38,545 bases of DNA, taken from contig JAISJU010000219.1 in assembly GCA_031261165.1 (NCBI GenBank), positions 1 to 38,545 on the forward strand, written 5' to 3'. The position numbers were made by a program, and so were the translations under genes. This DNA comes from Prevotellaceae bacterium (lineage in GTDB: Bacteria; Bacteroidota; Bacteroidia; Bacteroidales; Paludibacteraceae). Positions 1-38,545 of the stretch are shown piece after piece. Under the pieces are notes generated by a model. It did not search any database. It was not told where the DNA came from and saw only the letters and a program-made list of their open reading frames with translations. Position 1 is the first letter of the stretch. Each line of letters opens with the position of its first letter.

Positions 1-59
1 ATCTTAACCTCATTACCTCATTAAAACAATGAAAAAGAATGAGGTAATGAGGTTAAGAT
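1..59. repeat. Perfect 22-bp inverted repeat at the window edge
   Basis: Positions 1-22 and 38-59 are exact reverse complements separated by a 15-base A-rich loop. Each arm is itself built from two near-copies of CCTCATTA. The repeat begins at the first base of the window, so it may extend further left. No T-run follows directly, so it is not a classical terminator; a protein-binding palindrome or a hairpin at the end of a repeat element are alternatives. Two further TGAGGTTGTT copies lie at about 79-88 and 110-119. Confidence 0.8.
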
Positions 60-178
60 AACCCAATTTCTATGCTACTGAGGTTGTTTTGTTAGAAAAA
101 TTAGGTAAAAATGAGGTTGTTACAATCTTCCGAACACTCGTAATTGCAAATCCGCGCCGGCAGTAAATCCCAAAATGA

Positions 179-212
179 AAACGTAACACGTTTCTACAAA
201 CGTGTTACGTTT
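179..212 (-). terminator. Rho-independent-like terminator of the metal cassette
   Basis: A perfect 15-bp stem (AAACGTAACACGTTT and its complement) closes a CTAC tetraloop. It begins 11 bases after the stop codon of the minus-strand HMA gene. On the minus strand the hairpin is followed by a T-rich stretch (TTTTCATTTT), so it probably ends transcription of the three-gene metal cassette. Confidence 0.7.
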
Positions 213-222
213 CGTTTTACAA

Positions 223-549
223 TCAATGGCAACTTTTGGTAGTTGTTGGTGCAACGCCGTTGGTGGGATAGCCCAAATCCACAAGTTTTTGTTTCAGGGT
301 TTCCGCAGTCGTTTTGCTCGGGTCGTATTTGATGGTAACGGTTTCCGCTTTCAAATCTACAACCAGACTTTTGACACCTTTTTCAAAACCCACATTCTTT
401 TCAATGCGGTTTTTGCAATGCTCGCCGTGCATCTCGCTAACGGCAAAAACTACGGTTTCGCTCTTTTTTACAGACGCATTGTTTTGGGCTGTCAATGACA
501 CGCAAAACAAGAGAGCCAACGCTGATACTAATACTTTTAGTGTTTTCAT
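223..549 (-). CDS. Secreted heavy-metal-associated (HMA) domain protein
   Basis: This 108-residue protein has an N-terminal signal peptide (about residues 1-21, ending at VSLTAQ) and one ferredoxin-like HMA domain of the kind that carries Cu(I) or similar soft metals. The metal loop reads M40-H-G-E-H-C45, so the first cysteine of the usual MxCxxC is replaced by glycine and only one is left. A Cys-His pair at the very C-terminus (KSCH) could supply another ligand. It lies downstream of, and on the same strand as, a TonB-dependent receptor with a His-rich N-terminus, which suggests a periplasmic metal carrier for that uptake system. The family assignment is firm; the metal, and whether the altered loop still binds it, are not known. 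Confidence 0.82.
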   Translation of the reverse strand: MKTLKVLVSALALLFCVSLTAQNNASVKKSETVVFAVSEMHGEHCKNRIEKNVGFEKGVKSLVVDLKAETVTIKYDPSKTTAETLKQKLVDLGYPTNGVAPTTTKSCH

Positions 550-585
550 TTTTATTAAAATATTAAAATTGTTTCTTTTGTTTTT

Positions 586-701
586 CTGGATTGCTTCGCT
601 TCACTCGCAATGACGCGGCTTCGACTTAGTTCGACTGCGCTCACCAACCATCGCTCAGCCACCGAAGCCGCGTCATTGCGAGGTACTCCGAAGCAATCCA
701 G
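586..701. repeat. Palindromic intergenic repeat (CGTCATTGCGAG type)
   Basis: Two arms of about 38 bp (586-623 and 663-701) are imperfect reverse complements and carry the CGCAATGACGCGG and GGATTGCTTCG words typical of dispersed palindromic repeats in many bacterial genomes. It fills most of the spacer between the TonB receptor gene and the HMA gene, so it would lie inside their shared transcript as a strong hairpin. Related elements occur at 13566-13660, 18084-18111 and 26574-26678 in this window. Confidence 0.85.
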
Positions 702-729
702 ATATTTGACTTTAAAATAATACAATAGT

Positions 730-2835
730 TTAATTCAATTTGCCAATTCTTAACCTGATGCCTGCATAAATGCGAATGCCGGTGATGGGTCCCCATACTT
801 GCGAGGCATCAAAGTCTTGACTGAAGGGCTGTTCCCAATTCAAAATCGGCTCTTTCTGTTTGTAATTCAGAAAGTTTTCCGCGCCGGCATACACATCAAA
901 ACGTTTGCTGTTCCGTGTAACCTGCGCGAACATCACCGGAAATGCGGGCGAATACTGCTTTTCGCTGCCATAGCCGTTTTGCGCAGGCAGGCGCGTTTTG
1001 CCGTTGAACTGCGCCGTAACATCGAACACCCAACGGCGCAAATTGGTGGCATACGACAGATTGACCAAGCCGCGATAGTTGGAAATAAGCGGCTGGTCGG
1101 TTTCGGTGCCGTCTGCGTAGGTTACGCGGTTGTTGTTATAGCGAAACGCGGCGAAGAGGTCAAAGCCGTCAAAGAGCGTAGCCGAGAGGTCTGCCTGCCA
1201 GGCGTTGGCGTAGTTTTTCGAGCCATCGGAGTTGTAGAAAAACACGGCATTGCGGTTGCGCTCGGTGTCGATAACGATGCGGTTGTCAAAACTCGTGTGG
1301 TAGTAGTCGAGGCTCAATTTTGCCTTTCTGCCGCTCCAAATCGGAATGTTGAAAGCGATGTTTCCGCCGAAGTTCCACGCTTTTTCGATGTCCAGGTCGT
1401 TGATGTTCGACAGGTCAAAATTGCGCGAAGACGCCATCAATCCGATGTTTTCCGCCAACACGTTGGGCGAGCGGTATCCCCTGCCTGCGGAGGCGCGGAA
1501 AATGACGTACTCGTTCAAGTCGTATTTGGCACTCAGTCGCGGCGTAATCAACCAACCGAAACGGCTGTTGTAATCGGCGCGAATGCCCACTACGGCAGTC
1601 AGTTTGTTGATGCTTGTTTCGGTGTATTCAAAGAATGCGCCGGGTACAACTTCTTCGCGATTTATCGGCGTAAGCGGCGTTTGATTAAATGGAATTTCGT
1701 CTTTAAACTCCGTGTCAAAATTATCATACATCAAACTCAGCCCTGTCGTATATCTATGGTCGGTATTACTGAAATATGACGAGAAAAGCGCGTTCAGATA
1801 GTATGAATCTTGCTTGCCGTTAAAAGTTTTGTAGCCGAATGCCGAGTTTTGTTCGTAGTGCGTAAAACTGTTGATAATGCCGATGCTTTGCCCGGGTCGC
1901 TCGCCCACCACAAAACCGGTTTTGTTTTCCACCGTCAAACCTTTGTTGTCGATGAAAGTTTTGTAGAGTTCATCGGTAATGTTTTGTTTTTTGTGATGCT
2001 CTTCGTCTTGCCCTGCGATGCGGTCTTCGTACAAAAACTTAATGCCGGTGCGGGATTCGATGCCCTTGTCTTCGTTTTCGTAAAGCCAACGGTTGTAAGC
2101 GTTGATGTACTTTGTTTTGGGCATATCGAGGAAGGTGTCGCCGTTGTTGTCGTGCGGTTTCTCGTTATACATTCCGCTGAGCATTAAGCCTGTCCAAAGG
2201 TTTTTGGCAACTTTCGTTGCGCCGGTAACGTTTGCCTCGTAGCGTTGGTCGAGGTCGCCGTAGAGGTTGATAAACAGCGGCTCGGTGTTGTTCGGCTTTT
2301 TAAATTCGAGGTTCATATTGCCGGTAACGGACTCGTAGCCATTGACTACCGATGCCGCGCCTTTGGAAATCTGTATGCTTTCCAGCCACGGCGCGGGGGT
2401 GTAACTCAGTCCGTAAGTGCTTGCCAAGCCGCGCATTGTGGGGATATTTTCCGCCATCGTTTGGCTGTAAATGCCGGACAAACCGAGCAACTGAATTTGT
2501 TTTGCGCCCGACACGGCATCGGTAAAACTGATGGTGGCGGAGGCGGAGTTTTCAAAGGTTTCGGACAGGTTGCAACACGCGAGTTTTTGCAAGCCGGTGG
2601 TGGTAATGGTTTCCGTTTTCAGCAGCGAGATGTTGGACATTACCGTACCCGATTGTCTGCCTACAACGGTGGTTTCCTGTAAATCGACGGCATTCTCACT
2701 GACCGTATCTGTGCTGTCCGCCGCCACTTCTTCGTGGTTTTCGTTGTGGATTGTCCCGTCTGCGTGTCTGTGCGTTTGGGCAATCGCGGTGCTGCACACA
2801 AGAAGTGCAACACATATTATTTTATATGGTTTCAT
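730..2835 (-). CDS. TonB-dependent outer-membrane receptor, probably for a metal
   Basis: This 701-residue protein has a signal peptide (to about residue 19), a plug domain (about residues 50-180, with the TVVGRQSG start and the ESIQISKGAASVVNGYESVTG segment typical of TonB plugs) and a 22-strand-type beta-barrel ending in an aromatic-rich strand. Directly after the signal peptide lies a short His-rich stretch (THRHADGTIHNENHEE), and the plug contains a CC pair (KLACCNL). It lacks the N-terminal carboxypeptidase-like repeat of most SusC proteins. A Cys/His-rich secreted protein precedes it and an HMA protein follows it on the same strand, so I infer uptake or sensing of copper or another soft metal; substrate choice is inference. 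The receptor class is certain. Confidence 0.9.
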   Translation of the reverse strand: MKPYKIICVALLVCSTAIAQTHRHADGTIHNENHEEVAADSTDTVSENAVDLQETTVVGRQSGTVMSNISLLKTETITTTGLQKLACCNLSETFENSASATISFTDAVSGAKQIQLLGLSGIYSQTMAENIPTMRGLASTYGLSYTPAPWLESIQISKGAASVVNGYESVTGNMNLEFKKPNNTEPLFINLYGDLDQRYEANVTGATKVAKNLWTGLMLSGMYNEKPHDNNGDTFLDMPKTKYINAYNRWLYENEDKGIESRTGIKFLYEDRIAGQDEEHHKKQNITDELYKTFIDNKGLTVENKTGFVVGERPGQSIGIINSFTHYEQNSAFGYKTFNGKQDSYYLNALFSSYFSNTDHRYTTGLSLMYDNFDTEFKDEIPFNQTPLTPINREEVVPGAFFEYTETSINKLTAVVGIRADYNSRFGWLITPRLSAKYDLNEYVIFRASAGRGYRSPNVLAENIGLMASSRNFDLSNINDLDIEKAWNFGGNIAFNIPIWSGRKAKLSLDYYHTSFDNRIVIDTERNRNAVFFYNSDGSKNYANAWQADLSATLFDGFDLFAAFRYNNNRVTYADGTETDQPLISNYRGLVNLSYATNLRRWVFDVTAQFNGKTRLPAQNGYGSEKQYSPAFPVMFAQVTRNSKRFDVYAGAENFLNYKQKEPILNWEQPFSQDFDASQVWGPITGIRIYAGIRLRIGKLN

Positions 2836-2870
2836 TTTTTTTAGTTTGTTTGATTAATTAATAGACTGTG

Positions 2871-2903
2871 AGATATTCCATTTTTTTAAAAAATGGAATA
2901 TCT
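2871..2903. terminator. Perfect AT-rich palindrome between metal-cassette genes
   Basis: AGATATTCCATTTTTT is followed, after one central base, by its exact reverse complement. It lies 8 bases beyond the stop codon of the Cys/His-rich gene and about 35 bases before the start of the TonB receptor gene. It can fold into a hairpin and act as an attenuating or bidirectional terminator, or it could be a palindromic operator for a metal-responsive repressor. The sequence alone does not separate these. Confidence 0.6.
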
Positions 2904-2910
2904 AAATAAA

Positions 2911-3225
2911 TCAAACAAACCGCGGTGGTTGCAAGATGCCTTTGACGTAAGGCGAGAAGTAAATCGGTTGCGTATATTCGCTTATTTCGGTAGAAATTTC
3001 CTGTAATTTCACTTGCAGGCAAGTAATTTCATTTACCACAAAACCCGTACTGCTGCAAATGCTGCAATTCGTATGCGGTGTGCAATCATCGTGGTGCATA
3101 TCGGCACAGCAGTGTTGCTCAGTATGACAACAGTCGCTGCGGCTTTCAAATAGTTGAATGCCCGGACTGAATGACACGGTAAGCATCATCACATAAACGG
3201 ATAATATGCCGATGGCGATTTTCAT
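2911..3225 (-). CDS. Small secreted Cys/His-rich protein of the metal cassette
   Basis: From the ATG at 3225 this encodes 104 residues with a signal-peptide-like hydrophobic start (MKIAIGILSVYVMMLTVSF) and a central cluster rich in Cys and His (DCCHTEQHCCADMHHDDC, then CSIC). Such small proteins are found next to metal-related TonB receptors in Bacteroidota; I infer binding of a soft metal in the periplasm. Longer versions from ATGs at 3252 or 3333 are possible in the same frame, but a TATCTTTG box at 3230-3237 lies inside them, and the shorter form has the better signal peptide. It is probably the first gene of the cassette. The exact family is not certain. Confidence 0.72.
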   Translation of the reverse strand: MKIAIGILSVYVMMLTVSFSPGIQLFESRSDCCHTEQHCCADMHHDDCTPHTNCSICSSTGFVVNEITCLQVKLQEISTEISEYTQPIYFSPYVKGILQPPRFV

Positions 3226-3229
3226 ACCG

Positions 3230-3237
3230 CAAAGATA
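3230..3237 (-). promoter_or_regulatory. TAnnTTTG -7 box for the Cys/His-rich gene
   Basis: TATCTTTG on the minus strand ends only 4 bases before the ATG at 3225. If this Bacteroidota -7 element is used, the transcript would start at or within a few bases of the start codon. Confidence 0.55.
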
Positions 3238-3274
3238 CGACTTTTTTTTCATTACAAGAAATTTGCTGTTAAAT

Positions 3275-3880
3275 CTACATAAATTTTGCACGCGATTTCT
3301 CACCGAGATAACCGCCGTGATGCCGTTTTGCATATTCGGCGTGCGTAAAGGCGATTTTCTGCATCACGCCCACCACGAGAATATCCCCGATAACGGTCAT
3401 CATCGTGGTGGAAGTGGTCGGCGTCAGACCCAAAATGCACACTTCGGCGGGATTGCCGGTACAGAGGCAGGCATCGGCGGCTTTTGCCAGCAGACTGTCC
3501 GCATTGCCGGTAATCACTATAAATTTGATGTGCGGGCACAGCCGGCGGGCTAAATCCGTCAATTCTACAATTTCGCGCGTTTTGCCCGAGTTGGAAATAA
3601 GCAGCATCAGGTCGTTTTCCTGCAAGACGCCCAAATCGCCGTGCTGCGCCTCGCTTGGGTGCAGGAACACGGCAGGCGTGCCGGTGGAACTGAACGTAGT
3701 GGAAATATTCATTGCAATTTGCCCCGCTTTGCCCATTCCGCTGGTTACGAGTTTGCCTTTACGCAAGTGAATTTGCTCGCAAATCAGGTTGATGGCTTTT
3801 TCAAAGTCGTCTGTGATGGGCAAATTTAATATTGCATTCGCCTCTTTTTCAAGCAGTTGTTTGATTTCTTCTTTTTGCAT
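3275..3880 (-). CDS. kpsF: Single-domain D-arabinose-5-phosphate isomerase (KpsF/KdsD family)
   Basis: This 201-residue sugar isomerase (SIS) domain protein is expected to interconvert D-ribulose 5-phosphate and D-arabinose 5-phosphate, the first step towards Kdo of lipopolysaccharide. Visible signatures are TSGMGKAGQIA (residues 46-56), HPSEAQHGDLG (74-84), ISNSGKT (95-101) and a C-terminal RHHGGYLG. The classical E. coli enzymes have two CBS domains after the SIS domain; here the protein stops right after it, as in the known single-domain Bacteroides enzyme. The start at 3880 was chosen because a TATTTTTG promoter box lies 22 bases upstream; the longer reading frame would overlap the divergent gene. 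No other Kdo genes are in the window. Confidence 0.88.
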   Translation of the reverse strand: MQKEEIKQLLEKEANAILNLPITDDFEKAINLICEQIHLRKGKLVTSGMGKAGQIAMNISTTFSSTGTPAVFLHPSEAQHGDLGVLQENDLMLLISNSGKTREIVELTDLARRLCPHIKFIVITGNADSLLAKAADACLCTGNPAEVCILGLTPTTSTTMMTVIGDILVVGVMQKIAFTHAEYAKRHHGGYLGEKSRAKFM

Positions 3881-3902
3881 TTCAGAAAATATTTTAATTC
3901 TG

Positions 3903-3910
3903 CAAAAATA
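3903..3910 (-). promoter_or_regulatory. TAnnTTTG -7 box for kpsF
   Basis: TATTTTTG on the minus strand lies 22 bases before the kpsF ATG. It is back to back with the plus-strand box at 3925-3932, giving a compact divergent promoter region of about 70 bases. Confidence 0.65.
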
Positions 3911-3924
3911 TAAATTATTCTGCG

Positions 3925-3932
3925 TAATTTTG
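3925..3932 (+). promoter_or_regulatory. TAnnTTTG -7 box for the TonB-C protein gene
   Basis: TAATTTTG lies 18 bases before the ATG at 3951 and fixes this start over longer in-frame alternatives that would run through the promoter and kpsF. Confidence 0.65.
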
Positions 3933-3950
3933 CTTTTTCTAATTTTTAAA

Positions 3951-4529
3951 ATGATGAGAAAGTTAAAAACAGCCGTTTTTTTGCTTTTGCTGTCCGTTGC
4001 GTGTTGGGGACAACCTCCCGCTTTTGAGGAAAGAGAGGCGTTTTCGGACAATGGCGAGCCTGTCGGAATGTGGATAAAAAATGTTGGCGGTGCACCTGTG
4101 TTTATTGATTACGATTTCAGCCTCAATTATTCCGATGCCGCCTGCCCTGCTGACGGTTTGCCCGACAAATTGCGCTTTTTTCTGTTCGATGACAAAAGTT
4201 TGGGTTACATCGCGCCCTGTATCGAAAGCGGCGAAAGGGATTTTTCCGCATACTTCCACAAGCATATTTTTCTGCCCTACGACTCGCTTTGCAAAGCCGC
4301 AACCCGCCCGCAACCGCAACGCGTTATCGTGCAATTTACGATTAGCGAAACCGGGAAAACGGAAAATATCGCCATTGTAAAAGGCTCAAACAGCCTGCTG
4401 TACGACAAAGAGGCGGTACGGCTTGTGCGTGCCTTGCTCTTTTCCAATCCCGCGTATCTGAACGGCAAGCCGACCGAAATTTGTGTGCGCTATCCGGTTT
4501 TGTTTGATACGCGGCTGTTTTGTAAATAG
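3951..4529 (+). CDS. Secreted protein with a TonB C-terminal domain
   Basis: This 192-residue protein starts with a signal peptide (MMRKLKTAVFLLLLSVACWGQ) and ends in a TonB C-terminal fold: RVIVQFTISETGKTENIAIVKG, then DKEAVRLVRALLF, then a proline-containing turn and a final beta strand. Residues about 25-110 between them are not recognisable. True TonB proteins keep an uncleaved inner-membrane anchor and a proline-rich span; this one has neither, so it probably does not transmit energy itself and may bind a partner in the periplasm. It stands alone, divergent from kpsF, and ends 22 bases before the convergent RHS gene. Confidence 0.75.
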   Translation: MMRKLKTAVFLLLLSVACWGQPPAFEEREAFSDNGEPVGMWIKNVGGAPVFIDYDFSLNYSDAACPADGLPDKLRFFLFDDKSLGYIAPCIESGERDFSAYFHKHIFLPYDSLCKAATRPQPQRVIVQFTISETGKTENIAIVKGSNSLLYDKEAVRLVRALLFSNPAYLNGKPTEICVRYPVLFDTRLFCK

Positions 4530-4550
4530 CCCCCCCTTAAATGCTGCAAG

Positions 4551-7500
4551 TTATTGATTGGCATAATGATAATCATACGTTTTCAGCACTTTTTTTGTTT
4601 CATTGCCGTTGGCGTCTTTTTCGCCGATGTAGGTTGTTTTCAGTCTGCCGACATTGTCGTATTCATAATAAGTTGTTATTCCGCGTGGGTCGGTGGTTTT
4701 CGTTACGCCGACAAGCGGTTTGTAGGTATATGTTGTAACAAAAGCATTTGGCAAAGTATTGCGCAAATTATTGATAGCCGTTAAATCATTGCTTGCAGGT
4801 GTATCTGCATTTGTAACTCTGGTAATTAAAGTTTCTGTTAAAGCATTTTTTACTTGGTCGTAGGTAGCATTTTTTATTTCGGCAATGGGGTATTGTCCTT
4901 TGTAACTCCATAAATAAGTAACAGGCACGTTACCTTGTCCTATTTTCTGCAATATATTACCCTTGTTGTCATAATTGTTGTATCTGATTTTTTCTACAGG
5001 TTGATTTGTAGTTGTTTTATAGGTTATATATTCAGGTAAGTATTGATTGTTTTCGTACTTGTAATGTATTTTTTGTTGCTCTGACAAAACATTGTCAATA
5101 TATTGGCTTTTGTCAGCAAGTAGATTAACAATATGTTTGCTTTTCATATCCGAATTGGTAGAAGTATAGTTTATTTTGTTTTCTATTGTTTTACCTGAAC
5201 TGCTTGTTGTTTTCAATTGTTTAGGCAAATAATTCGTATTATCATACAGATACTCGACGGTGGTAACCACATTATTTAATCCATTATTAAAATATTTAGT
5301 TGTTACCGTTTTTTCTTTTTGTAACCATTCGGAATGTAATGTGTATGCTCTGACCGCTACCTCAAGAGTAGAGAAACCGCCATTTGTTACTGAAAAAGCA
5401 GGAAAAAGCCAAAATTTATTCATACCCCGAACCGGATTTGATGTTGTATTTTTATAAGAATGCTCAATCTTTTCAACTAATCTATTGTTATTATCATACA
5501 TATTAATGGATTTTAATAGTCCGTTTTCCCCTGGCGCCATTGAAATCTGACCAGGTGTAACATTTGCTACATAACTATTAATAACTCCTCCTTCCAAAGC
5601 AGGCGGCCCTTGATACCATACACTTTCATCTACATCATAATTATGAAATGAATACACTGTTCTATAAGAGGCTGCATTTTTGTTGATTTCTTCTACTTTA
5701 GAATAGCTCACAGGACTACCTGCAAAAGTTTGAGTTAAAGGAATAATAGGAGAAGAACGCACCATTAAATAAGTAGCAAGCCCCGGACTTCCATAAGGAG
5801 GTTTTTGCGCATCCCAGGCAGCATTATATATAAAATAGTGAAAAGGGATTACAGATAAATGACCGGTAGAAATACCATAATCGGTATAATTGAATTCTTT
5901 ATCTGTTTGAACTTGACCATCTACGGTGTTGTATATCCTTTTTATCCGTAGTCCGCCGCCAATAGAATTCCATTTTTCCTTAAATGTTTCAAAAGTTGCT
6001 TGCAATAAATAACTGTTGGAACAGTTTCCACTATTTCCATAAATTTGATTTGGAAAAGATACAACAAAATTATACGGTTCAATAGACATAGAATATGTAC
6101 CGGGGTCTAAATAGAATTGTGCCCCGCCTCCAAATTGATTTGCTCCGAGAGAAGAATTATGTCCGTTGAAATGATAATTATTGTAATAAATAGAACTACC
6201 TGTTGACGATAATTTATTTATATTTAATGTGCCAAAAGCACTGTTGGCAGATTCCATTTTGACATTCCAAAGACAAGATGTAGATAAACTGAGTCTGCAA
6301 AAAGTTCTGCTATTAATGGTAGTAGAAAAAGGATTATTAACGGGGGCAGATGACGTAAATGTACTGTAACTTGGAGTATAATTTGATTGACCGGCTGGCG
6401 GAGGGCAACTAAATTTTTGAAGAATATTTAAAGATGCTACCTTACTGGTTGTTTCAAAACCGTGATGAAATGCGTTGCTAAATTTATGAGGTTCATACTC
6501 AAAGTGGCTAATGCCACCTGTTGGATATTTAATAGACTGCAATACGCCATATTGCATATATTCACTATGTGGCGACCTGTCTCGTCCAGACATAATTTGT
6601 ATACTGCTCTCAACATTATTAAGTGCTTTAAATATCATAGATGGAATAAGCGTACCCTCATTAATGCTACCACTGCCTCCCCAATGAGAAGGTGCTTGTG
6701 AATTATTATAAAATCCCCAAAAATCTATTTGACGTGAATTTTTGGCAGGCAATACCCCCATATTATAGGTAAATTGATGGGAATTAAAAAACTGATTTGC
6801 GTGTTTTGTATTCAGTTGCATTAATAACAATCGGCACGTTTCCGGCTTACTTTGACTGCCAAGATATGTATAATCAAATGTGTATGATTTTATCTCTTCT
6901 GTTTTATTACTTATTGTTATTTTATCTAATTTCTGAGCCTTTGCATTATTGTCGTTCTTGTTTTTAATATCTTCTCTGCCCGAAGTAGAAAAAGATATTT
7001 CACCATTTGGGAATGTTATTTTCGACAATAATACTTGTTTGATAATTGCAGCATTAAAAGAATAATAATTATATCTTGGAGTACCTTCGCCAAGAGCATT
7101 CATTCTCAAATCTTCGTGAGACATCACTACTGATGCTATTTTTTCCGATTTATATTCAAATACTATTTTATTTTTATTGGGTGCTACAATAGAATCTAAA
7201 TACCAAGCAGTAATAATATCTTCGTATGGGTGTTTTTCTAATAAATTTTCTATTGTCGGTGTAGAGGAAATACCTTGCGATGGAGTACCATAATTGGTAT
7301 CGTAAATGTAGCGAGTCGAACTAATGTCGCGGCTTTCTTCCGAACCACCAAAGTAATATTTAACCCCAAAACCATCTGTAATTGTCCAACTGTTTTTGTC
7401 TTTATTAAATACGGGTTGTATATATTCGGTGCTGTTTTTAACGATTACCTGAAATGGCGACGCATTAAAATACATACTCCCCGAATAATTGCAAAAATTA

Positions 7501-8003
7501 AATTGAAAAATATCGGGTTCCGTGTCATACCGCATAATATCGTAACCAAACGTAGCGAATCCTGTGTATCCACCCGAGCCATCTATACCTCTAACTGTTT
7601 TTTCTAATTGTATATCCATATTAGGATTAATCAAATAGCCAAAATTATCACCCACTCTTTGGAGGTCATCACCTCCTATACATTGGCGAACAATACAACC
7701 TCCAGCATTCAGTGTCCAACCCAGCCCAATCCAACTGGCTTCTTGCGCTACTTTAATGCCCGAACTGTGATAACTGATGGATATAGGAACTTTCATTCCG
7801 CTGCTTTCTATTTCATACAAAGGAATTTTGATTTCGGGAGTTCCTGTGTAATAATTAACGGGTATTTCTCCATATTGTCCCAATGAGGCAGCGTTAGGCG
7901 ACACCGGAATAACTCGAGGAATATAGACATCGTTATCTGCTGCATAGCCATAGTGTATTATACTAAACAGCAGCAATATAAACACATAGTATATTTTCTT
8001 CAT
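4551..8003 (-). CDS. Large secreted RHS/YD-repeat shell protein without a core or toxin end
   Basis: This 1150-residue protein has a signal peptide (to about residue 21) followed by the Bacteroidota RHS N-terminal module (ASLGQYGEIPVNYYTG, then ISISYHSSGIKV and WIGLGWTLNAGG). Tyr-Asp repeats appear mainly in the last 250 residues (YLYDNTNYLP, YNNYDNKGNILQK, YYEYDNVGRLKT). It ends at YDYHYANQ with no RHS core motif (NPxxxxDPxG) and no C-terminal toxin. It lies 16 bases downstream of the beta-barrel gene, in the same direction as the complete RHS protein at 9829-13509. I infer that it is a structural partner or the other half of a two-protein shell; a truncated toxin gene is the alternative. 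The reading frame is intact. Confidence 0.82.
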   Translation of the reverse strand: MKKIYYVFILLLFSIIHYGYAADNDVYIPRVIPVSPNAASLGQYGEIPVNYYTGTPEIKIPLYEIESSGMKVPISISYHSSGIKVAQEASWIGLGWTLNAGGCIVRQCIGGDDLQRVGDNFGYLINPNMDIQLEKTVRGIDGSGGYTGFATFGYDIMRYDTEPDIFQFNFCNYSGSMYFNASPFQVIVKNSTEYIQPVFNKDKNSWTITDGFGVKYYFGGSEESRDISSTRYIYDTNYGTPSQGISSTPTIENLLEKHPYEDIITAWYLDSIVAPNKNKIVFEYKSEKIASVVMSHEDLRMNALGEGTPRYNYYSFNAAIIKQVLLSKITFPNGEISFSTSGREDIKNKNDNNAKAQKLDKITISNKTEEIKSYTFDYTYLGSQSKPETCRLLLMQLNTKHANQFFNSHQFTYNMGVLPAKNSRQIDFWGFYNNSQAPSHWGGSGSINEGTLIPSMIFKALNNVESSIQIMSGRDRSPHSEYMQYGVLQSIKYPTGGISHFEYEPHKFSNAFHHGFETTSKVASLNILQKFSCPPPAGQSNYTPSYSTFTSSAPVNNPFSTTINSRTFCRLSLSTSCLWNVKMESANSAFGTLNINKLSSTGSSIYYNNYHFNGHNSSLGANQFGGGAQFYLDPGTYSMSIEPYNFVVSFPNQIYGNSGNCSNSYLLQATFETFKEKWNSIGGGLRIKRIYNTVDGQVQTDKEFNYTDYGISTGHLSVIPFHYFIYNAAWDAQKPPYGSPGLATYLMVRSSPIIPLTQTFAGSPVSYSKVEEINKNAASYRTVYSFHNYDVDESVWYQGPPALEGGVINSYVANVTPGQISMAPGENGLLKSINMYDNNNRLVEKIEHSYKNTTSNPVRGMNKFWLFPAFSVTNGGFSTLEVAVRAYTLHSEWLQKEKTVTTKYFNNGLNNVVTTVEYLYDNTNYLPKQLKTTSSSGKTIENKINYTSTNSDMKSKHIVNLLADKSQYIDNVLSEQQKIHYKYENNQYLPEYITYKTTTNQPVEKIRYNNYDNKGNILQKIGQGNVPVTYLWSYKGQYPIAEIKNATYDQVKNALTETLITRVTNADTPASNDLTAINNLRNTLPNAFVTTYTYKPLVGVTKTTDPRGITTYYEYDNVGRLKTTYIGEKDANGNETKKVLKTYDYHYANQ

Positions 8004-8019
8004 ATTGAATCTTGTTTTT

Positions 8020-9312
8020 TTAAAATTTATAACCTAATTCTATTTGTAAATATTGTGTTTTTGTAAAAAATGCAGACGAAATAATAGGTGCTTTATAACC
8101 AAAATTCAAAGAAACACATTGTTCTTTCCATACTAAAAAATCAATGCCGACACCAAAATTCAGATTATTGAACAAAAAACGGTCATATCCGTGATTTCCC
8201 CAATCTTCTCTATTCGTTCTAATATTAATCTTGCTATTTTTGTTCAAAATCTCTCTTGCATATTCTTCATAAGAATAGAGTTTTTCGTTAAAATTCCGAC
8301 CATATATATTTATCCCCATTTGACAATTTGGACGGAATTTGCCTTTTGGATAGGTATATTTGAGATATAATTCAGTACCTATTTGATAAGCATTAAGAGT
8401 GTAATCCATAAAAAGACAGTTATAATAATTTCCGGTTCTGGGTGTTTCAGATACATAGATGTCTTTTTCAGGGTCGCCTTTGTATCTTAATTCTGTTTTC
8501 GTCAAATAAAGATTAAAAACCAAACTGAGCGATTTTTGCCAGCGTGGAACGGAAAAATCTATGCCAGCCTTAATGAACGGGGCAAAATAAGGGTCGAATT
8601 TTATATCCAAATGTTCATTTTTAGTTGATTGATATTCCATACCACCCGACACTAAAAAACGCACTTTTGTCTTTTTCTTATCTTCTTTTGTTTCAAACTC
8701 AATACATTCTTCATCTGTTGTACACACCAATTTATGGTAATCTTTTGCTAAATCAATCATTGAAGAATGCTTAAAATCAAGTTTTTGCGCCTCTTTTTTT
8801 ATTGATTCGTAATCTTTAAACGTATAAGCAAGAATACTTCGATAACGATTGTCCGGTTTGTTGTACTGCCCATTCTCTGTTGTTGTTATTTCGTCAGGTT
8901 TTTTGGTGGTATAAGTCATTTTTCCCGTATCTCTATCCTCAAAAATATAATAACTCAAATCGTTTTCGTCTGTATAAAAATACAAATTCATAAGCCCCTG
9001 CACCAAATACTCTAAAAATACGGTTTGTGGCTGTCTTTTTTCTATTTCTATGCTGCGCGTAACATAAAACTTTCCTTCCTGCGAAAAACGAAAACCGATA
9101 ATATCGCCCGGCTTGTATGCTGTCGGCTCTTTGTCTTCTATGTTTCGTTTGAAATTACAAATTTGTGCATTCATTTTATCTGTACGGTAGTCTATCCAAC
9201 CGCGCAGGGTATCATTGTTGTTTGTTATCACATATCCCTCTTTGTAATTGCTTTGCGCAAAAGCAAACAGCACTTGCAAAAGCAATACGGTTAAAATGTA
9301 ATATCTTTTCAT
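8020..9312 (-). CDS. Outer-membrane beta-barrel protein within the RHS cluster
   Basis: The 430-residue product has a signal peptide (to about residue 19, LFAFAQ) and an N-terminal domain of a type common in Bacteroidota (EGYVITNNNDTLRGWIDYR, then a YKPGDIIGFRF segment). A charged middle region follows (about residues 150-220), and then alternating amphipathic strands end in YLQIELGYKF with a terminal phenylalanine, as in outer-membrane barrels. Function is not known. Its place between the immunity candidate and the second RHS gene, 16 bases from the latter, suggests an outer-membrane component that handles or anchors RHS proteins; this is inference. Confidence 0.75.
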   Translation of the reverse strand: MKRYYILTVLLLQVLFAFAQSNYKEGYVITNNNDTLRGWIDYRTDKMNAQICNFKRNIEDKEPTAYKPGDIIGFRFSQEGKFYVTRSIEIEKRQPQTVFLEYLVQGLMNLYFYTDENDLSYYIFEDRDTGKMTYTTKKPDEITTTENGQYNKPDNRYRSILAYTFKDYESIKKEAQKLDFKHSSMIDLAKDYHKLVCTTDEECIEFETKEDKKKTKVRFLVSGGMEYQSTKNEHLDIKFDPYFAPFIKAGIDFSVPRWQKSLSLVFNLYLTKTELRYKGDPEKDIYVSETPRTGNYYNCLFMDYTLNAYQIGTELYLKYTYPKGKFRPNCQMGINIYGRNFNEKLYSYEEYAREILNKNSKINIRTNREDWGNHGYDRFLFNNLNFGVGIDFLVWKEQCVSLNFGYKAPIISSAFFTKTQYLQIELGYKF

Positions 9313-9392
9313 TGTTATTTTGTTATATAAAAGTTACAAACTTTTTATTGTTTTAGGCACAAGTTTTGGAAACTTACGCCAATAGGTGCCAG

Positions 9393-9854
9393 TCAGTGTC
9401 TCCTTCTTTGAACACAAATATCGGATATAGTATTTTCTTCAAACCAAATAGTAAATCCTATATTTTCAAAAAAATAACATTCTTCATTAACATCTTCTTC
9501 ATATTCATATTTACACAAATATTGAAGTCCATGCTTGTTATGATAGTCATCAATAAACTTCACAATTTCATCTTTTGTCAATGATGAAAATTTTACATTA
9601 TCTAAAATTATATCTTCTGTACTAATACTTGAATAATCAAACTCACCATTCTCATAATATATTGATGGGTGGATATTTATTTTATAATAATATAAGTTAA
9701 TAGCATATTCAGATGAATTAAATACATCTATTTCTCTCTCATCAGGATTTCCTAATATTTTTACAATATCATTTTCCTGAAAAGAGAACAATATATCCCC
9801 CAAACCTATTTGTGGTTTAAAAATAATATTAATATCCTTGTCCTGTTCTTCCAT
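9393..9854 (-). CDS. Probable immunity protein for the RHS toxin
   Basis: This 153-residue, acidic, AT-rich gene begins 26 bases inside the 3' end of the RHS gene at 9829, a coupling typical of polymorphic toxin-immunity pairs. It has no signal peptide and no membrane segment, so it should be cytoplasmic. Visible pieces are an early GLGDILFSFQ segment, DIILDNVKFSSLTKDEIVKF and a late FFENIGFTIWFEEN strand pair, which resembles the general fold plan of small immunity proteins. I do not recognise the exact family. The start at 9854 (MEEQDKD) was preferred over 9887, which would overlap the RHS gene more. The function rests on position and features. Confidence 0.65.
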   Translation of the reverse strand: MEEQDKDINIIFKPQIGLGDILFSFQENDIVKILGNPDEREIDVFNSSEYAINLYYYKINIHPSIYYENGEFDYSSISTEDIILDNVKFSSLTKDEIVKFIDDYHNKHGLQYLCKYEYEEDVNEECYFFENIGFTIWFEENTISDICVQRRRH

Positions 9855-12800
9855 GAGGTTCTGATTTTTTTTGCTGATTAATTGCATGTTCTATTTCTTT
9901 TTTTATTTTGTTTTTTTCTGCATTTGTTGTTGCTGTTTTTAATTGTTTTCTTAATTTTATTTCTTGCTCTTTCCAAACATCTGCTCTTTTTGTATTTATT
10001 TTTCTTTCTGTTTTTGTACTGCTTTTTGCAAACCCGCTTTTATTAGCATCAAATGTATTGGTAGTTCCCATTGGGCTTTTCATCTCATTCCAGAGGTATT
10101 TTATGGCAGCCCACCCAACTCTTGTTGTACCTACTAAACCAATCATTTCAGGGAAAGTATTATCTAAACCTCTTTCTCCAACAACTTGTCCTCTATTGTT
10201 ATAAACAATTCCATTGCTCTCATAAAAATCTAATTCAGGATAACCAGCATTAGAAAAATTAAGCATTGAAACATTTGTATCAAAAAACTCGCCTATTATG
10301 CCCGCTTTACTTTCCATTCCATAACTTACAAATGCTTTACCTGTTTCATCATTAAAAAAAAGATTTGCAGTAAAATCCACATCAGTAACGTGTCCCCAAT
10401 TAGTAGCATCAAAGTATGTTTGTTCATTTTTTACTGCATTAAGAAATCGTTCTATTTCTCTGGGGTCGCTGGTATGCCAATAATCCAATCCGTCAGGGTC
10501 AACAAAGTTAATAGGATTATTTGCACAATACACATACGGTGAAATCGAATAATACTTTTCACAAAGTGGGTCAATAGTAGTAAATCGCCCCATTGCCATA
10601 TCATAACTTCGCCAGCCGTAGTCATATAGGTTTAGCCCAAAATCCGCTTGCAGTTCTTTGCCTGTGTATTTTTCTTTGCTTGGTACGCCGGGTGCCGGAT
10701 TGTATCCATATTTTTCCATTTCGTCTTCCATACCAAAACCGTAGTAGTGCGTATAACCTTCCGTTTCGCCTGTTTCGGCGTTCAGGGTGTAAACCACACT
10801 GCCCAAATGGTCTTTTATATTGCAAAAATATGTCCAGTCGGAAAGTAGCCAATAATTCGGCGTATTGTATTCTGCATAGCCCGTTTCGGTTAACAGTTTC
10901 ATACTTGTTATATTCCCGTTTTCGGTGGTATAACGTAAATTTCCTGCATAATGCTCGCGTTCCGTATGGGCAAAATTCCAATTACTTGCATCGGTTGTAC
11001 CGTTCAAAGGTACATTTACATCGCCTACGCCTGTCTTGTATTCTACCGCGTGTTTCACGCCTGCGGCATCATACACATAGTGCATCAAATGTCCGCCTCT
11101 GCGGAACAAAATACTGTCCGGCAAATTTAAGAAATTATATTTGATTTTTGCAATACCTTTGTTATCATCTGCACACATATTTCCGTTTTTGTCGTAAAGA
11201 TACTGAATATCAAGCGTTGAATTGGGTTTAAAATCCTGCGAGCGATAAGATGTTTGACTGCCTGCGGGGTCGGTAATTTTTGTTATTTGGTTACCGTTGT
11301 AACTGAAAGTCAAGTCGTCTATCGTTTCCGAAAAATAGTACATATACCTGTAATCGTATATACGCCCCTCCCTTTGTTGCGTGTTTATATTCCCGTTGAG
11401 GTCATAAGTCTGTCCTTCGCGCACATATAAGCCTAAATTCGGGTCATCGTGGTAAGTAGCGGTTAATCTGTTCAAGTTATCATAAGCATATTCGTAGGAT
11501 TTGGGGACATCTTCTATGTCATTCCAAGTTTCTTTAAATGCAATGTTTCCGTTGTAATCATATTGCAGATTTTCGTAGAAACGGTAATCCTGACTGTACA
11601 TTTCTTCGAGCCAATTACGAACATTGTAATAGTAATAATCATTTTCTACGCCGTTGTGTAATTTCTGTTCTATGGCACGCCCCAAGTCGTCATACGCCAA
11701 TTGCGACATCAGCACTTCGGGCTTGTCGTTTATTTTGTGCCAAGTTTTGGTCAATCGGTCGGCGTGGTCGTATTCATAGCGGTAAGTTTCTGTAAAATCA
11801 TTCCAATCGGAATTGGTTATAATGGAATAGTTGATTTTTTTGTTTAACAGTTCCCCCGTAAAACTATATTTATAAAATTCGTTAGTGCGCTGATAGTTAA
11901 GATACGAATAAAGCGTTTTTTGGTCGCTGTCTGCCCAAAATGGTTCAAACTTGTTTTCGGAATACTCACTTTTTTGTATCACCCGCCCTTTGTTGTCATA
12001 AAAATAAGTTGTAGCCGTTTCCGTACCTGTGTCGTCAAGTGTTTTAGCGCGTGTGCCTGTCAAAAGTCCTTTTATTGATGAGGTTTTTTGTTCATACGCC
12101 TCCGTGCTTATAAAAATATCGGCTAATGGGTCAGTCATATTATAATTCAGTTGTTCACTAACATACTCGTAAGTATCGTAATAGTTTATCAAAAGAATAT
12201 CCTTAAACGGCACATCTGAAAAATAAGACGAAGTGTAACTTGTTTTGTCGTATGTATTACTTTCGTGTTGGAGTGTTTCCGTTACTATCGCATTTTTATA
12301 AATATTTGCCTGAGTACTACGGTCATTATTATTACGATAAATTCCGCTAATAATGAGCCTACCAAGTGCATCATACTCATAAAATGTCCATTCTTTGGTA
12401 GGCGTTTTGTCGCGTTGGTTGCCGTCTTGCGACAAAATTAAACGGTCGGCTTTGTCATACACATAATATATCCAATCAGCACCGGGCAATTTCTTTTCTA
12501 TGCAGCGGTTGCGTTCGTCATATTTGTAGATATAAACAAAATTGGATATTGCTGTTACCGTATTAGCAATAACAGTCGCGCTTTTGCTTATGCTGCTCAC
12601 AGCCATTGGCGGCAATACATAAACCAAATTGCCGAAATTGTCATACACATAGCAAGTTTTGGCATTGCTTTGTTTGGTCATTACAACCTTTCCGAGTTTG
12701 TCGGTAAAGGTGTAAGACGGATTGCCGTTTTCGTCTGTGATTTTGCTTACATAAAGCGTGTTGACTGCATAATCTTTGCTATACAAAAGCCCTGTTCCCG

Positions 12801-13509
12801 AAATTTCAAAGAGCGGACACGCCAAATCGCCGCTTGCCGTATTGCTCAAATATTCTGTAACAACGGCTTTGCCGCCATCAGCCCGCCACTCATATCCCGC
12901 ACCAAACTGTTTATAAACGCGATTTAACGGCGAATTTTCATAAACGGTTTCGTTATAAGGATAAACATCATAGACAGTATTCATTGAATTGCTTTTTGCT
13001 GTTGCAGCAGAAACGTATGCCCCATTATTCCCGTCTTTTGCACCGGGCAGCCATTGTTTATTTTCGCGCCCCACGCCGTCATATTCCTGCAAAGCAACCA
13101 AATCGGCTTTATCGGGCGTAATGCCTCGCATTACCAATTCTTCCGGTCGCCCCAATCCGTCAAAATACTGTATATCAACCAACGTGCGGGCATTGCCGCT
13201 AATGTCTAATTTCCCATTATTAAAAGAGGCAGTCAGAGCCGCATCAAGCGGCGTAACAGCAACAATATAGTTTTTGTTGCTCGAAACAGAGGTGTTTTCT
13301 TCCCGCACTGCGTACTGTTCGTCAATATATACGCGCAGGGATTTTCCTTCTTTCGCTTTAAACGAAAATCCGGGTTGCAGTCTGACACATTGCCCTGCCA
13401 TAATCTCGCCCCCTGTGGTATTAGTTGTGTTTTTGGTTACAACATTTTGAAATTGGGCAAAAGCCGATGCCGCAAAAAAGAGTAATATGAAAAAAAGATA
13501 TTGTTTCAT
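9829..13509 (-). CDS. RHS polymorphic-toxin-type protein with variable C-terminus
   Basis: This 1226-residue protein has a signal peptide (FFAASAFAQ), a short GQCVRLQPGF-type domain (about residues 30-60) and the DUF6443-like N-terminal module (YIVAVTPLDAAL, QYFDGLGRPEELV). Many Tyr-Asp repeats follow. The RHS core runs to about residue 1008 (YTGKELQADFGL, SPYVYCANNPINFVDPDGL). After the core come 218 residues unlike the rest: an alpha/beta stretch, a hydrophobic segment near GLVGTTRVGWAAIKY, and a Lys-rich coiled region ending in EPHGRTGQGY. That tail is AT-rich compared with the core and is followed by an overlapping small gene, the layout of a toxin domain with its immunity gene. The toxin activity cannot be named from sequence here. 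Confidence 0.85.
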   Translation of the reverse strand: MKQYLFFILLFFAASAFAQFQNVVTKNTTNTTGGEIMAGQCVRLQPGFSFKAKEGKSLRVYIDEQYAVREENTSVSSNKNYIVAVTPLDAALTASFNNGKLDISGNARTLVDIQYFDGLGRPEELVMRGITPDKADLVALQEYDGVGRENKQWLPGAKDGNNGAYVSAATAKSNSMNTVYDVYPYNETVYENSPLNRVYKQFGAGYEWRADGGKAVVTEYLSNTASGDLACPLFEISGTGLLYSKDYAVNTLYVSKITDENGNPSYTFTDKLGKVVMTKQSNAKTCYVYDNFGNLVYVLPPMAVSSISKSATVIANTVTAISNFVYIYKYDERNRCIEKKLPGADWIYYVYDKADRLILSQDGNQRDKTPTKEWTFYEYDALGRLIISGIYRNNNDRSTQANIYKNAIVTETLQHESNTYDKTSYTSSYFSDVPFKDILLINYYDTYEYVSEQLNYNMTDPLADIFISTEAYEQKTSSIKGLLTGTRAKTLDDTGTETATTYFYDNKGRVIQKSEYSENKFEPFWADSDQKTLYSYLNYQRTNEFYKYSFTGELLNKKINYSIITNSDWNDFTETYRYEYDHADRLTKTWHKINDKPEVLMSQLAYDDLGRAIEQKLHNGVENDYYYYNVRNWLEEMYSQDYRFYENLQYDYNGNIAFKETWNDIEDVPKSYEYAYDNLNRLTATYHDDPNLGLYVREGQTYDLNGNINTQQREGRIYDYRYMYYFSETIDDLTFSYNGNQITKITDPAGSQTSYRSQDFKPNSTLDIQYLYDKNGNMCADDNKGIAKIKYNFLNLPDSILFRRGGHLMHYVYDAAGVKHAVEYKTGVGDVNVPLNGTTDASNWNFAHTEREHYAGNLRYTTENGNITSMKLLTETGYAEYNTPNYWLLSDWTYFCNIKDHLGSVVYTLNAETGETEGYTHYYGFGMEDEMEKYGYNPAPGVPSKEKYTGKELQADFGLNLYDYGWRSYDMAMGRFTTIDPLCEKYYSISPYVYCANNPINFVDPDGLDYWHTSDPREIERFLNAVKNEQTYFDATNWGHVTDVDFTANLFFNDETGKAFVSYGMESKAGIIGEFFDTNVSMLNFSNAGYPELDFYESNGIVYNNRGQVVGERGLDNTFPEMIGLVGTTRVGWAAIKYLWNEMKSPMGTTNTFDANKSGFAKSSTKTERKINTKRADVWKEQEIKLRKQLKTATTNAEKNKIKKEIEHAINQQKKSEPHGRTGQGY

Positions 13510-13565
13510 TTCTTGTTGATTTTCTTTTATGGTTGCTATTTTCACCCCTAAATTCATTGTTTTAA

Positions 13566-13660
13566 CCTGTCATTCTGACGAAAGTCAGAATCCCTTTTGT
13601 TTTCAGGGGATTGCGGGTCATACTTCGGCTTCGCTCAGTAACCAAGCCCGCAATGACAGG
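13566..13660. repeat. Palindromic intergenic repeat (GTCATTCTGACGAAAGTCAG type)
   Basis: The element opens with CCTGTCATTCTGACG and closes with CAATGACAGG, and contains smaller palindromes (CTGACGAAAGTCAG; ATTGCGGG paired with CCCGCAAT). It is the same family as the copy inside the DUF4954 gene at 26574-26678, with which it shares long identical stretches. It lies between the T9SS cargo gene and the RHS gene, both on the minus strand, and would form a strong hairpin in a joint transcript. Confidence 0.85.
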
Positions 13661-13680
13661 GCTGATGGGGTAATCTCACT

Positions 13681-14826
13681 TTAATATTTAATAATCACTT
13701 CGTCAAAAGTTTCGTGTCCGTTGTAAATTTTCAAAAAATAACTGCCGGTTACATACCCACCCATATTAATTGTTACGTTATAAACACCGCTGCTGTTGTT
13801 GATACTTTTGTTGTATAAAAGATGTCTTTGCGCATCATAAAGAGTAATGATTACATCACTCGGCTTTTCTGCGTAATATTCCAACGACAAGACATTGTAC
13901 ACCGGATTGGGGTGAATGTTGTAGGTAAATATGCCCCAATCGGCGTTCCCGCTATTATTTGAACTATCATTTGAATTACTTGAACTATCATTTGAACTAT
14001 TTAAACTATCTAATTCCGCCAAATTTTCGGGGTCGTCTTCCAGATAATAATGCTCTTGCGGCGGGTAGAAAAAGGCTACATTGAAAAATTTTTGTATGCT
14101 GTCCTGCGTTTTGGTGATGGTATTTACCGTTTCAAAAATGGGATAACGGTAACCTTTGGCATACCAGCGGAACGTTTCTATTTCAAACAAAACACTGTCG
14201 TTTTGCAAGCGGCTGTTGATACTGTCTGTCGACACAAATGTTTTCGGCTGCTTATTGCCGCGTTTTAAGGATTTCATCGTTTCCGCAAAGGTTTTCACGC
14301 TGCGAATGCGCAGCACGTTTTTCATCGTATCGCCGTTGGGCAAAATCATCATACCGTAAGCATCGGCATAACCGCACAGCGTTCCCATTGCGCTGATATG
14401 CAGCCGCTCGCTGTATCTGCCGTTGGCATTGAAATATCCGAAAGTGCTGTCGCCGTAATACACCGGAAAAACCATTAAGATTTCCGGCTGTTCGTCAATG
14501 GACAGTGTTGTGGGGTTTTCGTAGCCTGTTTGCAATAGCGTATCGCCCGACAAACGGTAATAATAGCGCGTGTTGTGTTCCGTGCCGCGAATTTGTCCGT
14601 TTCGGTCTTCCGAATAGGTCAGGCGGTAAGCCTCGTTTTGCAAATTCAACTCGCCAAAGTTCCACAATACGTTTTGCCCCGCTCTGCCCGGGTCTTTGTA
14701 ATCCACTTGTTGTTTTACGATTTCATCTTCGGGGCGCATCATATTATTTTCTGCTGTGAGAATATGCTGCGCTTGGGATAAAATCGGCAGGGCGGATAAT
14801 AAGAATATGTAAATTGCTTTTTTCAT
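13681..14826 (-). CDS. Type IX secretion cargo protein with C-terminal sorting domain
   Basis: This 381-residue protein has a signal peptide (SALPILSQAQ), a central domain of about 270 residues that I do not recognise, a Ser/Asn/Asp-rich linker (about residues 276-292) and a T9SS type A C-terminal domain. The latter shows the NIHPNPVYNVLSLEY start, a LYDAQRHLLYNKSI strand pair and the GSYFLKIYNG motif before a final basic end. It should be exported by the type IX system and released or fixed at the cell surface. It is upstream of the RHS toxin gene on the same strand and downstream of the fibre-like gene. Confidence 0.82.
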   Translation of the reverse strand: MKKAIYIFLLSALPILSQAQHILTAENNMMRPEDEIVKQQVDYKDPGRAGQNVLWNFGELNLQNEAYRLTYSEDRNGQIRGTEHNTRYYYRLSGDTLLQTGYENPTTLSIDEQPEILMVFPVYYGDSTFGYFNANGRYSERLHISAMGTLCGYADAYGMMILPNGDTMKNVLRIRSVKTFAETMKSLKRGNKQPKTFVSTDSINSRLQNDSVLFEIETFRWYAKGYRYPIFETVNTITKTQDSIQKFFNVAFFYPPQEHYYLEDDPENLAELDSLNSSNDSSSNSNDSSNNSGNADWGIFTYNIHPNPVYNVLSLEYYAEKPSDVIITLYDAQRHLLYNKSINNSSGVYNVTINMGGYVTGSYFLKIYNGHETFDEVIIKY

Positions 14827-14842
14827 TTGCTTTTATTTTTTG

Positions 14843-14932
14843 GCACGCAGATAACGCGGATTGCACGGATTTTCGCAGATTTTGTATGGTATTTATCTGC
14901 GAAAATCCATATAATCTGCGTTATCTGCGTGC
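14843..14932. repeat. Long hairpin repeat (GCACGCAGATAACGC type)
   Basis: Arms 14843-14880 and 14895-14932 are 38 bases each and reverse-complementary except for a few positions around a 14-base AT-rich loop. It fills the spacer between two minus-strand genes, and its right arm supplies the last codons (ARR) and stop of the upstream gene at 14921. It probably works as a hairpin terminator or is simply a dispersed repeat that landed at the gene end. Confidence 0.85.
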
Positions 14933-16135
14933 TTTCAATAATTCAATCTCTTGTTTCAATGCCTCATTTTCTTTCTTCATATCTATCATATAAAGCGTCA
15001 GTTCCTCTATTTTTCGCAAAAACAACGCGCTCATTTCGCTTACATCAATGCCGACAGCCTCCATTTCGGCAGCGGGGGCAACATCGGGCAGGTGTTTGTT
15101 CGTATTGATATAACTTTCCACATCGTTGAGGCTCATCAGGTTGTAATTTTTGTCAAATACATAATCGCAACCCTGTGTTAAGCACACTTTTACCTCTTTG
15201 GCTTGGATAGTGCCATCAACATCAAGTTTGACGGTAGGAGTTTTGCCGATACCGACATTACCATTATCCATCAGTGTAAGCCTTGAAGCAGCGAAATTAC
15301 CGGAACCATCTTTATTATATGCCCAGAATTGAAGAGAATTTCCATAAGCCCCCGTCATATTATAAATACTCCATCGATGCGCTTGTGCCGATTGGGTTTT
15401 GGATTCATTGGTAATGGTTATGTTGCCGCCTTCATTAGAAGTATTTCCTTTTAAATACAAATTATTGACTATTCTGGCAGAGCCATCGACATCTAACTTG
15501 TATTGAGGCGAGGATATTCCTATCCCTACATCTCCCAAATAAGTTACAACAAATTTATCATTTCTATTTACTTGCACCCGTAGTGGATAAATACCTGAGA
15601 TAGTTGAATTTATATTAAACATAGAATAATCGGGGAAATCGCCAACTCCTACTTTTCCATCAGTATCAAGAATAAGAGAATATTTATAACCAACAATATC
15701 ATTTCCACTTCTTATCCATAATTGGGGATAATAATTCAATAGTCCTACTCCATTCTCCCCGCCTCCGTGTCCTAAATAGACATTTTTTCCAGAAAACATA
15801 TCACCTACAAAAAATCTTGCGCTAGCAGAAACTCCGATACTTCCATTAACAAAAAGTTTTGCTTGCCAAAATGGATTACTTCCTACGCCTATATCACCAT
15901 TAGGGTTTATAGTAAACTTGGTCTCTCCGTTTATATCTATCTGAAATGGCGATTCCGTGTCAGAAGAATTGATATGAAATTTGGCGTTGGGAGTAGATGT
16001 GCCTATCCCCAATTTGGTAGTTAATGGATTTAAATACATTTCCGAAGAATTGCTTGTCCAAGTTTGCGCCTGTGCTATAGTATAGCAAAAAATAAAAAGG
16101 CATAGAGCGAAAAGTGTTTTGAGATTGGTTTTCAT
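14921..16135 (-). CDS. Secreted fibre-like protein with a C-terminal coiled coil
   Basis: The 404-residue product has a signal peptide (CYTIAQAQ) and many short glycine-containing repeats of the form GIGTSTPNAKFHIN, DVGIGISSPQYKLDVDG and NVGIGKTPTVKLDVDG, as in phage-tail-like trimeric fibres of Bacteroidota. The end carries the common module KEVKVCLTQGCDYVFDKNY, then ESYINTNKHLPDVAPA, then a heptad-type coiled coil (IEELTLYMIDMKKENEALK). It probably forms a trimeric surface fibre, but cargo and role are not known. The start at 16135 was chosen for its signal peptide; an upstream ATG at 16198 adds a stretch that fits poorly. The last three residues lie in a repeat. Confidence 0.75.
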   Translation of the reverse strand: MKTNLKTLFALCLFIFCYTIAQAQTWTSNSSEMYLNPLTTKLGIGTSTPNAKFHINSSDTESPFQIDINGETKFTINPNGDIGVGSNPFWQAKLFVNGSIGVSASARFFVGDMFSGKNVYLGHGGGENGVGLLNYYPQLWIRSGNDIVGYKYSLILDTDGKVGVGDFPDYSMFNINSTISGIYPLRVQVNRNDKFVVTYLGDVGIGISSPQYKLDVDGSARIVNNLYLKGNTSNEGGNITITNESKTQSAQAHRWSIYNMTGAYGNSLQFWAYNKDGSGNFAASRLTLMDNGNVGIGKTPTVKLDVDGTIQAKEVKVCLTQGCDYVFDKNYNLMSLNDVESYINTNKHLPDVAPAAEMEAVGIDVSEMSALFLRKIEELTLYMIDMKKENEALKQEIELLKARR

Positions 16136-16272
16136 ATTCCTGTGATTATAAAAAATTATGTGTGCAAAGGAATATAAAAAATAAACAAGAAAAACCAAAA
16201 GGCTGAAATACTTTGTGAAAGGTATGTTTTAACTCGTGAATAGGTAAAATTAATCTGTGAATAAATTATTTT

Positions 16273-16602
16273 TTAGAGATTAAAATCAATAAATTGTTTT
16301 ACGGTTCTGACATTTTTTGCAACACATTTGAACGTATGATTGCCAAAAAGAGAGATTTTACATTCTTTTGTTTGCAAAGAATTTACTTTTTTTGCGTTGA
16401 TAATAGTATTGCGCCTGATTTTGATAAAATATTCCGGCAATATTCGCTCTATATCTTTCAGTTTTTTGGTGCATATAAATTCATCATTACCTTCTAAGTA
16501 GAATGTACACAAATAGTTATCTACTGTAACTGCCAAAAGTGAATCAAAATGTATGGCTTTGATTTCTGTTTCGTTTCTAACTGTAAATGCGGTATGTTTC
16601 AT
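16273..16602 (-). CDS. Stand-alone LytTR DNA-binding regulator
   Basis: This 109-residue protein is almost wholly a LytTR domain, which binds direct repeats in promoter DNA. It shows the ITIK-like first strands (EIKAIHFDSLLAVTVDNYLCTFYL), a KKLKDIERILPEYFIKIRRNTIINAKKV helix-strand core and a final VRTVKQFIDFNL. No receiver domain is present, so it needs another input. The ATG at 16641 would give 13 more residues, but that stretch overlaps the conserved leader of structured RNA copy A on the other strand, so I prefer 16602. It is upstream of, and on the same strand as, the fibre-T9SS-RHS gene series and may control it; that link is inference. Confidence 0.82.
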   Translation of the reverse strand: MKHTAFTVRNETEIKAIHFDSLLAVTVDNYLCTFYLEGNDEFICTKKLKDIERILPEYFIKIRRNTIINAKKVNSLQTKECKISLFGNHTFKCVAKNVRTVKQFIDFNL

Positions 16603-16616
16603 ATTAGTAGAAAAGT

Positions 16617-16763
16617 AAATAGGAAAATCGCGAACTTTCATATTATTCGTGCTTGAGGTTCCGGAAAAGACCCGTACAGCAAATAATTAAATAAAGCCCA
16701 CGACACCCGTGAGCGTTATTACTTTATTTCTCGCTGTACTGAAATTTTCCGGATTCCAAGCAC
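16617..16763 (+). ncRNA. Structured RNA, copy A of a three-member family
   Basis: Parts in order: an A-rich leader (AAATAGGAAAAT); a small hairpin CGAA/UUCG (16631-16634 with 16646-16649); stem 1 of 7 bp (16649-16655 with 16757-16763); a bulged A and GGU facing UUC; stem 2 of 9 bp (16660-16668 with 16745-16753); an internal loop GACCC/UGAAA; stem 3 of 7 bp (GUACAGC/GCUGUAC, 16674-16680 with 16733-16739); an 8-bp stem AAAUAAAG/CUUUAUUU; and a CC plus CACG-ACACC-CGUG hairpin. Copies B and C share this plan with different paired bases. It is divergent from the LytTR gene. The strand was inferred from the shared leader. No clear -7 box was found for this copy. The family is not one I recognise. 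Confidence 0.78.
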
Positions 16764-17077
16764 CAAAACTTAAAGATAACGCTTTCCCTAATATGTTAGT
16801 AATCTGTTATTTGTTTTTTATTGTTATGTTGTTTTTGTTAGAATTAATGCACAAAGATAAAACTTTTACTATAAATAGAGAAATCTGAAAGAAAAATATT
16901 TTGCAAATACTTTTTTGTTTCCCATTTTCTTCGTATCTTTATCCCTCGAAAAAATCTGTTTGTTACCGGTTTATTTGCAATGGTTTATGCCTGTTCGCTA
17001 TTTTATTTTAGAAGGATAGATTAAACCTTTAACTCGAAAATATATCAAATAACTAAAACTTATATATTCCACTGATT
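16764..17077. other. Non-coding stretch between RNA copy A and the lipoprotein gene
   Basis: These 314 bases are AT-rich and contain no supportable gene. A near-match to the -7 box (TATCTTTA, 16934-16941) could serve the downstream lipoprotein gene with a leader of about 130 bases, but it lacks the final G. The part just after the RNA (about 16764-16800) is similar in position to the small terminator hairpins of copies B and C, though no strong stem is seen. Confidence 0.5.
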
Positions 17078-17500
17078 ATGAAAAAAATATTTTTATTACT
17101 GCTGGTTGCCGTTTTGGCAGCAGCCTGCGAAGGTCCGACAGGACCTCCGGGAAGAAATGGTTTGGACGCAGAAAGAATAATTATTCCTGTTACTATTTTC
17201 AACACAGTTTGGCGGGAAAGCCCTCCGAATGAAAGTCTTTATTATCAGGCAAGCGTTCCGGTACCTGCATTAACCCCGTCTATTCGCGACAACGGAACTA
17301 TTTTGGTTTATCGCGATTTCGGCAATGGTTATCAGCAAATATTGCCCTTCACCAGACACAAAGAAAAGGGCAATGTTCGTTGGACACAGACTATTGATTA
17401 TGAATTTACCGATGGTCAGATTAACTTTTATGTAACCAACTCCGACTTTATCGCCGACCCGCCCGAAACGATGTATTTCAGGGTTGTATTGATATGGTAA
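17078..17500 (+). CDS. Small lipoprotein with a collagen-like start
   Basis: This 140-residue protein has a lipoprotein signal (VAVLAAAC, Cys17). Right after the cysteine comes EGPTGPPGRNGLDA, a short Gly-Pro-rich stretch like that of other Bacteroidota lipoproteins. The remainder, about 110 residues, is probably a small beta-sandwich (YYQASVPVPALTP, GTILVYRDFGNGYQQILPF, YFRVVLIW). Function is unknown; it is likely anchored in a membrane by lipid. It ends only 10 bases before lpxK, so they may share a transcript. Confidence 0.72.
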   Translation: MKKIFLLLLVAVLAAACEGPTGPPGRNGLDAERIIIPVTIFNTVWRESPPNESLYYQASVPVPALTPSIRDNGTILVYRDFGNGYQQILPFTRHKEKGNVRWTQTIDYEFTDGQINFYVTNSDFIADPPETMYFRVVLIW

Positions 17501-17510
17501 TAATTTGAGA

Positions 17511-18617
17511 ATGCCTTTTTACACCTACTTATTATACCCGTTCGCACTGATATACGGCGCAGTTGTTTCCCTGCGCAATCGGCTGTTTGATTGGGGCGTT
17601 TTCCGCGAGCAGCGGTTTGACGTTCCCATTATTTGCGTGGGCAATCTGGCAGTGGGCGGAACAGGCAAAACGCCTCATACCGAATTGCTTATCTCTATCT
17701 TGAAAGATAAATACAAAGTTGCCGTTTTAAGTCGCGGATATAAGCGCAAAACAAAAGGTTTTATCTTGGCAAACGAAACCGCTACTGCTGAAACAATTGG
17801 CGACGAGCCTTTCCAAATCAAACGAAAATTTCCAAATATTGCCGTGGCGGTGGATAGTAATCGCAGGCGCGGCATTGCTTGCTTGCAAAAAACAGTAAAG
17901 CCCGATGTGATTTTGCTTGATGACGCTTTTCAGCACCGCTATGTGAAAGCAGGCTTGTCTGTGCTGCTGACCGACTGCAATTGCCTTTATACACGCGATT
18001 GCCTGTTGCCTGCGGGCAGGTTGCGCGAGCCGAAAAGCGGTGCCGAACGCGCGGATATGATTATTGTTACCAAATGCACAAATGGGATTGCGGGTCAAGC
18101 CCGCAATGACAAGACTGATAAAATCGAAAAGGAATTAAAACCGAATGAAAAGCAAGAACTGTATTTTTCGGCATTTCGGTATAAGGACATAGAGCCTGTT
18201 TTTCCGCTCGCGCGGATTTGTAATCCGTGTGATATTCGGCACGAGTTGCAAACTCGCGCCAGCGTGTCGGTACTACTGCTTACCGGCATTGTTAATCCGC
18301 AGCCGCTGCACGATTATTTGGCACAAAAAGCAAAAAACATCGTGTCCGTAAATTTCCCCGACCATCACGATTTTTCGCAACGCGATATTGAAAATATTTC
18401 AAAGAAATTCGCTGAAATCGAAAGCGAAAAAATCATTATCACCACCGAAAAAGATGCTGCCAGATTAATAGATAATCCGTATCTTTCGGAAGAATTGAAA
18501 CCGTTTATTTACAGTATTGGCATTGAAGTTGCCATCAACAAGGAAGAAGAATTTAACGCTAAAATATTAGAATATGTTGCAAAAAATAAAAGAAACAGCC
18601 GATTTTCTGAGAAATAA
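17511..18617 (+). CDS. lpxK: Tetraacyldisaccharide 4'-kinase with two in-frame repeat insertions
   Basis: LpxK phosphorylates the 4' position of the lipid A disaccharide at the inner membrane. The 368-residue protein has an N-terminal hydrophobic helix (FYTYLLYPFALIYG), the Walker A motif GGTGKTP (residues about 50-56), the conserved LSRGYKRKTKGF and LLDDAFQHR motifs, and a C-terminal TTEKDAARL motif. It carries two extra stretches encoded by palindromic repeats: GIAGQARND (residues 192-200) and ARICNPCDIRHELQTRA (residues 234-250). Both lie in the second half, between conserved blocks, and keep the frame. The ATG at 17511 was chosen over an upstream TTG. The 3' end overlaps punA by 44 bases. 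Function is firmly assigned; whether the insertions are tolerated is an inference from the open frame. Confidence 0.92.
   Translation: MPFYTYLLYPFALIYGAVVSLRNRLFDWGVFREQRFDVPIICVGNLAVGGTGKTPHTELLISILKDKYKVAVLSRGYKRKTKGFILANETATAETIGDEPFQIKRKFPNIAVAVDSNRRRGIACLQKTVKPDVILLDDAFQHRYVKAGLSVLLTDCNCLYTRDCLLPAGRLREPKSGAERADMIIVTKCTNGIAGQARNDKTDKIEKELKPNEKQELYFSAFRYKDIEPVFPLARICNPCDIRHELQTRASVSVLLLTGIVNPQPLHDYLAQKAKNIVSVNFPDHHDFSQRDIENISKKFAEIESEKIIITTEKDAARLIDNPYLSEELKPFIYSIGIEVAINKEEEFNAKILEYVAKNKRNSRFSEK
18084..18111. repeat. Palindromic repeat inside lpxK (first insertion)
   Basis: ATTGCGGGTCAAGCCCGCAAT is a near-perfect palindrome and matches the right-hand part of the element at 26650-26677 over its whole length. 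It encodes GIAGQARND in the lpxK frame without a stop. The same words occur in the intergenic element at 13566-13660. Confidence 0.85.
18210..18260. repeat. Second, different palindromic repeat inside lpxK
   Basis: Two small palindromes, CGGATTTGTAATCCG (18213-18227) and CGAGTTGCAAACTCG (18242-18256), are joined by 14 bases. Together they encode 17 residues (ARICNPCDIRHELQTRA) that have no place in the LpxK family. It is unlike the ATTGCGGG family. I recognise similar CGGATTTGTAATCCG words as dispersed repeats in Bacteroidota but cannot check this here. Confidence 0.65.
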
Positions 18618-19386
18618 AATCGTGCCGAACACCAAAACCGCCATTATTCTCGGCTCGGGCTTGGGCAATCTTGCCGAACAAATCACGGACAAAACCGAAA
18701 TTCCGTATGGCGAAATCCCGAATTTCCCTGTTTCCACCGTAAAAGGACACAGCGGCAAGTTGATTGCGGGCAAGTTGGGCAACACGGATATTTTGGCGAT
18801 GCGGGGGCGTTTTCATTTTTACGAAGGCTACGATATGAAAACGGTTACTTTCCCCGTTCGCGTGTTTCAGATGCTGGGTATCGAAAATCTGATACTCTCC
18901 AACGCGGCGGGCGGACTAAACCCCGATTTCCATATCGGCGACATTATGATTATCCGCGACCACATCAACCTGTTCCCCGAAAACCCTTTGCGCGGGCAGA
19001 ACTTTGACGAACTCGGCGAGCGTTTCCCCGATATGAGCGAGCCATATTCCCAAAAACTGATTGAGATTGCCAAAGGTGTTGCCGCAAAAAACAATATCGC
19101 CGTGCGCGAAGGCGTGTTTGTCGGCACGCAGGGACCAACCTACGAAACGCCTGCGGAATACCGCTATCTCCGTCTGATTGGCGGCGACTCGGTGGCAATG
19201 AGTACCGTGCCGGAAGTGATTGTGGCGCGGCACGCGGGTATGCGCTGCTTTGCCGTGAGCATCATTACCGATTTGGGCGTGGCTGGCAAAATTGCCGAGA
19301 TTTCGCACGAAGAAGTGCAGGCGATAGCGGCAGCGGCAGAGCCGAAGATGACGGTGATTATTAAAGGATTGATAGAGGAATTATAA
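18574..19386 (+). CDS. punA: Purine-nucleoside phosphorylase, trimeric type
   Basis: This 270-residue enzyme cleaves purine nucleosides (inosine, guanosine) with phosphate to give base and ribose 1-phosphate, for purine salvage. It has the full set of family motifs: IILGSGLGNLAEQI (phosphate loop), RGRFHFYEGYDM, NAAGGLNPDFHIGDIM, GVFVGTQGPTYETPAEYR (base pocket with the Glu) and STVPEVIVARHAGM, then a helix with ITDLGVAG. Length matches the family. The start overlaps the lpxK end by 44 bases in another frame, which indicates translational coupling; lpxK-punA adjacency is common in Bacteroidota. Confidence 0.95.
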   Translation: MLQKIKETADFLRNKIVPNTKTAIILGSGLGNLAEQITDKTEIPYGEIPNFPVSTVKGHSGKLIAGKLGNTDILAMRGRFHFYEGYDMKTVTFPVRVFQMLGIENLILSNAAGGLNPDFHIGDIMIIRDHINLFPENPLRGQNFDELGERFPDMSEPYSQKLIEIAKGVAAKNNIAVREGVFVGTQGPTYETPAEYRYLRLIGGDSVAMSTVPEVIVARHAGMRCFAVSIITDLGVAGKIAEISHEEVQAIAAAAEPKMTVIIKGLIEEL

Positions 19387-19393
19387 TTTGCGT

Positions 19394-21334
19394 TCAAAAA
19401 ATCTTCCGCGCCAGCCGCAAATCCTGCACCGGTTGATGCACCAGCGGGCGGCGTTCTATCACCACATTGCTCTCGTCAATACCAAATGCGCTTTGCCCGC
19501 TGAGGGATAATTTGCGCAGCAGGAAGTAGGATTTCAAAATCGCGCCCTCGCGGAAATGAAACTCGTTTTCGTAGGACAAATAGCGCGAAATAATGATGAA
19601 TTTAAAGCCAAGTTCGGGGTTGTATTTTGTACTGCCGTTGTAACGCAGGTGCAAATTCAGTTCTTTGTTGGCAATCAAATCATTGATAATGCGCTTGAAA
19701 TACAGTTCAGCACGCGGGCGCACACGGAAACCGACATCGACATTGATTTTGATAACTTTGTCTTCCACCAATTCCTCCACCTGATAATTTAACGCATAAG
19801 GATTATTCACGCGGTTGATGTGAAAAAACCAATAAACATCGGCGCGTTTGGGATTTTGCGCGAAGATTGACGTAATGATTTTTTCCTCAATTTCTTCTCT
19901 GTTATTCGCTTTGGTCAGATAGACAAGGTGCGTGGTGTATTTGGGAATGGATTTGTCGTTGCTCAAGTCCACAATTTTGTCGTAATACTTGCGCAAATCA
20001 ATGAAATTGATGTAACGATTGACCATAATTCTGCCGTAATATGCCACATACATTACCCAAAAGAACGCGCCGCCCACCAGCACGGTAATAAAACCGCCAT
20101 CTTTGAATTTGGCAATATTGGCAACCAAAAACGAAAGTTCGATACCGGTAAAAATAAACAGCAGCGCGAAAGTCGTTATCCTGTGCCAATGCAGGTTTCG
20201 GCGCAGGAAGAAGTACAGCAAAACGGTCGTCATCAACATCGCCAACGTAATTGTCAAACCATAAGCCGCCTCCATACTCGATGAATCCTGAAAATACAGC
20301 ACCACCGTGATGCAGCCCAGCCAAAGAATGGTGTTGATGCTCGGAATGTAGATTTGCCCCTTCGTTTCGGTCGGCTGTTTGATGGCAACGCGCTGCCAGA
20401 AGTTGAGGTTAATCGCCTCGTTTATCAATGAAAACGAGCCGCTGATTAATGCCTGCGAGGCAATAACGGCGGCAGCGGTGGCTATCAATATGCCCGGTAG
20501 CAGAAACCACTGCGGCATCGCCTCAAAAAACGGATTGCGCGAGCCGAGAGCCGCATTGCCATTGTGCAACAGCCAAGCCGCCTGCCCCAAATAATTAACC
20601 ACAAGGCAGATATTGACAAAAAACCAGGTAATGCGGATATTCCGCCGCCCGCAATGCCCCATATCCGAATAAAGAGCCTCCGCGCCGGTGGTACAGAGGA
20701 AAACCGCGCCCAAAAGCCAAAAACCCTGCGGATATTGCGTCAAAAGTTCGATGGCATAATAAGGATTGAGTGCTTTCAACACGGAAGGATAATGCACAAT
20801 CTGCGTAATGCCGACCACGAAAAGCACGCCAAACCACACTGCCATCACAGGACCAAAAGCCTTCCCCACGCGCTCGGTGCCAAATCGTTGCACAAAGAAA
20901 ACGATGGAAATAATCACCACCACAATCGGCACAACGGACAGTTCCTCCATTCCCTTCATCATCGACAGCCCTTCAATCGCCGCAGTAACGGACACGGCGG
21001 GCGTGATAATGCCGTCTGCCAGCAGTGCCGCCGCGCCAATCATTGTGAAGATTGCCAACTTCTTGCCGTTTTTGCGCACGAGGGAATAGAGCGCGAAGAT
21101 GCCGCCTTCGCCCTCGTTGTCGGCGCGGAGGGTGAGCCAGACGTATTTGACGGTGGTTTGCAGCACGAGTGTCCAAAACACGCAGGACACGCCGCCGAAA
21201 ACCAGCACTTCGTCAATCGCTCGCGCACCCACAATCGCTTTAAAGGTATAAAGCGGGCTGGTGCCGATGTCGCCGTAGATGATGCCGATGGTTATCAGCA
21301 AGGTAGCAAAAGAAACTTTGCGCGTTTTGTCCAT
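19394..21334 (-). CDS. kup: Kup-type potassium transporter
   Basis: This 646-residue membrane protein is a proton-coupled potassium uptake carrier of the KUP/HAK family. The N-terminus shows the family signature ITIGIIYGDIGTSPLYTFKAI, followed by about 12 hydrophobic helices (to about residue 420) including ADGIITPAVSVTAAIEGL and the GTSP motif. A cytoplasmic C-terminal domain of about 200 residues follows. The gene converges with punA (7 bases between stop codons) and diverges from hflX across a shared 130-base promoter region. The TACTTTTG box at 21358-21365 is well placed, 23 bases before the ATG. Confidence 0.94.
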   Translation of the reverse strand: MDKTRKVSFATLLITIGIIYGDIGTSPLYTFKAIVGARAIDEVLVFGGVSCVFWTLVLQTTVKYVWLTLRADNEGEGGIFALYSLVRKNGKKLAIFTMIGAAALLADGIITPAVSVTAAIEGLSMMKGMEELSVVPIVVVIISIVFFVQRFGTERVGKAFGPVMAVWFGVLFVVGITQIVHYPSVLKALNPYYAIELLTQYPQGFWLLGAVFLCTTGAEALYSDMGHCGRRNIRITWFFVNICLVVNYLGQAAWLLHNGNAALGSRNPFFEAMPQWFLLPGILIATAAAVIASQALISGSFSLINEAINLNFWQRVAIKQPTETKGQIYIPSINTILWLGCITVVLYFQDSSSMEAAYGLTITLAMLMTTVLLYFFLRRNLHWHRITTFALLFIFTGIELSFLVANIAKFKDGGFITVLVGGAFFWVMYVAYYGRIMVNRYINFIDLRKYYDKIVDLSNDKSIPKYTTHLVYLTKANNREEIEEKIITSIFAQNPKRADVYWFFHINRVNNPYALNYQVEELVEDKVIKINVDVGFRVRPRAELYFKRIINDLIANKELNLHLRYNGSTKYNPELGFKFIIISRYLSYENEFHFREGAILKSYFLLRKLSLSGQSAFGIDESNVVIERRPLVHQPVQDLRLARKIF

Positions 21335-21357
21335 TTCATTAATGAATAAATAGGGCG

Positions 21358-21365
21358 CAAAAGTA
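21358..21365 (-). promoter_or_regulatory. TAnnTTTG -7 box for kup
   Basis: TACTTTTG on the minus strand lies 23 bases before the kup ATG. It is back to back with the hflX box at 21437-21444. Confidence 0.62.
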
Positions 21366-21436
21366 ATTGATTTATAGGAATTTTGTATTTAAAAATTGTG
21401 AATGAAGAGAAATTGTTTTTTTCCGAAAAAAAATAA

Positions 21437-21444
21437 TACCTTTG
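21437..21444 (+). promoter_or_regulatory. TAnnTTTG -7 box for hflX
   Basis: TACCTTTG lies 22 bases before the hflX ATG at 21467, which supports this start rather than an in-frame TTG at 21455. Confidence 0.65.
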
Positions 21445-21466
21445 TGTCTTCAAATTGATAAAAGTA

Positions 21467-22672
21467 ATGGAAGAAATCGAAATAAACATAGATAAAGCCG
21501 TATTAGTGGGCTTAATCCTGCCCGAGCAGAGCGAAGAACGCACCCGCGAATATCTTGACGAGTTGGCATTTTTGGCGGACACATCAAGCATAGAGCCGGT
21601 AAAACGCTTTGTGCAACGCCTCGAAACGCCGAACAGCAATACCTACGTTGGCGAGGGGAAATTGGCGGAAATAAAACAATACGTGGCTGATAACGAGATA
21701 CCGATTGTCATTTTTGATGACGAACTGTCGCCCCGCCAACTGCGCAACATCGAGCGCGAATTGCAGGTGCGGGTGATGGACAGAACAATCCTAATCCTCG
21801 AAATTTTTGTGCAACGCGCCCAAACCTCCTACGCCAAAACGCAGGTGGAAATGGCGCAACTGCAATATATGCTGCCGCGCCTCTCGCGCCTGTGGTCGCA
21901 CTTGGACAGGCAGCGCGGCGGCGGCGTAACCTCGCGCGGCGCGGGCGAAAAACAAATCGAAACCGACCAGCGCATTATCCGCACGCGCATCGCCCTCCTG
22001 AAAGAAGAACTCAAACACATTGACCGCCAAATGGCTACGCAGCGCAAAAATCGCGGAAAACTCGTGCGCGTGGCACTTGTGGGCTATACCAACGTGGGCA
22101 AATCCACGCTGATGAACCTGCTGAGCAAGTCGGAAGTGTTTGCCGAAAACAAACTGTTTGCCACGCTGGACACCACCGTGCGCAAAATCGCCATCGACAA
22201 CCTGCCCTTTCTGCTCACGGACACGGTCGGCTTTATCCGCAAACTGCCGCACGACTTGATAGAATCTTTCAAATCGACACTCGACGAGGTGCGCGAGGCT
22301 GACGTGCTGCTGCACATTGTGGATATTTCGCACCCGAACTTTGAGGAACAAATCCAAGTGGTGGAACACACCCTGAACGAGTTGGACAAAACCGTAAAAC
22401 CCACGATTTTAATTTTCAACAAAGTAGATGCCTTCACCTACACGCCCAAAGACGAAGACGACCTCACCCCCGCCACGCGCGAAAACATCAGCCTCGAAGA
22501 GTTGAAAAAAACGTGGATGTCCAAACTGAACGAAAACTGCATCTTCATATCCGCCCGCAACAAAACAAACATTGACGAACTGAAAGCGCTCGTGTATCAA
22601 AAAGTAAAAGAAATACACGTGCAACGGTTTCCGTTTAATGATTTTTTGTATCAGAATTATGAGGCGGAATAA
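21467..22672 (+). CDS. hflX: HflX ribosome-associated GTPase
   Basis: HflX binds the large ribosomal subunit and splits stalled ribosomes, notably under heat stress. The 401-residue protein has the N-terminal HflX domain (about residues 5-190, with NTYVGEGKLAEIKQYV and a Gly-rich GGGVTSRGAGEKQIETD), a coiled segment and the G domain: G1 GYTNVGKSTL, G3 DTVGF, G4 NKVD and a late ISARNKTN (G5). Length fits the family. The final 21 codons, ending PFNDFLYQNYEAE, are repeated downstream at 25080-25142, after the lipid A modification pair. The stop is at 22670-22672. Confidence 0.95.
   Translation: MEEIEINIDKAVLVGLILPEQSEERTREYLDELAFLADTSSIEPVKRFVQRLETPNSNTYVGEGKLAEIKQYVADNEIPIVIFDDELSPRQLRNIERELQVRVMDRTILILEIFVQRAQTSYAKTQVEMAQLQYMLPRLSRLWSHLDRQRGGGVTSRGAGEKQIETDQRIIRTRIALLKEELKHIDRQMATQRKNRGKLVRVALVGYTNVGKSTLMNLLSKSEVFAENKLFATLDTTVRKIAIDNLPFLLTDTVGFIRKLPHDLIESFKSTLDEVREADVLLHIVDISHPNFEEQIQVVEHTLNELDKTVKPTILIFNKVDAFTYTPKDEDDLTPATRENISLEELKKTWMSKLNENCIFISARNKTNIDELKALVYQKVKEIHVQRFPFNDFLYQNYEAE
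22607..22669 (+). repeat. Direct repeat, copy 1 (3' end of hflX)
   Basis: These 63 bases are the last 21 sense codons of hflX. They match 25080-25142 at 54 of 63 positions by my alignment, and the final 43 bases (22627-22669) differ at one position only. The two copies flank the eptA-like and PAP2 genes. Confidence 0.9.
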
Positions 22673-22738
22673 TGTTGTTTTTTAACATCAGGGTTTTCAT
22701 TTGATAATCTTTATAGTTTTTAATTCTATTTTTTTTTA

Positions 22739-22746
22739 TAACTTTG
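22739..22746 (+). promoter_or_regulatory. TAnnTTTG -7 box for the eptA-like gene
   Basis: TAACTTTG lies 15 bases before the first ATG (22762). It also rules out a TTG at 22744, inside the box, as the start codon. Confidence 0.65.
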
Positions 22747-22761
22747 CCTCCCGAAAATTTT

Positions 22762-24390
22762 ATGCTGAAAAATATGAATTTAAAAGAAAAATCAATAAAA
22801 AACTCACAGCAAACCAATGTGTTAAACCAGAATGGCTTTATCACGAATTTTTTCTCACGGTTGCGTTCTAAACTAAAAAAGGATGTGAAACTAACCCATT
22901 TCGCTATGTTGATGAGTGTGGCGAATTTCCTGTTTTTTCATTACCATTGCTTTGCTTTTGTGGCGGATAATGTTGATTGGCACAGTTTTAACAGTATTAT
23001 TATCATCGTCAGTTTGGTGGTGATTATGTTGGTGGCGAACTTTCTTGTTTTTTATCTCGTGCTTTTTCTATTCCGATTTGTCGGGCGATTGTTGCTGGCG
23101 TTGACCTTTGCTGTTAATGCCGTTGCCGTCTATTTCATCAACACTTATAACGTTATTTTAGACGAAAGTATGATTAGTAATGTGTTCAACACCAATTATG
23201 ATGAGGCAAGCGGCTTTTGGTCTTTCAAACTCGTGCTGTACTTTGTTTTGTTTGCCGTTGTTCCCTGTATCTATCTTTTTAAGGTAAAAATAATCAATGG
23301 AACTTGGAAACGATTTCTCACAACTTCCTCGCTAACAATAGTTTTTCTGCTCGTTCTGGTCTTTGCCAATGCAGGCAACTGGCTGTGGATTGACAAACAC
23401 GCAACGAAATTGGGCGGACTTCTTATGCCCTGGTCTTATACCGTAAATTCGGTGCGTTACCAAACCCATCAGCACCAACAAAACAAAAAAGAGATTTTGC
23501 TGCCCGATGCTGCGATAACCGATAATGAAAAAGCCGTTGTTGTGTTGGTTATTGGCGAATCGGCGAGAAGTCAAAATTTTTCACTCTGTGGTTACGAAAA
23601 AAATACCAATCCGCTGCTGTCGAAAACGCAAAATTTATTTGCATTTAAGACAGAATCAGATGCTACCTACACCACTGCAAGCGTAAAATGTATTTTGGAA
23701 CATAAAAGCACTTCCGATTTGTATGAAATATTGCCGAATTATCTATACAGGAACGGCGTTGATGTTGTTTGGCGAACATCAAACTGGGGCGAACCGCCGG
23801 TTCACATTAAGGACTATCAAAATCAAAAGCAGTTAGCGGCTGACTGTCAGGGCGAAGAATGCGGTTACGATGAAATACTTTTGAAAGGGCTGAAAGAGCG
23901 AATATCGGCAAGCGAAAAGAATAAAATTTTGATTGTGCTGCACACAAGTACAAGCCACGGTCCGCAATACAGCAAGCGATACCCGCCGAGATTTGAAGTA
24001 TTTAAGCCCGTTTGCAACAGCGTTGAATTGTCGCACTGTTCCCGCGAAGAACTGATTAACGCTTACGACAACACGATTGTTTATACCGATTATCTTCTGC
24101 ACCGCGTGATAGAAGATTTAAGCAATCTGAAAGAGTACAAAAGTACAATGATTTTCGTTTCCGACCACGGCGAATCGTTGGGCGAAAAAAATCTGTATAT
24201 GCACGGCGTTCCGAAAAGTATCGCGCCGAAAGAGCAATATGAAATTCCTTTTATTGTTTGGCTGTCGGAAGATTCCAAACAACTGAAACCTGGCATAAGT
24301 GTGTCGCAACACAATATTTTTCACAGTGTTATGAACTTTTTGGGCGTAGAAAGTCCAATTTACGATGAGGAAATGAATATTTTTCAATAA
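22762..24390 (+). CDS. EptA-like lipid A phosphoethanolamine transferase
   Basis: This 542-residue protein has five N-terminal membrane helices (about residues 45-215) and a periplasmic alkaline-phosphatase-type domain. It probably moves phosphoethanolamine from phosphatidylethanolamine to lipid A, lowering negative charge and binding of cationic peptides. Metal and catalytic motifs are seen: VLVIGESARSQNFSLCGY (nucleophile position, Ser at about 267 where EptA has Thr), HTSTSHGPQYSKRYP, NAYDNTIVYTDYLL and VSDHGESLGE. An ATG at 22774 is an alternative start. It is followed 13 bases later by a PAP2 phosphatase, a frequent partner that removes a lipid A phosphate to prepare the site. The pair is flanked by a duplication of the hflX end. 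Confidence 0.88.
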   Translation: MLKNMNLKEKSIKNSQQTNVLNQNGFITNFFSRLRSKLKKDVKLTHFAMLMSVANFLFFHYHCFAFVADNVDWHSFNSIIIIVSLVVIMLVANFLVFYLVLFLFRFVGRLLLALTFAVNAVAVYFINTYNVILDESMISNVFNTNYDEASGFWSFKLVLYFVLFAVVPCIYLFKVKIINGTWKRFLTTSSLTIVFLLVLVFANAGNWLWIDKHATKLGGLLMPWSYTVNSVRYQTHQHQQNKKEILLPDAAITDNEKAVVVLVIGESARSQNFSLCGYEKNTNPLLSKTQNLFAFKTESDATYTTASVKCILEHKSTSDLYEILPNYLYRNGVDVVWRTSNWGEPPVHIKDYQNQKQLAADCQGEECGYDEILLKGLKERISASEKNKILIVLHTSTSHGPQYSKRYPPRFEVFKPVCNSVELSHCSREELINAYDNTIVYTDYLLHRVIEDLSNLKEYKSTMIFVSDHGESLGEKNLYMHGVPKSIAPKEQYEIPFIVWLSEDSKQLKPGISVSQHNIFHSVMNFLGVESPIYDEEMNIFQ

Positions 24391-24403
24391 AACATTGGTG
24401 TTT

Positions 24404-25111
24404 ATGAAATCAACAGCATTAAAAATCTTTTTGGCATTTTATGGTTTATTCTTTTTGGGCTTGCTGTGCGTAGTGTTATGCATAAGTCAGTCTGATTTGC
24501 ACATTGCACTGACGCTTGATTACCTGTCGAATTTTAGCCCCGATTGGGTGGCATTCCAAGATATTTTCTTTAAGTATATGACGGAATGGGGTTCGTGGGT
24601 GCCTTTTGTTGTAGTGGGCGTACTGCTGTTTTACAAGGTTGGCGATTCGCTGTTTGTGCTTCTGCCGCAGTTGCTGCTTGGCATTGTGGTACGCATTATC
24701 AAAGTGAATGCGGCTGCACCGCGTCCGAGTTTGTATTTCAGCACACATTTCTCCGATGTGGCGTTGCATCAGGTTGATGGCGTTGTGCAGCACCACACAA
24801 ACAGTTTCCCTTCGGGGCACACTGCAACAGTTTTTTCGCTGATGCTGTGTCTGACGCTAATTTTTAACAAAAAATCGTGGCTTGCACCGATTTTCTTTGT
24901 ATTGGCGGTGCTTGCGGCTTATTCGCGAATTTACCTGTCGCAGCATTTTGCCGAAGATGTGCTTGTCGGCTCGTTGGCGGGCGTGTTGATAACGATGTTT
25001 GTTTATTGGCTGTATCAGCGAAAACTTTATGCTTGGGAAGATAAATCGGTTGTGGAACTGTTTAGAAATATGAATTTTAAAAAAAATATTGGTACAGGCG
25101 TTTCCGTTTAA
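24404..25111 (+). CDS. PAP2-family membrane phosphatase, probably lipid A phosphatase
   Basis: This 235-residue protein has six hydrophobic helices and all three PAP2 motifs: KVNAAAPRP (KxxxxxxRP), PSGHTA (PSGH) and SRIYLSQHFAED (SRxxxxxHxxxD). With the EptA-like gene 13 bases upstream, a role as an LpxE-type lipid A phosphatase is likely; undecaprenyl-diphosphate phosphatase is the alternative. The start ATG at 24404 was preferred over a TTG at 24395. The last residues (GTGVSV) and the stop codon lie in the second copy of the hflX end repeat, read in another frame, so the original C-terminus may have been replaced. Confidence 0.88.
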   Translation: MKSTALKIFLAFYGLFFLGLLCVVLCISQSDLHIALTLDYLSNFSPDWVAFQDIFFKYMTEWGSWVPFVVVGVLLFYKVGDSLFVLLPQLLLGIVVRIIKVNAAAPRPSLYFSTHFSDVALHQVDGVVQHHTNSFPSGHTATVFSLMLCLTLIFNKKSWLAPIFFVLAVLAAYSRIYLSQHFAEDVLVGSLAGVLITMFVYWLYQRKLYAWEDKSVVELFRNMNFKKNIGTGVSV

Positions 25112-25142
25112 TGATTTCTTGTATCAGAATTATGAGGCGGAA
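25080..25142 (+). repeat. Direct repeat, copy 2 (displaced hflX 3' end)
   Basis: In the hflX frame this reads KKILVQAFPFNDFLYQNYEAE, against KEIHVQRFPFNDFLYQNYEAE in hflX. Differences are concentrated in the first 20 bases and include silent changes, as between two diverged hflX genes. It has no hflX stop; the frame continues into the GGAAGTCC repeats. It contains the end of the PAP2 gene. Confidence 0.88.
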
Positions 25143-25202
25143 AAAGGAAGTCCTCTTTCTGAAAAAGGAAGTCCTTTATTCAAAAGAGGAAGTCCTTTTT
25201 CA
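25142..25202 (+). repeat. Three 21-bp tandem repeats around GGAAGTCC
   Basis: GGAAGTCC occurs at 25146, 25167 and 25188, exactly 21 bases apart, each flanked by A-runs and T-runs so that each unit is nearly palindromic (AAAAAGGA-AG-TCCTTTTT). It lies just upstream of the -7 box of the DUF4954 gene. It could be a set of operator sites, since 21 bases is about two helical turns, or a simple expansion. Confidence 0.75.
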
Positions 25203-25233
25203 CACAAAACGCCCCATATTTATTTTTTTATTG

Positions 25234-25241
25234 TAACTTTG
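25234..25241 (+). promoter_or_regulatory. TAnnTTTG -7 box for the DUF4954 gene
   Basis: TAACTTTG lies 22 bases before the ATG at 25264 and about 40 bases after the last GGAAGTCC unit. Confidence 0.65.
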
Positions 25242-25263
25242 CAATCTAAATATTCACAAAACT

Positions 25264-27066
25264 ATGCGCCACCTACATTCAGACGAAGTCGCCGCCCTGC
25301 AAACGCAACATTGTACCGCCGAAAATTGGCAAAACATCGCGGTTGCCGAAAATTTTTCGCCGAACGATATATATAATGTATCTTTTTCGGGGGAAATTAT
25401 TTTAGAGGCAAACATTCATATCCGCAACAGCGAAATTTCCAATTATCACATCAAAGAAGGCGCGTTTATTCATAACGTAAAATCTCTGTCGGTAGAAGGC
25501 AAGACCGCTTTCGGCAACGGCACGGCAGTCTGCGTACTGAACGAGGCAGGCGGGCGCGAAGTAAAAATTTTCGATAAACTGTCGGCACACTTCGCATACC
25601 TCTTGGCACTCTATCGCCACCGCCCGCTGCTCATTGAGAAAATGAACGCCGCGATAGACAAATACGTCATTGAGCAAACAAGCGGCGTTGTCGGCAGAGG
25701 CGCAAGAATTACAAATTGCGGCGTTATCCGCAACGTAAAAATCGGCGACTGCGCCCGCTTGGAGAATGTGGCGGAGTTGCAAAACGGCAGTATTGCCGAG
25801 CAGGCTTTTGTCGGCACAGGCACGGTTGCGCGGGATTTTATCATTGGCAAAGGCAGCCGCGTGTATGACTACGCGCTGTTGGAAAAAACCTTTGTCGGCG
25901 AAGCCTGCGAGGTGGGTAAGCAATTCTCGGCAACGGATTCGCTCATTTTTTGCAACAGCCAACTGCTGCACGGCGAGGCGGCGGCGGTTTTTGCGGGTGC
26001 TTACACCACTTCGCACCACAAATCGACACTGCTCATCGGCTCCCTCTTCTCGTTTTACAACGCCGGCAGCGGCACCAATATGAGCAATCACATGTACAAG
26101 TTGGGACCCGTACATCAGGGCATTTTCGAGCGCGGCGCAAAAACCGGCAGCGGTTCTTACCTGATGCTTGAGGCGCGGGTGGGCGCATTCTCGCTCGTCT
26201 TGGGGCATCACGAGGCGCATTTCGACAGCAGCGATTTGCCCTTCTCCTACATTTTGGAAAAAGACGGTCGCACGGAACTAATCCCCGCCGTCAATTTCCA
26301 AACAGTCGGCACGCAGCGCGACAGCCAAAAATGGCGCAAGCGCGACAAACGCACCGGCGACACATTAGATTACATCACTTTCGATTTATTAAATCCTTAT
26401 ATTATAGGAAAAATCTGCAACGGCATAGCCGTCTTGGAAAAATTAGCCGAGAAACAGGCGGATTACCATTCTTACAAAGGTGTGCGGATAAAAAACATCT
26501 TTTTGAAAAAAGGGATTGAGATTTATAAATCGGCGATTGCTGTTTATGTCGGGCAGGCACTCGCTCTTTCCTATCATTGCGGGCTTGACCCGCAATCCCC
26601 TGTTTCAACCCGTCATTCTGACGAAAGTCAGAATCCCCTTTGTTTTCCGGGGATTGCGGGTCAAGCCCGCAATGACACAAGAGAACAATGGCTCGACATT
26701 GCCGGTCTAATTGTCCCACAAGACATATTAAATGAGATGTTACTGCAAATAGAAACCGAAAAAATCACAAGCATAGAAGAAATAAATCACTCGTTTTCCG
26801 AAATGTACAAGAATTACAGCCAATACGAGCAGGCATTTGTTGCTCAACTGCTGCAAAAATATTTCCCTGAAAAAGCAGAAATATCGCAAAAACAAACGGA
26901 ACTAAGCAACGCCATTCTCGCCGATGCCGAAAAAGAATTTTCCGCAAGCTCAATGGTCGGTTTCGGCATTGATGGCGATGAAGAGGTGAAACGCGCCGAT
27001 TTTGAGAATGTGCGGGGGACGTTTGCCGAAAATGCTTTTGTGAGAGAGATTAAAAAAACTTGTTAA
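25264..27066 (+). CDS. DUF4954 protein with left-handed beta-helix repeats and an in-frame repeat insertion
   Basis: This 600-residue protein begins with the family N-terminus (MRHLHSDEVAALQTQHC) and has many hexapeptide-like turns (IRNSEISNYHIKEGAFIHNV, GRGARITNCGVIRNVKIGDCARL, VGTGTVARDFIIGKGSRVYDY), the mark of a left-handed beta-helix as in sugar acyl- and nucleotidyltransferases. Residues 438-471 are encoded by palindromic repeats (GLDPQSPV, then RHSDESQNP, then GIAGQARND) and look foreign to the family. After them the sequence resumes with WLDIAGLIVPQDIL. Function is not known; sugar-nucleotide or cell-envelope work is possible. It may be part of an older hflX-DUF4954 neighbourhood split by the lipid A pair. 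Confidence 0.82.
   Translation: MRHLHSDEVAALQTQHCTAENWQNIAVAENFSPNDIYNVSFSGEIILEANIHIRNSEISNYHIKEGAFIHNVKSLSVEGKTAFGNGTAVCVLNEAGGREVKIFDKLSAHFAYLLALYRHRPLLIEKMNAAIDKYVIEQTSGVVGRGARITNCGVIRNVKIGDCARLENVAELQNGSIAEQAFVGTGTVARDFIIGKGSRVYDYALLEKTFVGEACEVGKQFSATDSLIFCNSQLLHGEAAAVFAGAYTTSHHKSTLLIGSLFSFYNAGSGTNMSNHMYKLGPVHQGIFERGAKTGSGSYLMLEARVGAFSLVLGHHEAHFDSSDLPFSYILEKDGRTELIPAVNFQTVGTQRDSQKWRKRDKRTGDTLDYITFDLLNPYIIGKICNGIAVLEKLAEKQADYHSYKGVRIKNIFLKKGIEIYKSAIAVYVGQALALSYHCGLDPQSPVSTRHSDESQNPLCFPGIAGQARNDTREQWLDIAGLIVPQDILNEMLLQIETEKITSIEEINHSFSEMYKNYSQYEQAFVAQLLQKYFPEKAEISQKQTELSNAILADAEKEFSASSMVGFGIDGDEEVKRADFENVRGTFAENAFVREIKKTC
26574..26678. repeat. Palindromic repeat inserted in the DUF4954 gene
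   Basis: Three palindromic parts lie in a row: CATTGCGGGCTTGACCCGC, then GTCATTCTGACGAAAGTCAG, then GGATTGCGGGTCAAGCCCGC. The middle and right parts match the intergenic element at 13566-13660, and the right part matches the insertion in lpxK at 18084-18111. About 105 bases, a multiple of three, keep the reading frame open. Confidence 0.88.
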
Positions 27067-27087
27067 GTCTTTAAACTTAACAAGTTT
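27056..27087. terminator. Bidirectional terminator between convergent genes
   Basis: A 13-bp perfect stem (AAACTTGTTAAGT with its complement) closes a 6-base loop. It includes the stop codon of the DUF4954 gene (27064-27066) and lies 11 bases from the stop of the convergent minus-strand gene at 27098. A-runs and T-runs at its ends allow function in both directions. Confidence 0.65.
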
Positions 27088-27097
27088 AGCCTCATCG

Positions 27098-27829
27098 TTA
27101 ATCTCTTAACCATACGCCTGCGGCTGCTACTGCTGCCCAATTTTTTGCTTTTCTTGTTTGTATTAATGTTTCTTCTGCTATTTCTGACTGTCGCTGTTGA
27201 ACTGCCAACCTTTTTGCAGCGTTTTCTTCCAATGTCCATTTATGATATTGGTCATCGTATTTATCTATCAATTCTTTCCAAGTATCTGCTTTGCCTTTTT
27301 TCAAAAATTCCATCATAGTTTCAAGTGCCAGCATATAGCAATATCCTTCGTAGATTAAAGGTAAATATTGTGTATTTCTGAGTTTCTCGTGTGCCTCATT
27401 TTCTTTTGCATCTGCTCTTGCTTCTTCGTCTTTGGCTTGCTGTTCAAACTTTTGCTTTCTTTGTTTGCATTTTTGTTTTGCTTTTCGCAAAGGAATTATA
27501 CAGATAAGCAATAATAATGGTAAAAACATTGAAGGTTCTTTTGAAATCATTTGTATAATTTGTTGCATACCGCATATTATTACTCCCATTATTAGCACAA
27601 CCCAATAAAATGTTGAGAATAATAGTAATAGTTTCCAACCAGAACCTGCGTGTTTTGGATTTTCTTCTTTTGCTTTTTGGCGAATAACTACTGCATTCTG
27701 CCGATGTTTTTCGGCTTGTTTTTGCAATATTTCGATTTCATTCAGTTCTGAATGTGCTTTTTCGAGCAAGAAATATAATTCCTCTCTCGAACGATTGCTC
27801 AACCAATTTAAGTGTTCTGTGTTAATCAT
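27098..27829 (-). CDS. Coiled-coil membrane protein of unknown function
   Basis: I do not recognise this 243-residue protein. It has an N-terminal helical region with heptads (about residues 15-60), two hydrophobic segments (about 67-92 and 100-115: LLLLFSTFYWVVLIMGVIICG, split by MQQIIQMISKEPS), a very charged Lys/Glu/Ala-rich coiled coil (about 115-155) and a C-terminal helical part ending in AVAAAGVWLRD. It could be a membrane-anchored scaffold. It is divergent from structured RNA copy B, whose 5' end lies about 60 bases upstream of the start codon. Confidence 0.62.
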   Translation of the reverse strand: MINTEHLNWLSNRSREELYFLLEKAHSELNEIEILQKQAEKHRQNAVVIRQKAKEENPKHAGSGWKLLLLFSTFYWVVLIMGVIICGMQQIIQMISKEPSMFLPLLLLICIIPLRKAKQKCKQRKQKFEQQAKDEEARADAKENEAHEKLRNTQYLPLIYEGYCYMLALETMMEFLKKGKADTWKELIDKYDDQYHKWTLEENAAKRLAVQQRQSEIAEETLIQTRKAKNWAAVAAAGVWLRD

Positions 27830-27879
27830 AAGAATTAAATTTTAGATTGTTATTAAGTGAAAATAGTTTATTCTGTATC

Positions 27880-27887
27880 TATTTTTG
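27880..27887 (+). promoter_or_regulatory. TAnnTTTG -7 box for structured RNA copy B
   Basis: TATTTTTG lies 3 bases before the conserved A-rich leader of copy B, at the spacing expected for a -7 box. It gives independent support for transcription of the plus strand here. Confidence 0.6.
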
Positions 27888-27890
27888 GAC

Positions 27891-28028
27891 AAATAAAAAA
27901 GCGGACTTACATTATCCGCTTGTGAGGTATTAGGAAACCCGTAGAAAGAAATAAGTTAAGCCCGCAATATTGCGTGCATTTACAACTTATCCTTTATTCT
28001 ACATTGAAAGTTCCTAATTTTCACAAGC
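27891..28028 (+). ncRNA. Structured RNA, copy B of a three-member family
   Basis: In order: A-rich leader (AAATAAAAAAG), hairpin CGGA/UCCG (27902-27905 with 27915-27918), stem 1 GCUUGUG/CACAAGC (27918-27924 with 28022-28028), bulged A and GGU facing UUU, stem 2 of 8 bp (AUUAGGAA/UUCCUAAU), an internal loop ACCC/AUUGAAAG, stem 3 GUAGAA/UUCUAC, an AUAAGUU/AACUUAU stem, and CC with hairpin CGCA-AUAU-UGCG. A weak GCGT-TAA-ACGC hairpin follows at 28038-28048 and may end the RNA. It runs tail-to-tail into the MazF-like gene (stop at 28109) and is divergent from the gene at 27098. No reading frame fits it. It is not a family I recognise. Confidence 0.85.
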
Positions 28029-28108
28029 GAGAATAAAGCGTTAAACGCGATTCCAAAATGTCTTATTTTGTGCCTAATCAGCACGAATTTCACATCATAT
28101 CTTTGTTT

Positions 28109-28435
28109 TTAAATTATAGAGTTATATATTGATTTTACTTTATCTGAAATGTCATTATCTATTTGCCCCATAAAACTTTCTATCATATTGGTTTCCAATG
28201 TTGCCATTTTATGAACACGCACAACAGAAGGCAATTTTAGTCCGAATTTTTCCCATTCATCAAGATAAATATCATATTTGCCGGTATAAATCTTGCTTGT
28301 AATACGGCAAACAAGAATGTCGCCGTCAGCAAAATCTTTAAGTACCAACACGGGTCGCCGTTTGTAAGTAATGCCGTCAGTAAAAGGGAATTTCAATAAT
28401 ACGATACTGCCTGTTTCTATTACATTCATAATCAT
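28109..28435 (-). CDS. MazF/PemK-type toxin
   Basis: The 108-residue product is a small beta-barrel endoribonuclease toxin of the MazF/PemK/CcdB fold. Visible are GSIVLLKFPFTD (the first strands), KRRPVLVLKD (the conserved RPxLVL motif), a VCRITSK strand in the place of the usual catalytic T/S region, and SVVRVHKMATL before the C-terminal helix. It begins 7 bases after the antitoxin stop. An ATG at 28429 is an alternative start. Structured RNA copy B points at its 3' end from the other strand. Confidence 0.85.
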   Translation of the reverse strand: MIMNVIETGSIVLLKFPFTDGITYKRRPVLVLKDFADGDILVCRITSKIYTGKYDIYLDEWEKFGLKLPSVVRVHKMATLETNMIESFMGQIDNDISDKVKSIYNSII

Positions 28436-28442
28436 TTATTCA

Positions 28443-28658
28443 TTAATCATAAATAGCATCTGTTTCGGCATAACCTTTCAAAAATTGCGTTGCCGCCATT
28501 GTGCGATATGCTTTTGTATCATATACATCGGCATCGTCTATATAAACAACGACACGCACATTTTTACCATTATCGGCGAATGCTAATTCGGGTTGCATTC
28601 TGCGCGGTATCAAAATGCGGTTTTCCCTGATTTTAGACTTGAACTCTAATGCTCTCAT
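28443..28658 (-). CDS. Antitoxin of the MazF-type pair
   Basis: This 71-residue protein has the N-terminal pattern LEFKSKIRENRILIPRRMQPEL, a swapped-hairpin DNA-binding type seen in small antitoxins (the IPRR/IPxx turn), then VRVVVYIDD and a C-terminal tail (AYRTMAATQFLKGY) that would wrap the toxin. It precedes the toxin by 7 bases, the normal order. Its promoter box (28686-28693) overlaps the end of the thioredoxin-like gene. Confidence 0.75.
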   Translation of the reverse strand: MRALEFKSKIRENRILIPRRMQPELAFADNGKNVRVVVYIDDADVYDTKAYRTMAATQFLKGYAETDAIYD

Positions 28659-28685
28659 TGTTTTTATCTTTTAAAATTTCAAATG

Positions 28686-28693
28686 CAAAATTA
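28686..28693 (-). promoter_or_regulatory. TAnnTTTG -7 box for the MazEF-like operon
   Basis: TAATTTTG on the minus strand lies 27 bases before the antitoxin ATG and covers the stop codon of the preceding gene (28691-28693), so the toxin-antitoxin pair has its own promoter. Confidence 0.55.
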
Positions 28694-28936
28694 CGAAAAA
28701 GTTTTTATATTCAAAATCTTTTCAATATCTTTCACCGAAAGCACTTCCCCCGCCGAAACCACTTTCCCATCAACCACCAGCGCAGGCGTACTCAACACAC
28801 GGTATTGCAAAATCTGCAAAATATCGCTCACCTGCGCCACCAGCACATCTAAACCGAGTTCCTCCATCGCCTGCAAAGTGTGGGTGTATAACACATTGCA
28901 ATGCGCACAGCCATCGCCAAGCACCTTTATCTCCAT
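28691..28936 (-). CDS. Small thioredoxin-fold disulfide protein
   Basis: This 81-residue protein belongs to the small redox-active disulfide (thioredoxin-like) family. The active site is C10-A-H-C13 in LGDGCAHCN, the cis-proline loop is in STPALVVDGKVVSAGE, and the length suits the minimal fold without a signal peptide. It probably acts in cytoplasmic thiol chemistry or metal handling. It overlaps the end of the DUF3256 gene by 10 bases and is the last gene of the murF unit. Confidence 0.83.
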   Translation of the reverse strand: MEIKVLGDGCAHCNVLYTHTLQAMEELGLDVLVAQVSDILQILQYRVLSTPALVVDGKVVSAGEVLSVKDIEKILNIKTFS

Positions 28937-29586
28937 TGCGCCGCTCCTTCCCTGAAAATACCGTTTTCAAAAGTCAATTCGATGCTGTCGCCGATTAAAT
29001 ATTTTTCCAAATCGGCGTAAATTTCTTTCGGCAAAAACTCTTTTGCATTGGATTTCAGTACAATATCATTGTCTTTTGGCGAAAAACTGATGGTAGCAAA
29101 CAGCGCATCGTGCTTTTTGACGACATTTTCCACTCTTTCGCCTTCGTCAGCGATTTTCACTACATTCAGAAAATCCTGCACGGCAATATCGGGGAACATC
29201 TGGTTGCCGTCTGTGTCCAATCGCCTGAAATTTTTATCGAAAAACGCCACTTGCGAATCGCAGACCGGCGCACAAACCGTGTGCGAAAAACCGATGATTT
29301 CCGCTGTATCGTTCAGATGCCAGATTTTCATCTCAAAAGTGCTTTTTTCGGTCAGATTCACTTTCAAATAATTACTGTCCAGCACCGCCAAGCGGCTGAT
29401 GCCTTTCAGGTCGTTTTCAATGCTATCCGCGCCCCCAATGCTGTGGTTAAACAACAAAACCGAACGTTTTTCTTTGCTCAACAGTGGCAAATATTGCTCG
29501 GGCAAATTGATAAACGCCTGTTCAATATTTTGCGCAGAAATCGGCAGCGCAGCAATTATCAATAAAATAAAAATTATCTTTTTCAT
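28927..29586 (-). CDS. DUF3256-type secreted protein
   Basis: This 219-residue protein has a signal peptide (LIIAALPISAQ) and the family-type start AFINLPEQYLPLLSKEKR, with two cysteines close together (VCAPVCDSQ) that could form a disulfide. It ends in GAAQWR over the start of the thioredoxin-like gene. Its ATG overlaps the murF stop codon (ATGA), so translation is likely coupled. Function is unknown; in Bacteroidota the family occurs near murF. A periplasmic role in envelope building is possible. Confidence 0.75.
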   Translation of the reverse strand: MKKIIFILLIIAALPISAQNIEQAFINLPEQYLPLLSKEKRSVLLFNHSIGGADSIENDLKGISRLAVLDSNYLKVNLTEKSTFEMKIWHLNDTAEIIGFSHTVCAPVCDSQVAFFDKNFRRLDTDGNQMFPDIAVQDFLNVVKIADEGERVENVVKKHDALFATISFSPKDNDIVLKSNAKEFLPKEIYADLEKYLIGDSIELTFENGIFREGAAQWR

Positions 29587-30884
29587 AAAAATTCTACTGT
29601 TTTTTCCATTTTCATACTGTGAGAGCCTTTTATCAAAATAAGGCGGTTTTCAAGTTTATTGTCTTTCAGAAAATCAATCAGTTCGCTCGGATTTTCAAAG
29701 GTGGTAAAATTCGATTTCGTACTTTGAAAATTCTTGCCGACCAAAAACACTTCCGAAAAACCGTTTTCGTTCAGCAAATTGACAATTTCTTGATGTTCTT
29801 CCGCGCTCACTTCGCCGAGTTCGAGCATATCGCCCAAAATTAATGCCTTTTCGCCCGCCTCAATTTGCGCAAAATTCCGAATTGCCTCCGCCATACTGCT
29901 CGGATTGGCGTTGTAAGCGTCAATAATCAGTTTATTTTTCTGTGTTTCGGCATATTGCGAGCGATTATTGGTCGGTACATACTTTTCTAAAAGCGGACCC
30001 ATTTTTCTTACCGAAACGCCAAAATGATGTCCGACAGAAAACGCTGCCAGCATATTTTCGGCGTTATAACTCCCAACAAGATGCGTACGGGCAGGAGTAT
30101 ATTGCGTACTCGAATAGATATTTATTCGCAGAAAAGGCGAAACACTTGTGATTTTCCCATATACGGTTGCGTTTCTATCCGTCAGCGAGTATTTTATCAA
30201 AGATTGAGCCGTCAAACCCGCATTATCAGCCATTGTCAGCAGGTAGTCATTGTCTTGATTGATAAAAACTTTTCCGCCTTTTTGAAAAATAAAATCGTAG
30301 ATTTCCGCTTTGCTGCGCATCACGCCCTCAAACGAGCCGAAACCTTCGAGGTGCGCCTTGCCCACGTTGGTGATAATGCCGAAATCCGGCTCGGCAATGG
30401 CGCAAAGTTCCGCAATTTCGTGCGGGTGGTTGGCACCCATTTCGATAACGGCGATTTCGTGGTCGGCGGTCAGTTGCAGCAGCGTGAGCGGCACGCCGAT
30501 GTGGTTGTTCAGATTGCCCTGCGTGTAAAGCGTATTGAACTTTTGGCTTAAAACGGCGGCAATCAGTTCTTTGGTGGTCGTTTTTCCGTTTGTGCCGGTA
30601 ATGCCGATAATTTTTGTTCCGAGCGTTTTGCGGTGCAAGTTTGCTAATTTTTGCAAGGTTTCGAGCACATTTTCCACCAAAATAATGCGCTTGTTACCGG
30701 CAAATTCCGCCTCATCAACCACAGCATAAGCGCAACCTTTGTCCAAAGCCGCCTGTGCAAAGCGGTTGCCATTGAAATTATCGCCCCGCAATGCAAAGAA
30801 AATCGAATTTTCGGGACAAACGCGACTGTCGGTCGTAACAAGCGGAAATTGCTTGTAAATCTGATAAATGTTTTCTATATTCAT
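29583..30884 (-). CDS. murF: UDP-MurNAc-tripeptide--D-Ala-D-Ala ligase
   Basis: MurF adds D-Ala-D-Ala to the cytoplasmic peptidoglycan precursor. The 433-residue protein has the N-terminal substrate domain (VTTDSRVCPENSIFFALRG), the ATP-binding GITGTNGKTTTKELIAAVL motif, the EMGANHPHEIAELCAIAEPDFGI and ITNVGKAHLEGFGS blocks, and a C-terminal domain with DAYNANPSSM and a LGDMLELG motif. Length fits the family. It is third in a folP-cdaA-murF-DUF3256-thioredoxin series, after a spacer of 14-bp repeats. Confidence 0.95.
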   Translation of the reverse strand: MNIENIYQIYKQFPLVTTDSRVCPENSIFFALRGDNFNGNRFAQAALDKGCAYAVVDEAEFAGNKRIILVENVLETLQKLANLHRKTLGTKIIGITGTNGKTTTKELIAAVLSQKFNTLYTQGNLNNHIGVPLTLLQLTADHEIAVIEMGANHPHEIAELCAIAEPDFGIITNVGKAHLEGFGSFEGVMRSKAEIYDFIFQKGGKVFINQDNDYLLTMADNAGLTAQSLIKYSLTDRNATVYGKITSVSPFLRINIYSSTQYTPARTHLVGSYNAENMLAAFSVGHHFGVSVRKMGPLLEKYVPTNNRSQYAETQKNKLIIDAYNANPSSMAEAIRNFAQIEAGEKALILGDMLELGEVSAEEHQEIVNLLNENGFSEVFLVGKNFQSTKSNFTTFENPSELIDFLKDNKLENRLILIKGSHSMKMEKTVEFL

Positions 30885-30895
30885 AACGTCTTGTA

Positions 30896-30936
30896 TCTTG
30901 TGTCTAAAGTCTTGTGTCTAAAATCTTGTGTCTAAA
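30896..30936 (-). repeat. Three 14-bp tandem repeats between cdaA and murF
   Basis: TCTTGTGTCTAAA occurs at 30896, 30910 and 30924, preceded by a partial unit from 30888. The repeat fills nearly the whole 55-base spacer. The same 11-base core is present in the reverse orientation at 38126-38150. Confidence 0.88.
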
Positions 30937-30939
30937 AAT

Positions 30940-31698
30940 CTACTTTGACAAAAAGTTTTCCAACTCTTCCGTTTTAAGTTTCAAGTTCAGTTGCCCATTT
31001 TCGGCAACGGAAATTTTACCGGTTTCTTCGGATACCACAATAGCGATGGCATCAGTTCTTTCGGCAATGCCGAGTGCCGAGCGGTGGCGCAAGCCCAAGT
31101 TTTTGGAAATATTCGGGCTGTGCGACACCGGCAAAATGCAGCCTGCCGCTTTGATTTTATCGCCCGAAATAATCATTGCGCCATCGTGCAGCGGACTGTT
31201 TTTGAAAAAAATATTTTCAATCAAGCGTGCACTGATGTCGGCATTGATTTCCTCGCCGGTTTCGATGTACTCGTGCAAAGTAACTTTTTTTTCAAAGATA
31301 ATCAGCGCACCGACTTTCTCTTGCGACAGTTTTCGGCAGGCAGTAACCACTTGCATAATGCACACATCGTTGGGCTTTTCATCTTTGTTCTTAAAAAAAC
31401 TTTCTATGCTCTTAAAAAAACGATTTTTTTTCCCCAGCATAAAGAAAAAACTGCGAATTTCTTTCTGAAAAATGATAATCAGCAATATCGGTGCAAAACT
31501 CATAATGCTGTTCAGAATTTGCCCCAGCAGCCGCATTTCAAACACCCGCGTGATAAAAAACCAAGCCACCACAAAGGACAAAATGCCGATAAAAATATTG
31601 GCAGTCCCCGTGCCTTTCATCAATCTATACGTTTGATAAAGAATGATGGCGACCAAAAAAATGTCGATAATGTCTTTTATTTCAAAATTCAGAAACAT
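30940..31698 (-). CDS. cdaA: Membrane diadenylate cyclase
   Basis: The 252-residue protein makes cyclic di-AMP from two ATP. It has three N-terminal membrane helices (about residues 8-80), a basic linker and the DisA_N/DAC domain with the catalytic motifs DGAMII (about residue 165) and LGLRHRSALGIAERTD. A VVSEETGKISVAENGQ strand pair follows. Length is near the usual 250-275. It follows folP and precedes murF; cdaA usually sits beside cell-wall genes, with which c-di-AMP is linked. Ten copies of a 7-bp repeat start 9 bases upstream of its ATG and may affect its translation or distance from folP. Confidence 0.94.
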   Translation of the reverse strand: MFLNFEIKDIIDIFLVAIILYQTYRLMKGTGTANIFIGILSFVVAWFFITRVFEMRLLGQILNSIMSFAPILLIIIFQKEIRSFFFMLGKKNRFFKSIESFFKNKDEKPNDVCIMQVVTACRKLSQEKVGALIIFEKKVTLHEYIETGEEINADISARLIENIFFKNSPLHDGAMIISGDKIKAAGCILPVSHSPNISKNLGLRHRSALGIAERTDAIAIVVSEETGKISVAENGQLNLKLKTEELENFLSK

Positions 31699-31707
31699 AT
31701 ATTTTTA

Positions 31708-31777
31708 GATTTGCGATTTGCGATTTGCGATTTGCGATTTGCGATTTGCGATTTGCGATTTGCGATTTGCGATTTGC
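31708..31777. repeat. Ten perfect 7-bp tandem repeats in front of cdaA
   Basis: GATTTGC is repeated ten times without error over 70 bases, then continues with GAC. The array begins 9 bases before the cdaA start codon (31696-31698) on the minus strand. Such arrays change length by slipped-strand mispairing. Its period is not a multiple of three, but it lies outside the coding region, so it would alter spacing, not frame. Confidence 0.92.
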
Positions 31778-31813
31778 GACTGTTTTTTTGTCGCAAATCG
31801 CATATCGCAAATC
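31757..31813. repeat. Long hairpin formed by the 7-bp array and an inverted copy
   Basis: The last three units plus GAC (31757-31780) pair with 31790-31813 over 24 bases with one mismatch, around a T-rich 9-base loop. On the minus strand the hairpin lies between the folP stop (31821-31823) and the cdaA ATG. Confidence 0.85.
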
Positions 31814-31820
31814 TCATATC

Positions 31821-32657
31821 TCACATCGCATATCCATTAAAAATTTTCACACACTCCACCGCCTCTTTCACATCGTGAACGCGCAGAATTTTCGCGCCGT
31901 TCATCAACGCCATTGTATTGACAACGGTTGTCGCGTTCAGGCAGTCTTTCGGCTCGCATTGCAGGGTTTTCCACAACATTGTTTTGCGCGACATTCCCGC
32001 CAAAATCGGCAAGCCAAAGGTAGTGAATTTTTGCAAATTCCGCAGCAATTCAAAATTTTGTTCGGTCGTTTTTGCAAAACCAAAGCCCAAATCTACAATG
32101 ATACGATTGACATTCAAACGATTAAGTTCCGATATTTTTTTCTCAAAAAAATCAAAAACATCATTTGTTACATTATTATATATAAGGTTTTCGGCATTTT
32201 GCATCGTTTTGGGTGTTCCGCGTATGTGCATCAACACATAAATAACGTTTTTCAGCGAAGATATTGTGTCGAACATTTTTTCGCCGAAAGTGTCGCCCGA
32301 AATATCATTAATAATTTGCACACCGCAATCTTCCGCCAAACATTTGGCAATACCGGCGCGGAAAGTATCAACCGAAAAAACGGTATCGGGAAAATGTTTT
32401 TGTATCAACTCAATGGCAGGTTTTAGGCGGTCAAGTTCCTCTTTTTCCGAAATATCTGCCGCCGAAGGACGCGAAGAATAGCCCCCAATGTCGATAATTT
32501 CCGCCCCTTCTGTCAAAATTTGCTCGGCTCTTTTCAATATTTCCGCCTCTTTTGTGTATTTTCCGCCGTCAAAAAACGAGTCGGGCGTAACGTTCAGAAT
32601 GCCCATCACCAAAGGCTTTTCAAGCATTCTTTGAAATAAATTTTCGGTAGTCATCAT
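31821..32657 (-). CDS. folP: Dihydropteroate synthase
   Basis: FolP joins the pterin pyrophosphate and p-aminobenzoate in folate synthesis. The 278-residue enzyme shows LVMGILNVTPDSFFDGG, EIIDIGGYSSRPS, INDISGD, VDLGFGFAKTTEQNFELL, ILAGMSRKTML and a final RVHDVKEAVECV, which are the classical family blocks. The start at 32657 (or 32654, an adjacent ATG) was chosen because a TATCTTTG promoter box covers the longer frame start at 32690. It is the first gene of the unit. Its end runs into repeat-like sequence, and the last residues GYAM may come from the repeat edge. Confidence 0.94.
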   Translation of the reverse strand: MMTTENLFQRMLEKPLVMGILNVTPDSFFDGGKYTKEAEILKRAEQILTEGAEIIDIGGYSSRPSAADISEKEELDRLKPAIELIQKHFPDTVFSVDTFRAGIAKCLAEDCGVQIINDISGDTFGEKMFDTISSLKNVIYVLMHIRGTPKTMQNAENLIYNNVTNDVFDFFEKKISELNRLNVNRIIVDLGFGFAKTTEQNFELLRNLQKFTTFGLPILAGMSRKTMLWKTLQCEPKDCLNATTVVNTMALMNGAKILRVHDVKEAVECVKIFNGYAM

Positions 32658-32689
32658 TTTTCTGAAAAATTTTTCTGATTTTTTTTGCA

Positions 32690-32697
32690 CAAAGATA
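32690..32697 (-). promoter_or_regulatory. TAnnTTTG -7 box for the folP unit
   Basis: TATCTTTG on the minus strand lies 32 bases before the folP ATG at 32657. Confidence 0.62.
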
Positions 32698-32752
32698 AGA
32701 AAATTATTCTTACCTTTGAGCGGTTAAAAACAAGGCAAAATTTTTTTTGTGT

Positions 32753-32783
32753 TAATGCAATAATATTACAAATTATTGCGTTA
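32753..32783. promoter_or_regulatory. Palindrome overlapping the gldJ promoter
   Basis: TAATGCAATAAT (32753-32764) pairs with ATTATTGCGTTA (32772-32783) over 12 bases with one G-T pair, around a 7-base loop. Its right arm touches the first bases of the TATATTTG box. It has the position of an operator for a dimeric regulator; no regulator gene is close by. Confidence 0.6.
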
Positions 32784-32789
32784 TATTTG
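32782..32789 (+). promoter_or_regulatory. TAnnTTTG -7 box for gldJ
   Basis: TATATTTG lies 52 bases before the gldJ ATG. Confidence 0.62.
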
Positions 32790-32841
32790 TAACCTCAAAA
32801 TTGAAATATTTCTTGAAGTTTAATCTTATATCTAAATAGTT

Positions 32842-34407
32842 ATGAATAAAGCAGTTGCTAAATTTTCATTCGCTTTGATGTTGGCGTTATTGATGCTCTC
32901 TTGCGCCAAAAAACAGACAGCGGCAGACACTGGTTGGGCTTACAACGATAAGAAAACCGGTGGTTTTCAGGTTGTAACAGGCTATGTGCAAGACACACCG
33001 CCCAATATGGTATTTATCGAGGGTGGTACTTTCACAATGGGGCGTGTCGGCGAAGACATTCTCTATGATTGGAACAATGTACCGCGCCGCGTTACCGTTA
33101 GTTCGTTCTATATGGACGAAACCGAAATCAGCAACCTTATGTGGCGTGGATATGTTCATTGGATGAAAATGGTATTCGGTCAGGCAACTGATTTGGTTGA
33201 ACGCAGTTACCCAGACACCACTGTTTGGCGTGAAGAATTGGCTTACAACGAGCCTTATCTGCAATATTATTTCTCGCACGTGGCGTATCAGGACTATCCT
33301 GTGGTGGGTGTGAATTGGGAGCAGGCAATGGACTATTGCCAATGGCGCGGTGACCGTGTGAATGAACTTCGCCTTGTGAATGAAGGCATCATTCAGTTGC
33401 CCGACTTCGAGGCGTTGAAAAGTAATTTAGACGTGGTAGATATTGCTCAAAACCAAGTGTTTAATACCGATAAATACCAAATGAGCGGCGAATACCAACC
33501 TGCGGAAGGCAAACGCCCGATGAAAACGGTGTATGGCGAAAACCGCAAAACGAATATGAGCGATGGTATTATGTTCCCCAAATACCGCCTCCCAACTGAG
33601 GCTGAATGGGAATATGCCGCTTACGGTTTGATTACACAGGAAATCGAAGAAAACGTAGAAAACAAAAAATCCTATCCTTGGAGTGGCGACCAACTTCGCA
33701 GCGCGGAAAAAAACACGCGCGGTATGATGCAGGCGAACTTTGTTCGCGGTCGAGGCGATATGATGGGTATGGCAGGCAAACTGAATGACCGCGCCAACAT
33801 TACCGCACCGATACGTTCTTATCTGCCCAACGAATTTGGTTTGTACAATATGGCAGGCAACGTCAATGAATGGGTATTTGACGTGTATCGCCCGCTCAGC
33901 ACCGAAGAATCATCAGAATACAATCCTTTCAGAGGTAACGAATATGTATCGCCACTCGTAACCGAAACAACAGTAGAAAGCGGTAGCAAAGTACGTGTGC
34001 CGCAAATCGACAGTTTGGGGCGCGTTATATTCGTTATTGCAGCCGACAAGGAAAAAGAGCCTGCTTTGTACTCGAAACTTGACGTGCGCAACTACAAAGA
34101 CGGCGACTATCGCAGTCTGCAAGACAAAAATAAATGGCAAGTGGCAACAGACCCCGCTATTTCGACAGCCCAAATGTACGACCCTGTAGAAAATCCGGAA
34201 AGTCCTGACGCAGAAACATTGCTGCTCTCGAAATTGTCGAACACAACGCGCGTGTATAAAGGCGGCTCGTGGAAAGACCGCCCCTATTGGCTCAACCCCT
34301 CTACCCGCCGCTGGATAGACCAAAAAGAAAGACGTAACGACATCGGTTTCCGCTGTGCAATGAGCAAAGTAGGACCGGAAGCCGAAAACGATTTGAAACG
34401 CAGATAA
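32842..34407 (+). CDS. gldJ: GldJ-like lipoprotein with a sulfatase-modifying-factor domain
   Basis: The 521-residue protein has a lipoprotein-like signal with Cys21 (LLMLSCAKK), the GWAYNDKKTGGFQV start typical of GldJ, and a formylglycine-generating-enzyme-like domain: MVFIEGGTFTMGR, VTVSSFYMDETEIS, YPVVGVNWEQAMDYCQW, YRLPTEAEWEYAAYG, GLYNMAGNVNEWVFD and a C-terminal RRNDIGFRCAM. GldJ is a periplasmic lipoprotein needed for type IX secretion and gliding in Flavobacterium. Its relative GldK/PorK is the alternative, but that gene normally sits with gldL-M-N, which are absent here. A secreted protein with a T9SS sorting domain elsewhere in the window agrees with an active system. Confidence 0.82.
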   Translation: MNKAVAKFSFALMLALLMLSCAKKQTAADTGWAYNDKKTGGFQVVTGYVQDTPPNMVFIEGGTFTMGRVGEDILYDWNNVPRRVTVSSFYMDETEISNLMWRGYVHWMKMVFGQATDLVERSYPDTTVWREELAYNEPYLQYYFSHVAYQDYPVVGVNWEQAMDYCQWRGDRVNELRLVNEGIIQLPDFEALKSNLDVVDIAQNQVFNTDKYQMSGEYQPAEGKRPMKTVYGENRKTNMSDGIMFPKYRLPTEAEWEYAAYGLITQEIEENVENKKSYPWSGDQLRSAEKNTRGMMQANFVRGRGDMMGMAGKLNDRANITAPIRSYLPNEFGLYNMAGNVNEWVFDVYRPLSTEESSEYNPFRGNEYVSPLVTETTVESGSKVRVPQIDSLGRVIFVIAADKEKEPALYSKLDVRNYKDGDYRSLQDKNKWQVATDPAISTAQMYDPVENPESPDAETLLLSKLSNTTRVYKGGSWKDRPYWLNPSTRRWIDQKERRNDIGFRCAMSKVGPEAENDLKRR

Positions 34408-34434
34408 TTTTTTAATCATAGTTGGTTTGAAAGG

Positions 34435-34465
34435 TGGTGTCCCCCAAAGACACCATTTTTCTTTT
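34435..34465 (+). terminator. Rho-independent terminator after gldJ
   Basis: TGGTGTC and GACACCA form a 7-bp stem with a 7-base loop, followed by TTTTTCTTTT. Confidence 0.8.
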
Positions 34466-34513
34466 AAGATGAATTTTTTATAACAAAACAGAAATGTTTT
34501 AACAAAATAAACT

Positions 34514-34521
34514 TATCTTTG
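34514..34521 (+). promoter_or_regulatory. TAnnTTTG -7 box for the GT4 transferase gene
   Basis: TATCTTTG lies 26 bases before the ATG at 34548. Confidence 0.65.
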
Positions 34522-34547
34522 CAGGCTGAAATTAATTTTTTCAAGTA

Positions 34548-35699
34548 ATGATAAATATCGGGCATAACTTATTGGTGGATTCAGGAGTTGCATTAAGAGC
34601 ATATCCGTTTTTATTTATTCTGTTTTCGTTTATTATCGGACAAATTTTGATGCCGTACGTTCTTTCTATGGCAAAAAAGAAAAACCTGATAGTGAAACCC
34701 AACAGGAGAACTTCGCACAAAGGCGGTATTCCCAATATCGGCGGCATTAATATTTTCTCTTCATTTATTATTCCATACTTGCTTTTTTCCACCGGCAGTT
34801 GGGATTTTTACAACCGTATTATCATTGCGGGAATGTATATTATGCTGCTCATCGGCTTTTTCGATGATATGGTGGAACTTTCGGCAATGAAAAAACTGTT
34901 TGGCGAAGTAATTGTCGGCATCATCTTAATCGGTTTGGCAGGCAGACAACTCACTTCGCTGTCGGGATTTCTCGGCATACACGCAATACCGGTTTGGCTG
35001 AGTTATCTGTTCTCGCTCTTTGTTTTTCTATTGGTGGTCAATGCGTTAAATCTAATTGACGGCGTAGATGGCTTGGCATCGGGCTTGGGCATTTTGATAT
35101 GTTTGTTTTTCGGCATTTATTTCCAACTCGCGGGCGACACGCAACTGTCAATGATGGCTTATTCTTTAATCGGTGCGTTGCTTATCTTCTTTATTTACAA
35201 TGTATTTGGCAATAAATCCAAAATATTTATGGGCGACTCGGGCGCGTTGGTGCTGGGTTATGTGATTTATTTGTTTGTGGTGGAATTTTGCAAAATCAGC
35301 GAGGGCGGAGTGCCTAATGTACCGCCACACCTGTTAATGAGAGCGGCACCGGTGGTAGCCGTTTGTGCATTGGCAATACCGCTGATTGACGTGGTGCGCG
35401 TAATGGCAACCCGCATCAAGAAAGGAAAATCGCCCTTTGAGGCAGACCGAAACCACGTTCATCATTTGCTGCTAAGCACAGGACTGAAACACAAACAAGT
35501 AACTTTTATTTTATTGATTGTTCAGTTGATATTCATTATATTAGGATTATTAATTTGTAATATTGCCATTGAAGTTGCCGCTTTGATAGTGATTGTTTGC
35601 GCTACATTATTAACCATTGTGCTATGGCGGACAGTGGATAAAATTAATACGAGAAAAATCAATACCGATGAGAAACAAAATACAGGTCTTACAGAATGA
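34548..35699 (+). CDS. Undecaprenyl-phosphate sugar-1-phosphate transferase (WecA/TagO/MraY family)
   Basis: This 383-residue protein has about ten membrane helices. It should attach a sugar-1-phosphate (GlcNAc-type) to undecaprenyl phosphate to start an envelope polysaccharide. Motifs: KPNRRTSHKGGIPNIGGI, the Asp pair in GFFDDMVELS, NALNLIDGVDGLASGLG, FMGDSGALVLGYVI and HVHHLLLSTGLKHKQV, all typical of the WecA subgroup and not MraY. The 3' end overlaps pheS by 32 bases. It is not in a visible polysaccharide cluster, so it may be a housekeeping copy. Confidence 0.9.
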   Translation: MINIGHNLLVDSGVALRAYPFLFILFSFIIGQILMPYVLSMAKKKNLIVKPNRRTSHKGGIPNIGGINIFSSFIIPYLLFSTGSWDFYNRIIIAGMYIMLLIGFFDDMVELSAMKKLFGEVIVGIILIGLAGRQLTSLSGFLGIHAIPVWLSYLFSLFVFLLVVNALNLIDGVDGLASGLGILICLFFGIYFQLAGDTQLSMMAYSLIGALLIFFIYNVFGNKSKIFMGDSGALVLGYVIYLFVVEFCKISEGGVPNVPPHLLMRAAPVVAVCALAIPLIDVVRVMATRIKKGKSPFEADRNHVHHLLLSTGLKHKQVTFILLIVQLIFIILGLLICNIAIEVAALIVIVCATLLTIVLWRTVDKINTRKINTDEKQNTGLTE

Positions 35700-36693
35700 A
35701 ATTGCCAATTTCGCGGCAAAAAACCACGATGAATTGGAGGCTTTGCGCATCAAATATTTGAGCAAAAAAGGCGAAATAACCACTCTTTTCAACGATTTCA
35801 AAACCGTAGCAAACGAAGAAAAACGCGAAATCGGGCAGTTGCTCAACGAACTGAAAAACGCGGCGCAGGACAAAATCGCCGTGCTCAAAGAAGTGTTTGA
35901 CAGCGCACAAACGGCAACAGACAAAAGCGATTTGACACGCACCGCCGACCCCATTGCGCTCGGCACGCGGCACCCTATTTCCATTGTGCGCAACGAGATA
36001 ATCCGCATTTTTTCCAATCTCGGCTTTACCATTGCCGAAGGACCCGAAATTGAAGACGATTGGCACGTGTTTTCGGCACTCAACTTTGCACCCGAACACC
36101 CCGCCCGCGATATGCAGGATACGTTTTTCATTGAACAAAACCCCGATATTATACTGCGCTCGCACACCTCATCGGTGCAAACACGCACGATGCTGAACAC
36201 GCAACCGCCGATTCGGATTATTTGTCCGGGCAGGGTGTATCGCAACGAGGCGATTTCTTACCGCGCACACTGCTTTTTCCATCAGGTAGAGGCGTTGTAT
36301 GTGGCAAAAGATGTGTCTTTTGCCGATTTGAAACAGGTGTTGCTTTATTTTGCCAAAGAAATGTTTGGCGAGCAAACGCAAATCCGCCTGCGACCCTCGT
36401 ATTTCCCTTTTACCGAGCCGAGTGCGGAAATGGATATTTCGTGCAACCTCTGCGGCGGAAAGGGCTGTCCGTTTTGCAAACATACCGGTTGGGTGGAAAT
36501 TTTGGGTTGCGGAATGGTGCACCCCAATGTGCTGGACAACTGCGGCATTGACAGCAAAATTTATTCGGGTTACGCGCTTGGAATGGGCATAGAGCGCATC
36601 ACGAATTTGAAATTTCAGGTGAAAGACTTGCGAATGTTCTCGGAAAATGATGTTCGGTTTCTGCGGGAATTTGAGGGGGCGGTGAATGTGTGA
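35668..36693 (+). CDS. pheS: Phenylalanyl-tRNA synthetase alpha subunit
   Basis: The 341-residue protein charges tRNA-Phe as the alpha part of an alpha2-beta2 enzyme. It has the N-terminal coiled-coil arm (about residues 1-80), class II motifs (RSHTSSVQTRTM, GRVYRNEAISYRAHCFFHQVEALYV, GYALGMGIERI) and a Cys-rich insert CNLCGGKGCPFCKHTGWVEI that is common in Bacteroidota PheS. The start ATG at 35668 overlaps the preceding gene. pheT is not in the next positions. Confidence 0.95.
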   Translation: MRNKIQVLQNEIANFAAKNHDELEALRIKYLSKKGEITTLFNDFKTVANEEKREIGQLLNELKNAAQDKIAVLKEVFDSAQTATDKSDLTRTADPIALGTRHPISIVRNEIIRIFSNLGFTIAEGPEIEDDWHVFSALNFAPEHPARDMQDTFFIEQNPDIILRSHTSSVQTRTMLNTQPPIRIICPGRVYRNEAISYRAHCFFHQVEALYVAKDVSFADLKQVLLYFAKEMFGEQTQIRLRPSYFPFTEPSAEMDISCNLCGGKGCPFCKHTGWVEILGCGMVHPNVLDNCGIDSKIYSGYALGMGIERITNLKFQVKDLRMFSENDVRFLREFEGAVNV

Positions 36694-36736
36694 GAAAAAA
36701 ACACAATAATTATTTGCATTATTGAAATACTGTGTG

Positions 36737-36744
36737 TATTTTTG
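36737..36744 (+). promoter_or_regulatory. TAnnTTTG -7 box for the RelE/ParE-type operon
   Basis: TATTTTTG lies 16 bases before the antitoxin ATG at 36761. Confidence 0.65.
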
Positions 36745-36760
36745 CATTTCAAATAATAAA

Positions 36761-36940
36761 ATGATGAATGATGTAATGGACATAGATGTATGCGAAGAAA
36801 TTTATTCTTCGACACACACATTAGAACAAAATCTGCCGTATGCAGAACGTTTGTCTATTGAGCGTGGGTATAATGATTTCCTGCAAAACAGAGTTATTGC
36901 TCATACACAAGTACGAAAGCGTTATGAAAAATGGCTTTGA
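36761..36940 (+). CDS. Antitoxin-like small protein
   Basis: This 59-residue acidic protein (MMNDVMDIDVCEEIY) has a helical end rich in Glu, Arg and Tyr (ERLSIERGYNDFLQNRVI, TQVRKRYEKWL). It has no obvious DNA-binding fold. It overlaps the toxin start by 17 bases, in the usual antitoxin-first order, and has its own -7 box. A start at 36776 is possible. Function rests on position. Confidence 0.65.
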   Translation: MMNDVMDIDVCEEIYSSTHTLEQNLPYAERLSIERGYNDFLQNRVIAHTQVRKRYEKWL

Positions 36941-37232
36941 GATAGAATGGGCTTCTGATGCCGAACGAAATTTGAGTGCTATTTTTGATTATCTGGAAAG
37001 CAGATGGTCAGAGAGAGAAATTTCAAATTTTGCCGAATTATTGGAAACATATTTGCATACCATATCACAAAATCCCGCTACTTTTCCATATTACGACAGA
37101 AAAAAAAACATAAGACGTTGTGTGCTTTCACCGCAAACGACTATTTATTATAAAGAAATTACATTTGAGAATAGGGTTGTCATTATTGCCTTATTTAATA
37201 ATAGACAAAATCCCAAAACTTTGAGAATTTGA
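36924..37232 (+). CDS. RelE/ParE-family toxin
   Basis: The 102-residue product has the RelE/ParE superfamily features: EIEWASDAERNLSAIFDYL at the start, a helix pair up to ISQNPATFPYY, and the strands NIRRCVLSPQTTIYYKEI and RVVIIALFNNRQNPKTL near the end. It could be an mRNA interferase or a gyrase poison; this cannot be decided here. The ATG at 36924 overlaps the antitoxin gene; the longer frame from 36840 lacks family similarity. Structured RNA copy C points towards its 3' end on the other strand. Confidence 0.85.
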   Translation: MKNGFEIEWASDAERNLSAIFDYLESRWSEREISNFAELLETYLHTISQNPATFPYYDRKKNIRRCVLSPQTTIYYKEITFENRVVIIALFNNRQNPKTLRI

Positions 37233-37251
37233 AAATACATTTTATTTATTA

Positions 37252-37264
37252 GCGTTTTCAACGC
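37252..37264 (-). terminator. Small hairpin at the 3' end of RNA copy C
   Basis: On the minus strand GCGTT-GAA-AACGC forms a 5-bp stem with a 3-base loop, followed by an AT-rich stretch. It lies 8 bases after the RNA core and 20 bases from the toxin stop codon. A similar small GCGT hairpin follows copy B. Confidence 0.5.
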
Positions 37265-37272
37265 ATTTCTTG

Positions 37273-37392
37273 GCTCTTGGAACTTAGACAACTTCAATGC
37301 TACAAGAAGAAACATATTCGCAGCAATGCGGGTTATATCTTGTAGCAGGTAGTCTAAGACCTCAAGAGCAGATATAGTCCGATTTTTTATTT
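37273..37392 (-). ncRNA. Structured RNA, copy C of a three-member family
   Basis: Read on the minus strand: A-rich leader (AAATAAAAAATCGGA, 37378-37392); hairpin CGGA/UCUG; stem 1 GCUCUUG/CAAGAGC (37363-37369 with 37273-37279); bulged A and GGU facing UUC; stem 2 CUUAGAC/GUCUAAG; internal loop UACCU/AUUGAAGUU; stem 3 GCUACAAGA/UCUUGUAGC of 9 bp; and CC with hairpin CGCA-UUGC-UGCG. The stem next to that hairpin is not as clear as in A and B. It is divergent from the ABC gene and converges with the RelE/ParE-type gene. Promoter strength is unclear on this strand. I do not recognise the family. Confidence 0.8.
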
Positions 37393-37433
37393 GGTATTTT
37401 TACAATAAATTAAAAACAAATTCGTTTATATTG

Positions 37434-37441
37434 TATATTTG
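37434..37441 (+). promoter_or_regulatory. TAnnTTTG -7 box for the ABC transporter operon
   Basis: TATATTTG lies 23 bases before the ATG at 37465. Confidence 0.65.
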
Positions 37442-37464
37442 CAGTCTGAAAATAATCCGAAAGA

Positions 37465-38139
37465 ATGATAACCTTAAACAACATCAACAAAACCTATTAC
37501 ACGGAGGCAACCTCGCTACACGTGCTTAAAGGCATTGATTTAGAGATAGAACGCGGCGAGTACGTGTCCATTATGGGTACGTCCGGGTCGGGAAAATCTA
37601 CGCTGCTGAATATTCTCGGCATTTTGGATAACTACGATACGGGCGAGTATTTTCTTGACGGCAAACTGATAAAAAACCTCTCGGAGAAACAGGCGGCGCA
37701 GTATCGCAACGAGATGATTGGTTTCGTTTTTCAATCTTTTAATCTGATTAATTTTAAAAATGCGCTGGAAAATGTGGCGTTGCCGCTCTATTATAAAGGC
37801 ATCGGCAGAAAACGGCGCAACGAAATTGCGCTTGAATATCTCGACCGTATGGGACTGAAAGATTGGGCTACGCACTTGCCAAACGAACTGTCCGGCGGAC
37901 AGAAACAACGCGTTGCCATTGCGCGGGCGATGATTTCAAATCCGAAAATACTGCTGGCAGACGAGCCGACCGGTGCGCTCGACAGCAAAACGACCGAAGA
38001 AGTAATGCAGGTGCTGAAACAGTTGAACAACAGCGGCATTACCACCATAATAGTAACACACGAACAATCCGTAGCGGCGGAAACGCGGCGGGTTATTCAT
38101 ATAAAAGATGGATTGATTGAGAATATAGACACAAGATAA
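37465..38139 (+). CDS. ABC transporter ATP-binding protein (LolD/MacB type)
   Basis: The 224-residue ATPase has Walker A GTSGSGKST, the Q-loop FVFQSFNLI, signature LSGGQKQRVAIARAM and Walker B ILLADEPTGALDSK with the LolD/MacB-type GALD end and H-loop TTIIVTHE. It should power a permease of the MacB/FtsX fold, encoded 62 bases downstream, to export a peptide, lipid or lipoprotein. Substrate is not known. The final residues IDTR and the stop overlap a 14-bp repeat. Confidence 0.93.
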   Translation: MITLNNINKTYYTEATSLHVLKGIDLEIERGEYVSIMGTSGSGKSTLLNILGILDNYDTGEYFLDGKLIKNLSEKQAAQYRNEMIGFVFQSFNLINFKNALENVALPLYYKGIGRKRRNEIALEYLDRMGLKDWATHLPNELSGGQKQRVAIARAMISNPKILLADEPTGALDSKTTEEVMQVLKQLNNSGITTIIVTHEQSVAAETRRVIHIKDGLIENIDTR

Positions 38140-38167
38140 TAGACACAAGACAATAGACAGAAAGACA
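38126..38167 (+). repeat. 14-bp tandem repeats between the ABC genes
   Basis: TAGACACAAGA occurs at 38126 and 38140, and a changed third unit starts at 38154. The period is 14. The 11-base core is the exact reverse complement of the repeat between cdaA and murF (30896-30936). Confidence 0.88.
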
Positions 38168-38201
38168 AAAGACCTGTATTATTTAGACTAAAAAAAGCAT
38201 T

Positions 38202-38545
38202 ATGAACATTCTGCAAGAAATATTCGCCTCGCTGAAACACAACAAACTCCGCACTACGCTGACGGGGCTTGCGGTGGCGTGGGGGATTTTTATCTTTATC
38301 GTGCTGCTCGGCGCGGGGAATGGTTTGCGGAATGGAGTGATGAGTAATTTTAGCGGAGAAGTGGTCAATGCGGGCGATTTAATTGCAGGGCGAACAAGTA
38401 TGCCGTATAAAGGTTTGAAATCTAACAGGGAAATGAAATTTTCTCAAAAAGAATTGGAAATTTTGGAAAAACAACCTGAAACAGGCAAAATAAGCGGTGT
38501 AGTAATGACCGACCAAACGGTTTCTTATGGTAGTGAATACGGCTC
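38202..38545 (+). CDS. MacB/FtsX-type ABC permease, cut by the window end
   Basis: The first 114 codons are present. They show a MacB-type N-terminus (MNILQEIFASLKHNKLRTTL), the first membrane helix (LTGLAVAWGIFIFIVLLGAG) and the beginning of the periplasmic domain (GLRNGVMSNFSGEVVNAGD). It is the partner of the ATPase at 37465, 62 bases downstream of it. The gene continues past base 38545, so its full length and any second partner are not visible. Confidence 0.88.
   Translation, partial: MNILQEIFASLKHNKLRTTLTGLAVAWGIFIFIVLLGAGNGLRNGVMSNFSGEVVNAGDLIAGRTSMPYKGLKSNREMKFSQKELEILEKQPETGKISGVVMTDQTVSYGSEYG

Follow-up and report, generated by a model that had tools for sequence, protein, structure and literature searches.

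Copies of the element in the window

The window analysed here, the whole stretch of 38,545 nucleotides of contig JAISJU010000219.1, carries three copies (A, B and C) of a structured element, each followed by a gene that runs in the same direction. The fold that the original prediction had placed at 16617–16763 (A), 27891–28028 (B) and 37273–37392 (C) is present at all three sites; z-scores against dinucleotide shuffles were −6.0, −4.75 and −5.75, respectively, and none of the shuffles folded equally well. The strands quoted for stem P1 were also verified (GTGCTTG/CAAGCAC in A, GCTTGTG/CACAAGC in B and GCTCTTG/CAAGAGC in C). Matches are to a covariance model (R2) that was built from 107 copies and used with a cut-off of E 1e-5; model E-values are rough, gene calls are simple open reading frame (ORF) calls and energies are predictions. 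The features of the three copies are as follows.

16273–16602, minus: gene downstream of A, encoding a LytTR DNA-binding domain protein (ORF; probable start ATG at 16602)
16620–16782, minus: copy A, whole leader element (R2 match, 115.9 bits)
16624–16638, minus: putative terminator of A, 3′ arm AAAGTTCGCG (16629–16638) and weak U-tract TTTT (16624–16627); from the sequence, the arm being complementary to P4′ CGTGGGCTTT
16852–16859, minus: promoter −7 box of A, TATCTTTG, upstream (exact TAnnTTTG)
27098–27829, minus: gene downstream of B, 243 amino acids, no assigned function (co-directional, start 61 nt past the element)
27891–28048, minus: copy B, whole leader element (142.4 bits, E 1.1e-27, the highest-scoring R2 match of the genome)
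27895–27908, minus: putative terminator of B, 3′ arm AAGTCCGC (27901–27908) and U-tract (27895–27900)
27918–27924, minus: 3′ strand of P1 in B, CACAAGC (alignment column map), overlapping the base of the local terminator
27926–27939, minus: GGT–ACC module of B (H2) around the 3′ strand of P2, TCCTAAT (27929–27935) (column map, covariation)
27960–27977, minus: P4 hairpin of B, whose 3′ arm TGCGGGC (27960–27966) doubles as the 5′ arm of the predicted long-range terminator
28012–28018, minus: 5′ strand of P2 in B, ATTAGGA, flanked by AAA (28019–28021) and TTTC (28006–28009) (column map)
28022–28028, minus: 5′ strand of P1 in B, GCTTGTG (column map; P1 covaries)
37160–37167, plus: candidate −7 box of C, TACATTTG, upstream (exact TAnnTTTG)
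37252–37392, plus: copy C, whole leader element (R2 match, 94.2 bits)
37370–37388, plus: putative terminator of C, U-tract and 3′ arm AGATATAGTCCG, with which P4′/P3′ could form 14 pairs
37465–38139, plus: gene downstream of C, an ABC transporter ATPase, then a permease-like ORF (co-directional, 72 nt past the element)

The genes just upstream of B (28109–28435, minus) and C (36840–37232, plus) have, by eye, the look of toxins (PemK/MazF-like, RelE-like). Elsewhere in the window, the in-frame protein-level repeats GIAGQARND and HCGLDPQSP interrupt two genes (~18100–18200 and 26540–26720), which resembles the insertion of a small palindromic repeat into coding sequence, and a tandem repeat at ~31725–31800 translates as ICDLRFAICDLRFA.

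A widespread family of 5′ mRNA leaders

Comparison of copy B with its own genome at the DNA level gave eight further clear copies, a first covariance model built from 11 copies found approximately 38, and the R2 model found 49 at E 1e-5 or better in the 3.04 Mb genome, or one per 62 kb; the three copies counted initially thus fall well short of the number in this genome. The search of Bacteroidota genomes with a covariance model, which had been proposed as a check, likewise showed a family far larger than the window. In a set comprising this genome and 60 relatives, copies were detected in 40 of the 61 genomes, with a maximum among the relatives of 39 in a genome of 1.9 Mb, and there were also genomes of the same family within this set that carried none. 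Copies were also present in 39 of 296 well-assembled Bacteroidota genomes, other classes included, and since match numbers were low in most of the 296, false matches appear to be few. Named hosts with predicted copies are Parabacteroides distasonis An897 (8), Dysgonomonas hofstadii (8), a Paludibacter MAG (7), Bacteroides reticulotermitis (2) and Porphyromonas pasteri (1). No match to the element came from the phage records searched, and the plasmid search gave a single one, on a plasmid of Parabacteroides distasonis, where a hypothetical gene follows in the same direction. We note that in a Parabacteroides distasonis locus (L303:790–1305) two elements lie in tandem, approximately 120 nt apart, ahead of a gene for a dynamin-like GTPase.

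The helices P1, P2 and P4 (7 bp each) and a 3-bp GGU/ACC pairing were scored on the alignment of 107 copies. Among 2512 cells, 97.5% were paired, a value matched by 0 of 500 shuffles, and 737 were changed on both sides as opposed to 195 in the shuffles; the alignment was fitted to P1, P2 and P4, so that their counts are somewhat inflated, but controls slid by 1–3 columns were far lower (39–48% paired). All 24 pairs showed at least one two-sided change. The U-A pair of GGU/ACC, which lies outside the alignment model, was paired in 96% of cells and ranked among the strongest unmodelled pairs; since the model does not contain it, its signal is not an artefact of fitting. The alignment sequences thus support the P1, P2 and P4 helices and the GGU/ACC pairing, and they bear out the earlier proposals that the stems change on both sides while staying paired and that an RNA structure under selection, and no recently copied repeat, is being observed. 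The GAGGU and ACCY motifs, originally described as unpaired, read ACC(UC) and (R)GGU on the RNA strand, where they can pair with each other, and this pairing covaries. The 3′ strand of P2 is flanked by GGU and ACC and its 5′ strand by AAA and UUU, so that P2 may belong to one continuous helical arm or may join two small hairpins by a kissing interaction. The idea of a complete, strongly covarying H1 hairpin (UUGAAA/UUUCAA) was rejected, the excess of pairing being weak. A 5′ subtype with GCGTAAATTGATACGCACAT occurs in loci L034 and L044–L050; its ATACGCACAT is complementary to ATGTGCGTAT just past the U-tract, and a further helix could form there in read-through transcripts.

The orientation of the RNA emerged from the non-Watson–Crick cells of P1, P2 and P4, of which, over the 107 copies, 143 are G-U and 10 A-C on the strand opposite to that originally assigned. 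Since those G-U pairs would be A-C mismatches on the assigned strand, the RNA must be the opposite one, that is, the minus strand for A and B and the plus strand for C, in agreement with the upstream promoters. Indeed, the Bacteroidota promoter box TAnnTTTG lies within 150 nt upstream on the RNA strand in 134 of 181 copies, mostly 30–100 nt from the element; the opposite strand has it in 32, and shuffles predict 17. This reversal changes the reading of several parts. What had been taken for the 5′ portion, an A-rich leader and a CGRA/UYYG hairpin, is on the RNA strand the 3′ arm of the terminator followed by the U-tract (GCGGAT...GTCCGCTTTTTT), and the leading hairpin AAATAAAAAAGCGGA...TCCGC becomes GCGGA...TCCGCTTTTTT, i.e. 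the terminator. The −7 box described for copy B falls on the wrong strand, and no exact TAnnTTTG is present upstream on the RNA strand of B.

A free-standing RNA of 120–150 nt had been envisaged; the elements instead sit at the 5′ end of genes, with the U-tract ahead of a co-directional gene. The first gene past the U-tract runs in the same direction in 161 of 174 copies (binomial p 1e-33), and the gap between element and start codon has a median of 77 nt (10th–90th percentile 31–236). Position and orientation, as read from the genomes, show the elements to be 5′ mRNA leaders between a promoter and a co-directional gene. One of the few copies that have no co-directional gene behind them (L083, at C54:3455–3609 of this genome) faces prophage genes running the opposite way (Dam methylase, tape measure). 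At another locus (L321), a match to DUF805b RNA (RF02914) at 944–976 lies between the element (749–922) and the start codon (999). In several copies having long gaps (L023, L025, L029, L040 and L050), a second repeated module, GACGAC...CCGCCACAAAATATGAAACAGAATTGCAACTGTTCCCC..., separates the terminator from a downstream gene for a small secreted protein.

By a simple hydropathy rule applied to proteins of at least 100 amino acids, 76 of 105 downstream proteins have a signal-peptide-like N-terminus; among the remaining ORFs nearby, the figure is 53 of 195 (Fisher p 6e-14, a contrast somewhat inflated by some spurious ORFs in the background). Families that recur downstream are BspA-like leucine-rich repeats, T9SS sorting tails, DNA methyltransferases of type II/III restriction systems, LytTR (in two members by the family scan) and TM2; elsewhere in the class, loci of other families have, for example, an ECF sigma factor and SusC-like TonB-dependent receptors behind the element. 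No common pathway unites these varied proteins. On the best explanation, the regulated set would comprise many exported or surface genes together with some restriction-modification genes.

Alternative folds and a candidate attenuation mechanism

A U-tract is present in 134 of 140 copies, and the segment directly before it could form typically 13 pairs with the 3′ arm of P4 and the strand past it. Terminator arms pair better with the P4′ of their own copy (mean −16.9 kcal/mol) than with the arms of other copies (−12.2 kcal/mol; n = 134, 0 of 2000 permutations), and the preference also holds within this genome alone (−16.0 versus −11.4 kcal/mol). Similarly, S1, an AUUCUUG segment before P1, pairs with the CAAGAAU-like S1′ after the 5′ strand of P3 in a manner specific to each copy (z −11), both control comparisons being null. 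Each of these two pairings is incompatible with parts of P1–P4. Such own-copy complementarity implies that the sequence can adopt two mutually exclusive folds, which would correspond to an antiterminator and a terminator. A local terminator hairpin is found in 66 of the 134 copies with a U-tract, and 67 of the other 68 have a long-range helix of −10 kcal/mol or better; in approximately half of the family termination, if it takes place, must thus use a strand held in fold 1.

Judged from sequence, the predicted anatomy of the leader is that of an attenuator: it lies between promoter and gene, ends in an intrinsic terminator on the 3′ side and shares the terminator strand with an alternative helix. 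The weak U-tract of A and the lack of an exact promoter box on the RNA strand of B count against this assignment, and the long-range terminator loop is unusually large (median 45 nt).

We consider it probable that each copy is a 5′ mRNA leader acting as a two-state transcription attenuator. Transcription would begin at the Bacteroidota promoter 30–100 nt upstream of the element, and the polymerase would make a small hairpin first and then the long arm of P1, P2 and P3 with the inner hairpin P4. In fold 1, the putative antiterminator, P1–P4 would be formed and the 3′ arm of P4 (consensus CGUGGGCUU) held. In fold 2 this arm would pair with the segment before the U-tract (AAGUCCACG-UUUUUU), giving an intrinsic terminator, and the freed strands could form S1:S1′ on the 5′ side and the GGU/ACC hairpin on the 3′ side. 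A signal shifting the balance between the folds would then set the amount of transcript that reaches the downstream gene. By predicted energy, fold 1 is the more stable of the two, the median difference being 14 kcal/mol, so that termination would need either disruption of fold 1 or kinetic trapping. Read-through may be the default, with a signal causing termination, or fold 2 may be the kinetic product of transcription, with a signal stabilising fold 1. We infer regulation of this balance, with termination as its route and one of the folds stabilised by a signal.

The diversity of the downstream genes speaks against end-product feedback, and since they are so varied and mostly exported, we favour a global signal (a second messenger, a stress cue or an RNA-binding protein) over feedback by one metabolite. 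More speculatively, the family may be a new, phylum-wide class of RNA sensors in Bacteroidota, in which a bistable leader whose core is pseudoknotted or a kissing loop (with P2 joining the loops of the AAA/UUU and GGU/ACC hairpins) would read a global intracellular signal and gate, via termination, much of the exported and surface proteome together with restriction-modification genes; we put this forward tentatively.

It is a serious possibility, if short of a probable one, that the attenuator binds a protein (an antiterminator, a terminator or a translation regulator) and not a small ligand. Conserved letters are placed at the helix junctions (GAAA, AUUU, GGU, ACC) and in P4, the helices being otherwise free in sequence, a pattern that would suit a protein reading shape and few bases. 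However, specific partners fared poorly. The genome encodes one NusG-family protein, and hence no paralogue of the UpxY/LoaP type, which led us to reject antitermination of that type as the general mechanism; an initial suspicion of a NusG paralogue encoded upstream, raised by many ORFs of 170–210 amino acids at that position, failed as these proved to be unrelated proteins cut by the 700-base flank. An RbpB-like RRM protein was likewise discarded as an obligatory partner, being absent at E 1e-6 from genomes with 39 (G024), 20 (G015) and 19 (G028) copies.

The elements would be expected to possess their own promoters and terminators, as they do, and to be multicopy like FopS (PMC11697453), if they were independent trans-acting small RNAs of approximately 200 nt regulating other mRNAs, and a terminated leader could act in trans as well. 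We regard this reading as unlikely, since a co-directional downstream gene in 161 of 174 copies is unexpected for free-standing sRNA genes and the sequences of P1, P2 and P3 vary so freely among copies that no common long seed is kept. Ribosome-dependent attenuation, in which a ribosome translating a short leader peptide across the 5′ half would free the terminator strands, has the merit that an active agent such as the ribosome would explain how fold 2 is reached despite a stable fold 1, and some type II 5′ modules begin CCTATGAAATAA. Nevertheless, a conserved peptide is hard to reconcile with the strict two-sided covariation of P1 and P2, and an unsystematic look noticed no conserved open frame across the element, and we consider this mechanism quite improbable. 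Least credible of all are mobile palindromic repeats (MITE/REP-like) inserted upstream of genes, with a fold serving DNA transposition: approximately 49 dispersed copies, a patchy distribution among relatives and one copy adjoining prophage genes would fit, but the G-U to A-C ratio of 143:10 points to selection on one RNA strand, and copies have in common their helices, not their sequence, and a systematic placement between promoter and gene. The two-state transcription attenuator remains our preferred reading.

Comparison with known RNA families and leaders

The original prediction had not recognised the family, and this held: none of the 4227 families of Rfam 15 matched the element at gathering score in the window or in the loci of P. 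distasonis, Dysgonomonas and other Bacteroidota, and over its full length the window had no family at that score. When the three copies were scanned permissively, the matches were scattered, weak and mutually inconsistent. Three Bacteroidota RNAs were compared individually and ruled out as the identity of the element by model searches. The paralogous sRNAs FopS/GibS of Bacteroides (RF04319) are trans-acting, 65–70 nt long and carry a 5′ seed (PMC11697453); they resemble the element in being multicopy with a Bacteroidota promoter and a terminator, whereas the element measures approximately 160 nt plus a leader, and the 71-position FopS model did not match it in the window or in Parabacteroides locus L305. 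That locus, which also holds an element, has a FopS match of its own at 3588–3660. Flavo-1 (RF01705) is likewise a dispersed structured Bacteroidetes element with no assigned function, found indistinctly in sense or antisense of transcripts (PMC9723704); its model has 76 positions, and its best score in the genome was 22.8 bits, against a cut-off of 42, away from the elements. Bacteroidales-1 (RF01693) is structured, of similar length and from Bacteroidales, and its one copy in the genome (C44:6879–7053) overlaps no element.

A search of open-licence papers, supplementary tables aside, found no description of the leader. A human-microbiome screen (Fremin and Bhatt 2021) reported 3161 unnamed candidate motifs (PMC8040213), and the leader may already be among them by earlier computational detection. 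Compared with the open-licence literature and Rfam, that motif list aside, the family is apparently undescribed. If the proposed reading is correct, surface and secreted proteins across Bacteroidota are under the control of a single RNA class that occurs dozens of times per genome, in a phylum dominant in guts, soils and sediments in which few regulatory RNAs have a known function. The culturable hosts Parabacteroides distasonis and Dysgonomonas hofstadii make transcript ends, regulon and trigger directly testable.

Leaders read by NusG paralogues (UpxY, LoaP) are 5′ leaders with a terminator, often upstream of surface genes; they differ from the element in requiring a NusG paralogue that this genome lacks. 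Riboswitches and other cis-acting attenuator leaders resemble the element in several respects: they too are structured 5′ leaders placed between a promoter and its gene, carry an intrinsic terminator, can take up folds that exclude one another and keep conserved letters at junctions. The element differs from them in having no Rfam match, a very high copy number (49 in this genome) and a diverse regulon, and in that half of its copies would terminate only via long-range pairing with an inner hairpin arm. The best explanation is that the leader works like a riboswitch or a protein-dependent attenuator, an analogy of mode of action; the comparisons showed no membership in a named family.
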